From Chaetoderma sp. LZ-2023a (lineage: Eukaryota > Mollusca > Caudofoveata > Chaetodermatida > Chaetodermatidae), in contig CM067369.1 in assembly GCA_034401795.1 (NCBI GenBank), positions 86,127,129 to 86,191,128 of the forward strand: 64,000 nucleotides of DNA. Reading direction: 5' to 3'. The notes beneath the pieces are model-generated. The model had not been told where the DNA came from. It did no database searches and saw only the letters and a list, made by a program, of their open reading frames with translations. A program made the position numbers and the translations under genes. The stretch's first letter is position 1. Each line of letters opens with the position of its first letter. Shown here one piece after another: positions 1 through 64,000 of this stretch.

Positions 1-246
1 GTTGGTGAATGGAGATCTCCTAACAAGGCGTACTAGGGCTCGATCATCACGGGCAGTAGTCTTCTTCGGTCTTCCAGATCTAGGCCTGTCCTTCACCTCG
101 TTAGTTTGCCCATGTTTTGCAATCAAACGACTGATTACAGTATGGTTAATGTTCAGCTGTCTGCCAATCTCTCTGCATGACATACCAGTGGTATGCATGC
201 CTATGATTTGCCATTTCACACCATCACTTAACCTTCGTCTTGCCAT
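1..246 (-). pseudogene. Tc1/mariner-type transposase, N-terminal fragment
   Basis: Translation from 246 leftward gives a protein starting MARRRLSDGVKW, followed by a helix-turn-helix of the paired/HTH type (residues with 'GMSCREIGRQL') and then a basic linker 'RPRSGRPKK', the GRPR-like motif that joins the two DNA-binding halves of Tc1 transposases. In the family this region binds the terminal inverted repeats in the nucleus. It is identical to the same part of the gene at 36898-37374 apart from an R to G change near residue 9. Only about 82 residues are inside the window, so the catalytic domain cannot be judged here. Confidence 0.85.
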
Positions 247-559
247 AGCGGTTCACAATCAAGAGCTAATTCTCTCTGTACAAATAAACCACGGTCATGA
301 ACACAAAATTCCTAATCTTGTCGCCTAAATCTGTATGTAATGTTCTACACCTCAAACTGGACTTTTACATAACTGAACACGTGTGCTGTTTCTCGCCACG
401 CACGGACATCAAGCGGCGTGAAGGCATGCATGCATGTGCATTTCGTACTTGGAATTATGTCAGCTAACGCGGGGACAAAAAGTATGGCAGCCTAGTTGTA
501 CCATCATGTTTCTACGTTCTATTGTTTTTGCTGGTGCTTAACTTTTGCACAGGTGTATA
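1..559 (-). mobile_element. Tc1-like element, right part, cut by window edge
   Basis: This is the same element as the complete copy at 36642-37685, in the same orientation. The two align without gaps over 557 bp; I counted about four substitutions. Base 1 corresponds to 37129 of that copy. The inverted terminal repeat GCACAGGTGTA ends at 557 and is followed by the TA target dinucleotide (558-559). Transposase sequence reads on the minus strand from the start codon near 246 down to the window edge and covers only the N-terminal helix-turn-helix part. The rest of the gene lies outside the window, so I cannot tell directly whether this copy has the same internal deletion. Confidence 0.93.
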
Positions 560-939
560 TGATACACCAATATACACCAGTCTCACACCACTTCAACAAG
601 CGCAACATCACACGAGTGCATATCAGATACCACATCCTCTCCCCCGACCCCTCGGACCCTGAATCAACATTGTGGAGGAGATCAAAAGAATCACATTGGA
701 TGCACCAACTCCACACCATGGAACCAACAGGTATCAATCTAGCAGGGTGAGAATCCACCTTTACATGCAGGCTTCGTGTCCTAACCCGACACCCGCATAT
801 GTAGTTATTCGACTAAATTAAATTCAGTAAAATTATTTATAGACACATACATTCAGCTTCAGCATTGCAAATCCTGTTTGTTACTTGTATTACCAATAGA
901 GTGATAACAATAATACAAGAGGACCAAGGGGTCTGTATC

Positions 940-1625
940 GCTCACCTGGACCATAGGCATTTCAACTAGAATGCTCTTTATCAACAAGACGGCCACCAAA
1001 CCGTTTACCCGACAGTTTCGAAAATTGCAAATTTGAGATCAGAATACCCAAAAACACATAAAACTAAATTTCGGCCTCAAAATCCATCAAATAAAAAAAT
1101 CCAATATGGCCACCAAACATGCTATATTTTGATTGGCCCATGGCGGCCATGTTTTTTGATGGATCTACTTCTCTTGAACAAACTTTAATGGCCCTTAGGC
1201 CCTAACCATATCTGCCAAATTTCGGCCCAATCCCTTCAGCGGTTCTGGAGAAGTCATTTTTGCTACAACTATGTCAACCAAGATGCGCGCCGAACCATTT
1301 GACCAATCAAGTTCCCTTGAACAAACTTGGTTCAGCTCTTGCCCTAGATCATATTTCATGAGATTTGCATCAATCCCGTAAGCGGTTTCGGAGAAGATTT
1401 TTAAAGACATTCCCTAAAATCGGCCTAAATCCAAGATGGCCGATGCCCAAATTGGCCGATCGGGTTCATTTGAACAAACTTGGATCCCTATGCCCTAAGG
1501 ATGCTTCCTGCCAAATATAATTGAAATCGGCCCAGCGTTTCTTGAGAAGTCGTTTAAAGGAAAAGTTGACGGACGGTCACCACGGCATATGCTCACTTGG
1601 CCTTTTCAGGATCCGCGGATCCTTT
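940..1625 (-). repeat. Dispersed repeat of the 'GGCCTGAAAGGCC' family, inverted copy
   Basis: The sequence matches the reverse complement of units at 61990-63500, including phrases on the theme 'ccaagatggcc', 'cttgaacaaacttgg' and 'gccaaatataattgaaatcgg'. The family start (the 'tgagcatatgccgtgg...ccgtcc' end) is at about 1570-1612. Short stretches translate to similar peptides in different copies, but with stops and no start or domain, so I do not call a gene. I have seen this kind of repeat in mollusc-type genomes; its class (SINE-like or other) is unknown to me. Confidence 0.75.
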
Positions 1626-1649
1626 TGAAAACTAGATGCTCTGAGAAGC

Positions 1650-2280
1650 CATTTCCTGCATTTTGAGGGGTTGAAAGAGGAGAATCTGTCTAGAGTGATG
1701 GGCGGACACTGATGAGTGGTGGGCATGTAGCCCGGCACCGCCCATCCTGGGCACATGTCTGGGAACAGCTTTCAACAACAGTTTCAAACTAGACTATAAA
1801 TAAAATTATCTATAATGTTTTCAATGTCTATCATCGGATAATGTGTTTTCGAGGGTGTAAGCACATTTTCACCGATTTAATATAAGAGTAGGAATTTTAT
1901 CAACAAATTTGTCAATTTCGTAACTAGCAAACATTCACTGAAGTAAAGCATGCATAAAAATAAAAATAAACCTTAAAATAAACTTACTGCTTTTAAATGG
2001 GTTGTTTTACAGTCATGGGACCAACTTTGTCCCAAAAAAGGTTTAAATTTAGAAATCAATTTTGGGGTGAGTTTTATTTGTTTTATTTATCATATTATAT
2101 TATAATTTAATAATATATATAAGGGAACGCAAGATCAACCAATTTTTTTACAAAATGTCTTTTATCTGGATATGTGGAAAAAACTATATGAAAACTGTGA
2201 AATTATAGGGTATTAGCAAATTCTTAATAAATGTAGAGTATCATATAATATGTTTTATTCTGTAGAGAACATAAATGGCC
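1650..2280. other. No gene seen; A+T-rich
   Basis: There is no ORF of note. A short G+C-richer patch (1680-1760) is followed by A+T-rich sequence. I see no recognisable element. Confidence 0.5.
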
Positions 2281-3420
2281 TGGGAATTCTGTTAAAAAAA
2301 TTGTTCAATTCTCTCTTACGAGACTGATATTCCATATTTATGCTTAATTTATTATAATGAAACATATTATTAGTACACAAAGTTGTTAATCCTATGTAAA
2401 GTACTGGCTTAAAACCAATGAAAGTAATTTGGTTTTTAAATTAGGGCACTCGGAGCAAACAGTATATGGCACAGACATAATACCTTCATATGCTCTGGCA
2501 CAAAATGCTGTCAAACAATATGTCCTCTCCGAGACAAATTGTTTCAGAGGACAGTTTTGTTTGACACATTGGTGTTCAGTGTTTTACATAAACATGTCAA
2601 TAGTATTTGTATTATAATGTACTTGATACGAGTTTAAAACAAATTATGTCAAAAAAATTATGTCAAATATCCTCTACGAGACTATCATTTCATATTTACA
2701 CTTCATTCCTCAATGCGTATACTATCAATACCACACAAAGTAGTCAATCCTATGCAAAGTCCTGGCTTAAAACAATTGAAATCTATTTGTTCTTTAAATT
2801 AGGCCACCATTAGCAAACAGGATATGACACAAGAGCAATATTTTCTTATGCTTCAGCACAAAATGCTGTCAAACAAAATGTCCTCTCAGAGACAAATTGT
2901 TTTGGAGAGGACAGTTTTATTTGACATAATTGTATTCAGTGTTTTACCTAAGCATATCAATAGTATCTGTATTACAATGTACTTGATATGAGTTGGAAGC
3001 AATTTATGTCAAAGAAATTAGGTTAAATATCCTTTACGAGCCCTATCATTCCATATTTACACTCCATTTCTTAATGCGAATTCTATCAATACAGGATTAA
3101 GTATTCAAGCATATGGAAAGTCCTGGATTAAACCAATCAAAATCTATTTGCTTCTTTAATTAGGCCACCATGAGCAAACATGATATGACACAAACATCAG
3201 GCTATATTTTCTTATGCTTCATCACAAAAATGCTGTCAAACAAAATGTCCTTTCCGAGACAATTTGTTTCAGAACAGATTTATATTAATGTAAATGTGTT
3301 AAACATGGCAATATTTAGTGCTTTGCACAAATACATGTGTATCAATTGCATTTGTTTTATGATGTACATGACATAAGTTTGAAAGAAATTATGATGAAAT
3401 ATCTAAATATCTGCTATTAT
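2280..3420. repeat. Diverged tandem repeat, about 365-bp unit, 3-4 copies
   Basis: The phrase 'tgtacttgataYgagtt' recurs near 2619, 2978 and (as 'tgtacatgacataagtt') 3363, giving a period of about 360-375 bp. Each unit also has 'acgagactNtNattccatatttac', 'aaagtNctggNttaaaacc' and an imperfect hairpin made of TGTCCTCTCCGAGACA and its complement. Units differ by many substitutions and small indels, so the array is old. No coding potential. Confidence 0.75.
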
Positions 3421-3499
3421 ACTGGTATTCTATATTTACTGGTACACCCTATTCCTCAAAACGAATTCTATTATTAGTACAGTTATTAATTCTATTCCA

Positions 3500-4540
3500 A
3501 GTATTTGCTCACAGCTATTAACATATACCATCACTCAACCAAACAGTGCACTATATCTAGCAAACGTCATAGTTTCACAGGGTTAGAATTTTACAAAATC
3601 CTAAACTAGTCTGCAGGACTGGTAAATGTTCAAAACCTACTATTCCACAAATAATTTTGCAAATCTGTTGTCAATCATAGTCGACATTAAATGTTCATTA
3701 TAATGTCAAACATGCATATTTTATAGTTCAAACTGTTCCGGTTCGGGTGTCACTGCTCAAATAGTAATCAACTGGACAGAAATTGCTTCTCATCAACTTC
3801 TTTTCAAAGTTGTTTATATGACTTTTAGAGACAAGAAAAAAACCCTACTAAGTTGTACACAAATTTCACTAGTCGATCGGACTGGTTTACTCACGATGAG
3901 CACTAGGCCGTACAATTATTTACTAGTCTTGGACTAGCGGACTAGTGTGAAATTCAAACCCTGTTTCATATGCTTCAGCACAAAATTCTGTTATTAAAAC
4001 AAAGTAGCTCTCTCTAAGACATTCTGGTTCGGAGAGGACAGATTTATTTGACATCAACTAATCCTTGGTGTTTTAAAGAAAAAAATTAAGTGTATTTGGG
4101 TAAATAATATGCTAGAATGAAAAGTAATGCTGTTGCATGTACATAGAAAATAGTCTAATATATGTGGAAACGGTTTGTTTTAAAGCATTTTAAGTATGCT
4201 TAGAGGCCAATATCTGTGCTGCTTCACACAACCTAAATGTGATATTTGATTTTCGCCAATGTAAATGAATTTTTCATAGTTAGGAAAGGGTACATGTACA
4301 TGACTGAAATGTATTTTACTCTTCTATATATTCATGGGTCAGAGCCATGTACATATCAGTACATTCTTTCCAGTCTTTACACAGGTCAACGCAAGTCTAC
4401 ACCAAAATGGTTGAAAGTGTTCCATAAAACTTAACTGGGAACAAATAAATCCATGGTTACATGTATTTTAATATTGCATCTATATGAACTAAAATGAGGA
4501 AATGTTTTTCTTTAGCTGAGTACACTGTAAGCATGAATTA
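3500..4540. other. No gene seen; remnant of the 2280-3420 repeat
   Basis: The stretch is A+T-rich, without a supported gene. Near 4010-4050 there is another copy of the 'cggagaggacag' hairpin half, so the flank of the tandem array probably extends here in degraded form. Confidence 0.45.
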
Positions 4541-4543
4541 ACT

Positions 4544-5005
4544 AGAGCCTACCACCATAGAATGCATCTAGTCAAATTTGGTCGAAATAAGTCAAGCAGC
4601 TAAGGAAGAGTAGCATTTTGACCATTTCCGGTAGATTTTTCATAAAATCTCAGATTTTCACCCAAAAAATTAATCAACCAAAATTCTGAAGACGTTCTAG
4701 AGCGTACCACCATAGAATGCATCTAGTCAAATTTGGTCGAAATATGTCAAGCAGCTAAGGAGGAGTAGCATTTTGACCATTTCCAGTAGATTTTTCATAA
4801 AATCTAAGATTTTCACCCAAAAAATTGATCAATCAAAATTCTGAAAAAATAGTCTGGAGGGTTGCAGCTTAGGATCGTTCCAGCCAAATTTGGTTAAAAT
4901 CGGTCAAACCGTTAAGGAGAAGACACGATTTCACGGATGGACAGACAGACGACAGATGGCTGCCATGGCATACGCTCACTTGGCCTTTCAGGCCAGATGA
5001 GCTAA
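4544..5005. repeat. Dispersed repeat with a 155-bp internal duplication
   Basis: Two near-identical units begin 'agagcNtaccaccatagaatgc' at 4544 and 4699. They run through 'gtcaaatttggtcgaaata' and 'cattttgaccatttcc'. The element ends with 'acgctcacttggcc' and 'tttcaggcc' followed by 'gatgagctaat' (about 4971-5004). That end is shared with the families at 940-1625 and 61990-63500, so they look like members of one composite superfamily. No ORF. Confidence 0.75.
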
Positions 5006-5880
5006 TAATAATGACAAAACAGCATTTTTCAGAGAAAATTATTTCTCAACAACACACATGTATAGCGATTTTAACTAACATTTTCACACAAACATCCAAT
5101 TTTAAGCACATCTGACAGTCAAGGGCCTATTCTTGTTACCACTCAGACACAGAAGCTGTATGTAAAGACCAATTTTGTTTGGTCCGCTGACATGTTTGAC
5201 TGGCCTTTATAGACAGGTTTGACTCTGTGTTTCTCTCATTGAGTTAAAACTTAAACTTTAGACAAAACCCATGCATAATATGGAACAAAAACATTCTATA
5301 GCTTAATCATATTCTGCACAAAATGCCTTGACAATGCTTGAAACTGTCTACCCTCTTTATATAAAAATACAGTTTATTCTTGAACACTCTATCTAGTAGT
5401 TCTTTGTACTGGTACATGTACTAATAAATATCTTTTTACGTTGAAGATGCTGGACGTAAAACATTAACACTAAACTGTTACCTTAAGAGAATCAACGCTT
5501 ACCCATAAAGTGACAAAATGATATAAATGCATGTCTGTGTGTGGTTTAGGGGCAGAATTTACGAACTGTACACGTGTCTAAGACTTACACTCTGAAAGAT
5601 TATGACATGTATGTGTACAGCTTGTCATGCCTGTGTTTATCCTATTTTTCGCACAGACAGTGACAGAAATAATCAGCTAATTTGCTGTCCACGTCAAACT
5701 TGGAAACCGACAACAAATGATCCATTTCTCAATCGCAAATTATGACATCTATTGCCAGCATACTGTGTGAGCTATGATGGCTATGATAACTGAAAAGATT
5801 TATTTCTGGATCAGTAGATATACCGATTGCATGGCATCCCACATAAACATACTACAACAAGCATTCTGTAAGTATTGCTT
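5005..5880. other. No gene seen
   Basis: A+T-rich sequence with no ORF, no inverted terminal repeat and no tandem repeat that I can recognise. Confidence 0.45.
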
Positions 5881-5889
5881 TGCAATACA

Positions 5890-6610
5890 TGTCCCCTACT
5901 TGGTGATATAAATCTTTAGAGATCAACAGTCAAAAATTTCATTAAAAATTGTCAGAAGCAGCTAAAAGTTGAACTTGATCTGTAACTTCTCATAACATAA
6001 CAATAAACCAAATTTCAGTTATATACCGTATGGTGAAGGAGAACGAAAAAGTCTTGAAAGCTGATATGTTTGTATTTCATAAGCTGAAAGGGGACATAAC
6101 TCCATCAAAAATTGACGCAAATGCCTGAAACTCAAACTTGGCCTGTAATTTCTCATAACAAAGCAATGTACCAATTCTCAGTTGAATATCTTGAAAGACT
6201 GTGAGAAAAATTGCAGAAAACTAATAAAGTCGAAAGTGGGCATAACTCCATGGAAAACTGACGAAAATGTGTGAAACTCGAACTTGCTCTGTAACTCCTT
6301 ATACTAAAGCGATGTACCGATTTTTCTTTAAATATCTTGAAGGAGTGAGAAAAAATTGCGGAAAGCTGATATTTTTCGTATTTCTTAAGTCAAAAATGGG
6401 CATAACTCCATAAAACATTGACGCATAAGTGAAACTCGAACTTGGTCTGTAACTTCTCATAACAAAGCAATGTACCAATTCTCAGTTGAATACCTTGAAG
6501 GACTGTGAAAAAACTGCGGAAAACCAACCGCGACATGCAGACAGATGGAGTGCAAACCTATAGTACCCCGGTTTGATCGGTATGGGACTCAGAACTGCCA
6601 ATCCCCAGTT
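5890..6610 (+). repeat. Dispersed repeat of 150-170-bp units ('cataactcc' family)
   Basis: About four diverged units each carry 'gggNcataactccat', 'attgacgcaaatg', 'gaaactcgaacttg', 'gtaacttctcataac' and 'atgtaccaattctcagttga'. The segment ends with 'cagacagatggagtgcaaacc' near 6537-6558 and 'agtaccccggtttgatcgg', which looks like a conserved 3' end. Non-coding. I associate this pattern with mollusc repeats from memory only. Confidence 0.7.
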
Positions 6611-6744
6611 CAAGCAATCAGTAGTTTCAGATGAAAAACCAAGATTTTCAGTAGTTTCACACACTCTTTCAGTAGAGGATTTTCAGTAGTTTGAGGAACC
6701 TTTCAGTAGTTCAGTAGTGATTGAAAAAGCAGCAAAACGTGATT

Positions 6745-6981
6745 TTAACCCTTTCGTGACGAAACTGGCCAAAAACGCCCTCTGTAGTGGGTTTGCCTAA
6801 TGTCCATTTGCAGGCCAAGAGAAGACTATTTTTGAAATTTTACCACTGAAATGACTGGCTAGGCAACCGAGCCAGCCATTAGTGGTATATTTTCAAAAAT
6901 AGTCTTCTCTTGTCCTGCAAATGAACATTCAATAAGTAAATGTATTAATTTTTCAAAGAAATTTAGTCATTAAAGGGTTTT
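6745..6981. mobile_element. Palindromic TTAA-type MITE, hairpin family copy 1
   Basis: The left end is TTAA followed by CCCTTT (6745-6754) and the right end is AAAGGG (6972-6977) with a degraded TTAA. Inside, about 130 bp (6799-6930) form a long imperfect hairpin: the 'gtccatttgcaggccaagag' arm, then a core complementary across 'actggctaggcaaccgagcc'. TTAA target sites and ends beginning CCC are typical of piggyBac-type elements, so I infer a piggyBac-derived MITE. Other copies lie near 24400, 27484, 55616 and elsewhere in the window. Confidence 0.75.
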
Positions 6982-7011
6982 GAAACAAGACGAGAGAGGA
7001 ATATCCATGAA

Positions 7012-7070
7012 ATTTTACCACTGGAATGATTGACTGTTATCGAGCCAGTCATTCCGGTGGTAAAATGTAA
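7012..7070. mobile_element. Partial copy of the hairpin MITE core
   Basis: The hairpin core only: 'attttaccactggaatgac' and its complement 'gtcattccggtggtaaaat' flank a short loop. The left and right arms of the full MITE are missing, and the foldback-like element begins directly after it. Confidence 0.65.
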
Positions 7071-7076
7071 AGAATA

Positions 7077-7692
7077 CCAGTCATTCCGTACCCAAACCAA
7101 ACTGTACCGGTCAATCCGTACCTATCCTATTGGAGAATCCGTACCATAGTTTTTGGCAATCCGTACCCTAAATCTGGATATTCAGTACCTAACTAATTGG
7201 ATATTCCGTACCATTGTAATGGATAATCTGTACCATAGTGTTCTAAACATAATTGAATGTCAGCAATGTCCTCCCATCCAATTATGTTGGAAATGTGTTA
7301 AGTTATTTCTGATATGTATTGTAGGTCCAATTGTTGTTAAATCGCTCAAAATCAATTAATAGCTAATTCATAGTCTTGTTAATTATACCAGTTTCTGATT
7401 TTGCAAATTTCCAATTTCGTGTAAAAATTATCTCCGTGAATACTGAATATTATCTCCTAATATAAAGGTAATGGATTTGCCTCTAACCTATTGGATAATC
7501 CGCAACCAACCATTGGATATTCCGTTCCGGGTACGGAATAGCCAATAGATGGGTATGGAATATCCAATAGGTTAGGTACGGATTCACCAAAATTAAGGTA
7601 TGGTTTAACCAATATCAAGGTACGGAATGTCCAAAAACAGGGTACGGAATAACGGGTACGGATTTGCTAGGGTACGGATTGACTACCAATGT
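7077..7692. mobile_element. Foldback-like element with sub-repeated inverted arms
   Basis: The left arm (7077-7245) is built of roughly 20-25-bp units of the form 'attggNNattccgtacc'. The right arm (about 7470-7692) has the same units inverted ('ggtacggaatNNccaat'). The middle (7246-7465) is A+T-rich and has no coding sequence. Inverted arms composed of short tandem sub-repeats are the hallmark of Foldback transposons. This copy has no transposase, so it is non-autonomous. No clear target duplication was found. Confidence 0.75.
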
Positions 7693-7699
7693 AAATATA

Positions 7700-9595
7700 G
7701 TCAACTGCAGCATTATCAGGTTGCGCTGAGCCTTTCCACAAAGTTTGGTGATTATTTTCCATATTTAGACACCAAAATCGGAAAACAAAGACTGAAATCC
7801 ACTGCGCACAAAATCTCATACCGCGATCATGGAAATATATATTACCAGGAAATTCATGTTACAATATTTCGGTAAAGACTTATTATATTAAAATATAAAA
7901 AGACTATTTTGATTTTGTCACGCTTTGAACGGATGATTTCCGATTTACATCGGTATATTTATTTATATAGTTGAATTGCATATTTGTAGCCATCATAAAC
8001 AAACAAAATTCCGGGATTCTTGCATAGTGCTAACTTTCGCATTCTAGTAATCCAACGATGTAATAAGGTGAAAAATGCCGATTAACGAGATTAGAGAATC
8101 TTGGCAGGCTGTTTCATAGATATAGAATAGCCGTAGAGCGTGTATGCTAATTCTATTACGTAGTTGTGATTAATATAGCCAATATGTAGTGTCAGATTAA
8201 TATAGCCAATACCATTTCATTTCTCATAAAAATATACATCTATTCAAATGCTCTTCCAATTATCAAAAGAGAATTGCGTCCGTTTTGGGGGCTACATGTA
8301 TATAATATGCCGAAATAAAGGTATGAGCATAAGCACTCTACTGCCATTTTAACTCTATGGGCTGTTCTCAAATGTCGGCTAGATTGAGCAATTAAAACAT
8401 CTTGAGATAATGGAAGCCGACGTGTTTTGATAAGCGATTGCCGTCTTTTTAGCCTCACAAACAGAAATTCGTAATTTTACCACCTTGTCCATATTACCGT
8501 AATTGCACAATTTTTTATTTCTGTATTTTCACTCGCAACCCGTACATGCGTAGTTTGGATGCTCTTTACGTACAAACTAGGGACAATCCGTAGGGGTTGG
8601 CAGGTCTGGGGACTAATAATTTGGAACAATACCCATGTATAGATTCGAAGTGCAATTTGCGAGTTGTTGCAAAGGAAGAAGCGCATGACAATATCTTGTT
8701 GGTTGCTCAAGGTTATCGCTGATGATGGCCAGAAGTTCTGTTAAAAATGATACTTTAGTTATGCTTAAGCGACTCGTGCTTATTTCACATCCTTAAATTC
8801 CTCAAATTATGAATCGTTCCGATTCCTGAACAAATTATCTGCCGTCGTCTGACTCCTTCCTGACACACTTCTCCTCCTGAGCTGTGTCGTGCACCTGCAT
8901 AGCGTCTATTGTGACTGTTTCAGAAAACTGTGCGGTAGAAATGTGTATCATTTGACTATTTTGAGAGAAACAACCACAGACACACATTTGATAAATTCTT
9001 TGTCACTTAGACACATGTGTATAAATTTGTTAGCCTGATTAGATGCCTCTACACTAAACATGTTTCGAAAAATGGTGATAATATAAACGTGTGATGATTA
9101 GATTATTAAGAAAGGTACACATGATTAAGAGAGAAACAGTATTAAACACCTTTCATAAATTCGGCCAGCCGAGTCTGAATACTACTACTTAGAACACCAA
9201 ATAAGATATGGTTCTAATTTGATTCTGCCTTTATTAAAATTTTGTTACCATAATTCTAGGAAACAAGTGTTACTTGAACAATTACCTATAGCACTAATAC
9301 ATATAATTCTAAAGAACTGTAGAATTTGTCAAATATATGTGTCCTGTCCGACGAAGTGGTACTGTTAAATTCATCAAAATTACACAGATTACTAAATGGA
9401 AATCATTTCAAAACATTTTTAATCTGTTATTTATGTAAATAAAGGCATATCATTTCACTATGGATGACAATATTGTTCTTAAGAAAATATTTTATTTGAG
9501 CATCTTTTAGTAACTCAGGCCTATAATTACGCAAAACAATAATAATAAACATTTGGTATCACTAAATTTAGTTTTACTATATATTACTAATGTAT
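7700..9595. other. No supported gene
   Basis: Short ORFs on both strands (for example 7627-7875, 8240-8458 and 8477-8710) overlap repeats or each other and show no domain. A 19-bp phrase around 'gattaatatagccaata' is duplicated at about 8168 and 8191. Otherwise I see only A+T-rich unique-looking sequence. Confidence 0.45.
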
Positions 9596-9600
9596 TTAGT

Positions 9601-10142
9601 AGGACTGCAACGATTCCCTAAATTACGTTGCGATATGTATCACGATGTGTGTGTGTCACGATACGATACGTATCACGATGCTTAACAAACGATGCGTAAA
9701 AAACCTATTAAAACAAACAAAGCCCGTAATTAACTGAACAACAGCGGGAAGAATCTGTTTAGGGGAGAACTATCAATTAAATGCAAATGTTAACAATAAC
9801 CCTTTCACCCATAAATTCCTTGTATCTCAATTTCATGGCAACGATACAGGAAAGCTGAACATACATATTTTGAAATTAATATAACTGGAAGCCATTGCTG
9901 CCAATGGCTTCCAGTCATATTAATTTCAAAATATACTTTACCTTTATTTACTTTTTCAGGGATTTGTCGCTGAAAGGGTTAAGTTTTCTACCATATAAAA
10001 CTAACTGGTAAATGAAAGTGCTTGGAAGTAAACTGTTTTATTAGTATTTCTAAGTATCACGATACACAGTGAAGTGTATCGCGTATCGTGATACACTTAC
10101 TGTATCGCAATATCACGATACACGATAAATCGTTGCAGCCCT
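9601..10142. mobile_element. Non-autonomous hAT-like element (MITE)
   Basis: The terminal inverted repeats are AGGACTGCAACGATT at 9601-9615 and AATCGTTGCAGCCCT at 10128-10142, one mismatch in 15. Subterminal sequence next to both ends is rich in 'tatcacgatac'. Ends of the type CAGGGCTGCAACGATT are familiar from hAT-family elements. There is no transposase. I could not find matching 8-bp target duplications. Another MITE is nested at about 9796-9982. Confidence 0.7.
9796..9982. mobile_element. TTAA-type hairpin MITE nested in the hAT-like element
   Basis: The left end is ATAA-CCCTTTCA (9796-9807) and the right end is TGAAAGGG-TTAA (9971-9982). A long internal palindrome is centred near 9910: 'ggaagccattg' pairs with 'caatggcttcc', extended by 'tgaaattaatat' and its complement. 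It has the same termini as the MITE at 6745 but a different core. Confidence 0.65.
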
Positions 10143-10338
10143 AGTACTTAGTCCATGAATCATTTTAACAATTATGAACAAGATACACAACTTCTTAATA
10201 TGAGTTTATTCAATACTATATCATATTTATTTGTCAAAATATTTTGTCTCGGAGAGGACATTTGACATTCAGATCTTTATAGTGTCTTAAACAAAAATTT
10301 GTAGATAATTACCTGAAACAAAAGTCTAGGTAGCTAAG

Positions 10339-10342
<4 letters not shown>

Positions 10343-10415
<73 letters not shown>
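10343..10415. repeat. (TA)n microsatellite
   Basis: An uninterrupted run of about 36 TA dinucleotides. Confidence 0.98.
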
Positions 10416-10417
<2 letters not shown>

Positions 10418-10419
10418 CT

Positions 10420-13015
10420 ATCGGGTTCAATATGATAAGCTCAGCTAAGCTGTAAAATATTATTATAGCACATTTTGTTATGTCTCGGAGAGGACATAGA
10501 TTTGACGGAAATCATTGCTCATCAAATGTAATTATCATTTTTGTTGACAATTTTCCACATAGGTCTTCAAACTGTATGTCACAGTGATTGTAACAAATAC
10601 AAGATTTATTAAGCAAAATATAGTGATAATGCACTCTTCTCATTATCTGTACTGTAGCTGCAAAGTTTGTCTCGGAGAGGACATTTAGGGCCTGTTTGAA
10701 TTGCCATTACGGGTAGAGAAAAATCAATCTAGATCTGAAAACTACATAAGCACCCCATGCCAGTTCCACGCTTTGGGAGAAATAAATTATTACTATGGCA
10801 ACAGGTCTGCTATGCTACTCAGGACAGTAACTGGCAGATGTCGATGGACGCAAAATCTGGATTGATTTGTATAATTTCCTTACGAGTTATCAGTATTTTT
10901 ATCATGGGTAAAAAAAGTATTAGTGAAAATACATGTTTTTCACTACACTGACATCAGAATGCATAAAATAATCACTTGTACTACGCGCATCTTTTAAAAA
11001 TGTACACTCGTGGGATAAAAATAATGTATCTATTTAATCAATTAATGACACATGATTTGTTGACATCGCCTAAGCGACGCGTGCGTGAGAATGTCAAAAG
11101 TACATACCCTCAAACCCACATGACCCTCGAAAACACCGTACTGGACGATACAACATTTTAATAACTAACTAAGGCAATACTTCTATGATGCTTTTTTCGC
11201 CATACAAAGAAATCGGTAAAATTAAATAAAAGAAATAAACACGAGTTACCACTTTTCGCGAGGGGTAAGCATAAGGATATAGACATGAAGAAGATGTGGT
11301 TATATAGGACTAGAGCCTGCGACCACTCAGCACCAGTGAGTAGGACCTATTAATAAAATATTGCGAAAACTGGTGTCACAGATTGTATTATGAAATTTCT
11401 AGTTATTTTATCCCAATAGAATTTTTAAAAACATCACTATTACAGAGATGTTTGATAATTATCTAGCATAAACACACAAATAGATAAACTGCATTTGTTT
11501 AGAGGGTTCTTACATTTGATTTATTCTTGTTACTTGTTCTATATATCCCGCCTCTCTGGTCTATGAGCCTCCAACAGTCAGTACTGCTGTCTTAACTGAT
11601 GTGAGGTTTAATGGTAAAGATTCTTGCCGTCTCAGTGTGATACCATGTCCTCTCGGTTGGGCTAGTACATACTGGGGCTTGCCAATCAGGGGACAAGATA
11701 CATGCACAATACACTAATCACCATTAGTGCAATTACCGAAGTGCCGGATTAACCCTTTGAACCTGGCAAAGCCAAATAGCCTCAAGACATAATAAAATAA
11801 TAGGTGTCTGCCAAAGCTGGGGCTGTTTTGACTAAGAACTATTTCTGCCAATGGAACAGACAGGGGTTTTCTTCAGAATAGCCCCAGCATATTAAACAGA
11901 TTGCTAATATTTGTATTGTACATGTGTAGCTGATAGTCATGGAAGGAAACGGAGCATTGAAAGGATTAATGGCTTGAATGTGTTTAACCTAACCAAACTG
12001 GTTGAGGGTATTAGTCCTATGTATAATAGGATAAACCCGTGCACTAGCAATAAACTTCAATTCAAAATATGTGAGCTGGTCAATGCTGAATCTTTTCAGA
12101 CTGGGTAGACTGGAGGCACCTGCTTTAACCTAAGCAGCAGCTTTCAGGCTGGCTAGTCCTAACATATCCAGACATTGCATAAATAAGGGGAAGTATGAAA
12201 ATGGGACAGGCATCGAAAGTGTCAAATCTAATACTTTTTTCTCACCTAGCAGCCAGATCTCATATTTACTCTGTACCTGCAGTGGGTGATTACTGCCAGT
12301 ATGAGTATGAGTCAATCATGGCCAACTTATCTATTCCAATTCTGCATCAATGCTTTTATTTTTTCCAAATTCTGATCTAATAACACCCCCACCCCACCCA
12401 TTTTTATCAATCTACAATTACCATTAAAAAACTCAGCCCAAATACTAGCTGATTAATTACTGTTGCTATTAATATTATTACTATTATCAAGTTATTATGT
12501 TATGTGATTCTTATCAAATTTAGGAGAGATATTCATTGCTGAAAAGCATGAAACGAGCCAACGCAGATGTTCCCAATCAGATCTAGATTGTCTTGGACCT
12601 TCATCTGGTATTCGTTTTATCAGTGGCAATATCAGATGCAGACACTCTACTATACAATATCTATCTAAGTAACAATTACCAACAACATTCTCACCCCAAT
12701 GCGACTGTGACATTGTTGAGCACACCTCCAATCCCCACCAAAATGTACCATATTAAAACCATGTATGTACAATAAAAATCCCAGTTGGAATCTAAATACA
12801 AAATAATATGAAAATCCTTTATATGTAGAATATGCTTCATGTTGAACAATCATGACAATATGGTACAAAAAATAGATGTTGTGCCATCCTGTATTCTGTG
12901 TTTACACCTGTACAGGCACTATTACTTTGCGATTGTTTGTATAAACTATCACCCTATATTGCAATGGCTTGTTTTGTGTGTAAGGGGTCCATCGATTCAC
13001 AGGCTCTGCCTTTGA
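10420..13015. other. No supported gene
   Basis: Small ORFs (10757-10951, 10976-11161, 11911-12108, 12195-12380, 12495-12731) have no recognisable domains and no splice-linked partners. Two copies of 'tgtctcggagaggacat' lie near 10482 and 10669, with a third just upstream at 10246. A lone TTAACCCTTTGA at about 11751 may be a MITE end. Confidence 0.45.
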
Positions 13016-13047
13016 TGGACTGCCCAGTTGTGATGTATGTATATTAT

Positions 13048-13869
13048 TTATTCAGCATGAAATAAATAATCTTGAATCTTAAGATCATCTGTGGTGTAGC
13101 TTGAAGCAGAAGTCGTGTGTGACTCATCCGAGTGATCTTTCATAGTGAGATGGTACCCTGCTACAACTATGTTATCAATCTTCTTAATGAATGGCATTTG
13201 CGACGACTCAATGCTGGGACACCATAACTCAAACACTTCTGTAGTTTCAGCGCCAGAGTTGCATAGAGGGCAGTTTATGTCTATGGCATGATTTCGTGTA
13301 TAACCACCATATAGATTGTATCTTTGAGTCAGTAGTTTGGACTTCACGGTCGCCTTAATGATGGTTAAAGGATCATTATTATTTGTTTCCCATACAGGAT
13401 GGCACCTCCCAAGGTACAAGAATGCAGGTTAATATAGGTCAATGCGATCTTGAACGAAGCTTCTTCAATCAGAAGATTTCGCCAGTAGCTGTTGCTTCCA
13501 GATATGTTTCGAAGGTTGATGTTTTATGAGCTCAAAAGCAGAGGGAAGTTGATACTGAATCAGAAGTTGTCTTATTACAATGACACAGCTGTGGGATGTA
13601 TAGTCGCTTACTGCAATTTGGCATCTGATGACATTTGCCTCAACTGAGTCGACCCGGTGTAGCATGTTTATGAACAGTGTCAGCATCCTTTTGTGGAGAT
13701 GGCCTTCAATCAGAATGACACACAGAAGAAGATATACTACTGGGTTCATGGTGGAGACAGGTAGATGTTGCAGATTTTTCAAACATCCGCTGTAGAAGTA
13801 ATCCCGCATCTGAACTTCAGTTTTTGATAGAACAACTGCGTCTAGACCATGTGGAAGGACCGGCATCAT
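13048..13869 (-). pseudogene. LINE C-terminal region with CCHC-type zinc ribbon, broken
   Basis: Two overlapping-frame segments continue the LINE protein downstream of the RT. The first (13869-13465) begins with 'VLPHGLDAVVLSKTEVQ', a conserved feature of the thumb/connection of these LINEs. The second (13419-13048) has 'CPLCNSGAETTEVFELWCPS', a C-x2-C...C pattern typical of the C-terminal zinc-binding domain; the usual histidine ('EHFL') is replaced by valine. The protein would have acted in target-primed reverse transcription. The reading frame shifts between the two parts. Confidence 0.75.
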
Positions 13870-14965
13870 GTAGATTTCCCAGATCTATAGTGAAGTTTTT
13901 TATTATTAATGCCATTTAGACTGTGACATCCTGCTCCCATTAGAGAGTAGGCTGTGCAACGTGCGGAGTCAATATGGACAGTGATTGTTGTCTTGTTCTT
14001 AGCATTAATGGAACAATAGATACCAAGATGTGTCTCCCCTGATGATAGTGTCAACTCGGGGCCATTTAATTGCAATGAAACTTCAGGGCAGAGGATGCCA
14101 GAAACAGCTTTGGGTATTACTGCTTTGGTTTTTGCTGTACTGAAGAGATATCTCTTATTTGCAGCATCTTGCTTGGTGAGGTTAATCATCAGTTGCATTT
14201 CCTAAGTACTAGATGGTGTGAGTGCGAAATCGTCTGTGCACATAAATGTTCTAGTGCAGATTGATCCTATTCGGAAACCTCCTGGATGAGTTTCAAGCTG
14301 GTTTAGAATGGAGTTACTTCACTGTTTGAAGAGATCAGGTGAAGCGTAGGTGCCTTGTCTAATCCCGAGTTCTTCACTAAATGTCCTGGATGTACTGCCT
14401 TGACATTTAATGATTGATGTAATGCTATAATACATGCTGTTGGTAAGATCCTATAACTTGCTGTACAGTCCTTGCATATAAGCTGAATTAAGCACACTTT
14501 TATGGCAGACTATATCAAATGCTTTGGATGCATCCATCAATGTGATCACTAGTGGGAGTCCTTATTCTTAGCTTCAACTATACATTCGGTAAGTAGAAAA
14601 GCTGCATGTACAGATGAGCACCTCTGCATAAAGGCAAATTGAAGTTTAGTTAGCGAAGAGTCAATAACTGTTCTGATCCATTTGAGGAGTTCTTTTCCAA
14701 GAATTTTCCCAAGCAATGATGAGACCGTGATACATCTGTAACTATCTGGAGTTGTAGCAATTTTTCCATTTTTCAGGATTTGCGTGACTAGTTCAATTTT
14801 CATTCCATCTGGGATTTTCCTTGTTGAAAGACACTGTTGATAAGGATAGTAAGGACAATTGATAACTGCGTCTAAGGAAAATTTAACATGCTCTGCAGTA
14901 ATACCATAGGCATCTGCTGCTTTGCCTTTCTTTAGGGATGTAATGTGATTTTTTAGTGTCATCTT
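13870..14965 (-). pseudogene. LINE reverse transcriptase, broken
   Basis: Three frame segments together span a reverse transcriptase. At 14962-14549, 'LKKGKAADAYGITAEHVK' matches the fingers motif, followed by 'IPDGMKIELVTQILKNG' and 'SYRCITVSSLLGKILGK'. Near 14350-14320 the translation contains 'QGTYASPDLFK', the family's GxxQGxxxSP region. At about 14250-14219 the catalytic box reads MCTDDF, in place of the usual F/Y-A-D-D. The third segment (14198-13866) gives the downstream thumb, with 'YSLMGAGCHSLNGIN'. In an intact LINE this enzyme copies its RNA onto nicked chromosomal DNA. Stops and frame changes between the segments make this a pseudogene. Confidence 0.85.
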
Positions 14966-15649
14966 CTGTTATTGGGGGAAAATGGATTCCTTCTGATGGC
15001 AAGGAGCTCACAAGTGCATAAATCATATTGGCAGAGCGTAGTAAATCATCATTGAAACTAGGGTAATGCTTTACTGATGCTAGGTCCTCAAAATAGTTTG
15101 CCCATCTTTCAACTTCTCAATTCTCAGACTTGGATTGTTTAAAGTCAATTACAGTAGAGCATGTTGCTTTACTTCCCGCTCGGTGTTTTCATTGAAGCTT
15201 AAACATGGAGTGCTGGTCATGCGTTGACATAAACATAATTTCACGATGGATATTATTATGAGGTTCACCTGAAAGTTGACGTTGAGCCTGACAAAGTTTC
15301 AGTTTCCCTCCCTTTCTGTTTTGTGCCACTATGCTAGAGTCATATGCTGAACATTTTTCCATGCCCAGTTAGCAACTTTTGCCTTAGAAAGTAATGGTCG
15401 AAACGATGCTATCTATTTGCATCTTGATTTACGCTTCTGTCATTTGCTGTGGATGGAATCACACTGATAAGCTGTTTTCTTCAGTATGCATTTGGTAGCC
15501 TGTAGTAGTACTTCTGCAGGGGAATCTGATGGACTGCCATCCAATGCTTTTCTGAGCCTAGTTTCGGTGAGTAGTCAGTATCGTTCCTGATTTACTTTTG
15601 ACCACCTGACTTGTGGTTTGAAGGTATTGGCTTCACACACAGTGTTTTG

Positions 15650-17495
15650 AAGCGTAGATTACTGATATCGGGTAGAATTGGTCCTGGGTCGAGCCATCCC
15701 TGGCACGACCCCCACCCCCTGGGTACTAACAGCCTGTGTACCAATGGAAGAACCAGCGAGAATAACTAAGTCCATATAAAAGCATGCACCACGCATGTGC
15801 GCCAATCGAGACAGACTACCAATGCTGCTTAGTCCGTGGTAGTATAGCATCTTTTGTGTACATAATCACCCATATTTTAAAATCACTAATACAGGGTCAA
15901 TTTCATACATCTTGGGGTGAATATAAACCAGAATTCGTCGGGAGACCCGAATCTGCTTACCAAAGTAAGATCGGAAAAGGAATGGCTGAGATATCATTAA
16001 ATTAAAATCTTTGTTAAATGCATGCACACGCTACTACGGGCTGCACTACGCATGCTCCTTGAAGCTAAAAAGGTGAAGGCTGCTCTGATGTGATAGCCAC
16101 ACATTGTCTGTCTGCCATTGCTTTAACTTTAGCAAGCACTGATTGGTGGAGCTACGAATGGTGCACGCTGATTGGTCTGCAGATAGTATATAAGAACCCT
16201 TCTCTTGCTGTTTCCTCAGAGAGGGATGAGGAGGTGATTCAATACAGTCTCATTATCCATAGATTTCATTAAAGGTACTGCGCAGAGCTCGCCATTCTGG
16301 CAATATACACCAGCACAATTTCCATCAGTTTACGTGCCATAGTTGGAGCCTACCTCGTCATCGCGCCTTCAATTTTTGTAATCCCCACATGGGTACAATA
16401 GAACAAAGTTATAGCAGGCCCTGCCCGCCGTTCCTTTGGCCGAATATGGTACACCAGACTCTACTGGTGGCGCCTTAGACTAACCACGCGAGAGGCCTTT
16501 CCAACGGGCACTATTTCAAACATTACTATCTGAAATTGAATTGTGGGCGTTCTGGCCATAATGAACTATCACACCATTTCCTGTCTGAGCCACATTTAAA
16601 ACAAGTGGTTGAAAGAACTGAAGGCACGCTATCTGTGCTCTCTCTAGTGTAAGAGTATTATACATATGTATGTCGTTTCTCTGTGAACTTTGCATTCGAC
16701 CCCGCTTCTGAGCAGCAACGCCATTTGCCTAGGTCTTGTATTCTATGAACTTTACCTGCCACGCCATCTGTAACAAGGCATGTACCCCTTTCCTTTATCT
16801 GTTTTGTCATCTAAAATTTTCTAACTTGTGTCACGATGCATGGACTTTCAACGACTGGCTGATTCTTATCTGTATAAACGTTGTGCTGCTTCTACATCAC
16901 CTACACCTCTACAGACTAGCGGCACAAACTAAAGCGCACCCTTTCTACCACAACGTTTGACCTTTCAGTGTGATGTGCGCCGATGACTAAAAGGCGCTAT
17001 TAACTTTACGCTGTTCAAACTGCAATTTAGGTATTATCCTCGCCAATGACTAAAAGGTTACTTTTGTTACTATATTTACTGTATTGTGTACTGATTAAAA
17101 CCACACACTCACATAAAGAATACACTACAAGCATCCATTAGCCCACAGCACCTAAAATGTATTCTATGCATCAACACATTTTCACTAAGGGCCGTTTCTT
17201 GTGCCTGTACCAGTAAACATGACAAACGGCGTAAACCCTAGCCTAAAATATTAGCTCAGGTATTTCAATCAGGCATTGTATCAGTCAGCGAAAGTTGCAC
17301 CGAGACATGGTAACTGTGGATAACCATCAAAAGAGCTTTAGCATGGCCATACGTACTTTCACTCGCAACTATCTCTTTCTGCGACAGTACTTCAGCCATT
17401 CTGGCCATATAATTGTCTGATAACTACTCCCCCCGGTTGTGCTAGAGCCGACCCTTGAAATCGCAGAGATTTCTCAACGGATAGAACACAAACAG
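15650..17495. other. No gene; promoter-like and repeat-derived sequence
   Basis: No ORF with a recognisable domain. Around 16140-16200 two 'gattgg' (inverted CCAAT) boxes precede 'tatataag', which resembles the promoter of an LTR. At 16979 and 17042 the sequence has 'gatgactaaaagg' and 'caatgactaaaagg', a paired motif found again in the inverted-repeat blocks downstream. I infer that this is the degraded outer part of the same repeat, not host gene sequence. Confidence 0.45.
16189..16196 (+). promoter_or_regulatory. Possible TATA box with upstream CCAAT boxes
   Basis: TATATAAG lies downstream of two 'gattgg' motifs (about 16141 and 16170). Such spacing is seen in LTR or RNA polymerase II promoters. 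There is no adjacent coding sequence to confirm activity. Confidence 0.3.
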
Positions 17496-17501
17496 TGATG
17501 T

Positions 17502-18004
<503 letters not shown>

Positions 18005-18005
<1 letters not shown>

Positions 18006-21000
18006 CCAACCACTCTAAAAAGTGGTATCAAATTTCTGCGCTGCATGTCGCGTGTGTTAATTAACTTTTAGACCACAGTCTGGTGGGACTCTGTTCGGTG
18101 CGCTGCAAGAGCTATGTGACTTATCCTGCACCGTGTACCCAGTTATTGTACATGCATATATAATTACCAATATAGCCATCACTGTTAATGGGCAACTTCC
18201 AACTTTCAAACTGCCATCACCAGATGGAAACTTTGCAACAATTGTTTAAATTATGTATCAGTAATCTGACTGTCTAATGGACATCCTTATCATCCGTTCT
18301 TCTTCACCGTCATAAGAGTGAGCCGCATCAACAGTCTGCCTGCGGAAATCAACCCTGCATTCACGATCGTGCCATCTCACGCTACTCAACTATAGCATAT
18401 CAACTTCAGTGACTTATGAACTCTTACAGTACCGATGACCAATAGGTACTCAAGTAACTATACTAGTGTGCCTTTAATTATTTCCGCAAATGGGACTGAT
18501 GACTAATAGGTACCTACCGGTATCTCCGACTGCATTTTTATGCTTTCCGTTTCATACTATAAATATTACCTTTATTTCTGTGTGCTCTCAACTTACAGCA
18601 CCGTTTAGGTCCTATGACCTGTGATATATCGTTAGCACTGTATTAGTTAGTTGTGTATATGGCAAGTAGCCATCCTAGCTAATATTGTAGCTCGCGGGGA
18701 TAGGCGCTGGTCCGCCATGATGTTCCCATCCATCGCGCCGCAAATGCACGATGTACAGGAGGGCTGGTTAGCTGCAGATCTCGGGGTTGTGGATCCCGTA
18801 TCGCATCTCTCCAGAAGGTACAAAAACCGCTAGAGCCAGTGGAACACTGATGTTCCAGTGGGGCCGTGTGACCATTGCCGCTGAGATTGAACCACATGGT
18901 TTCATCCCAACTATTCCTGTCACCGGTATGCCTATCCATACTAATTTAGAGATATGGAATAAAGAATAATTAAACAATGATGAACTTAATATACTATACA
19001 AACAAGTTTATACGTTTGACAGTAAATGAGCACAGTAATACACAACATAGATCCATCCCGTGTTCTTTCCACGTGGTGTCATCAGAGGTACCACACAGAT
19101 CTTTGAATCCGCAGAGGTATCCCCGCAAGAGAAGTTTCCGCGTCGAAGTCACTAGGTAGTTTAATATAAACTAGTATACCCCTAACACACACAGAAAGAA
19201 AATATTGTTGTTGCGAGAGGAAAGTGCCTCACGCAGGCCTCTGTCATAGGAAAATGCCTTCATCGCCGAAGCGGAGGAAAAGAGCTGGCAAAAAGGGCCA
19301 CTCTTTTGTTCAACAGAAAATGCTAAGTGCTGAAAATCCTAGTGAAACTACTGTTAAGGTGTTGCATGCTGGTTTACGTGGAGATGGGATGAATGTTTTC
19401 CGAAGAATTCCCAGGTCACCATCTTATGTAGTTCCGAAATGACTGCATTAGTAGTTGCCGCTTAATTTATACGGGCCTTCTGCTACATCTTAACCTACCA
19501 ATTGGTTGTTAGGAATGGAAACAAGCTTTGGCCGCAAGTGGCATGGTTTACTACCTAACATTTAGATACGTTTATCCGTTGGGCGCAGATGCCCTGCTTC
19601 CCTAAGGTTGTCCCGCATAGCATCTACCTCCAAGTATAGAATGCATACATGTCACAGAACAAAGCTCTGAAAAAAATAGTGATCGGCTACCCGGCTCCGT
19701 AACCACACATAACATCACTAGACGAGTTTTACAGTTTACACAAGCAAATCGAAATACTGACATGTCATTATGGTGGGGATGGAGAGATGGATATCCATCA
19801 CGAGCGTCCTTCCCGTGAGGGCGTGGTGGGCTCCAAGGCCCCACCCAGACACTACAATGAGTTGGATGGAGATCCGCATCTTGTCTGTTACTGAGTGCTA
19901 TGGGGCTGACATTTGACCTGTCATTAGAGTTATTTTCCATGATGCCCAGAGTTGCACTGCAGGCCAGTATCACAACATACAAATTAATATTATTATTGTT
20001 TCGCAGTGCTTCCTACTTTGGCGGGGGAATCTACCTAATAAATATCCGAAGACACGCGGGGGCATGTATGTAAATCGGCACTTTAACTATCACCACTCGG
20101 AAACCTCCGATAGTTTCACAGGGTCGGATCCGGTCAACGTGTCGATTAATAAGCATACAGCCCTGTAGGTGGGACTTAGAATACACCTTCCGTATCCTCT
20201 GCATGTCGTAAGAGGCGACTAAAGGAGGTACGGGTGAGGTAACCCTGACAGAAACCTCGAGTGCTGAAGACGGAGGTTCCAGGCCGCACGGCGCACTCTA
20301 ATAAACCACGCACTTAACGCTTATGATCATGTCGATAGTCACTTAGGACTGTCGGTATGATCAGCGAACGAAAAGAAGAAGAAGAAGATAAGCATACGGC
20401 TGGTGGATCATGGAAAGAGACAATCACTAAATAAATATACGAGGCCCTATAGGTAACTGGCCAATTTTCCACAACCTTGCCGGTGCATGGGGCTACATTA
20501 CCACAACAACTGGAAAAGAGGCATACACTATGCGTCTCTAACGGAGAATTGGTCCCCAATCACTTTAAACCTATCCTATCCAGCTGAATAGCCAGGTTTA
20601 GTCGATAACATGTCAGGGTCAAACATTTAGAGCATGATCAGCGACCTCAGTGTAAAATTGATGCTGGCGGGATCGTGGTGCGGATATAATGATGCTGTAT
20701 AGTATTTCCTAGTGTACTGCAGCCTAGAGATTTTATAAATAAACAACACATATTAACTAGATGGCTTCTCGCCATATACACAACTAACCAATACACAATT
20801 TAACGAATGTAATGATTATAGTATCACAGGTCATTAGACCCTACGGTGTGGCTAGTTGACAGCACCCACAGTACACAAGGACAATATTCACAGTAAAATA
20901 GAAATTATAAGAATGCGGTCATAAGACTGGTAAGGTACCTATTAGTCATCAGTACCATTATACGGAAATAATAATTAATGATTCAATAGTATAGCTACTT

Positions 21001-23265
21001 GAGTACCTAATAGTCATCAGCATGGAACAAGTCCAAAAGTTACTGAAATTGAGGAGCTAACCTATGAGTAGCGCAAGATGGCATGATCTCTGAAGCTGGA
21101 AAGATTTCCACAGAAAGACATCTGCGGCAGGTATCCACAGGCAGGTATCTGCAAGCAGGTCTCGGGAAGCTGACTTCCTCAGGCAGGATGGATACGGCAC
21201 CTTCTCTGGACAGATAACGGAATGGTTCAAGAGATGCCCATTAGATAGTCATTTCACTTATACAGGATAGAAACGGTTTGTTGCAAAGTTTCCGTCTGGC
21301 GACGGTAATATGAAAGTTGAGAGCAACCCATTAACAGAGAGGGCTGCTTATGTATTTTATGCATGTACAATAACTGGAACATGGTACGGAGTACATTGCA
21401 TAGCTCTTGCAGCGTACCGCGCAAAGTTCACCAGACTGGTTGAAAAGTTAATTATTACACACGCGACATGCAGTGCAGAAGTTGAAGTCCACTTTTCAGC
21501 GTGGTTGGCAGATCCGGTGAGTCATCCACCAAGAATCACCATCAGCTCTACATTCCATAGAATTACATCTGGGCCCGCATGGCCCTCCGACGGAAAGACT
21601 CCCTTATAAAGGTCCGGATGTGGGAGTTATTAATTTAAGTTAGTTTATTACACGTGGATGGCTGTCCGGGGGTATACAAAAACTGTGGAAGCCGAGGACT
21701 CGTTACCACCGCAGATGAGCTGAAATCCGATTGGCACCGGATGATGTAGGTATCACCGTAGGTAAGCAGTTGCACACGTCTATCCCGATGGTCTAGTCGT
21801 CTGGCGCGGGCCGGCTTCCACGCCGGTGATGCTCCTGATTCTCGATTTTTCACCCATTTTATACTACTCATGACATCAGAGCCAGGCGCCTCAGCCAGTT
21901 AGTGGCCGAGCAGTAGCCAATCAACGTGTAGAAGAAGTGGTGACGTGACTATTACGTACACAGTACCTTCCTTATCTATTTATACATACACGCAATTAAG
22001 ATGTCAAGAGAAATATTTTGAAGATAATTTAAGGGATTTTCCGATTTCAATAATTTAAACGGTTCTGAAATTCCTGTTTTATTCTGGTCTTGATCAGTGC
22101 CAAGAACAACGAGGATGATATAACTAAAGTTATTTACGGGTACCTACTCGGTACACTATAAGCACGCACTCGCTTCCAATTCCGAGATGTGTTGGCAAGG
22201 AAGTTCTGACGCACGCACATGCGCACCACACGGTCTAACGGACATAGCCATTTTTAATGAACACTTCTCTCATAGGGCTTATATATGCGTACCATCCTAC
22301 CAAGGGGGGGGGGCATTCTTGGAGCGAATCCGGAATGGCCATCCCGTACCCAGCTTAGCTGGGATGGCCGGTACCCATCCGGTCGATCCGTGTTACAATA
22401 TGTTTTGTTTCTATATAAAAGTTCTAGGATGCAGTATGCTAGGTAATACCGAACAGCAACATTATATCCACATCACCATATTCCCCCCAGCATCAAATTT
22501 ACACTGAGGTCGCTGATCATGCTCTAATTGCTCGAGGCTGACATGTTACCGACTAAACCTAGCTATTCTAGCTCGATAGGATAGGTTTAAAGTGGTTAGG
22601 GACAATCTCTCCTCAAAGACACATTGTGTACGCCTCTTTTCTGGGGATGTAGTGGATATGTAATACCACGCACCAGCTAGGTTGTGTAAAATTGGCCAAT
22701 TACCATAGGGCTTCTTATTTATATCGAGTTATTGTCTCTTTCCACGCTCATCCAGCCGCAAGGGTTAATAATTGTTTGAATTCCCCATTGATGCGTTAGC
22801 AGGATCTGACTCTGGGAAACTATTGGAGCAGTGATAATTAAAGTGCCGATTTACACACACCTCCCACTGTATCTTCGGATACTATTTAGTTTAGACCCCC
22901 ACCCCCACCCCCCTCACCGCCCCCCAATGTAGGAAGCACTGCGAAAGGAAATTAATTATATTGTGACACCGGCCTGCAGTGCATCTCTGGCATTCTGGAA
23001 ACTTAACCCTAATGACAGGTAATATGGTAATTCCGTTAACACACGGGTGACGGATGAGATGCGGACTTCCATCCAATTCGTTGTAGTGTCTGTGTGAGGT
23101 CTTAGAACCCACCACACCCTCATGGGAAGGACACTGGCGATGGATATCCATCTCTCACTCACCACCGTAAACGATATAGTACTTTCTAAATTACTTTTGT
23201 GAACTGTAAACTTGTCCTGGTGAAGTTATATGTGGCTGCGGGACCATGGTGACTGGATCATCATA
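18005..23265. repeat. Block A: alternating inverted repeats of a large non-coding element
   Basis: The arm 18005-18690 is matched, inverted, by about 20760-21510; shared phrases include 'gctgcaagagctatg', 'ggaaactttgcaacaa', 'gatgactaataggtacc' and 'gttagttgtgtatatggc'. The intervening segment 19740-20650 is matched, inverted, by 22500-23260. The order is therefore X, S, X-inverted, J, S-inverted. Segments 18690-22430 recur in the same orientation at 34650-39230, and parts recur inverted at 40320-41350. There is no coding sequence. It probably belongs to a large retro- or foldback element; the class is not settled. The MULE at 23284 is inserted in its right part. Confidence 0.7.
21857..21878 (-). 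promoter_or_regulatory. CRE-like site plus TATA box in block A
   Basis: On the minus strand TGATGTCA is followed after 7 bases by TATAAAATGG. The same arrangement, with a perfect TGACGTCA, is at 38682-38703 (minus) and 33374-33397 (plus). This suggests one promoter type shared by the repeated element. Confidence 0.45.
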
Positions 23266-23283
23266 TGATTCGGGAGCCAGAAG

Positions 23284-23375
23284 TACGTTATGTCAAAACC
23301 GGGCGAGAACTGGCAAAACCAGGCGAGACCAGGCACAACCAGGCGGGACCAGGCGCAACCAACCAAAAAAACTGG
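23284..23375 (+). repeat. Left inverted terminal repeat of the MULE
   Basis: The first ~75 bp match the minus strand of 30857-30780 with few mismatches. The arm is made of alternating 'aaaaccaggcgaga' and 'ccaggcacaaccaggcg' sub-repeats, a foldback-like composition. Confidence 0.8.
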
Positions 23376-24337
23376 GCGCAACCGAGCATGTTTGAGGGTA
23401 TATATCCATCGCCTAATAAGCTTTGGTTTCTAGATGGATTACCTATTTCAAATATTGTATAGGTAATCATGTTATTAATATGAAAAACTCCCAATAATAT
23501 GCCAGCCTTAATAGACAGGTAGACAAAATAAAATACAAGCCGGAACTGATTCGTCAATGGCTAAGACAACAATTCAACAGCTGTGACTCCACCTCACTCT
23601 ATTATTGCGGTTAAGGCCACTACTGTGATGGTCAAAACCACTAATTACACACACGCGCACCTACACTATATGTGTGCATAGGCCATACATGATCTATGAG
23701 TACCAATTGTTCTAGGTGTTATCCATTGATGATTGTTACACGGGTAAGTCAATGATTATGACTCCACCCCACCCAGTTGGTCTATTGAAAATCCTAAATA
23801 TATTTGTATATAATCAATTTGTATATAATTCAATTCCATCGCCTAGGGAAAACAATCCGATGACGCATGCTATTTCTTGTCCAAGTGTTAAGGATTAAGT
23901 TGAAGTTGTATGATTTTGAGCGCTGATCTATGAATGATCTTATGCAAGCCTATATTATTCTAGCCAATATTAATTCAATACTGCTCTCGCCAAGCTGTGA
24001 AAGCTTATGTTGATGGCCATGGTGGTGTGGGTGGGGGAAGCCATACCTGGTCGTCCTTACAAAAAGTGGGTATAAAAGTAATAAACCCGTAATCACATTT
24101 ATCAGTTTTTCAACTTCTCGATAATTATAACGGTTGCCGCAGTACATAATTGTTACTTCAAGAATTTAATATGTGCCATTGTTGTGTTTTTATTTGCTAT
24201 GTGCATCTTAAAGTTTATAAGTTAACATTTTACGTCAAAATCAAAACAAGTTATGGGCTAGTTAGGCCAACGTGTGTTTTAATTTGTTCCGTGTGGTGCT
24301 ACTATTCTGTATTTGTGGATCATCTCTTCTCCTGGAC

Positions 24338-24346
24338 ATGGATTTT
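24338..24346 (+). CDS. Possible first coding exon of the MULE gene (M-D-F)
   Basis: ATG-GAT-TTT is followed directly by a consensus donor GTAAGT (24347). The next strong acceptor downstream is TTTTTTTCAG ending at 25791, where a basic coding stretch begins in the matching phase. A very short first exon is a guess from splice signals only; no transcript evidence exists. The intron between would hold three copies of the hairpin MITE, which suggests later insertions into the transposon. Confidence 0.3.
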
Positions 24347-24399
24347 GTAAGTATTTAAAAACTAAGTCCTTAAAGTTTTTGCTAGTGGAGACGCCTCTG

Positions 24400-24565
24400 T
24401 AGTGGTCTTGAAGAATGTCTATTTGCAAGGCTAAGAGATGACTATTTTTAAAATTTTACCACTCGGTAACCGAGCCAGTCATTCCAGTGGTAAAATTGTC
24501 AGAAATAGTCTTCTCGTAGCAAATATCTTGATTTTCCATACAAAACTTAGGCACTAAAGGGTTAA
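24400..24565. mobile_element. Hairpin MITE copy in a probable MULE intron
   Basis: The core 'attttaccactcggtaaccgag' region is followed by the complementary 'ccagtcattccagtggtaaa'. The right end reads AAAGGGTTAA (24556-24565). The left end has decayed. Confidence 0.7.
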
Positions 24566-24839
24566 TACCTATTTTACTGTCTAAGCTATGCAGCTCTGTG
24601 ATACTATACGTTGTTTTTTGGTAGAGGGAAATGTCGGCATGCGTGTGAATCTCAAATTAAAAAATTTTCGAGCACCCCCCCCCCCCCAGCCCATCCGCTA
24701 AAAAGTAAATTATTGATTTTACTAACCCGCAGCAATTTTCACTAGCCCAATGTTTGTTCTTACAGGCCCAAATTTGAATATTTCCTTTATAGTAAGTCAT
24801 ATATGGAAAGCCTCTTGAAGACCTCTAACAATGTTATCG

Positions 24840-25290
24840 TAACCCATTAACACCCATACCAGCCCAAAACGTAACCAAGCCAGTCATTCCAGTGGTAAGT
24901 TTTCAAAAATAGAATTCCCTTGGGTCTGCAAATGGACACTTTCTTTGAGGAAATTGAAATTCTTTTGCAAAATTTGATATGGAATATATTTGTTTCTCAA
25001 ACCTTATTTTCTCCGGAGATCACTTGGCCTACTAACCCAGGCGTTTAGCTAACCCGCATGAAAATGAATATAATCGGTTCAGCGGGATAGTGTTAAAATC
25101 GGCCCATGCTATTAGTCAGTTATAGACCGGTTTCTATGTATAAATGTTGTTGAACACCTTTCATATAGACTACGAAGACCAGAAGGCAGTTTATTTTGAA
25201 AATTGACCACTTGAATGACTGGCATTCGCTTGGTCTACAAATGGATATTTTATGAGAAAAAAATAAAATATATTATATAAAAGGGTTAAC
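24840..25290. mobile_element. Two degraded hairpin MITE copies
   Basis: Half-copies: 24850-24960 has 'ccagtcattccagtggtaag', 'aaaaatagaattcccttggg' and 'ctgcaaatggacact'. The region 25190-25287 has 'ttgaccacttgaatgactgg', 'tctacaaatggatatt' and a terminal 'aaagggttaac'. Both lack one arm. Confidence 0.55.
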
Positions 25291-25724
25291 ACCGTATTCA
25301 CCCTACTCACAATGGTCAACTACTTATAATAATAAGACTAAACTAACATCATTATGTGATTCACACCTAAATAATAGCGTTTAATTGAGGCGCTTATTTG
25401 CCAGTATTTGGACATTATTGCGCATTTAGCTCGTGTTGTAATATTTAAGGCGTTTATTTGTTAGTTCCCAATGCTAGGGTCTAGACTCACGCTTGCGCAT
25501 TTAGCTCCGTGCCTAGACGTTGTTTACGCAAATCGGTAACCGCCTGCTGGTCTGCCCTCCCACATTTGACGACTGCTCTCCAATCAGAGGGCCAGTAGAT
25601 CGTATCGGGCAGCTGTTAGGCGAAATTAAAATAATAATTTATTCTATTCATTTCGGCCACAACTAAATATTTTAACACATGCTTACATGTATTTAACAAA
25701 TGAAACATTTTTTCACTAGCCTAC

Positions 25725-25748
25725 TACTACTACTACTACTACTACTAC

Positions 25749-25782
<34 letters not shown>

Positions 25783-25787
25783 TTTTT
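25725..25787. repeat. (ACT)n / (ATT)n microsatellite
   Basis: A run of 'act' units passes into a run of 'att' units just upstream of the TTTTTTTCAG acceptor at 25791. It may form part of a polypyrimidine-rich intron end. Confidence 0.9.
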
Positions 25788-25791
25788 TCAG

Positions 25792-26022
25792 ACTGGACGA
25801 TCAAGGAGAGTGGGTTTGCCACCTAGAGCGTACACACCCACACACACACACACACATATCCGTGTCGTGTTTGTAGAGTTAGCTGTATCAACAATTGCAT
25901 GTTTTGTGGACAATGTGATCGGTGGGTTCACTATAAGTGTGACAATTTAAGCTTAGGCAATGCAACGACTTTGAACAAATTAAAGATTTACTATCCTTGT
26001 AATAAGTGCACACACCCACACT
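25792..26022 (+). pseudogene. PHD finger segment of the MULE-encoded protein
   Basis: The frame starting at 25863 shows a full C4-H-C3 PHD pattern: Cys 25863, x2, Cys 25872, x10, Cys 25905, x2, Cys 25914, x4, His 25929, x2, Cys 25938, x19, Cys 25998, x2, Cys 26007. The Trp two residues before the His ('DRWVHYKC') is also typical. PHD fingers bind histone tails or other partners, so the protein may read chromatin; that is inference. Upstream, the 25792 reading frame (basic 'TGRSRRVGLPPRA') joins through a (CA)n tract that shifts frame, and a stop follows at 26022 just before the OTU frame. Both look like small indels in a once continuous gene. Confidence 0.7.
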
Positions 26023-26812
26023 GATGGAAAATTCGATTTCCAGATGGCCCATGACCGATTGCCATGGCAGCATGTAAAACATAAAATCCTTCAATCAGCA
26101 GTTATCCTAGAACGCATTCTACTTCGGGCATCGTCAGACTTCCATACATCAACCAAGGTAGGCGGCGAATTCGAATTAGACGTCGAAAGCAAGTCAATAC
26201 TCATTAAAGTCGGACAACCATCAAATGTACAGCCCATTCGTGTAACAGCAGATGGGAATTGCTTGTTTCATGCCATTTCTATGTTGCTATCCGGTAATGA
26301 AGCTGCAGCACTCGAGCTAAGGATGCGAACTGGTGACATTTGAAGACCATTACCGTGGCAAATGGGAGAATACACCCGTGCACATGGTGTCACCAAACTA
26401 CACTACCACAGCAATTGACTGCTGTACCAAGGGCCAGTTTTCCTCGGCTTGGACGATGATGGCAGCCGCGTCAGTAGTTCGCCACGATATAAGATCTATC
26501 TATCCAGCAGTAAATGGGCATAAAGATAAGAATATTAACATATTAAATGTAACATTCTCCGCACGCGAATCTGCCATTTATGGAATGTGGGCGCTCCCCA
26601 TCACGTGGACGTCATGTTCTCCGGTTCCACCAACAACAAACGCATGGAGACCCGACCACTTCGTTCCCTTGAGAGTTAACAACAATGTCAATGCCATGTC
26701 ACGTAAGCGGTCCTATTCTGACGTGTTACAGAGTCCACCGCAATCAACATCACACAAACAACCGCCAAGCAAGAAAGATTGTTTGTCTGCCAGATCATCT
26801 CAGCTAGCTTGA
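26020..26812 (+). pseudogene. OTU-family cysteine protease domain of the MULE, frameshifted
   Basis: The first frame (to 26343) contains 'RVTADGNCLFHAISMLL', the OTU catalytic motif D-G-N-C with the cysteine codon at 26260. The second frame (26333-26812) continues the fold with 'SSAWTMMAAASVV' and 'IRSIYPAVNG', and supplies the catalytic histidine in 'WRPDHFVPL' (codon at 26657). The 132-residue spacing between Cys and His suits an OTU domain. OTU proteases cleave ubiquitin or similar proteins; in a transposon the role is unknown. One frameshift near 26335 separates the halves. The tail 'SRKRSYSDVLQSPPQ' is basic and could be a nuclear localisation region. It ends at a TAG-containing stop at 26810. 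Confidence 0.82.
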
Positions 26813-27077
26813 ACACCAATAGAAATGGCAAGCTTATTGCATACTTTTACACACTCGCATGCAGGTTGTGAGAAAATAGGAATAAATAAAAAAAAAACTT
26901 TAAAGTTTACTTTTAGAGGCTTATAATATGTACCTCGATGTAAAGAACCACTATCAATATTAACTTATGACAAATTAATTCCGTTTTGTATAAATACCAT
27001 TTTCTGTAGTTGTAGATTTCTCTCTTGCCTGCCTCTCTGCCCGCCTCTCTGTCTGTCTGTCTGTCTGTCTGTCTGCC

Positions 27078-27130
<53 letters not shown>

Positions 27131-27135
27131 TTCAG
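26813..27135. repeat. Intron-like spacer with (CTGT)n and (TTA)n
   Basis: A+T-rich sequence with 'ctgtctgt' repeats (27047-27075) and a long 'tta' run (27078-27130), ending in TTTTCAG at 27135. It could be an intron of the MULE gene. Confidence 0.55.
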
Positions 27136-27357
27136 TCTGACGAATTAGAATGTAATGTGGCGTCGATACCAAGTCAGGAACAACATCGAACCGTCACATG
27201 TCTTGCAGATGAAGTGAGTACTCAAACAGTCAAATTATTTTCAAATTATTTTCCAAAGAAAAAGAAACCATCGGATCCATGTAAAATCACTGGATTACTC
27301 AATCAGTGGATCAGTGGAACCTGCGGACGCCCATGGACCAAAGATAAGAATATTTAA
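27136..27357 (+). pseudogene. Putative linker exon of the MULE protein
   Basis: After the TTTTCAG acceptor, an open frame starts 'SDELECNVASIPSQEQ' and reaches 'FSNYFPKKKKPSDP', a lysine-rich stretch that may be a nuclear localisation signal. It ends at a stop at 27355. A GTGAGT donor-like site at 27213 could end the exon earlier. No known domain is visible. Its assignment to the MULE gene rests on strand, position and splice signals only. Confidence 0.4.
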
Positions 27358-27359
27358 AA

Positions 27360-27450
27360 ATATTAACCACTGGTATTTCATTGGTAAAATGTCTAAAATA
27401 GTCTTCCTAAGTCTGACTCTGTGCAACTAGTTACTTTTAAGGGTTAATAT
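27360..27450. mobile_element. Half copy of the hairpin MITE
   Basis: The right half of the family: 'ccactggtatttcattggta', 'aaatagtcttcc' and a terminal 'taagggttaa' at 27439-27448. Confidence 0.55.
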
Positions 27451-27483
27451 CCATCTTTTTATTAATGTAACATAACATTTTTA

Positions 27484-27723
27484 TTAACCCTTTAATGCCG
27501 AAGTTTTGTCAGGAAATTTTCAATTTTCTCATTGGAAATGCCCATTTGCAGGTCAAGAGATGACTATTTTTTATATTTGACCGTGGGAATAGCTGGCTCG
27601 CTTGGCGAGCCAGGTATTCCAGTGGTAAAATTTCAAAAATAGTCTTCTCTTGACCTGCAAGTGGACATTTCCCAAGAGCACTGCCGCGGCCAGTATTGGC
27701 CGGCTTAGGCATGAAAGGGTTAA
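27484..27723. mobile_element. Complete palindromic TTAA-type MITE
   Basis: The best-preserved copy. TTAA at 27484-27487 and 27720-27723 flanks termini CCCTTTAATGCCG and GGCATGAAAGGG. Nearly all of the 232 bp between folds into one long hairpin around 'ctggctcgcttggcgagcca' near 27605. Target TTAA and CCC ends point to a piggyBac-type transposase acting in trans; this is inference. A 3'-only relic (…aagggttaa) is at about 27986-27998. Confidence 0.85.
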
Positions 27724-28037
27724 TGTAACATATATTTTTAACCATTTGACACACCAAAAACGGCTTCTGAGTAGGCCTACCGTAAAACTGGGTTACCTCG
27801 CCAGATTTCAGATTAATTTTTTTTATAACTGGAATACTGGTGTTTAGAGCACTTGGGCTGCCCTCTGTATGAAACCAAGGAGTTGAAAATTAATATGTGT
27901 TTATTTCTTGAGATAGAAGCCATTTTATATGGCCGGCGAAGTTACACTGTCTTGTGAAGTAATCCCGTTTAACCATAACTAACTACCTTTTAAGGGTTAA
28001 TATCGATCCTTATTAATTTCCATGGCCTTTATGTTTC

Positions 28038-29934
28038 AGCTTGGTGCTAGTATGTTAGTGCAGTCGCCACCACCGGAGCTATGTTATTCCTTTAGCTCAC
28101 TGTCGGATCTTTCGATGGACGACACTCGCGAAGGACTGGAAGATGTACATCCACAACCAGAAATATCAATTGACACCAAATCCGTGCCAAATGCAATTGG
28201 TGAACGTCCGTTACCAGAGGGAGGTAGACAATGTAACTTTCTGGACGTGAATTACGTGACCAACGAACTCAGGGAGCCAACCACCGAGCCACTTACCACC
28301 ATGCCTAGAGGAATCAAAGAAAATCAACACTAAATAGTGGATAACAGCGAGAACATTCAGGGACGGGAGAATGGACAACAGAGTCAGTTCTGGGACGATT
28401 GTGGCGTGTGGATGTCGGGTGCTCCATCAGCAAAGACAACTTTTGTTTCAACACCTGGTCAAAAGGTCAAGAAGGTCGTACTGAAAAATGGTTTATACTG
28501 CCTTGAACGACAATGTGATAAGAAGACAGTGTTCTTGCCTCTTGAACCACAACCAGACCCATCTTCAGTCACAGTTCTACAGAGATACTACGCAAAACAT
28601 AAGGTATCGATGGAGTATGAGAAGAGAGTGTCATGGATAGAAGGTGAAGGTTCCAATGCTCGAAAATTAGCCTGCCACGAATATAGGGGTGAACCTCCAT
28701 GCGTCAGCATGGATTCAGAAACCGCATTAAACACGTATATAAGAACTAAACCAGCTGCGATTAAGAAAATTAAAGAAAGTGTTAAGACAAAAAAGCCAGA
28801 TGCGTTGTATACCGAGTTAATCACTAATATAGAAGATCGTCCGAGAAATTTTAGACAGGTATATGATACTAAATATAGGGAGCGAAAGAAGGAGAGACCA
28901 GCTGGGGTGAAAACTGGCAACTTTGCAGATCAAGTGCAGATTATGGAGAATATGGTACATACCCATCCATTCGTTGAGAGGGTCACAACCACAAGAGACA
29001 AAGTCCCCATTGTAATTTTATTCACAGAAGAGCAAATCAGTGATATTAAGCGTTTTTGTTGTTCCGGAGCAACCTGCCACAATACTGTTTTAGGATTTGA
29101 CAAGACTTTCAATTTAGGTCAAGTACAATTGAGCTTGCCGATACGCCAAGCCCACCAATGATAGGGACAGATGACGAAAAAGCGATGACAAAAGCGATAG
29201 CATTTTCATTCCCAAAGAGTACAAAATTGTATTGCACCCGTCATTTGAAGGGTAATGTTTTGGATTTCCTAAAGGACAAAATCGGTGTAAGCGAGAAAGA
29301 TCGATCAAGAATCTGTAGCTCAATTTTCGGCACAAACGGTGTAGTTAGCGCAAACGACTCCATCGTATTCGAGTCACATGTGCAGGATGTAAGAGCGTCG
29401 TTGGAAGAATTTCCAAAATTTAAAACCTATTTCGATTCCCGTATCGTATCATTGTTGAAGTCTAACCTAGTTGCATCTCAGATGCCAGGATACGACGACG
29501 GACTGACTACTTGGACGAATAACAATTGTGAAAGCCTAAATCATGTCTTCAAACATGCCATAGATTGGAAATCTCAGCCGCTAAGTAAATTGGTTGAGAA
29601 ACTATACTCAGTAGTCCTTAGACAATATCACGAGTTAGAGCGTAGTTTGATCAGACAGGGTGATTATGTTCTCTGTGATGAGTACAATCGATTTGCGGTT
29701 CCGGAAGCAATATGGTGCACCAGGGAGAGCCACCAAAGAAAGAGACATTTCCAGAGGTTCCTTAAAGCAGCTAAAGAAAGAGACTCACGGACAATAAGGT
29801 CAACAGACGGAACGAGAGTCGTTATACCATCAAAGAGTGGGGGTAAAAAACCTGGGCAAAGAAAACTAGTGAAATGTGCCAAAACAACAAACATTCCAAA
29901 AGCATCATGTGCTATTAAACTTGAGTTAAGGTAG
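28038..29934 (+). pseudogene. MULE-type transposase, with internal deletion
   Basis: An acceptor-like TTTCAG at about 28037 opens the frame; one in-frame stop (28331) separates two open segments that share the frame (to 29161). Residues include 'VLKNGLYCLERQ' and 'RPRNFRQVYDTKYRER', typical of the N-terminal DNA-binding part of animal MULEs. The first catalytic Asp is in 'VLGFDKTFNLG' (codon 29099). The second is in 'MIGTDDEKAMTKA' (codon 29170), followed by 'YCTRHLKGN', and the catalytic Glu by 'NNNCESLNHVFK' (codon 29530). Only about 23 codons and a frame change separate the two Asp residues, far fewer than in the family, so an internal deletion removed part of the RNase-H-like core. The C-terminus is basic. 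The enzyme would have cut transposon ends in the nucleus; this copy cannot. Confidence 0.88.
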
Positions 29935-30590
29935 AAATGCTAGCCAGTCAGTCCTGTAGTAAAATTGCTGTCCATTCCATAAATACTATTTTCGAAAACA
30001 TATCACTGGTATAACTGGCTCGATAACTGAGCCAGTCATTCCAGTAGTAAATTTAAAAAATAGTGTTCTCTTGGACATTTTCTATTAGAATTCGGTAGGG
30101 CATAAGATGTATATGGGATATAAATTAAATGTAATATTTAAGAAGAGAGAATTGTCTTATAGAAAAGTCCAAGAGAATACTATTTTGGAAAACTTATCAC
30201 TGGTATAACTGGCTCGATAACTGAGCCAGTCATTCAAGTAGTAAATTAAAAAAAAATAGTGTTCCCTTGGACGTTTTCTATAAGAATTCGCTAGGGCGTC
30301 AGATGTATATATATGATATAAATTAAATGTAATATTTAAGAAGTAGTAAATTTTCAAAAATAGTGTTCTCTTGGACATTTTGTATAAGGCAATTCGGTAG
30401 GGCGCCAGGCATAAATTAAATGTAATATTTAAGAAGATAGAATTGCCTTATAGAAAATGTCCAAGAGAATACTATTTTGGAAAACTTATCACTGGTATAA
30501 CTGGCTCGATAACCGAGCCAGTCATTCCAGTAGTAAATTTTCAAAAATAGTGTTCTCTTGGACATAGTGTCTCTGTCGTAATATATTCTT
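29935..30590. repeat. Local amplification of the hairpin MITE, 3-4 copies
   Basis: Hairpins centred near 30019, 30209 and 30515 all read 'cactggtataactggctcga' with complement 'gagccagtcattc' and 'agtagtaaatt'. A half copy lies at 30340-30385. Flanks such as 'ataaattaaatgtaatattt' are also repeated, so a unit of flank plus hairpin was duplicated, not inserted independently. The array lies between the transposase stop and the right end of the MULE. Confidence 0.8.
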
Positions 30591-30769
30591 GTTTTCTTAA
30601 ACTGCAAACTCTGCCCTATCCATATGACTTTGTCCCCATCCCATATATATATATAGCCTATCATATTATATATTATAATCCCGCTTTCATAAATTGCTTG
30701 AAAATATAATTAACGCCCAGAATATGCGCTGATGCCAGTCCAATTTGATCTAAACAAATTTATCTCTCA

Positions 30770-30857
30770 GGATTTGACCTGGTTGCGCCTGGTCTCGCCT
30801 GGTTTTGTCTGGTCTCGCCTGGTTTTGCCAGTTCTCGCCCGGTTTTGACATAACGTA
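30770..30857 (-). repeat. Right inverted terminal repeat of the MULE
   Basis: Inverted copy of the left arm, reading 'cctggttgcgcctggtctcg' and 'gcccggttttgacataacgt' on the plus strand. It ends at the TACGTTATG terminus near 30857. Confidence 0.8.
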
Positions 30858-30874
30858 ATTCCCTTCGGGAGTTA

Positions 30875-31310
30875 TTGCTCCATAACATATGCGCACGCTA
30901 TCTTTCTTATCCACGCTGGGTCACGGACGACCATGACATAGACCCCTACGGGGACATAACTATCCTTCACGACCATTATGTTCGCCAACATCATCACAAG
31001 GTGAGCAGTGGCTGGACACTCATGTACCATATCCCGCATTTCCGCAATTATCCCACGGTGCCACGATATGAGCCGGAGGATGTGGCAACATCCTTCCAGC
31101 AATACACTAGAAGACCATCAGATGGCACACACCATCCCTGTCGGTCACCTGCACTGCCACCGTATGAGGAACATCCATCACAACAGCCTGTAGAGTGTCC
31201 GCGTTGTCTACATAGCACGCCTCCATCAGTCTATAGACCAACCCCTGTCTATGGACACACATCAGGGTGGTAATCTGCAGAGCCTACATATCATTCACAG
31301 CACCACCGAT
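30875..31310 (+). pseudogene. Unidentified reading frame upstream of gag-like sequence
   Basis: An open frame of about 130 codons is rich in His, Pro and Tyr ('DHYVRQHHHKVSSGW', 'PALPPYEEHPSQQ'). I recognise no domain. It lies directly to the right of the MULE end and on the same strand as the gag-like segment that follows, so it may be the N-terminal part of the same retrotransposon protein. Next to it, 31360-31510 encodes His/Gln-rich low-complexity sequence. Confidence 0.35.
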
Positions 31311-31499
31311 GAGAATTGCCCTCATGGACACGGCATCATAATCATCATCTTTAGGGACATCAATGGGAAACACCACCAACACCACCACCAACACGCAGAC
31401 GAGCATCCACATTTTCATCAGTCTCCCAAGCACCAGCACCAAGACTCGAGCCAATCACTTTGCCTCGTGGACATGGCCAAACCATTCTCTCGCCTTACC

Positions 31500-32400
31500 C
31501 CCTCCCCCCCCCCCCTCGAATTTAGCAGAGAGAATGATTGGGCTAACTATAAAGTTCAGTTCAAAATAATAAGTCGCTCAAACCGGTGGACAAATCGTCC
31601 AATGTGAGAGTATCTGGTTGCAAAGCTGTCCGGGAAAGCCCTACAAGTCCTGGCAGATTTGGGTACAGATTACACACCAACATACATGGAGTTGGAGAGC
31701 ACGTTGTGGGAAAGATTCGGTGACACAGCCCTCGGGGAAACAAGTCGGTTGCTACTAAAGAACTTGCATCGACGTTCGGGAGAAATTCTTCCAGAGTTGG
31801 CTAGTCGTATCCGGCGACTAGTTACCCACACTTATCCCAGTACAAATCACGAGAGCATCACACACTTGCATCTAGACACCTTCGTCGATGCGTTGAGTGG
31901 TAAATCCGCCCAAAAAGAAAATTTATTCTGCACAGAGCATGGTAGTCTTCAACAACTAATGGCAACCGTGCTTCGTATTGAACTTTTTAGAATGGGAAAA
32001 GAATAATCGCCGGCAACTACACCCTATAAACGAAGCTAATGATGTAAATCTCGCCACTACTACTGACAACAGCACTGCATCAGCACAACCACAAGCATCA
32101 GACCCGCAGATACAAACCGATCAACCCACCGGTCAAAATCACATGTCTAGAGGAAGGGGGCGTGGCCAATCCCATCGCGGAGGCCACAACAATGCTCCAG
32201 GACACGGGAACCAGCACAACAATAGGCAAAACATGCATGATAGGTTAGAAGAGATCACCAAGTAAATCTCAGCACTCACTAACTTAGCCACCACCCTCAG
32301 CACTGTTAACAACACGCCCAGCAACCACAATGATTTCCGCACCCCCACTGAACACGTGTTTTGGATGTGGTCAGCTGGGCCACTGGAAGGAGCGATGACC
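31500..32400 (+). pseudogene. LTR-retrotransposon gag (capsid and zinc knuckle), decayed
   Basis: The capsid-like part runs over two segments: 'NDWANYKVQFKII' with an Asn-Arg-Trp (31520-31605), a stop, then 'LSGKALQVLADLG' and 'YMELESTLWERFGD' through 'MATVLRIE' (31618-31985), resembling the Retrotrans_gag fold. A basic 'SRGRGRGQSHRGGH' follows. A zinc knuckle reads 'CFGCGQLGHWKER' at about 32354-32392, where a TGA stop stands in place of the final Cys. In Ty3/gypsy-type elements Gag coats the RNA and forms the particle. No protease, RT or integrase follows, so only the gag half is present. Several stops and frame changes show it is dead. Confidence 0.72.
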
Positions 32401-33370
32401 TAATCGCCCTCCATCAACAACTCCAATCACTGACTGACATACCCCGCAGCCTGAGCCCCCATTAAACTAACAAGGGCACCGATTACAGAGTCACTTCGGT
32501 GCTCATTCTCACAGCCCGGCTCAACTGCGGCCTCTGAATGACAATGTCATGTGGCCAACACAACCACTCATTCACCTATGACAGCAGGCATACACTCGCA
32601 CCCAGCTTCTTATATGTTGGTACCAACGATGCATACCGCATCCGTAGCACTGACATCTCCCCCTGCTGGAAATTGTGACCCCACAATTTCCGCATCTAAC
32701 AAACCTTCTCTTCTATGTAAAATGGCAGTGGTAGGTTGTAGCACCTCCACTGAAACAACGTTCATACAAGCAACACAACCCACCACCAAGGCACCTAACA
32801 CCCGGTGTAACTTGGTGGTTTGCAATTCACACGTCCTTACAGCACAATCCATTACATCCAGCAGCAAAAATTCAGATGGAAGTCAAAATTCGGCATCATG
32901 GACCCGCAAGAAGGACGGAAAAATGCCGTCATTGCTTCTTCTGTGCATCCACTAAACATCCCATGATGCATTGTCAAAAGTGGCTCACTCAGGTAGCCCT
33001 CATCCGTGATCGTGACAATCCTATCTGCACTGCTGTATAGACCAACTCTAAATACACAGAAACGGCATCATCACCAGCACCATTGCTACCCCCAGCTCCG
33101 TCATCGCCTAAGCAATCACAGCAGCAGCAACGACGGGTTGGCCCTTTCCACACTCAGCCACCAGCTGCATTCACGGAAGATGTCCGGAAACAAGCGGACA
33201 ATATACAGGATGATACTGCACCTAGTCGTATCCTTCCTTTTTATATTTATATTTGCCTCCTTTCCACAGAGGGAATATATGATTTAACTCCAGGTGATTA
33301 AAACTAAAAACTTTCCATATTGGGTGTGACCGACGCACCCTAAAACTTTCGGGTCTGGTCATCTGCCCTC
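32400..33370 (+). other. Decayed retrotransposon coding debris
   Basis: Short Thr/Ser/Pro-rich open stretches (32551-32955, 33006-33301) continue on the plus strand after the zinc knuckle. No pol domain can be read in any frame. Likely the remains of the same retroelement. Confidence 0.4.
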
Positions 33371-33373
33371 CTG

Positions 33374-33397
33374 TGACGTCACCAAAAAGTATAAAAG
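33374..33397 (+). promoter_or_regulatory. CRE site plus TATA box
   Basis: A perfect TGACGTCA is followed after 8 bases by TATAAAAGGAGG. The combination is a classical polymerase II core promoter with a CREB/ATF site. It is followed by about 250 bp without long ORFs and then an open frame at 33600. It probably belongs to the retroelement. Confidence 0.6.
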
Positions 33398-33599
33398 GAG
33401 GAGAGCGCACACTGAAATTTCATCTTCACGTCAAACTCGATACAGGGGAAGATCGAGCATTAGGCTACTTTCGTGTCGCAAACAAAATTCTGCTGTTTAC
33501 TTATTACTTCATTATTATCTATGCTATATTTGGCCAGGAAAGGATGAAGAGGTAGGAAATTTAAATTAGGTTAGTCAGTTCTGCCCATTATCATCATGC

Positions 33600-34280
33600 G
33601 GAAATGAGATGTCGCTTGCGGAAGATTTCACCTTGTCCGACATTTGGAGGAGTCAGCAACTGCTCATCTCGGGAAGAAGTATCCTTGTACAGCATTACAG
33701 CCTAATGGACAGCCCTGTAAACGTGCGTTCTCCAGGAATTCGGATTTGACGCGATCATTTATTACAATGTGCATTCTGTGCAGACTGCAAGTGCCTGTAT
33801 TCAGCTACTTGGTACGGTGTAACACAAGGGTTATCTTTCAAACATCATGTGTTAGTAGTGACATTAGAACATGGTGAACAAAATGAGGACATAGATATCT
33901 TAGCTACACGTTTCGAAAGCAGACTTCCAGTTAAGTATTGTGCTTCCAACAGGAAAGATGGCGAAGACGAAATGTACCAAACGGTGACAAACTCACTTTC
34001 TGCATTTTGTAGGACCAACAGCATCCGCAACACAGCCAGCTAGCATCAGCATTCCAGCATCCATCACCATAGCATCGGCAGCACCCAAAACATCACCGGC
34101 AACACCTGCAGCATCAACTGTAGTTTCCGCACCGGCAGCACCCACAGTGACACCACCGACCACATGCAGCATCATCACTGCATCCGCATCCGTGACTGGC
34201 CAACCCATTTCAGTAGTTATTTCCACACCTGTGACAGTATCTGAAACCGGTTTACAGGACATTTCCGATAGATCAATATT
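33600..34280 (+). pseudogene. C2H2-finger-like and Ser/Thr/Ala-rich frames, unidentified
   Basis: Around 33644-33770 'KKYPCTALQPNGQPCKRAF' followed by 'SRNSDLTR' looks like the start of a C2H2 zinc finger (C-x10-C) in a different frame from its expected His pair. Around 34010-34265 a long frame is rich in Ala, Ser, Thr and Pro ('ASITIASAAPKTSPATPAA'). Between them frames change. I cannot name the protein. A similar Thr/Ser-rich frame ends block B at 39230-39440, so this type of sequence may belong to the repeated element. Confidence 0.35.
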
Positions 34281-36641
34281 TCATTATAGATGAGGAGATC
34301 AGCCTCACGGAAGCAGTTATCATCACCACCGCACCGCAGACGAGCACTCCAACACACATGCGCACCATCGTCTCTCCAGTAGATCCTGCCGCCCAAAAAG
34401 ATAACTATGCCGGTTCATCCATACTCGGGAAAACAAAGAATCACGCACCAGCCAGAAATCCGTGCAATTCCTAGGACAACTGCCAACAAGTTATTAACGG
34501 CTGTGAAAATAAGAAAAGTATCCGCAATCACTGTAGCAGCATCGACACCACACATCACAGCATTCAGCCAACCTGCAGCCCATTGTAGCTCGTGGGTTAG
34601 TGTCAAGCTGTTCCGGTGTCTGATGTCGACTCGCCGCGCCACAAGTGCATGACAAATGATGACGCTGGTTAGCTTCCGGTCTCAGGGTGACGGATCCTTA
34701 CGATACTGCCCTATGGGTAATAAAGACTGGCTCCTAAGGCCGGTGGAACTCAATCGTTCCGGTGGGGCCGTGGGACCATTGTTGCGAACAGTAAACACAA
34801 TGGTCTCATCCCAAGAGTTTGTGTCACTAGTATGCCTGTCCATAGCAATTTTGTGATCTATGGACTTACAAGATATGATTTGGTGACCTAATTAAAAATA
34901 AGTCTATACAATAATTCTACCTAAGCAGACTGTCAAGTATGCTAGATAAAAATAATGAGCATACGAAAATACAAGACATAGAGACAGCCTGATGAACTTT
35001 TAAACGTGGGGCTCCCGGAGGTACCACGCAAACTCGTAGGTCCGCAGAGGTATCCCCACAAGGGAGGCTCCCGTACACAAGACTTAACTAATTAACTTAA
35101 TAGAAGCTATTATACCTCTAAGCTGAAAGGAAAGAAAATTGTCTTTGTGGTGACAGAAAATCATGTGCCTCACACGGGCACTACTCCTAGTACTAGTTTG
35201 GGTGAGGAGTATTATCCTCACATGAACCGTCGTCGCTGAATCCTTGCGAGAGACAAGTGCCTCACGCGGGCCTCCGTCATGGGAAAATGTCGCCACTGCT
35301 TAAAGCGGAAGAAGAGTAGTAGTAAAAAAAGGCCCCACTCTAATATTTGACCAAAAGGCTGGAAAGAAAAGACCATACCTAATGAGATTATGACTATAAG
35401 GTTGCGTGCTGTTTTATGTGAAGACGGAACAAACGATTCCCGAAGGATTCCCATGTCACTGTCTTATGTAATTCTTAGTATGCTGTCTTAGTAGTTGCCA
35501 CTTTATTTATGTGGGCCTTCTTCTATGCTTAGCCACATTTAGTTTTTAGTGACAAGGATTATTTTAGGCCGCAAATGGCGTGTGTCTACCTAGCTGTTAG
35601 ATACGGCTGTCATTGAGAACGGATGCCCCAAGACATCAATGCTGAAGACAGCGCTCATACATGTTACTTAGTAAGATCTCCAAACTGGATAAGAATCCGG
35701 ACATCTCACTTCATAACCACATAAAACGTCACAACACACTGGTTACTTTTCACAAAAGCATTTTTAGGCAACTGGTTTATCGTTATGGTGGGGGTAAGAG
35801 AGACGAATACCCACCGTAAATGTCCTTCCCGTGAGGGCGTTGCAGATCTGAATATCATGCCCAGACATTCTTACAGAATTCGGTGGGGATGCGCATCTCG
35901 CCCGTCACCAGGTCCTATGGAACTAACCGTTTAACCTGTCATTAGGTTTAAATACAAGTTGCCCAGCTTTGCACTGCGGTGCGGGAGGATTGTTCAGCAA
36001 ATTAAAGAAAATAATAATTAAGATATGTTTTCGCAGTGCTTTCCTACATTGGCAAAGGTGCTAACTACTAAGTATCCGAAGATACAAGGGAATGTGTGTA
36101 ACACCACACCGTGGCCATCACTGCTCGGAAACCCCAATAGTTTCCCAGGGTCGGATCAGCCCATGGTGCGGATAGGGACATCCAAACAATTAAGAAGCCA
36201 TAAGGCTTAGTGGAACATGAAGAGAGACAATAACTTAGAAATATGAGGCCCTTTAGGTATTTTTGGCCAATCTTACACAACCTTGCCGGAGTGCGGGGAT
36301 AAATTATTGCAACTACCGGGAAAGAGGTGTACACTATGGGTTTCCTAATGAAGAAATTGCCTCTAATCATATTAAACCTATCCTATCGAGCTGAATAGAA
36401 AAGGTTTTGGTCGGTAGCATGCCGGGCTAGACAGACATATAGCACGGACAGCGACCTTATTGAAAAATTGTTGGTGGCGGGAGAAAGTGCTGCATGTATA
36501 AATCTTGCTGTATAGTGTTTCCTACGTGCACTGCAGTCCTATATTTTCTACAAATAAACAAAACATATGAACTGATGGCCACTGGCCATATACATAAACT
36601 AACCAGAACAATCAATACAGTATGAAATGATCGGAATAATA

Positions 36642-37685
36642 TACACCTGTGCAAAAGTTAAGCACCACCCTATTTTTACGCACATGCGAGGGTATATTCA
36701 TGTGCTATGAAGAAAGCAATAGCATAAACATTTATGTACCCATCCATCTTAGTGCAAGAGGTAATAATGCAACTAGAGGAATGCTGATTATGATGGTGGG
36801 GAAACACTGTATGTTTTTGTTTGAACTTGAAAACGAGGCCTGAATATGGTTACGTTGACACAACTGACAACTATTGCCCTACAGTTGACACACGTGGCTA
36901 GATTGTCATTAATGGTGTCTGAAAACGAAGTTTAACATCTGTGCACGAGTTTGAGACTGTCATTATTAATACGTTGCACCACCTCAGACGCTCCTCTTTG
37001 TGGTGTGCAGTGAGGAGAGGACGTCTGACAGGTCTCCTAGCTTTCATGCCAGCAGCATACAGTCTCCTTTTGACGGTAGACATTGACACTCTATTGCGCG
37101 TTTCCCATTGCTGGCTGAGCACTCTGCTGTTGGTGAATGGAGATCTCCTAACAAGGCGTACTAGGGCTCGATCATCACGGGCAGTAGTCTTCTTCGGTCT
37201 TCCAGATCTAGGCCTGTCCTTCACCTCGTTAGTTTGCCCATGTTTTGCAATCAAACGACTGATTACAGTATGGTTAATGTTCAGCTGTCTGCCAATCTCT
37301 CTGCATGACATACCAGTGGTATGCATGCCTATGATTTGCCATTTCACACGATCACTTAACCTTCGTCTTGCCATAGCGGTTCACAATCAAGAGCTAATTC
37401 TCTCTGTACAAATAAACCACGGTCATGAACACAAAATTCCTAATCTTGTCGCCTAAATCTGTATGTAATGTTCTACACCTCAAACTGCACTTTTACATAA
37501 CTGAACACGTGTGCTGTTTCCCGCCACGCACGGACATCAAGCGGCGTGAAGTCATGCATGCATGTGCATTTCGTACTTGGAATTATGTCAGCTAACGCGG
37601 GGACAAAAAGTATGGCAGCCTAGTTGTACCATCATGTTTCTACGTTCTATTGTTTTTGCTGGTGCTTAACTTTTGCACAGGTGTA
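36642..37685 (-). mobile_element. Complete Tc1-like element, internally deleted
   Basis: 1,044 bp with 28-bp-class terminal inverted repeats: TACACCTGTGCAAAAGTTAA at 36642 and its exact complement ending at 37685. TA dinucleotides flank both ends (36640-36641 and 37686-37687). Intact Tc1-type elements are usually 1.3-1.7 kb; the missing length corresponds to the catalytic half of the transposase. It is inserted in block B between sequences that are contiguous in block A. Nearly identical to the copy at 1-559. Confidence 0.93.
36898..37374 (-). pseudogene. Tc1/mariner-type transposase lacking the DDE domain
   Basis: 158 codons start at 37374 (MARRRLSDRVKW). An N-terminal HTH (residues about 5-50, 'GMSCREIGRQLNI'), a GRPR-like linker ('DRPRSGRPKK', about 54-63) and a second HTH (to about 125, 'SMSTVKRRLYAAGMKARRP') are complete. 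At 'KEERLRWC' the protein stops resembling the family: the DDE segment that should follow is absent and a 25-residue unrelated tail ends at 36898. Such a product could still bind the terminal repeats and might compete with full-length transposase; that is inference. No other ORF in the element carries DDE motifs. Confidence 0.88.
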
Positions 37686-38681
37686 TATATCTTTAGTACA
37701 GGTTAAGAAACCTACTATGGTGCGGTTAGTGAAAACACCTTACAGAAAATAAGAATACCTATAAACAAATACAGAAATTATAACTAGTGGTCCTAAGACC
37801 GTTACAGTACCTTTTAGTCATCGGGACCGTCTATACGGGTACAAAATAATTAGCAAAAGTATAATTAATGGAATAATTAAAATGTTAAGTATAGTTATCC
37901 ATTCTTAAGTCTGGGCTATTGTGTTACTGAAATTGATACGTCACTCTTAGGTTGACGTAAGTTGATGCATTCTCAGGAAGCTGGAAAGTTCCCACAGGCT
38001 GGTTCCCGCAAACAGGATTCCCACAAGCAGCTCATGACGGGAGCGGATCGAACTCAGGACTGTAATCACAATATTGAATGTCTAACGAGTAGTCAGCAAG
38101 AGATACAATAACATTACTGCTGTGACGAAAGTTCCTGTACACCGATGGTATGGATGGAAGTTGACAACAACCCGATCACAAGCGGGGGCGGTTAGATGCA
38201 GAGGAAGATACGAAACTAAGCTTAGCGGTGCGGGGTACGTCAGCCAGCTCTGAAGACGTACCGGGCAAAGTTTACTTGCTGCGGTCGAAAAGTCTAGATG
38301 AACCTGCACGACATCAGTGCGGGGATGGTTAAATAACCACTTTTTGGGGTGGCCGGTAGATCCAGCGAGTCATCCACCAAAGAAGATCGCTGCCTCTACA
38401 TCTGTAGAATCACATTTCCATGCCAGAAAGGCCTCACTGCAAGTTCGTGTTCCGAATTAGCACTTGATATATTCGTGAACAATATCTAAAAAGTTCCAAA
38501 ATTGCTCCCGCAACACGGGAGTTACAAAATTGTTTTAGTGCGGTGGGTTGGGTTACTGCTAGCTATGGGAGAAAAAACGACAGAAAGCGAAGTAATGCCT
38601 GTCGTGCTTATAGTAGCTGGTACAGGGCCAACCCATTCGGCCCCTGGCCGAGGATGCTCTCGATCTCTGGATCGCGTCTCC

Positions 38682-38703
38682 TTTTATACTACTCGTGACG
38701 TCA
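38682..38703 (-). promoter_or_regulatory. CRE site plus TATA box in block B
   Basis: On the minus strand TGACGTCA is followed after 7 bases by TATAAAAGGAG. Matches the arrangement at 33374-33397 and the decayed version at 21857-21878. Transcription, if any, would run toward lower coordinates. Confidence 0.5.
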
Positions 38704-39229
38704 CAGGCGCAGGCTCCAACCAATCATCGGTCGAGCAACAGCCAATCAGTGAGTAGCTGATAATAATGCAGTCGAATGTTCGAGAACATTCTAGAAGGTC
38801 TGCGTCCACGTGGTTATGACATCACGCAATATTTTGAAGATAATAAAGACGGGTTTTCCATGGATAACTCAGCCATTTCTTAACCGATTTTGAAATGGTT
38901 TACAGATTTGGAAAGCTCGAATTCTGGTCTTGATTAATGCCCGATTCGGCGGGAACAGGTAATTAAAAGGATTACATGGTACCGTCTCGGTACACTAAAA
39001 GCGTCATCCCATCTTGGTCGTAAACTATGTGCTCTGTCAAAAATAGCATCTAAGCATGCGCATGCGCACTATGCGTTTTAACAAACTTTTTACAATGCGA
39101 TCTCTCCCATAGGCTTATATACGCTTATGGCTCTAACCAGGGGGGCGTGTTCAGGGAACGAATCCAGGACAGGCGGTGCATACCCAGCTTGGCTGGTACG
39201 GCCGGTACCTGTCCGGTCAATCCGAACTA

Positions 39230-39440
39230 CACCCGTATCACCACCACCACCTCCACGACAATAGTGATGTCATCAGTATCATCACAGCCTCCAGTCAGTA
39301 CAACACCCGTCATCATCACCACCACCACTAGCAGTTCTATGGATACATCAGCACGTTCCTCCAGCTTCAGTACTACCGACCTGGGCATCATGGATAGTGA
39401 TATTTCGGCAGCGGCGGACCATCCGCCACGTCCGTCCTGA
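39230..39440 (+). pseudogene. Thr/Ser-rich open frame, unidentified
   Basis: About 70 codons open after 'ccggtcaatccg', with runs of Thr and Ser ('ITTTTSTTIVMSSVSSQP') and an acidic end ('DLGIMDSDIS'). It is low-complexity, with no domain. It may be the start of the coding part of the large repeat, similar in composition to 34010-34265, or merely a biased non-coding stretch. Confidence 0.25.
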
Positions 39441-39444
39441 ATGA

Positions 39445-40315
39445 GTCGGAGGTACCCAGACAAGCTGGGGAAATTTTTCAGTGGATATTTGTGGACACTA
39501 TTGTTGTGGTTGCAGCAGGATTTATGAACAGGTGTGCGGAAAATGGAACTTATTATATTATTATTTTTGAAATCTTATTCTTCTTATTATATATGTTTTT
39601 TATAATTGTCACCCAGTCCCTAGGCTGACCACGGTCATCCTACATACCTGCGCAATATTCTTGTGTAGCTGTGTCTCACACAAATAATCGCTGTGGATAC
39701 CTGTGCTGTAAACATGTCGTGTGCGGCATAAGTACACAACACACCGTAGCGAATACGTCATTTCTCCCGTCATGCCATCCCAGCTACGCTGGGGCTGCCT
39801 GATGAACAAGTCCTTTTACTTTATTAAAATATTATTTTTCTTATTATTTTCTTCCTGCGTTAGTACATCGGGATGGATTGTGGATAGCGAGAGCTATCTG
39901 TATGGACCCGCAAAAAGGGCTGCACTGTATGCATCCCTTTATATACCCAGGATGCATATGTAATTTACATTTTAACTGTGATATTACTGTTTTACCATAT
40001 CTATATATTTTCTGATATTATATATTATATTATAAATGATTACAGTACATTGGAGCTTGGACGTTCTCTGCAAAAAAAATAATTATCCGTACCCAAGAGA
40101 ATGCCACGTGACCTATGGTTTTAGCCGAATTGAGGTAATAAAAGACAAGAAAAAGCATGCACCATGAAATAAAACAAAACAAAAAAAGAAAAGACCTGGA
40201 AAAATAATTCCAGGTCAAAAATGAAAATCAAAAGTATGCCCCTCTCCCAAACTCTTTGGCACCTCTTTGTGCTCTTCTCTTATAACCACGCGTCTCTCGC
40301 TGCACTCAAGATCGT
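39445..40315. other. No gene seen
   Basis: A+T-rich spacer between blocks B and C. ORFs at 39721-39963 and 40030-40218 have no domain. 'Tttatatacccagg' near 39935 is not linked to a gene. Confidence 0.4.
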
Positions 40316-40319
40316 GGCG

Positions 40320-41350
40320 GCTCACGCTACTCAACTGTAATGTATCAATCTCAGTGACTTATGAACTCTTACAGTACCGATGACCAATAAGTACTCAAGT
40401 AACCATATTATTGTGCCTTTAATTATTTCTGCATATGGTACTGATGACTAATAGGTACCTACCGGTCTCTCCGACTGCATTTTTATACTTTCCGTTTCAT
40501 ACTGTGGATATTACCTTTATTTCTGTGTGCTCTAAACTTACAGCACCGCTTAGGTCCTATGATCTGTGATATATCGTTAGCACTGTATTAGTTAGTTGTG
40601 TATATGGCAAGTAGCCATCCTAGTTGATATGTTTTGTTTCTATATAAAAGTTCTAGGATGCAGTACGCCAGGTAATACTAAACAGCAACATTATATCTGC
40701 ATCACCAATATTTCCCCAGCACTTAGCTTTTTGTTTGAACAAAGGAGTGGTCCTTTTTGCCAGCTTTTTTTCCCTCCGCTTCGGCAATGAAGGCATTTTC
40801 CTGTGACGGAGGCCCGCGCGAGGCACTTTCCTCTCGCAACAACAATATTTGTGTGTGCTATAGGTGTATTTAGTTTATATTAAACTACCAAGTAGCCTCG
40901 TTGTGATGCTCCCTTGCGGGGATACCTCTGCGGATTTACGGATCTGTGTGGTACCTTCGGCGAAACCATATAGAAAGAACACTGGCTAGCTCTATGTACT
41001 GTACTATTTGCTCATTACTGTCAAATGAGTAGCATTGTTTGTATAGTTATTAATTGTGACTGTTTAATTATACCATCATGTCCAGACTTCTAAATTAGTA
41101 ATGGACCATCATACCGGTGACACCAACAGTTGGGAGGAGACCATGAGGTTCAATCTCGGCGGCAATCGTCGCATGGCCCCACTGGAACGTGAATGTTCCA
41201 CCAGCTCTAGAGCCTGGTCTTTGTACCTTCCGGAGAGATGCGATATGGGATCTGCAACCCAGGAACTGCAGCTAACCAGGCCTCCTGCGCATCCTATACA
41301 TGCGGTGCAGTGGATTGGAGCGACATGGCGGACCAGCGCATACCCCGTGA
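40320..41350. repeat. Block C: inverted partial copy of the large repeat
   Basis: 40320-40640 matches 18380-18690 in the same orientation ('gatgactaataggtaccta', 'gtatatggcaagtagccatc'). The next 80 bp match 22395-22490 ('atgttttgtttctatataaa'). 40720-41350 matches 18700-19340 in the opposite orientation ('gcgaggcactttcctctcgc', 'gagaccatgaggttcaatct'). A smaller inverted fragment is at about 42235-42320. Confidence 0.75.
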
Positions 41351-41355
41351 GCTAC

Positions 41356-41357
<2 letters not shown>

Positions 41358-41408
<51 letters not shown>

Positions 41409-41420
41409 CCGCGCACACAC

Positions 41421-41477
<57 letters not shown>

Positions 41478-41480
41478 CAT

Positions 41481-41511
<31 letters not shown>

Positions 41512-41540
41512 CACACGCACGCACGTACGCACGCACGCAC
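41358..41540. repeat. (CA)n / (ACGC)n microsatellite
   Basis: A long CA run passes into 'acgc' repeats at about 41480-41540. ORFs with Thr-His or Val-Cys repeats here are artefacts. Confidence 0.97.
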
Positions 41541-42234
41541 ACCTTCACTGGAACCATTAGGATAGACTTGAGCCAAAGAAGGAATTCACTGCGAAAACAT
41601 AATTATTGTAGCAACGGCCTATCAGTAAAACTTTGGCATTTATGTAAATCTAAGAATAAAAATTAGCCCCAGGCATCAAGTCTCAATCATCTCGCTCCCG
41701 ACTCGCTGACGGGGGCAAAAGATCCTAAAATGGCGGTCTATGGGCCCTCCACGCCTTCACGGACGGTGATCATAGTCTGCCACCCGTTTCTTTGGCCTCC
41801 CACTAACTAGATACCATGCTTACTTAGCGCTTTCTTGTGTTATCCTGTGTTTTATGTGGTTGTGCTGACATGTAGTCAGAAGTCGCTCATCAGCTCCAGG
41901 ACTCATCGCCCAGGCAACAAATATGTACCGTCAGCTTGAGGGGTCCGCTCAATAGGTATGTTCTGGGATGGTACCTGACAAACTGTGTCAAAAGCTAAGT
42001 AGGTATAGGCCATTTGAGGCATAAACCTTCCTGACTGGACATACTAACTAAAGGTTAGTCTGGCTCCTTCAGAATGCCCGCCAAAATAAGGTCTTGTTAG
42101 GGACACGGTTGCACCAGCTTCTGTTGGAATCTATGGACTGTTTTCATCACACGTAAACCAGCAAACATCCCAGCCATTTAAAACACATTACACATATTGT
42201 TCATCTCATCCTTATTGTTTACCATGGGAGTTCG

Positions 42235-42320
42235 GCTTCACCGCTTCTCCTCCTCCGCTTCAGCGTAAGAGGCTAGTATCCTGTGATGGAGGCCTGCGCG
42301 AGGCACCTTTCCTCTTGCAA
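42235..42320. repeat. Small inverted fragment of the large repeat
   Basis: 'ctcctccgcttcagcgtaag', 'tcctgtgatggaggcctgcg' and 'cgaggcacctttcctcttgc' match the reverse complement of about 19210-19290. Confidence 0.65.
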
Positions 42321-42464
42321 AACCATTTATTTGTCCCGCTTGTGGCATCTTTAGCCTACATATATATGCATGCGTAGGGCTAGTGTCTTTCAATTAGTTG
42401 ATGCATTGCATAGAAGTATAGACTATTTATTTCATATACTCTATACTCATCACCTTGTGGGTAG

Positions 42465-42522
42465 GGAAGGGTCGGGGGGGGGGGGGGTGGATGTGCGGGG
42501 GTGGGGGGGCCTTCCTGTTTCA

Positions 42523-42555
<33 letters not shown>

Positions 42556-43310
42556 TTTATTTATTTTATTTTTTTATTATTAACATTACCATCAGTATTA
42601 TCATGATCATCACTATTACAATTATTCACATTTTCTAGCTATTTTACAGGCAGCATAACAACTATTACTATCATTAATGATTATTGTGATAATCATCATA
42701 ATCACCATAATTAAAATTGACTAGCCCTTTCAGTGATTAAGAGAGCTGAAAAAATCTGATGAGGTTCTGGAGACCACCACTGCATGATACCTGTGGTGAA
42801 ATGTAGACAAAAATGTGCAAGTGATTTAGGAGATACGTTTTAGAGGATATTCAGAAAGAGCAAAATGGACCTCAACAAGATTGGATAAATCAAGATTCTT
42901 GCGAGAAGTGCTAAAGCCCATCACCATAGAATCCTTTCATTAACATTTTGTTGAAGCGTGGCCATTACTTGAGGATGAGTGGCGTTTCAATGGATTTCAA
43001 GAAATTTTTAGGATTCAGATACTGGATGGGCACCAGAGAAATCACTATTATCTTCAACTTTGTCTTCATCTATCGCCACTGTAATACTCATTATCAACAG
43101 TAAAAATAATAGCAACAACCATAACATGTAACAACAGACATCAACATTAGCATTAGTATCATCACCATCACTATCACTACCATTACCGCGATCACTACTA
43201 TCATCATTGCTCTCAACAACAATAATAGTAACAACAGCAACAACTACAACAGATGTAAATACTAATATTAATATTATCATCATCACTATCATCAACATTA
43301 TAGTTAGCAT
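42465..43310. repeat. Poly-G, (ATT)n and ATC-rich low-complexity tract
   Basis: A poly-G run (42474-42487) is followed by 'att' repeats (42525-42560) and two stretches rich in 'atcatc/accatc' triplets (42580-42710 and 43050-43310). No coding sequence. Confidence 0.8.
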
Positions 43311-44640
43311 AATTTGTATTACTTTTTTCTCCTACTTTCATGACTACATATATTAGGATAACATGTATATTGTTGCTATAGCTTTTTGTAAATGCACATC
43401 AATACAGTGCAACTCAGAGATAAGCTAACACATCCATATAATTCTGACCTTCTGTATAATGTTGAACTACTCAGCAGACAACTCTGTTACAACATACATT
43501 GTGGCAGAGTTCATATTCTCAACACCATATCAGGAGGATTAGCCTATGCCTATAATGGTTCTCACAATGGATTTAACAATGAACCAGCGGGTGTTGTGTT
43601 GAATTACTCTGGCTGTTCCACACATCCCGCAGGTGCTTGGGATGCCTGGTTCGAGGGGAATGTATGACATCTTGTGTGGTTCACCTAGGGCTTTTCTTGG
43701 CACTACCCGATGTAGCAGATGAAATTGATGATCTTATTTTTAGTACCAATATAAACTTGTGATAAATCAACCAACTAATACTGGATTTCTTTTTGGACAT
43801 CTAAACATTTTCGTGTTGTGTTAAAATCGATTAACTCCTTAGCGCTTCTATTCTACCAAAGCATCAAATAGTATGTTTGTGCTTTACTTGAACTTAAATA
43901 TGTTTTAAACTTATGATAAATTCTTAGATATTAATGCATCTTAATGTTAGAATTTTATATTGCTCTTGTTCAACGACTCCACCTAGTTTGGTGTGTTGTT
44001 TTATTCTGTACTGCGCCTGTCCAACTTCTCTACCTAGTTTTAGGGTGTTGTTTTATTCTGTACTTGTTTATTTAATTTTCTCTTGTTCATTACTTGCTTT
44101 TATTCTATTTTGGTTTGGTTATTATCTGGTTTTAACTATTACCACTACAGTGGGTGCTCATATCAAGAGGAGGATTATGTGAACATAACATAACAACACC
44201 CCCAAACAAAGTAAAACGTCTCGCTGAATATTTTGAACTGTGGTGTTGAGTATTTCTGACACAATTAGATTGGAAGATTGAGTTGCCTTAAAGGCAGCAA
44301 TATCTTCCTCTCTGACGATGTTAAAAACACTTGACAGAACAGTTCTTACATGGTGTTCAAATTGTTTTAATTAATATGTTCTATTTTTGTTTTGGAGGCA
44401 TATGTCCACCCGCCCAAGAGCTGCACTGTACTTGTCATGGTGACTAGATACGCTCAAGGTTAAGGAAAGAGTCATGGGAGATTTGCCTAACAGAACTCTT
44501 CACAACAAACACAGAACTAAAAATACCCAAAAATTTGGGTTTTTTCTGTGTGGTTGTGTTAAAATTATGTGTATTTGTCTGTGAAAAAAGGGATAAGGAC
44601 GTGTACATGTAGTATTAATAACTATTTTATAATTCTCTGC
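43310..44640. other. No supported gene; short internal duplication
   Basis: The ORF at 43392-43667 has no recognisable domain. A phrase 'ctagttt(…)gtgttgttttattctgtac' is duplicated at about 43985 and 44032. A decayed hairpin related to the one at 54608 is at about 44230-44345 ('attagattggaagattgagt' against 'gcaatatcttcctctc'). Confidence 0.45.
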
Positions 44641-44860
44641 TTGACGATCTTCTTAAAGCAATTTTGTGTAATGATTTGTGAAGGTTATGCCTGTATTGTT
44701 CCATAGTTTTATGGCTTCCAGCCCATACGTCAATCTGGGGCTGATGTACAGCGTCCAAATCTTATAGATTAGCTGAGGATTGAGACCTCGTTTCCCATGA
44801 ATACCCGCACCCATCATGGCATACATAGTATGGCATGCACTATTCATGAGAGGACTAACT
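44640..44860 (-). pseudogene. Second LINE fragment (RT thumb region)
   Basis: Minus-strand translation gives 'CHTMYAMMGAGIHGKRGLN' followed by 'PQLIYKIWTLYISPRLTYG' and 'LEAIKLWNN'. This aligns with the 'YSLMGAGCHSLNGIN' region of the LINE at 13020-15650 but extends further and is a different copy. Only about 64 codons are preserved. Confidence 0.8.
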
Positions 44861-46960
44861 TTTTAACACTACCATAACCTGTCATGTGACTTTCCAGATG
44901 AAGAACATCTTCAACAGTACGGACTGCCTCATGACGCAGTTTACACCTTGGTGGCTCCACAACACGATGTTGATGATGATATTGCAATTTCTTCTCACTA
45001 TCCCGAGAACAACTCTAGCGTAATTGTTTTACCCTGCAATCGAACACACACGTTGATCCTGTCTCTAACGATCTCTAACGATGCTACGGTTTGTCCAGGA
45101 TACATAATATGAATATATTGTCAGTTTCGGACGCGATTAACCTACGACAGGAGGATTTTTCAGAACAAGAAGAAAAAAACCCCGCACGTGTATACCACAC
45201 ATGGAAAGCATCATTCCGTTTTAAGTAGATGTAATTATATTAATAATATATTCGATAAAGAGCCTTGTCATCTATCAAGTCAAGACGAACAATTGACTCG
45301 ACGGTTATATTTTGTTGTTGTTACCAGTTTTCGTAACGTAACAACCATGGTATGCTATGTAGAATGTCTTAGGATGTGCCTGTGAACTCGGGCTTGTAAT
45401 GGGGCGCACCGCTGCAACAGCCACTAGGCAGCGCTAGTGTGTTGTGAGGCATCCAGTAATGCTGTCGTATTTGACAGTACGCGAGTTTGTACTTTTGTAA
45501 TTCGTATCTTGAAACTTCATCTTTTCTATTTAAGTAGTACTTATAGTTCGTATATACGCTGATTCTAGTTGCTAATGCTATGTTTAATACCATTTCATTA
45601 TTCGCAATATATATTTAATAATGACTAATAGTGTACAAACTCAACATTTTCACACGTCGATCTACGTTTCCATGATTTAAAGCATCACCTTTGTCCTTTG
45701 GACAGAGTTTGATAAACATAAATGTCACCGCTCAAGTAATCACTTATAAAACATCGGTGCATTATTTAATCCACTTGTAAATAAAGCGATAGTGTAAATT
45801 TACAAGCAGGCAAGTCACCAGGATTATGTGGCAGGTGGGCAAAGATTAGACAGAGTATCCATCTCTACCAGTACTGGGAAGGGCGACTATATGTAAGCCT
45901 ATAGGCTAGGCAAAGATTTAAAGAAATGTTTGAGTTAATTTTATCGCAGCCGGTTGTACTGTCCATACATGTATGCATAGGCCACATAGACCACGTTATG
46001 TCTAACTTTTTATAAGGCCTACCAAATATACAAGCCAATCCATTACATGCATCATTGCATGCCTTGCTAGAAGTGTATTAAATGTGGTACAACTTCTGAA
46101 CTGAGCTATTGAGGCAGGGCTATAGGTGGTCTCTATGAACAGCCGCAGTCTACAACTGCGTCTCTAACATCTGCCTATCGATTCCTGTCTGGATTTTCCG
46201 CCGAAACGGTCCATATTTAACACGCCTTTTTTTATACGAAAACTGTATATACGTGCGAAGCGAACTATGCAGTCAATAAAAATATATCGGCAACATCAGA
46301 TTGCCGTAAATAGTTTAGTGAATTATTCTCTTTAAACCATTCAGTCTTCGTTTTATTCAAAGTAAACAACAGGCACGTTTGTCTGCGGGTACATTCTGTT
46401 TTTTCGTATCTTCTCGCTTCGGTTGACGACTCACGTGACGAGCGAGTCCGCGCTAAATCACGTATTGCGTTGCCGGACGGCGCCCGATTGTAGATTGAAC
46501 AATCTACGAGGTTGAGTAGAAAAGGTATGATTGAAAATATTTTATTTTAAAATTGTTTAATAAATAAATGAATAATATTAATTATATTAGTAATAATCAT
46601 AATAATAATCAACATAATAATAATAATAATAATAATAATAATTTAAAAAAAATATAAGAAGTATAGTAAATAAGAATAATTTGTTTAAAAAAAAAAAAAA
46701 ATTAAATAATAATAATAATAATAAAAAGAAGAAGAAGACGACTTCAAGTTACTTTATTATGATTCACGTGCCATTAAAACATATCACAAATTCATATATC
46801 ACAGTCAATCAATATAATATTAGGTCAATAATAAAATAAAATAAGCGGATTGATATCACATAAAAAAATTAAAAATATGATTCAAAATACAGTGTTTCAT
46901 GTAAGAGGCATTAATAACAGCTATATTCCATAAAAAATAAGTGCGTTGTTTTCAACATGA
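44860..46960. other. No supported gene; CpG-rich patch and A+T-rich repeats
   Basis: 46410-46500 is unusually rich in CpG for the window ('ttgacgactcacgtgacgag', 'gttgccggacggcgcccg') and could be a promoter or first exon of an unseen gene; nothing confirms this. 46540-46740 is A+T-rich with 'aat' microsatellites. ORFs at 45188-45593 lack domains. Confidence 0.4.
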
Positions 46961-46989
46961 CAAATAAACTTGTTGACAGCCCAAAAGTT

Positions 46990-47516
46990 TTTAAAAAATT
47001 CCAAAGAATCGTAAATATCATCATTCATAAGTCACAATTAAGCAAATTTCATTATTCACAAGTCACAACAGAGCAATTATTATCATTCACAGGTCACAAC
47101 TGAGCAAATATTATCAATCGCAAGTCATAACTGAGCAAATATTGTCATTCATATGTCATAATTGGGCAAATTTCATCACTTCTGACTCACGCTTGAGAAA
47201 ATTCCATCACTCATAAGTCACATCTGAGCATGTTTCTTCACTAATGTGTCACAATTAAGCAAATCTCATCATTCACAAGTCAAAACTGAGCAAATATTAT
47301 CATTCACAGGTCACAACTGAGCAAATATTATCATTCACAAGTCATAACTGAGCAAATATTATCATTCATAAGTCACAATTGGGAAAATTTAATCACTTCT
47401 AGTTCAGTTAAGAAAATTTCTTCACCCATAAATCACAACTGAGCAAATGTCATCACTAATATGTCACAATTAGTCAAATTTCATCACTTGTAAGGCAGAA
47501 GTTAGCAAATATCATC
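46990..47516. repeat. 31-bp minisatellite, left part
   Basis: Units of the form 'cattcacaagtcacaactga' plus 'gcaaatattat' (31 bp) repeat with substitutions. The array is cut at 47516 by the DIRS element and resumes at 54387; joining the two sides gives a continuous unit ('gcaaatatcatc' + 'attcataagtcac'). Confidence 0.88.
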
Positions 47517-47696
47517 TTCTCCTTCGATCAATACTCACCATTCTGTTACTTCTGATACAAGCTATCCTGGATAGCTGGCCCTAGGACTATAGACTTAGTA
47601 AGCTTTACCGACTCCTGGAACCGGGTACTCGGCTCCCAACTGCTGAGTACCCGTTTGCCATGAAGCTCATTCTTGTTTGCATAGCAACAAGAGCTA
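47517..47696 (+). repeat. Left inverted terminal repeat of DIRS
   Basis: Begins 'ttctccttcgatcaatactc' and ends near 'tgtttgcatagc'. It matches the reverse complement of the right terminal repeat over about 170 bp with few differences; the outermost bases differ between the two ends, as in other DIRS elements. Confidence 0.88.
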
Positions 47697-48588
47697 CATG
47701 CTTTTTTGTGCAGTTGGACAAGTCTTTTTCTGTGTATTGTGATAGCTTTGTGCGCTCTCTAAGGATTATATTGGATTACCATGGATGGAGCCGATGATAA
47801 CCAGGTTGTATAATTCCATGTTATTCCATAGTTAAAAGACTTAGGTCTTCAAAATTTCGTCTGTGTCGCATGTTCCCGAATCTGGGACGAATGTTAACAA
47901 CGAAATATGACAGATTGATCGCCTTCCTTTAACCCCAACAGGCGATCAGCAGATATGAAATAAGGTGTTGACTTTACGGTGTTTTAACACGAAAATCAGC
48001 TGACGTTGTTCTCAGTAAGATCCAAGCGGGTGACGTCACACCCGTGTTGTCTCAGATTTTTATGTGAAGAAAATGTTTCATTAATTCGCGCATCTGATTC
48101 TGGGTGCTGCGTACTTTATTGGTACCAGAAAAACTTTGGAACTTTCAAGTTTTGCGTGTTATCACGATTTGTTTGAAATGATCGGTGGTTTCAAAATTCT
48201 TGATTTAGAGGTGTGGTCGGCTGTTTTACTGTGTGCTACAGCAGTTTGTTTACATTTTGTTGTTTCTTCACATATCGTTTTGGCCTTCGCTAGGAGTATA
48301 ATTTATATTGATTAATAAATATACCCCGAATGCTATGCGATATGAATTCCTGGTTCCGTTATACATCCTTGAGGATCAGTTTATGGGTGTATTATTGCCT
48401 GCTTCGTTCTTGTCGTCATAATCAATGCAATCTTTGCTATAACATTGCGGGGTGGGGTGCGGGAGGGTTAACATTTAACTTATGGTCAAATTATTTGAAA
48501 ATTAATTGTCTGCCTTCCATTCCTGTTTCGTTCCGCTTGCTTATTGTAGGTTTGTGCTTATTTATAGGCCAAGCCAGCCCCGCCATCA

Positions 48589-50575
48589 TGTGACGAGGGC
48601 CATAAATTTGTGATGGTTCTATCCAAGGACCATGTCTGTTTCCGTTGTACCAAATGTAATCTTGACAGTACGTGTAATGTTTGTGCAGTGTGGTCGTCCG
48701 ACATGATGGTCAAGTTCCTTGCCCAGAAGGACGTGGCATGGTCTGACGCGGGGTCAGGCGGTCCGAAAGCAAATCGTGGAGCGTCCGTTTCGCACTTGGG
48801 GGCGTTCCACATCTGCAACCGGAGGTTGCGTAGACGGCACGGCCGGCGTGGTTTGGTCCTGCTAAGCAAGGCTTCTTGCATAGCGTTCTGCCTACGCTGG
48901 TCTCCCTGCTTCTAAAAGTTGTAGGGCAGTCTCTTCCCGTGCTTGGTTCGGACCCTGTCCTTGGACTGGCCACCGAGGGAGCCGTCTTGTACGGCTCCCT
49001 GGCAGTCCCGTTGGGCTCTGGCCTGATGGGCTCTGTCTCTCTGCGGCCATCTCCAGGTGGTCCAGTAGCGCTGGCCGGTCCGTCAGGCATGGGAGGCGTC
49101 CGCCAGGACGGCTCCACGGTTTCCTCGTCTAGTGACGACTCTTCGGGGTCTGAAGACGAGGAAGTCGGAGAGATTGCTGCGGCCTGAGATGCCGTGGGTG
49201 GAGAGCACGGAACCGTCCTCCATCTGTCTGGCTTGGCGCAAGCCAGGGCAGCGGCTCCGTCCGTGGTTGAGGCCACTCCGGTACCGGTCCCGTGATGGTT
49301 GGTTTGCCGCCGGGTGTGGCTGGCCAGGTGTGGTACTCACCTATCTCGCCTGGTCCGGCGGTCAGGCATGAGGTGCCGTTGGCGCCCGTGTTTGGCCACG
49401 GTTCTTCAACCATTACGGGTCCGCACAGTTTTCCGTGCAGGCCTACTCCATGGACTGTTTTTTTTCATGGGGTAGCGGCGGAACCGTACAGTACCAGAGT
49501 TCCTGACATATCATCAATGGCTCCTAGCCGGGAGGCCGTTGCTGGTAGGGCCGTGAACACGTCAACGGGTGACGTGTTCACGGGAGTTTCCTCCTCAGAG
49601 ACAGACTGGTCAGAGGCTCTGGCTTGACTAGCCATGGTAGAACCATCTGTGGTTTCGACCACGGCCGAGGAGGATGCACCCCGTCCATCGCTGGCATCGA
49701 TTAGGATGGGGATCTTGCCCGCAGCCCAGATCCAGTCTATTGGACTGGATCCAAGGTTTATGGAGTTATTGGATGCTATTTATAGCAAACAACTCCTGAC
49801 CAAGGGCCAGCTTCCTGCGGCCTCCAGGGAGGTGCGGGCGAGGTGTCGTATCCCACGGGGGGAATATGACAGATATGGTGTTGTCCCAACGGTCACCGAG
49901 GATGACCGCTGGGTGTCCAGAGTGCTGGAGCGGGTGGCCCCACCCCGGCGCTGGTGGACAAGTCTCAGGTACACCATGACTTCGTCCTGTCCCTATGCGA
50001 TGAGGGGGTGAGGGCAGCAATGAGTGCTGTCCCCAGCGGGGGGCAGGCCACCCTGTGCCACCTGTGGCGCTTTCATGTGTCAATGACGGCCTGGTGCTGT
50101 CTATGGACGCATTGGCAAGGGCGCGAGTGACGAAGTCTAGGAGGCAGATGGTCCTTGACCATATGCGTCCAGCTACTGCCGTTAGGGAGTGTCTTCGCAC
50201 TTTACTGGCCTTAGCATCTTTGGTGGCCAAGCGCGGGCCATCTTAGAAGACACTGCCAACATCGCGCAGAATTGGTTGGCGGTTAATCTACAGCTGGAGC
50301 TAGTGCGGCAGGCACACACACTAGGGGCTATAGCCAAGCCGCTAACTGGGCAACCTTCTAAGAAGCAGAAGAAGCACAAAAGCAAGGCGAAAGCTAAGAC
50401 TAGTGCTGCGTCTGCTTCTACTGGGTCTTCTCAGCCGCCTCCGACGAAGAAGGCCAAGAAGTTTGTGGAGGCCCCTACCCTCCCCAATGTTGCTCCTGAT
50501 CGCCCGAGAGATGGGAAGGACAAGGGGAATGGTAAGTCCTCTAAGGGCGGAAAGAAGGGAGCGGATCGTACCTGA
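48589..50575 (+). pseudogene. DIRS gag-like gene with N-terminal Cys/His cluster, broken
   Basis: From 48589 the frame reads 'CDEGHKFVMVLSKDHVCFRC' and then 'TKCNLDSTCNVCAVW', a Cys/His cluster (C-x3-H, then C-x2-C-x2-C-x5-C-x2-C) that looks zinc-binding. The middle (to about 49630) has no clear ORF in one frame. 49634-50011 encodes 'LLDAIYSKQLLTKGQLPAA', 50040-50246 'ARARVTKSRRQMVLDHMRP', and 50230-50575 ends in a highly basic tail ('KKQKKHKSKAKAK', 'KGGKKGADRT'). DIRS Gag proteins package the RNA; a basic C-terminus suits RNA binding. At least two frame changes break the gene. The intended start codon is uncertain. Confidence 0.6.
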
Positions 50576-50679
50576 GGGTACGAGGGCTCCCTTCGTATCT
50601 GCCTGGACCGCACCTGTGCGACAGGAAGAGCGGTGCCAGTTAGACCGGCCAAGCCAAGACCAAAATGGTTCTCACTCTC

Positions 50680-52390
50680 TCTCTCTCTCTCTTGTCAAGA
50701 GAGGGGGGGGGGTAGTGGATCGCGAGCCAGACACCCGCATTAGGCGTCGATGCATCTATAGTGGGTGGAAGGCTCATGCGTTTCGTCGAGGCTTGGCGAG
50801 GTGTGACGTCAGACAGTCTGGTCCTGGGATGGTTATCCCAGGGTTACATGCCGGAGTGGTGGGACTTTCCACCACAGAATCTGTCTTTGGCACCTGTCTG
50901 GACACCCGTACCAAGGGAACCAGACAAGTTAGAAGCCATTCAAAATGAAGTGTCAGGTTTGCTTCTGAAGGGAGCAATAAAACCAGCAAACCAGAACACT
51001 CCAGAACACACTATTCAAACATGTTCCTTGTCCCCAAGAGAACAGGGGGATGGAGATCCATACTCAATCTCAGGCCATTAAATTGGTTTATCCATATGCC
51101 TCAGTTTCAGATGGAAACTCCGAGGTCGGTAATGGCAGGATTGAGGAAGGGAATGTGGTGTGTATCGATCGATCTGAAAGATACATATTTCCACATTCCA
51201 ATGAACAGGAGTTGTCACAGGTTTCTGAGATTTGCGTTTCAGCATCAAGTGTGGGAGTTTGTAGTCCTCCCATTTGGCCTGTCGACAGCTCCACAGGTTT
51301 TCACCAGAGTGGTCCTTGCGGTGACAGCGTTTCTCAGAAAAGAGAACGTGGCGCTTCACACCTACATAGACGATTGGCTGATCAAAGCAGAAACATCAGC
51401 CAGGTTAGAGGTGGTCACTGCTCTGACTCTGAAGTTACTTTCAGATGTAGGCTGGATAGTCAACAAGGAGAAATCCGAGTTGACACCCACTCAACAGTTC
51501 GTTTATTTAGGGATGCGATTCGATCTCGAGGAGGGCAGGGTTTACCCGTCAGAGCCCAGTGTGGTGTCTGTTAGCCATCTTCAAGAGTTTTCGATTGGGA
51601 AACCACATTCAGGCGAGGCGGTTTCTTCAGATGATGGTCTCCATGGAGCAGGTAATCCCGTATGCTGCTCTGATGCGAAGACCTATCCAGTTGTATCTGA
51701 TGTCTCTGTGGAAACAGAGAACAGAACCCCTGTCAAAGCTGGTGCCAGTTTTGGAACCAATAATGTCGCATCTTGTATGGTGGAAAAAGCGTCAGAATCT
51801 CCTAGTAAGGGTTTCGCTGCACCTACCCCACCCCCAGCTGGCCAAGAGAGCCAGCTGCATATCAACCTGTTGGAAATGATGACAGTGGAACTGGCATTGG
51901 AAAAGTTTCTTCCAAAAGTCAGGGGCAAGGCGATATTGATACGGTCAGATTACTTGACAGTAGTATCATACATAAATCGCCAAGGCGGGACCAAGTCACC
52001 CACACTATTTATGAAAGTGTGGCACTTGATTCAATGGTGCAGGAATTACTCAGTTGTTTTGAAAGCAGCTCACATTCCTGGGCGATTGAACATTCTGGCG
52101 GATGTTTTGTCTCGGAGACAGAGAATTCTGCCAACAGACTGGTCTCTCAACCCTCCAGTTCTTCACAGGATCTTCGAGCATTGGGGCAAACCCAACGTGG
52201 ACTTGTTCGCCACAAAGGAAAATGCTTAAATCATGACTTATGTCTTTCCGATTCCAGATCCAAATGCCGTCGATACAGACACTCTGGCGATAAGCTGGAG
52301 AGGGATGCACGCTTACGCGTACCAACCCACCATTCTTCTGCCGAAGATATTGGTGAAGATCATGGAGGAACCGTGCCTGTCCTGCTAATA
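50680..52390 (+). pseudogene. DIRS reverse transcriptase and RNase H
   Basis: The N-terminal part (50761-51030) gives 'GWLSQGYMPEWWDFPP' and 'LEAIQNEVSGLLLKGAI'. A one-base shift near 51020 leads into a 402-codon open frame (51021-52229). RT motifs are 'VPKRTGGWRSILNLRPLN', 'VSIDLKDTYFHIPM' (first Asp), 'LPFGLSTAPQVF' and the active site YIDD (51363-51374). RNase H follows with 'LHINLLEMMTVELALE', 'IRSDYLTVVSYINRQ' and 'NILADVLSRR'. A premature TAA at 52227 is followed in frame by 'TYVFPIPDPNAVDTDTLA', so the gene originally ran on to about 52390. The enzyme copies DIRS RNA into DNA. Confidence 0.92.
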
Positions 52391-53554
52391 GCGCCATTTT
52401 GGCCCAGCAGGGCGTGGTTCACAGATCTTCAAGATCTGATGGTGGACAATCCAGTGCAGTTACCCGAGATTCCGAACATAATCTCCCAGGTCAAGGGACG
52501 CTTCCTACACGAGCGTCCCGAAATGTTCAAATTAACTGTGTGGATGTTATCAAACAACGTTCCACGTCGGAAGGCTTTTCTCGACAAGCTGCGAATTTCA
52601 TCGCAGCCTGCGAGAAGGTCAACCTTCAAGTCATATAACAACAAGGTTAACAGATTTGCAGACTGGTGTGAGGGAAAGGGTATTGATACCTTTCAACCCA
52701 CTATTCAGCAAATAGCAGACTTTCTCTGTGAGCTGTTCTTTTCAGGACTAGATTCTGTCACAATTGCTGGATACAAGTCAGCTTTGGCATCAGTTATCCC
52801 TTGTCTAGATAACAGGGATAGTCCAGAGGTGGCCCAGTTGAATGTGATGGTGAAGGGAATGAGCAATCTCCGACCGAGATAACCGGTAGTCATTCCAGCC
52901 TGGAGTCTATCTAGTGCTTAAGGTACTGGCCAAGCACCCTTTTGAACCGGTACGTTGGGCTAGTCTAAAGCATTTGACTCTAAAGGCGGTTTTTCTATTG
53001 GCAGCTTCCTCAGCTAGAAGGCGCGGTGAGATCTATGCACTTTCAGCAGAGAGGGACCCATTTATTGTCTCCGGAGAGGGTCTGCGTCTACTGCCAAGAG
53101 CAGAGTTTATGTTAAAGAATCAATCTTTGAGATATCCCCGCAAACCGATCATGAAACCGAAACTAACTAGGTTTGATCGTGATGCCAGTGTCTGGTGCCC
53201 AGTCCGTGCTTTGACTAAGTACAAAAAATGGACAGACTCATTACGGTTGAATGATAGACATCTGTGGATCTGCCATAAGGAGCCATAAGGCGCCGCATCC
53301 ATAGATTCTATCTCTCGTTGGGTAGTCGAATGCATTCAGACTACCGGTGAGATTACGACTGGGCACCAGGTGCAATGTGCAAGGGCACGATGTTAGAGGA
53401 ATAGCCGCCTCTTCCGCCCTTTTACAATGGTGTTCCGTTTAAGGACATCATGGCTGTTGCACAATGGTACTGTGAGTCCTCTTTCATGGATTACTATATG
53501 AGGGATGTGTCAGACTCCGCCAATCCACTCGCTTTAGCTGTTTTGAAACAATAG
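52380..53554 (+). pseudogene. DIRS tyrosine recombinase, frameshifted
   Basis: The first frame (to 52882) ends the RT-linked part ('LLIAPFWPSRAWFTDL') and then gives a core-binding domain ('YNNKVNRFADWCEGKGID', 'IQQIADFLCELF'). After a stop, 52914-53288 has the first catalytic Arg in 'LAASSARRRGEIYAL'. The H-x-x-R box 'HDVRG' is at 53386, and the nucleophile region 'FMDYYMRDVSDSAN' has the Tyr codon at 53492 or 53495. The stop is at 53552. All R-H-R-Y residues are present but at least three frame changes separate them. In DIRS elements this recombinase joins the circular DNA copy to the chromosome, without an integrase. Confidence 0.9.
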
Positions 53555-54043
53555 TTATACGACTACACTGCTCTTCTCCCTTTTTTGGCATTTGTAAGGA
53601 AGAATTAAGAAGCAGACATGGCCGAGCGAGAGGATGTCAACCAGATTGTGTCACTGATGGCCGAACAAGTGAGTGGTTGGAGGCTCCACGTCGGAAATCC
53701 AAATATCATGAGGTAATTCAAGATTGAGAGTTTTTTCTATTATGTCTATATATCATGTTCATTCATCTTATATATTCATGCTCATTCCCAGGATAATATA
53801 TGCAAAGAGCAGTTAACCCTCTTGGCATATTTGTGTTTCAGGCGAGATGCATGTTCGTGAGTTCTCTCCCTTTTCTTAGGAGAAAAAAGGGGGGTGGGCA
53901 GTGATGCGAATGTGATTCGGTTCCGTTAACTTGATGGTCCTTTTAGGTCTCCATTAATCAAGTTTAGCTTTCTCCAACGGGCAAAAGTAGCAATTGATGG
54001 CTTGCCCCTACCCACCAGGTTACTGTCTAAATCTGGTGTATAT

Positions 54044-54139
54044 CAGAAGTAATAGAATGGTGAGTATTGATCGAAGGAGAATGAAGGAAATTTCAATTTC
54101 CCTTTCTCCGAGATCTAACAATACTCACCATTCTATTAC
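54044..54139 (+). repeat. DIRS internal complementary region
   Basis: The first half ('cagaagtaatagaatggtga' up to 'gatcgaaggagaa') is the complement of the left outer end. The second half ('tgaaggaaatttcaatttcc' to 'ccattctattac') is the complement of the right outer end. It serves as a template to join the termini of the element during replication. Confidence 0.9.
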
Positions 54140-54179
54140 GGACCCAGCCTCCCAGCCCCACGGAGGCAAGCCATGGGTA

Positions 54180-54386
54180 TCTCTTGTTTGGTGGCTATGC
54201 AAACAATATGAGCTTCTTGGCAAACGGGTACTCGGCAGTTGGGAGCCGAGTACCCGGTTCCAGGAGTCGGTAAATCTTACTACGTCTATAGTCCTAGGGC
54301 CAGCTATCCAGGATAGCTTGTATCAGAAGTAATAGAATGGTGAGTATTGTTAGATCTCGGAGAAAGGGAAATTGAAATTTCCTTCA
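54180..54386 (-). repeat. Right inverted terminal repeat of DIRS
   Basis: Reverse complement of the left repeat with an outer extension ('ttagatctcggagaaaggga', 'aattgaaatttccttca'). Ends at 54386, where the minisatellite resumes. Confidence 0.88.
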
Positions 54387-54830
54387 ATTCATAAGTCACA
54401 CTTAAGAAAATTTCATCATTCACAAGTCATTTAAACTAAGCAAATATTATCATTTACAAGTCACAACTGAGCAAATATTATCATTCACAAGTCACAACTG
54501 AGCAAATATTATCATTCACAAGTCACAACTGAGCAAATATTATCATTACAGTACAGCTCAGAAATAACATAACATATTTCCAAATCAAAATAAAACATAC
54601 CATTTAATAAATTTTGAACATAATTGGATTGGAAGACAATGCTGCCTAAGCAACAGTGTCTTCTAATCCAATTATGTTCAAAATATTCAACTGAACAATT
54701 CTTACTAACTTCATTCATAAGTGACAAATGGTCAAATTGCATCACTTTTAGCTCAACATTTGGCCATTCACAAGTCACAACTAGCAAATATCATCATTCA
54801 CAAGTCGTAACTGAGCATAAAATGGTCGTA
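54387..54830. repeat. 31-bp minisatellite, right part
   Basis: Near-perfect 31-bp units at 54446-54546 ('cattcacaagtcacaactga', 'gcaaatattat'), then degraded units to about 54820. A hairpin MITE lies within it at 54608-54682. Confidence 0.88.
54608..54682. mobile_element. Short hairpin (MITE-like)
   Basis: 'ttttgaacataattggattg' plus 'gaagacaatg' pairs with 'ttctaatccaattatgttca' plus 'aaat', leaving a loop around 'ctgcctaagcaacag'. A weaker relative is at 44230-44345. Confidence 0.6.
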
Positions 54831-55440
54831 ATTATCAAAGCCTGTATTAAATTTGATTGTATCCAGATTGTCCTGAAATCTCTATCGAATACAAACAGGC
54901 TCTGTCAGAAAGAAGGTCACACTGGACAGCTACACAGGAAGTGGGTGTGTCATTGATAGATGAAGTACTTTCACCTTCCTCCATTGTCTCCCTGAGGACT
55001 TCATTTCCAATATATAAACTGGCATCCATCACATCTGGAACTAGTTTTCTTTGTGTACTTTCCTGTCTTAGCATATGGTGTAGATGGAGTGTCAAAGTTG
55101 ACACATTTGAAACGGTTCATGGTTTCAGACGCTTACAGTCCAAGGTACCTGTAACATAATTAGAAAACAGATCACAGACATTATTAGCTCAACTGTCCTG
55201 AAGGGGTGGGGGTGGGCTGAGCTGAGCTTATGCCATGATTACTGTCCATCTGCCAACTTTTTCTTTTAACCGTTTAACATATGTAATGCCAATGTCTCAA
55301 TTTCAAGACATATACATGGTTTTACTTGTTTTCTGGCATATAGTGCTGCTTGGTCACTTTTAATAAAAAAAACCAAGATAGCAATAAGGTAAGTTTATCG
55401 TCATTTTGGAACTAAAGTGCTTGCAACCTACTGGCCAGCA
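54830..55440. other. No supported gene
   Basis: Overlapping ORFs on opposite strands (54857-55159 and 54847-55104) have no domains. A degraded 'gctcaactgtcctgaagggg' followed by 'gagcttatgcca' at 55187-55234 is a small copy of the end of the 61990 repeat. Confidence 0.45.
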
Positions 55441-55445
55441 ATGGA

Positions 55446-55595
55446 TCCTCTCAATAAGGATAGGAATAACCACTGCTTCTGTGATCTGAAGGCCTCCTCT
55501 CAATAGGGCTAGAAATAACCACTGATTCTGTGATCTGAAGGCCTCCTCTCAATAGGGCTAGAAATAACCACTGATTCTGTGATCTGAAGGACTTT
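55446..55595. repeat. 49-bp tandem repeat, 3 copies
   Basis: 'cctcctctcaatagggctag' plus 'aaataaccactgattctgtg' plus 'atctgaagg' occurs three times in a row; the first copy is slightly diverged and the last two are identical. Confidence 0.92.
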
Positions 55596-55615
55596 TTCAC
55601 ATACAGATCACTGCT

Positions 55616-55945
55616 TTAACCCTTTAAGAACTAAATTTGATAACAAATTTAAATATTTGCTTATTAAATATTCATTTGCAGGTGAAGAGAGGACTACTTT
55701 TTAAAATTTACAACTGGAATGACTGGCACACGAGCCAGTCATTGCTGTGGTAAATTTACAAAAATTACTTTTCTATTGTGCTGCAAATAACCATTCCTCA
55801 ATATCACTGCAGAGGTTGATTTTGCAGTTCTGTTGAGAAATGTCCATTTGCCGGTCAAGAGAGGACTTTTTTTAGAAAATTTAGCAAGTCATTCCAGTAG
55901 AAAATTTTTTAAGAGTCTCTTGACCTGCAAATGGACATTGACTAT
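55616..55945. mobile_element. Hairpin TTAA-type MITE, one full core and a truncated second
   Basis: TTAA-CCCTTTAAGAAC at 55616-55631 starts the copy. The core 'caactggaatgactggcaca' pairs with 'gagccagtcattgctgtggt'. A second, truncated copy starts at about 55840 ('gtccatttgccggtcaagag') and ends near 55938 ('gacctgcaaatggacatt'). Confidence 0.7.
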
Positions 55946-56723
55946 GCAAGCATTCTGATTTACTTTAACCAATAGTGATCTTGAACAAATTTTAAGTGAA
56001 AATGGATGATATCCGTGCTAACAAACGAAATTGATGACATACTTTCAAACCTGCATTGAGAGACCTCGAAAGGGAGAATTAAAAGGTGGTCTCTTAAGGA
56101 AGGTGGTCTCTTAATAGAGATTCAAATACATTGCTTAATTGAATTTAGGAATTGATATGTGTAAATCTTGACAATGAAAAGTTGATGTTACACCTATGAT
56201 GTATACATTATGCTATACCTGTGATCTATGTCTGATGTTAAATGTTATAAAATATGTGACGGCCCACCTGCAGCCAGCCATTCCCTTGAAAAATTTAAAA
56301 AAAACTGATTTTTTTCTTTGTAGGCCTACCCCGCTATTCAACTGGATATTTTCTATGAGAAAATATAATTTTAAACATACATGTTAGAGTTTCTTTGAAA
56401 CACTCCAGCGTAATATGTGTGTAGGCCTATACGATCACTGTAAATGATCTCAGTCGATCTCGACATCCACAGTTTGCGTGTCACCATATTGCTTCTTTCA
56501 AGGCTAGTCGGCTTTTCGCAACTTATATAGCATATCTGCTTCTTTCTCGAATCTAGTTCCACCTCTTTTAACTTTACAGCCAGGAACACAACAAGATAAC
56601 TGCATTTTGTTACCTAAACCTGCTCTGCGTTAAGCAATGATACGGTACTCGTCATAGTTTGACTAAATAATAGTCAAGGGTATCGCGAAAATTACCGTAT
56701 CACAATACGATGTGATACACAGT
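55946..56723. other. No supported gene; host repeat of the hAT insertion
   Basis: Duplicated 'ggtggtctcttaa' at 56085 and 56103. 56640-56723 contains 'gatacggtac', 'tatcgcgaaaattaccgtat' and 'gatgtgatacac', resembling the end region of the element at 9601-10142. I infer that the hAT at 56724 jumped into a relative of that element. Confidence 0.45.
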
Positions 56724-59028
56724 CAGGGTTGGGTTTTGGACAGTCCAAAACTAACTTTGAGCAGACATTGTCCAAAACCTGTCTAAAACCTGTCTTAAAT
56801 GGTTTAAACCAGTCCAAAATTGTCCAAAACTATGTTGGACATATCACCATACTCTTATGCATCATAATCCTATTAAAAAATAACAAGAAATCAGAGATTG
56901 CATCAAAAGCACTATATTAAACAAATCCATTTATTATATGAGTTATTATTACATTTTTATCAAGATATGATAATCTTTTTAAAAATTTACATTGAAATGA
57001 CTGGCATTGCAACAAAATCAGTCATTCCTATGTTGAATTTTCAAAAGTAATTAATTTTATGTCATAATTCAATACATTTAAAATTTGGAATGGATAGAGT
57101 TAAAGATAGACCAGCCTTCTGTCAAATAAATGCATGTTTTTATTTATTTTCAAAACTTTGGGACTTGCTGAATATTAGTTTGACTGTTTGCATCAGTCTA
57201 TCTGAAGGGTGTTAGTGTGCTATGCCAAATTGTTTTCATAATATTACTGTAGTAAAGGTATTCAGGCAAGAGTATTTCTGAAAACCCTGGGTTGCAGAAA
57301 GTATAGGGTTAAGCAGATCATTGTGTGTTATTTCTAATCTTAAGCCAGCGCCCTCACAGGCCAATTATCACACCTATACCATTGAATTGTAAAGAGGCTC
57401 AGCATGTGATTGTGGTTATCAGAGGTTATCAGACCTGGCTCTATTACTAGCATGGCATCTCAGTCTTCTCGGATGGGACTTTAAACTGAGGTCCCGTCAC
57501 ACAGTGCCCATCACTGTGTGAACGTGAGCTAGGGTTAGGTAGGCAAGAAATTTCGGCATAGTCAAAGTAAACCGGATGCTGAATGGATCCCTCCTCGGAT
57601 GGAACCACGCAACATACGGATTACAAAACCAAAACCAAATTGCTAGAATTAGAATCTTTCGGAATTTTCGAGGGGACTATGGAGGGATGTAACCCGGATG
57701 ACTGACCGAGTTCGTCCTCGGACGGTCACAGTCACCATACGGGCTACCTAACCAATCAAAATCAAACAAGTGCGCGCTGGTGCCTGCTCGGATGATGGCC
57801 AGAAGACCAAATGGGTCCCAGGACCCGAAAGACCCCACACCCCAACCTCCCCACTCCCCCCAAAGGGGCCGGGAGGTCTCTGACCTAAAGCCCCCCCTTG
57901 GGTGCATCAGGTCATAAGACCGTACACACCTCCCCCGACCCAACACCTACCCCATCCCTTACCCACCCCTGTTAGGTCCAGGTTAGGCCATCCCCATTAC
58001 ACACGCCCAAGCATGAGGAGCAACAAAAAAAGCCATGGAAAAGAACAGCAACATGAGACAAAATCGAGAGACAACGATCAACACACACATACACACAGAA
58101 AGAGACACAAGCTAATGCACAAACCGACGTCACAAGAATTCACAAGAATTCAACAGAAACCATAAAGGCCAGGCATGAGTCTAGACCCTAGCATTGGGAA
58201 CTAGCATATAAACGCCTCAAATATTACAACACACACACTAGCATGGCAAAGAGAATAATTAACTCAGGTATCTGAACTAAAGGCGAGACATCCTATTGAT
58301 AGACAATTACAGTGAATAGTAACCGTACCTACATTGTACATTATGACTTTTAAACACAACTTAGCACAAATTTTTGAAAATTTTGAAGATCTTATGTGAA
58401 CATAGCAAATGTGTGTACTGAGTAGTGCATTCTAAAATAGCCTTAGAGAGCAAGGGCCTCAGTTAATTGTTGAAACAACATCTTAGCAGACTATATTTTC
58501 TCTTTGAGTTTAAGATTCTTCCATAGGCCATGAACATTTTGCAAGAAATAGATTTAGACACAGAGACAGTTCTCAATAATATAAACATCTAGCTGTACAT
58601 AGGTAGTCTAATATGTTTACATTATTGATTAAATAGGGTTTCTGTGGGTTTAACACAACTGGTCGAAATATACAGAGTTAAAACATTTAAGACAAACAAA
58701 AGTTGAACAAAATTAGCCCATGGATTATAGAAAGAAGCAAATAAGACTCCTAATTTATTGAAATCATATGTGTCCTTTTAGATTATTATTATTATTATTA
58801 TATAGCAATAAAGTATCCAAAAATACATGTAGATAACCATCCATCAATATGTACATGTACCTGTATGTGTCTAAATGCTATATAGTTGTTTTAAGAAAAT
58901 TACATTTCAGAAAAATATTTTTTATACCAATATTTTAGGTTTTGGACAGTTTTGGACAATTTAAGGTGTCCAAAACATATTTTGGGCGGACGGTTTAAAC
59001 CACTAGTGTCCAAAACTTGCCAACCCTG
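56724..59028. mobile_element. Non-autonomous hAT-type transposon with perfect 8-bp target duplication
   Basis: The ends are CAGGGTTGGGTTTTGGACAG (left) and the inverse of CAGGGTTGGCAAGTTTTGGA (right), alike apart from a 3-base gap. Exact target duplications TACACAGT lie at 56716-56723 and 59029-59036. Eight-bp duplications and CAGGG ends are diagnostic of hAT elements. The inside (2.3 kb) has subterminal 'gtccaaaac' repeats at both ends but no transposase. It holds a hairpin MITE core near 56980-57045 and a G+C-richer stretch of imperfect repeats ('ctcggatgg' type) at 57460-57800. Confidence 0.92.
58787..58802. repeat. (ATT)n microsatellite
   Basis: Short run of 'att' units inside the hAT element. 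Confidence 0.85.
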
Positions 59029-59036
59029 TACACAGT

Positions 59037-61050
59037 TACTGTATCATGATAATATCGCGATATATTGTGTAATTCTTACAGGGAGGCGGCAGATTGAAAA
59101 TAGCTGACATTTCAATCCCATTTACCAATCACAATTGTTGCAAGAACTGGCAAGATGTTAATAACAATGAACTACACCTCCTGAGCCCACTTAGAGCATT
59201 TACTAAGCAATTTCACATATGTAAATATTAATATTAAATGTTGTGAGAATCATTACTCTGAACAGTTTTATTGTTGTGATCATGTGAAATAACTGACGTA
59301 AAAAAAAAAAAGTTCAAGAACTATCTATCTAAATGTATCTACCATGATTTAAATCTTTTCAAACCAGTTTCGCTAAAATATGTTTGGTAGATAAATATTT
59401 TATTATTTATGTGGCCCAAAACTAAAGACTCGGCAAACATCGGTAGTCTCATGGAATTCTGTGCGCTACATATAGCAACCCCCTATTTTTTGTTCGCGTA
59501 CTCCGCACTGGAGTATAATTTACTTTCTGCAAAGCTGACTCGATATCACTGCGTGTACTTCGACCCAAGCAAACTCGTACCCTTCCAACTATGGGTTTTC
59601 TCGCAATTCTGGGCTGGTTTATGGCTATTTACAGGCAGTATATTACAATTCCAAGTGGGTCAAGCAAAATAAAAATGATGACAAAGAATGTATTGCATCT
59701 GTTTTCCCCCAGTAACATCGATGTTTGCTGAAAAAATATTTAAAATATAGCGATTTACAGGGCCAGACCTATCAGTCAGAACTTATTAGCCAGTAGATTA
59801 GCCTATTTTCGAATTTTGTTAGCCAGTTCAGAATTTATTAGCCAGCATATTAGCCTATTTTGGAATTCTCATAGCCAGATATCGGTTGTCTTAGCCAGAC
59901 AAGTTTTTTCTTAATTAGCCTATTTCTGTGTTTTCTTAGCCAAAGCATACTCTGTACACTACAAATCTGTCAAAATCAAGATCAATTGTATAATAATAAT
60001 ATATAATTAAAAGAATTGTCTACTAGCAACTGACTGCTGTGTTTGTTATTTTCCCCTATTACTTACTACTGACAAGTTGTTCACTTTTCATCCTTATTCA
60101 AATGAAATAAATAAATTGATGCATACTGTGACACAGGAGACCATGTCATGGATCATCTTGATCTGAGCACTGACTCCATCTGCCTTGTTCAATGCAGATG
60201 CCATTGATCATGAATAATCAAATCAAAGTTGATGGTCAGCATGTACAATGTAAGAGTTAGAATTAGATGCTTCATCAGGTGAGTGGGTCTCTGATCAATA
60301 AGTAATAAAGATGATCAGAAACATTTAATCATGACATGACCGTCATTGTCAAAATAAAACTTGAATCTAGACATTTAAGTTGGGTGCATGTGTATCCGCA
60401 TCATCGTTATTTACTTCGATAGGTCGCTTTATTCGAACCAAAAATGTGTTTATTTTACTCTGCGATGCCATCTTCTTTCTGTCAAAACTTTTAATAAACC
60501 ACGGGAGACTGTTCCGAAATGGAAACGTCTCAGACGCTGTAGAATCGGGAATTTTCGGTTAACAAGAGTGGAAAAGTAGCGAATTCGAAAACAACCGAAT
60601 GCCATATTTATTTGCAGATTATTTAACTGACATCGGCCGTAAGCAACTTCATTATCACTTCTACGCAACACCTGTGTTCGCGATGAACAGACAGCGAATA
60701 AATGCAAATTATGGATTAAATCTGTCAAAATATACCATAGGTGTATCGATGCTCGACTAATGTAGAGACCTTTTTAGTAAAACATGCAGATGGTGTGGTT
60801 TTGATTGATGATATGACGCACAACTTGCATGTAGCAGATTCCACCGCAATACCCGCATCAGTGCTCTAGTAAGAAAGACTAGTTCAGGGCTAGTTATAAA
60901 ACACTGCGCTCCTGACATTGTAACATGTACCAATATCTCATTGGCTTTTCGCGGAAATAAAACGCCTGTAGTGATTTAATGATTTTCTTTTTGTGACATT
61001 CGGTAGCTTTCGGATTCACTATATTGCATTGTAATGTAGCCGAGTATAAC
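59037..61050. other. No supported gene; small tandem duplication
   Basis: An ORF at 59409-59672 with hydrophobic stretches shows no known domain. 59780-59900 holds two copies of a 53-bp unit ('attagccag', 'attagcctatttt'). ORFs at 60380-60728 on both strands have no domain. Confidence 0.45.
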
Positions 61051-61304
61051 CATAGACTAACTATATAAAGACATGCCAAGTTGACGTCACTTGCGCAATT
61101 CGCCCCTTGGCGATAGTCGCGGTAAACTATCGGTGAAAAAGCGGTATTCTAGTGGGATAACTACGCTTCGAGTAACGTACAGTCATAAACATCATTTCCA
61201 TACTACGGGGGCAGTTTACCGTGACTAACTTCAGGTGGCGCTGTTTATAAATTTGGTATTATGCTGTAGTACAGTCTGTCGCGTCTTTATATAATTAGTC
61301 TATG
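61051..61304. mobile_element. 254-bp MITE with 22-bp terminal inverted repeats
   Basis: Starts CATAGACTAACTATATAAAG and ends with the complement, with one mismatch over 22 bp. No coding sequence, no clear target duplication and no superfamily assignment. The interior is richer in CpG than the flanks. Confidence 0.75.
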
Positions 61305-61985
61305 ACTTCGGTTAGGCGCGATCGCTAGTTTCAGGTTTACTGGAAACCACATAAATATGTTTGCGTTTGCAGAAAAGCTGTTTGCCAGCTCCATTTGATG
61401 AATTGTGTTAGTATTATTTTGCGTTCGCCATGAAACTCACCTAGATTTGTGTTTTATTCGCCATCAGTGAGAATTAGTCTCAAAAACGAATTGGCGAATG
61501 GGTAGGATGGGCCCTGATTTAAGCAAAGAAAATCTATGTTGCCACTGGCCGAGTTTGTTTGGGCCGAAATCACAGATTTTCGTTGTATTATTTATAGTAA
61601 CCGTTTTCTGTGTAAACGCCCTGTAACTAAAATAAGTAAGCAGTAACTGTTTTTGCGAATATTTTGGTATATTTATCAGAATCTCATGAAATAGTGAAGA
61701 TTGATGTTTTTCCACAAAAATATCGGTTCACGGCGAATGTATCATGATACATATTGCAGCTGTATCGATGTATCGGTAATACCGCCCATGACTACTAAAT
61801 AAGTTAGAAATGCCATATTCTTACATGAATAATATATTCTTTGTGGCGGTAATAGAAAGCGTATTAAACTCCAAAATACGTCTCGTTTAATTAATCAATG
61901 CTTTGTTTGCACTAATTAAAATGATTTCACTTATAAAATAATCCTTTGTTGTTCACTTTTCACAACTGCATAAATTGTCCGACAC
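61305..61985. other. No supported gene
   Basis: Contains 'tatcatgatacatattgcag' and 'tatcgatgtatcgg' near 61740, a possible end of the hAT-like family of 9601-10142. Otherwise unremarkable. Confidence 0.4.
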
Positions 61986-61989
61986 CATT

Positions 61990-63520
61990 TTTAGCTCAGC
62001 TGGCCTGAAAGGCCAAGTGAGCTTATGCCATTGTGACCGTCCGTCCGCTGTCCATCCCTCCATCTGTCAACTTTTCCTTTAAACAACTACTTCTCAAGAA
62101 TCACTGGGCCGATTTCAATTATATTTGGCAGGAAGCATCCTTAGGGCATAGGAATCCAAGTTTGTTTAAAGGAAGCCGATCGGTCAATTTGGCCATCTTG
62201 ATTTTTATGAAACGTCTTTAAAAATCTTCGTCTCCGAAAGCGCTTGGGAAATCGATTCAAAACTCATGAAACCTCATCTAGGGAAAAACTTAGGCCAAGT
62301 TTGTTCAAAAACATTTGATTGAAGGAATGGTTCGGCAGCTGTCTTGGATGATCTAGTTTTCCCGAAAATGACTTTTCCAGAACCGCTGAAGGGATCATAC
62401 CGAAATTTGGGAGATATGATTAGGGACGAAGGGCCATTAAAGTTTGTTCAAGGGAAGTTGATCCATAAAAAAACATGGCCGCCGTGGGCCAATCAAAATG
62501 TAGTGTGTTTGGCGGCCATATTGCATTTTTTTATTTGATTGATTTTGAGGCCGAAATTGGTTTTTTTATATGTTTTTGGGTATTCTGAGCTCAAATTTGC
62601 CATTTTCGAAACTGTTGGATAAATGGTTTGGTGGCCATCTTGGATTATTTTCCCGCCAAAGGCGCCCATACTAAAGCAATCTTCTCGAGAACTGCTAGGC
62701 CGATTTCAATTATATTTGGTAGGAAGCATCCTTAAGGCATAGGGATCCAAGTTTGTTCAAATGAAGCTGATCGGCTGATTGGGCCGGCAGCCATCTTGAA
62801 TTTCAGCCACTTTTTAGAAATGTCTAAAAATCTCCGAAACCTTTTGAGGGATGGATTCATAACTCATGAAATATCATCTAGGGCAAGAGCTGAACCAAAT
62901 TTGTTCAAGAGAACTTGCTTGACCAAACAGTTCGGTGGCCATCTTGGATGATCTATTTTTTTCTGAAAATAACTGCAGAACCGCTGAAGGGATCGGGCCG
63001 AGGTTTGGGACATATGATTATGGAATACGGGCCATTAAAATTTGTTCGCGGGAAGTTGATCTGTAAAAAAACATGGGCCCCGTGGGTCAATCAAAATATA
63101 GGTTGTTTGGCGGCCATATTGGATTTTTTATTTCATAGATTTTTGAGGCTGAAATAGGTTTTATATGGATTTTTTGGGTGTTCTGATCTCGAATTTGCAA
63201 TTTTCAAAACTGTCGGATAAACGGGTCGCCGGCCATCTTGGATAAAAATCTCCCATACTAAAGCAATAGGAAATTTAAAATGTCTTCCCGAGGAGACCTA
63301 CTGGGCCGATTTCAATTATATTTGGCAGGAAACGTCCTTAGGGCATGGAGATTTATGTCTGTTCAAATGAAGCCAATCGGCCAATTTTGCTAGCGGCCAT
63401 CATGGATTTTGGTCGATTTTTCGAAATGTCTTTAAAAGTCTTCGCCAAAACTGCTTGAACAATTGATTCAAAACTCATAAAATATCATTTAGGTTGATGC
63501 AAGTTGTATATCAGTTTAAG
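61990..63520 (+). repeat. 'GGCCTGAAAGGCC' repeat with ~600-bp tandem reiteration
   Basis: Starts 'tagctcagctggcctgaaag' and 'gccaagtgagcttatgcca' followed by 'ccgtccgtccgctgtcc'. Three units then begin with 'gggccgatttcaattatatt' or a close variant near 62106, 62698 and 63302, a spacing of about 590-600 bp; the third is incomplete. Each contains 'ggccatcttggatgatctat', 'cagaaccgctgaagggatcg' and 'gggccattaaagtttgttc'. This is the opposite orientation of 940-1625. ORFs at 62344-62538 and 62915-63157 give similar peptides because they are copies of one repeat. Confidence 0.82.
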
Positions 63521-63779
63521 TAACATGGCATGAAAGTTTCTTAATATTTTGAAACTATTTTACTGGAAGTTGTTGCAGCTTCTGCTGAAACTGGTTTCTA
63601 TAATTTTCACCAACATTGTGCAATAAATAGTACGTGTTGTATCTGCTGTGTAGAGTTGAAAAGATTATAGATATGTTATAATGTGCCTGTTTGATCTCAT
63701 ATGTCAACCTGTATTAGATGTGGGTTTCTATAGTGGCCCTGCTGATTTATATATCTCAGATATTTAGTTTACGTATTAT

Positions 63780-64000
63780 GTGGTGGCGCTCACCGTGCGT
63801 CCGTGCGTCTGTCCGTCTGATTCTTGTCCGGAGCAGATCTCGAAGAGTTTTAAACCTACAGTCACAATTTTTTCCCCAGCATATATATTACCTATAGACG
63901 AAGTGTCATGAGTTCGATTCGGCAAAATCCTCCCATATTCGCTAGAGTTATCTCCCTTGAAAGCTTAAAATTCGTCAAAATTTTCTTGTCTGGGACAGAT
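63780..64000 (+). repeat. Start of another dispersed repeat, cut by window end
   Basis: 'gtgcgtccgtgcgtctgtcc' followed by 'gtccggagcagatctcgaag' and 'gttatctcccttgaaagctt' resembles the opening of a second dispersed family of this type. The end lies outside the window. 63520-63780 between the two repeats holds nothing I can name. Confidence 0.5.

Follow-up and report, generated by a model that had tools for sequence, protein, structure and literature searches.

This study identified, in the 64,000-nucleotide stretch analyzed (the window), a dead copy belonging to a low-copy MULE family (family A). The gene of this family is predicted to encode, on four phase-0 exons, an N-terminal PHD finger and OTU-type protease ahead of a DDE transposase; we assign this reading a probability of roughly 0.6. 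We further propose, tentatively, that an exon encoding a putative methyl-H3K4 reader and deubiquitinase is a swappable accessory of animal MULEs, which may be lost, regained, and exchanged among the transposase lineages of a single genome, and which would direct insertion toward active promoters and remove ubiquitin at those sites.

Boundaries, predicted exons, and state of the window copy

The element spans approximately 7.6 kb (approximately 23,277–30,863 of the window) and comprises the following features, listed with the target duplications (TSDs) that flank its terminal inverted repeats (TIRs).

23269..23276: left TSD, TTCGGGAG, 8 bp, same letters as 30864-30871
~23277..23366, + strand: left TIR; 10-bp minisatellite units follow the outer motif TACGTTATGTC
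24338..24346, + strand: predicted exon 1 (ATGGATTTT); donor GTAAGT, phase 0, kept in 10/10 aligned copies
25721..25783: CTA/TAT microsatellite adjoining the exon-2 acceptor on its 5' side; left breakpoint of the exon-2 loss in copy L040
25792..26827, + strand: predicted exon 2 (PHD–OTU cassette), phase 0 at both ends; frame-shifted and with an in-frame stop here
25863..26009, + strand: PHD finger, C4HC3 (PF00628)
26230..26680 (limits approximate), + strand: putative cysteine protease domain of the OTU type (Asp at 26251, Cys at 26260, His at 26657), with a frame shift near 26333
27078..27130: TTA microsatellite adjoining the exon-3 acceptor on its 5' side; right breakpoint of the exon-2 loss in L040
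27136..27213, + strand: predicted exon 3, 78 nt, phase 0; acceptor CAG and donor GTGAGT in 10/10 aligned copies
27528..27678: palindromic repeat lying within the element; a foldback of the earlier note
28040..29934, + strand: predicted exon 4 (MULE transposase); acceptor in 12/12 and stop in 13/13 aligned copies
29942..30565: 3' subterminal palindromic-repeat array; number of units differs among copies
~30776..30863, - strand: right TIR, contains the 10-bp minisatellite
30864..30871: right TSD, TTCGGGAG, 8 bp

The left and right TIRs, compared at about 23277-23361 and 30780-30863, were identical at 78 of 82 bases (82 bp), and a search of the same genome with the left TIR returned at least 40 matches (the best 40 of 43 candidates were scored). 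The earlier note had read the foldback repeats at 27528-27678 and 29942-30565 as a single pair of inverted ends. We rejected this reading; both repeats lie within the element and are found again inside other copies, and the true TIRs and TSD lie outside the segment described in that note. Its claim that the three domains are carried by one transposon was upheld at the level of the family. Among the 10 two-ended copies examined (window included), each bounded by TIRs, the PHD finger, OTU domain, and transposase occurred in this order on one strand in 7, and target duplications of 8–9 bp flanked 9 (one with a mismatch and one of low complexity). On the basis of the DDE transposase domain, the TIRs, and the 8–9-bp TSDs, the element belongs to the MULE superfamily, for which TSDs of about 8-11 bp are expected.

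The splice sites are GT-AG and all in phase 0, and joining exon 1 directly to exon 3 also preserves the phase. The acceptor CAG of exon 2 was kept in 9 of 9 aligned copies and its donor GT in 6 of 8, and exon 2 of family B possesses a phase-0 acceptor and donor as in family A. Phase-1 candidate donors in exon 2, which had been picked by eye, were dropped; ATG|GTAAGC was found in 6 of 8 copies. Frame shifts split exon 2 in most copies measured. The intron phases suggest that a single spliced PHD–OTU–transposase polypeptide could be produced.

The window copy is dead. Its PHD finger and OTU domain lie in different frames, the OTU domain is itself frame-shifted, in-frame stops are present, the exon-2 donor has changed from GT to GC, and approximately 136 bp of the transposase (calculated as a difference of alignment offsets) are missing between D1 and D2, at 29125-29129.

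Domains of the predicted protein and their possible roles

The PHD finger of the window matched the Pfam model PF00628 with an E-value of 3.2e-5 and 24.3 bits (cut-off 24), confirming the complete C4HC3 pattern reported earlier, and the pattern was also found in copy L039. The best matches among solved structures were chains of MLL1 PHD3 (E 2.2e-6). The stretch aligned with MLL1 PHD3 reads CDRWVH, with the cage Trp, and CGRWVH in family B; judged by spacing, its W and H appear to be the MLL1 residues W1594 and H1596. Substituting W1594A or H1596A in MLL1 PHD3 weakens H3K4me3 binding (PMC8022399). The finger thus resembles H3K4me3 readers and is a predicted reader.

The OTU residues named in the earlier note were also located, namely D-G-N-C at 26251-26262 and a downstream His codon at 26657, with a Pfam score below the cut-off. 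The E-values for PF02338 were 0.016 for the window fragment, 0.0048 for the window OTU read through its frame shift, and 5.4e-4 for the open copy L039; every protein tried, including the best two (E 5.4e-4 and 6.3e-4), remained below the curated cut-off. Structure matches included OTUD1 (E 0.055), VCPIP1 (E 1.9), and OTUD7B (E 2.0), and a single-sequence fold prediction for the window OTU was uninformative (mean pLDDT 30.7). The D-G-N-C and His residues are present in family-A copies; family B carries N-H-F where family A carries D-H-F, and the His is kept.

The transposase codons in the window are D1 at 29099, D2 at 29170, and E at 29530, and the transposase P0002 has a D-68-D-119-E spacing. 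The CxxH motif is a mark of MULEs; it reads CTRH in the window at 29233 and is mutated to CTCY in P0002. The PF10551 score was 25.1 bits in the window, below the cut-off of 27.6, and 28.0 and 30.3 bits in copies L053 and L048. The MULE transposase with D, D, and E residues described earlier was confirmed, with a profile score above the cut-off in these two copies and not in the window. NCBIfam profiles yielded matches below the cut-off only (IS256 transposase, E 0.038 for P0002).

These features suggest a possible mechanism. Exons 1–4 would be spliced into one polypeptide, the PHD finger would bind methylated H3K4 and bring the transposase to promoter chromatin, and the OTU domain may strip ubiquitin there or from the transposase itself; the complex might consequently escape silencing or degradation. 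If so, an active-chromatin reader and an anti-ubiquitin enzyme would be joined in one transposon protein, serving both of the parasite's needs at its target. MULEs are known to insert near genes (PMC6446971), and a PHD finger that reads H3K4me3 would provide a direct, testable cause.

Distribution, selection, and proposed exchange of the PHD–OTU exon

To examine how PHD–OTU sequences are placed in the genome, we set 99 PHD–OTU clusters against 70 transposase clusters and 148 further transposase rows. A same-strand transposase lay at most 10 kb downstream at 51 of the 99 listed sites (46 within 5 kb), and the other three combinations of strand and side yielded 0/99; by chance, approximately 0.014 paired sites would be expected for the first set of 30. 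For the remaining 48 sites, none of the listed transposases lay in the 10 kb downstream. Divergent MULE families of the genome share this order, with PHD–OTU first and the transposase after it. Viral contigs yielded no distant relatives matching the transposase or PHD–OTU alignment. Because only the best candidates were scored (126 of 653, 83 of 408, 150 of 235, and 126 of 1,686), absences in these genome searches are not proofs.

The earlier note had allowed that the PHD and OTU might constitute an independent host gene into which a MULE had jumped. The copies with TIRs and TSDs and the genome-wide pairing in one order reject such nesting. The Pfam OTU model located 29 sites, of which 0 overlapped a PHD–OTU site or lay close to a listed transposase. 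The converse, that the MULE took up a fragment of a host gene that is of no use to it, agrees with the frequent acquisition of host gene fragments by MULEs (PMC6446971) and with the many copies that lack the module. We nevertheless regard this as highly improbable; the module recurs in several MULE families, its splice phase is conserved, no Pfam-recognized OTU site coincides with it, and it evolves under constraint.

This constraint was revealed by comparing family A with one family-B copy. In nine rows each, pN was 0.17-0.21 at a pS of 0.71-0.83 for the PHD finger and 0.16-0.20 at a pS of 0.68-0.74 for the OTU domain (151-260 codons); a tenth OTU row, L042 (44 codons), gave a pN of 0.35. The C-terminal part of the transposase yielded 0.42-0.46 at 0.70-0.75. 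These results show strong purifying selection on the PHD finger and OTU domain between families A and B. Within family A, the pooled pN/pS values were near neutral (PHD 0.73, OTU 0.75, and transposase 0.67); the family is too young for dN/dS within it to be informative.

The module is accessory, since many transposase copies have no PHD–OTU upstream. Among the matches listed, it was missing upstream of 11 of the 26 transposase sites in family A and 28 of the 39 in family B; the module is therefore not needed in cis by every copy. The family-B count used 39 of the 148 transposase rows (family-B identity of at least 87%, one row per site), set against 20 of the 127 rows of another genome search with a 12-kb limit, and one of its 11 pairs lay 11 kb apart. 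Copy L040 lacks 25786-27076 and still has exons 1 and 3 as well as its transposase. Copies with the same ends and no PHD–OTU, which the earlier note had regarded as contrary evidence, thus do exist, and we read them as the loss of an accessory exon rather than as a refutation. The sites are not fully independent because some pairs are segmental duplicates, as the shared flanks of L039/L049/L052 and of L040/L054 reveal. In copy L050, the PHD–OTU unit is triplicated, and units one and two share 99.95% identity across 1,990 bp; this triplication may be an assembly artefact and was left out of the evidence.

Exon 2, being in phase 0 at both ends, could be skipped, so that a transposase-only form may exist besides the PHD–OTU form, with the OTU domain mainly shielding the transposase from ubiquitin-dependent degradation and playing no chromatin role. 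The in-phase junction of exons 1 and 3, copy L040, and the many transposase sites without PHD–OTU all agree with this explanation, which we consider possible, at less than even odds. However, a pure protease role requires no PHD finger, whereas the finger is conserved along with the OTU domain between families A and B, and distant matches begin at it.

A third family, D, combines a transposase similar to that of family A with a PHD–OTU that is only distantly similar, a pairing suggestive of cassette exchange. In four pairs, D and A were 60-68% identical in the transposase and 39-43% in PHD–OTU (A–B identity over the same PHD–OTU segments, 64-67%); in two of these D pairs, PHD–OTU and transposase lay 7.3-7.8 kb apart. 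Families B and A were 65-70% identical in PHD–OTU (longer rows) and 35-38% in the transposase, and families D and B 41-48% and 30-36%, respectively. From these identities of partial, damaged hits, we infer that the phase-symmetric PHD–OTU exon can drop out and was exchanged between MULE lineages. Unequal rates without exchange, with a fast B transposase and a fast D PHD–OTU, might also produce such discordance, given that it rests on damaged and partial matches. This alternative to the exchange step seems less likely than not; D PHD–OTU is evenly distant from A (39-43%) and B (41-48%), as is the B transposase from A (35-38%) and D (30-36%), as expected of clock-like histories with different branching. 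If exchange is correct, exon swapping between transposase lineages would offer transposons a route for trading accessory functions.

Comparison with known systems

The nearest printed relatives are Rehavkus and MuDR-6_HM. Rehavkus, a MULE-related group recorded from Arthropoda and Annelida, has a PHD finger, a 9-bp TSD, a TIR of 26-400 bp, and a minisatellite before the 3' TIR (PMC6446971). Family A resembles it in the PHD finger, the MULE-like transposase, and the TSD (8–9 bp versus 9 bp), but carries the 10-bp minisatellite in both TIRs, and its 3' TIR is preceded by an array of palindromic repeats. The description of Rehavkus in that source includes no OTU, and the likeness is judged from the printed features. 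Phantom has a TSD of 8-10 bp or not indicated, a TIR of 18-613 bp or none, and a zinc finger that is absent, FLYWCH, or SWIM (PMC6446971); the TSD and TIR of family A fall within these ranges, whereas its finger is a PHD. Compared by description only, the printed features fit Rehavkus better than Phantom. The cnidarian MuDR-6_HM group is a MULE with an 'Ovarian Tumour Gene' (OTU), for which the same source gives neither zinc finger nor TIR (PMC6446971).

Mutator transposases with Ulp1/PHD, Ginger1-9_HM with Ulp1 and PHD, and other Ginger1 elements with OTU have been described (PMC2836005). They likewise place a ubiquitin/SUMO protease and a PHD on DNA transposons, but the protease described beside the PHD is Ulp1 rather than OTU, and Ginger1 has an integrase-type transposase with C-terminal accessory domains (PMC2836005). 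The earlier suggestion that such a combination is little described therefore holds, in the literature searched, for PHD and OTU together, but not for PHD alone (Rehavkus), OTU alone (MuDR-6_HM), or the Ulp1/PHD pair of Mutator elements. A PHD also occurs in the RAGL transposons, another DNA transposon system, and the RAG2-like PHD from sea urchin binds methylated H3K4; there, the finger resides on a separate RAG2L protein with kelch repeats, the partner of the RAG1-like transposase (PMC7204232).

Ends, copies and gene model of the window element

Searched with Pfam, the + strand of the window yields, in this order, a PHD finger, a weak OTU match and part of a MULE transposase, at the coordinates that an earlier note had given for the three domains. 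The foldback repeats which that note took for the ends of the transposon proved to be internal; the true ends are a pair of terminal inverted repeats (TIRs), each arm of which contains a 10-bp minisatellite, and TTCGGGAG flanks the element as a duplication at either side, outside the TIRs. From the TIR positions, the element is about 7.6 kb long. The features of the window in and around it are as follows.

About 23,280-23,361 and 30,780-30,861: TIRs of the window element, 82 bp, 78 bases identical
20035-20754 and 22397-22889: long inverted pair just upstream of the element, ~78-87% over several blocks, probably a separate foldback-ended element
17502-18004: CACG microsatellite, 500 bp
36898-37380, - strand: Tc1/mariner-type transposase, N-terminal HTH part (PF01498, E 2e-17)
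50949-53288, + strand: reverse transcriptase (PF00078, E 6e-24), then integrase-type SAM domain (PF02899, E 6e-4), presumably a DIRS/Ngaro-type retroelement

The left TIR gave at least 40 matches in a search of the same genome (2.44 Gb), and 20 stretches around such matches were fetched for copy comparison. Ten two-ended copies of this family (family A), the window included, were open to examination. Their ends were nearly universal (CGGAAGTACGTT... at the left and ...AACGTAATTCCC at the right), the left end of the window copy deviating slightly. Target duplications of 8-9 bp accompanied nine copies, with one mismatch in L050 and low complexity in L047; none was found at the ends of L040. PHD, OTU and transposase stand in order in 7/10 copies, and L040, which has the same ends, holds the transposase only. 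L040 lacks 25786-27076 (window coordinates), exactly the PHD-OTU exon, and the missing stretch is bounded by two TTA-type microsatellites. The other two copies contain OTU and transposase (L046) or PHD, an OTU fragment and the transposase end (L042).

In the four-exon model of family A, the donor of exon 1 was kept in 10/10 aligned copies, the acceptor of exon 2 (the PHD-OTU exon) in 9/9 and its donor in 6/8 (altered in the window and L041), both splice sites of exon 3 in 10/10, and the acceptor of exon 4 (the transposase) in 12/12; the transposase stop was kept in 13/13. Because all inferred junctions are phase 0, the exons can be joined into a single reading frame through PHD, OTU and transposase, and skipping of the PHD-OTU exon would likewise keep the frame. 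In copy L039 this exon is an open frame of 416 aa. We infer that a single PHD-OTU-transposase polypeptide would be made from spliced exons.

Separately, the PHD-OTU unit occurs three times in tandem with a period of 1,996 bp (L050 79-5021 with L051), and the first two units of L050 are 99.95% identical, which reflects either a recent duplication or an assembly artefact.

Genome-wide pairing of PHD-OTU and transposase

The PHD-OTU query from L039 gave at least 130 matches in the genome, forming 99 clusters; transposase queries gave at least 94 matches (70 clusters) with copy L053 and at least 148 with family B, a second MULE family represented by L059. The pairing count took in all 99 PHD-OTU clusters and all transposase matches listed. 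Among these, a same-strand transposase lay within 10 kb downstream of 51/99 clusters (within 5 kb, 46/99), and none of the 99 had one upstream or on the opposite strand. In reverse, among the matches listed, PHD-OTU lay upstream of 15/26 family-A transposase clusters and 11/39 family-B transposase sites. The pairing is therefore real and directional, and the module is not universal among these transposases. Of 29 genome sites found with Pfam's own OTU model, none overlapped a PHD-OTU cluster or had a listed transposase closer than 10 kb.

In family B, many transposases whose open frames span ~600-690 aa (e.g., C16:11053841 and C8:67890439) had no PHD-OTU within 12 kb upstream among the matches listed; either the exon was lost or their lineage never had it. 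At G000:C12:159818399-159821479, a distant PHD-OTU match and a transposase match are 931 bp apart in one reading frame by coordinate, perhaps a fused frame; the transposase match contains stops.

Divergence of the two parts between MULE families

L059 has an open PHD-OTU frame of 368 aa, and the exon has a phase-0 acceptor and donor in family B as in family A. Downstream lies a truncated MULE transposase. The TIRs of L059 (about 106 bp) are built of a 10-bp minisatellite differing in sequence from that of family A, and the target duplication is 8 bp, CTTTTATG. The 7-mer CGTTATG, common to the outer motif of A and the repeat unit of B in these 10-bp-period TIRs, is possibly a transposase-binding motif and could also be chance.

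Between family A and L059, pN was 0.17-0.21 at pS 0.71-0.83 for PHD, 0.16-0.20 at pS 0.68-0.74 for OTU (nine rows; the row of L042, with 44 codons, gave pN 0.35), and 0.42-0.46 at pS 0.70-0.75 for the transposase end. With synonymous sites near saturation, the pN/pS ratio itself is imprecise, but silent changes are in large excess. Within family A alone, pooled pN/pS was 0.73 (PHD), 0.75 (OTU) and 0.67 (transposase), as young copies, most of them dead, would be expected to show.

Among the matches listed, B and A shared 65-70% identity over the longer PHD-OTU rows, 55-68% over the shorter, and 35-38% in the transposase. Four further pairs, termed D (C11:207.05, C12:96.31, C15:4.23 and C4:13.44 Mb), shared 60-68% with A in the transposase and 39-43% in PHD-OTU, and were equally far from B in both parts (PHD-OTU 41-48%, transposase 30-36%), again among the matches listed. 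PHD-OTU and transposase are separated by 1.0 and 3.2 kb in two of these pairs and by 7.3 and 7.8 kb in the other two. Over the segments covered by D PHD-OTU, A and B were 64-67% identical. The simplest reading would be that the PHD-OTU exon has been exchanged between MULE lineages. Unequal rates could possibly yield such discordant identities as well.

Putative functions and known relatives

Among chains of solved structures, the PHD profile met MLL1 PHD3 first (E 2e-6 to 6e-6), followed by Arabidopsis-type ARID4 and DIDO1 chains, and the PHD of family B alone gave the same ranking. MLL1 PHD3 binds H3K4me2/3, and W1594A or H1596A impairs this binding, according to PMC8022399; the aligned C-x-R-W-V-H has W and H spaced as these two residues. 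A putative OTU identity is supported by D-G-N-C plus a late His, a Pfam E of about 5e-4 (below the curated cut-off), and weak matches to OTUD1, VCPIP1 and OTUD7B; a model of the window OTU from its single sequence had low confidence (mean pLDDT 30.7). On the reading we favour, the PHD finger would hold the transposase at promoters with methylated H3K4, and the OTU domain would take ubiquitin off this complex or off what surrounds it.

The earlier note called the combination little described. This held for PHD and OTU together, which we did not find in one MULE in searches of open-licence PMC papers; neither word occurs in the text of a bivalve transposon survey (PMC10294476) or in an arthropod MULE survey (PMC13359780). 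Each domain alone is in print: passages of PMC6446971 give an OTU gene to MuDR-6_HM and a PHD finger to Rehavkus. For Ginger1 transposases, PMC2836005 reports Ulp1, PHD and OTU, and for those of Mutator Ulp1 and PHD; PHD fingers also occur in RAG2-like proteins (PMC7204232). For Rehavkus, the passages of PMC6446971 also list a 9-bp TSD and a minisatellite ahead of the 3' TIR. The window family is possibly a relative of Rehavkus.
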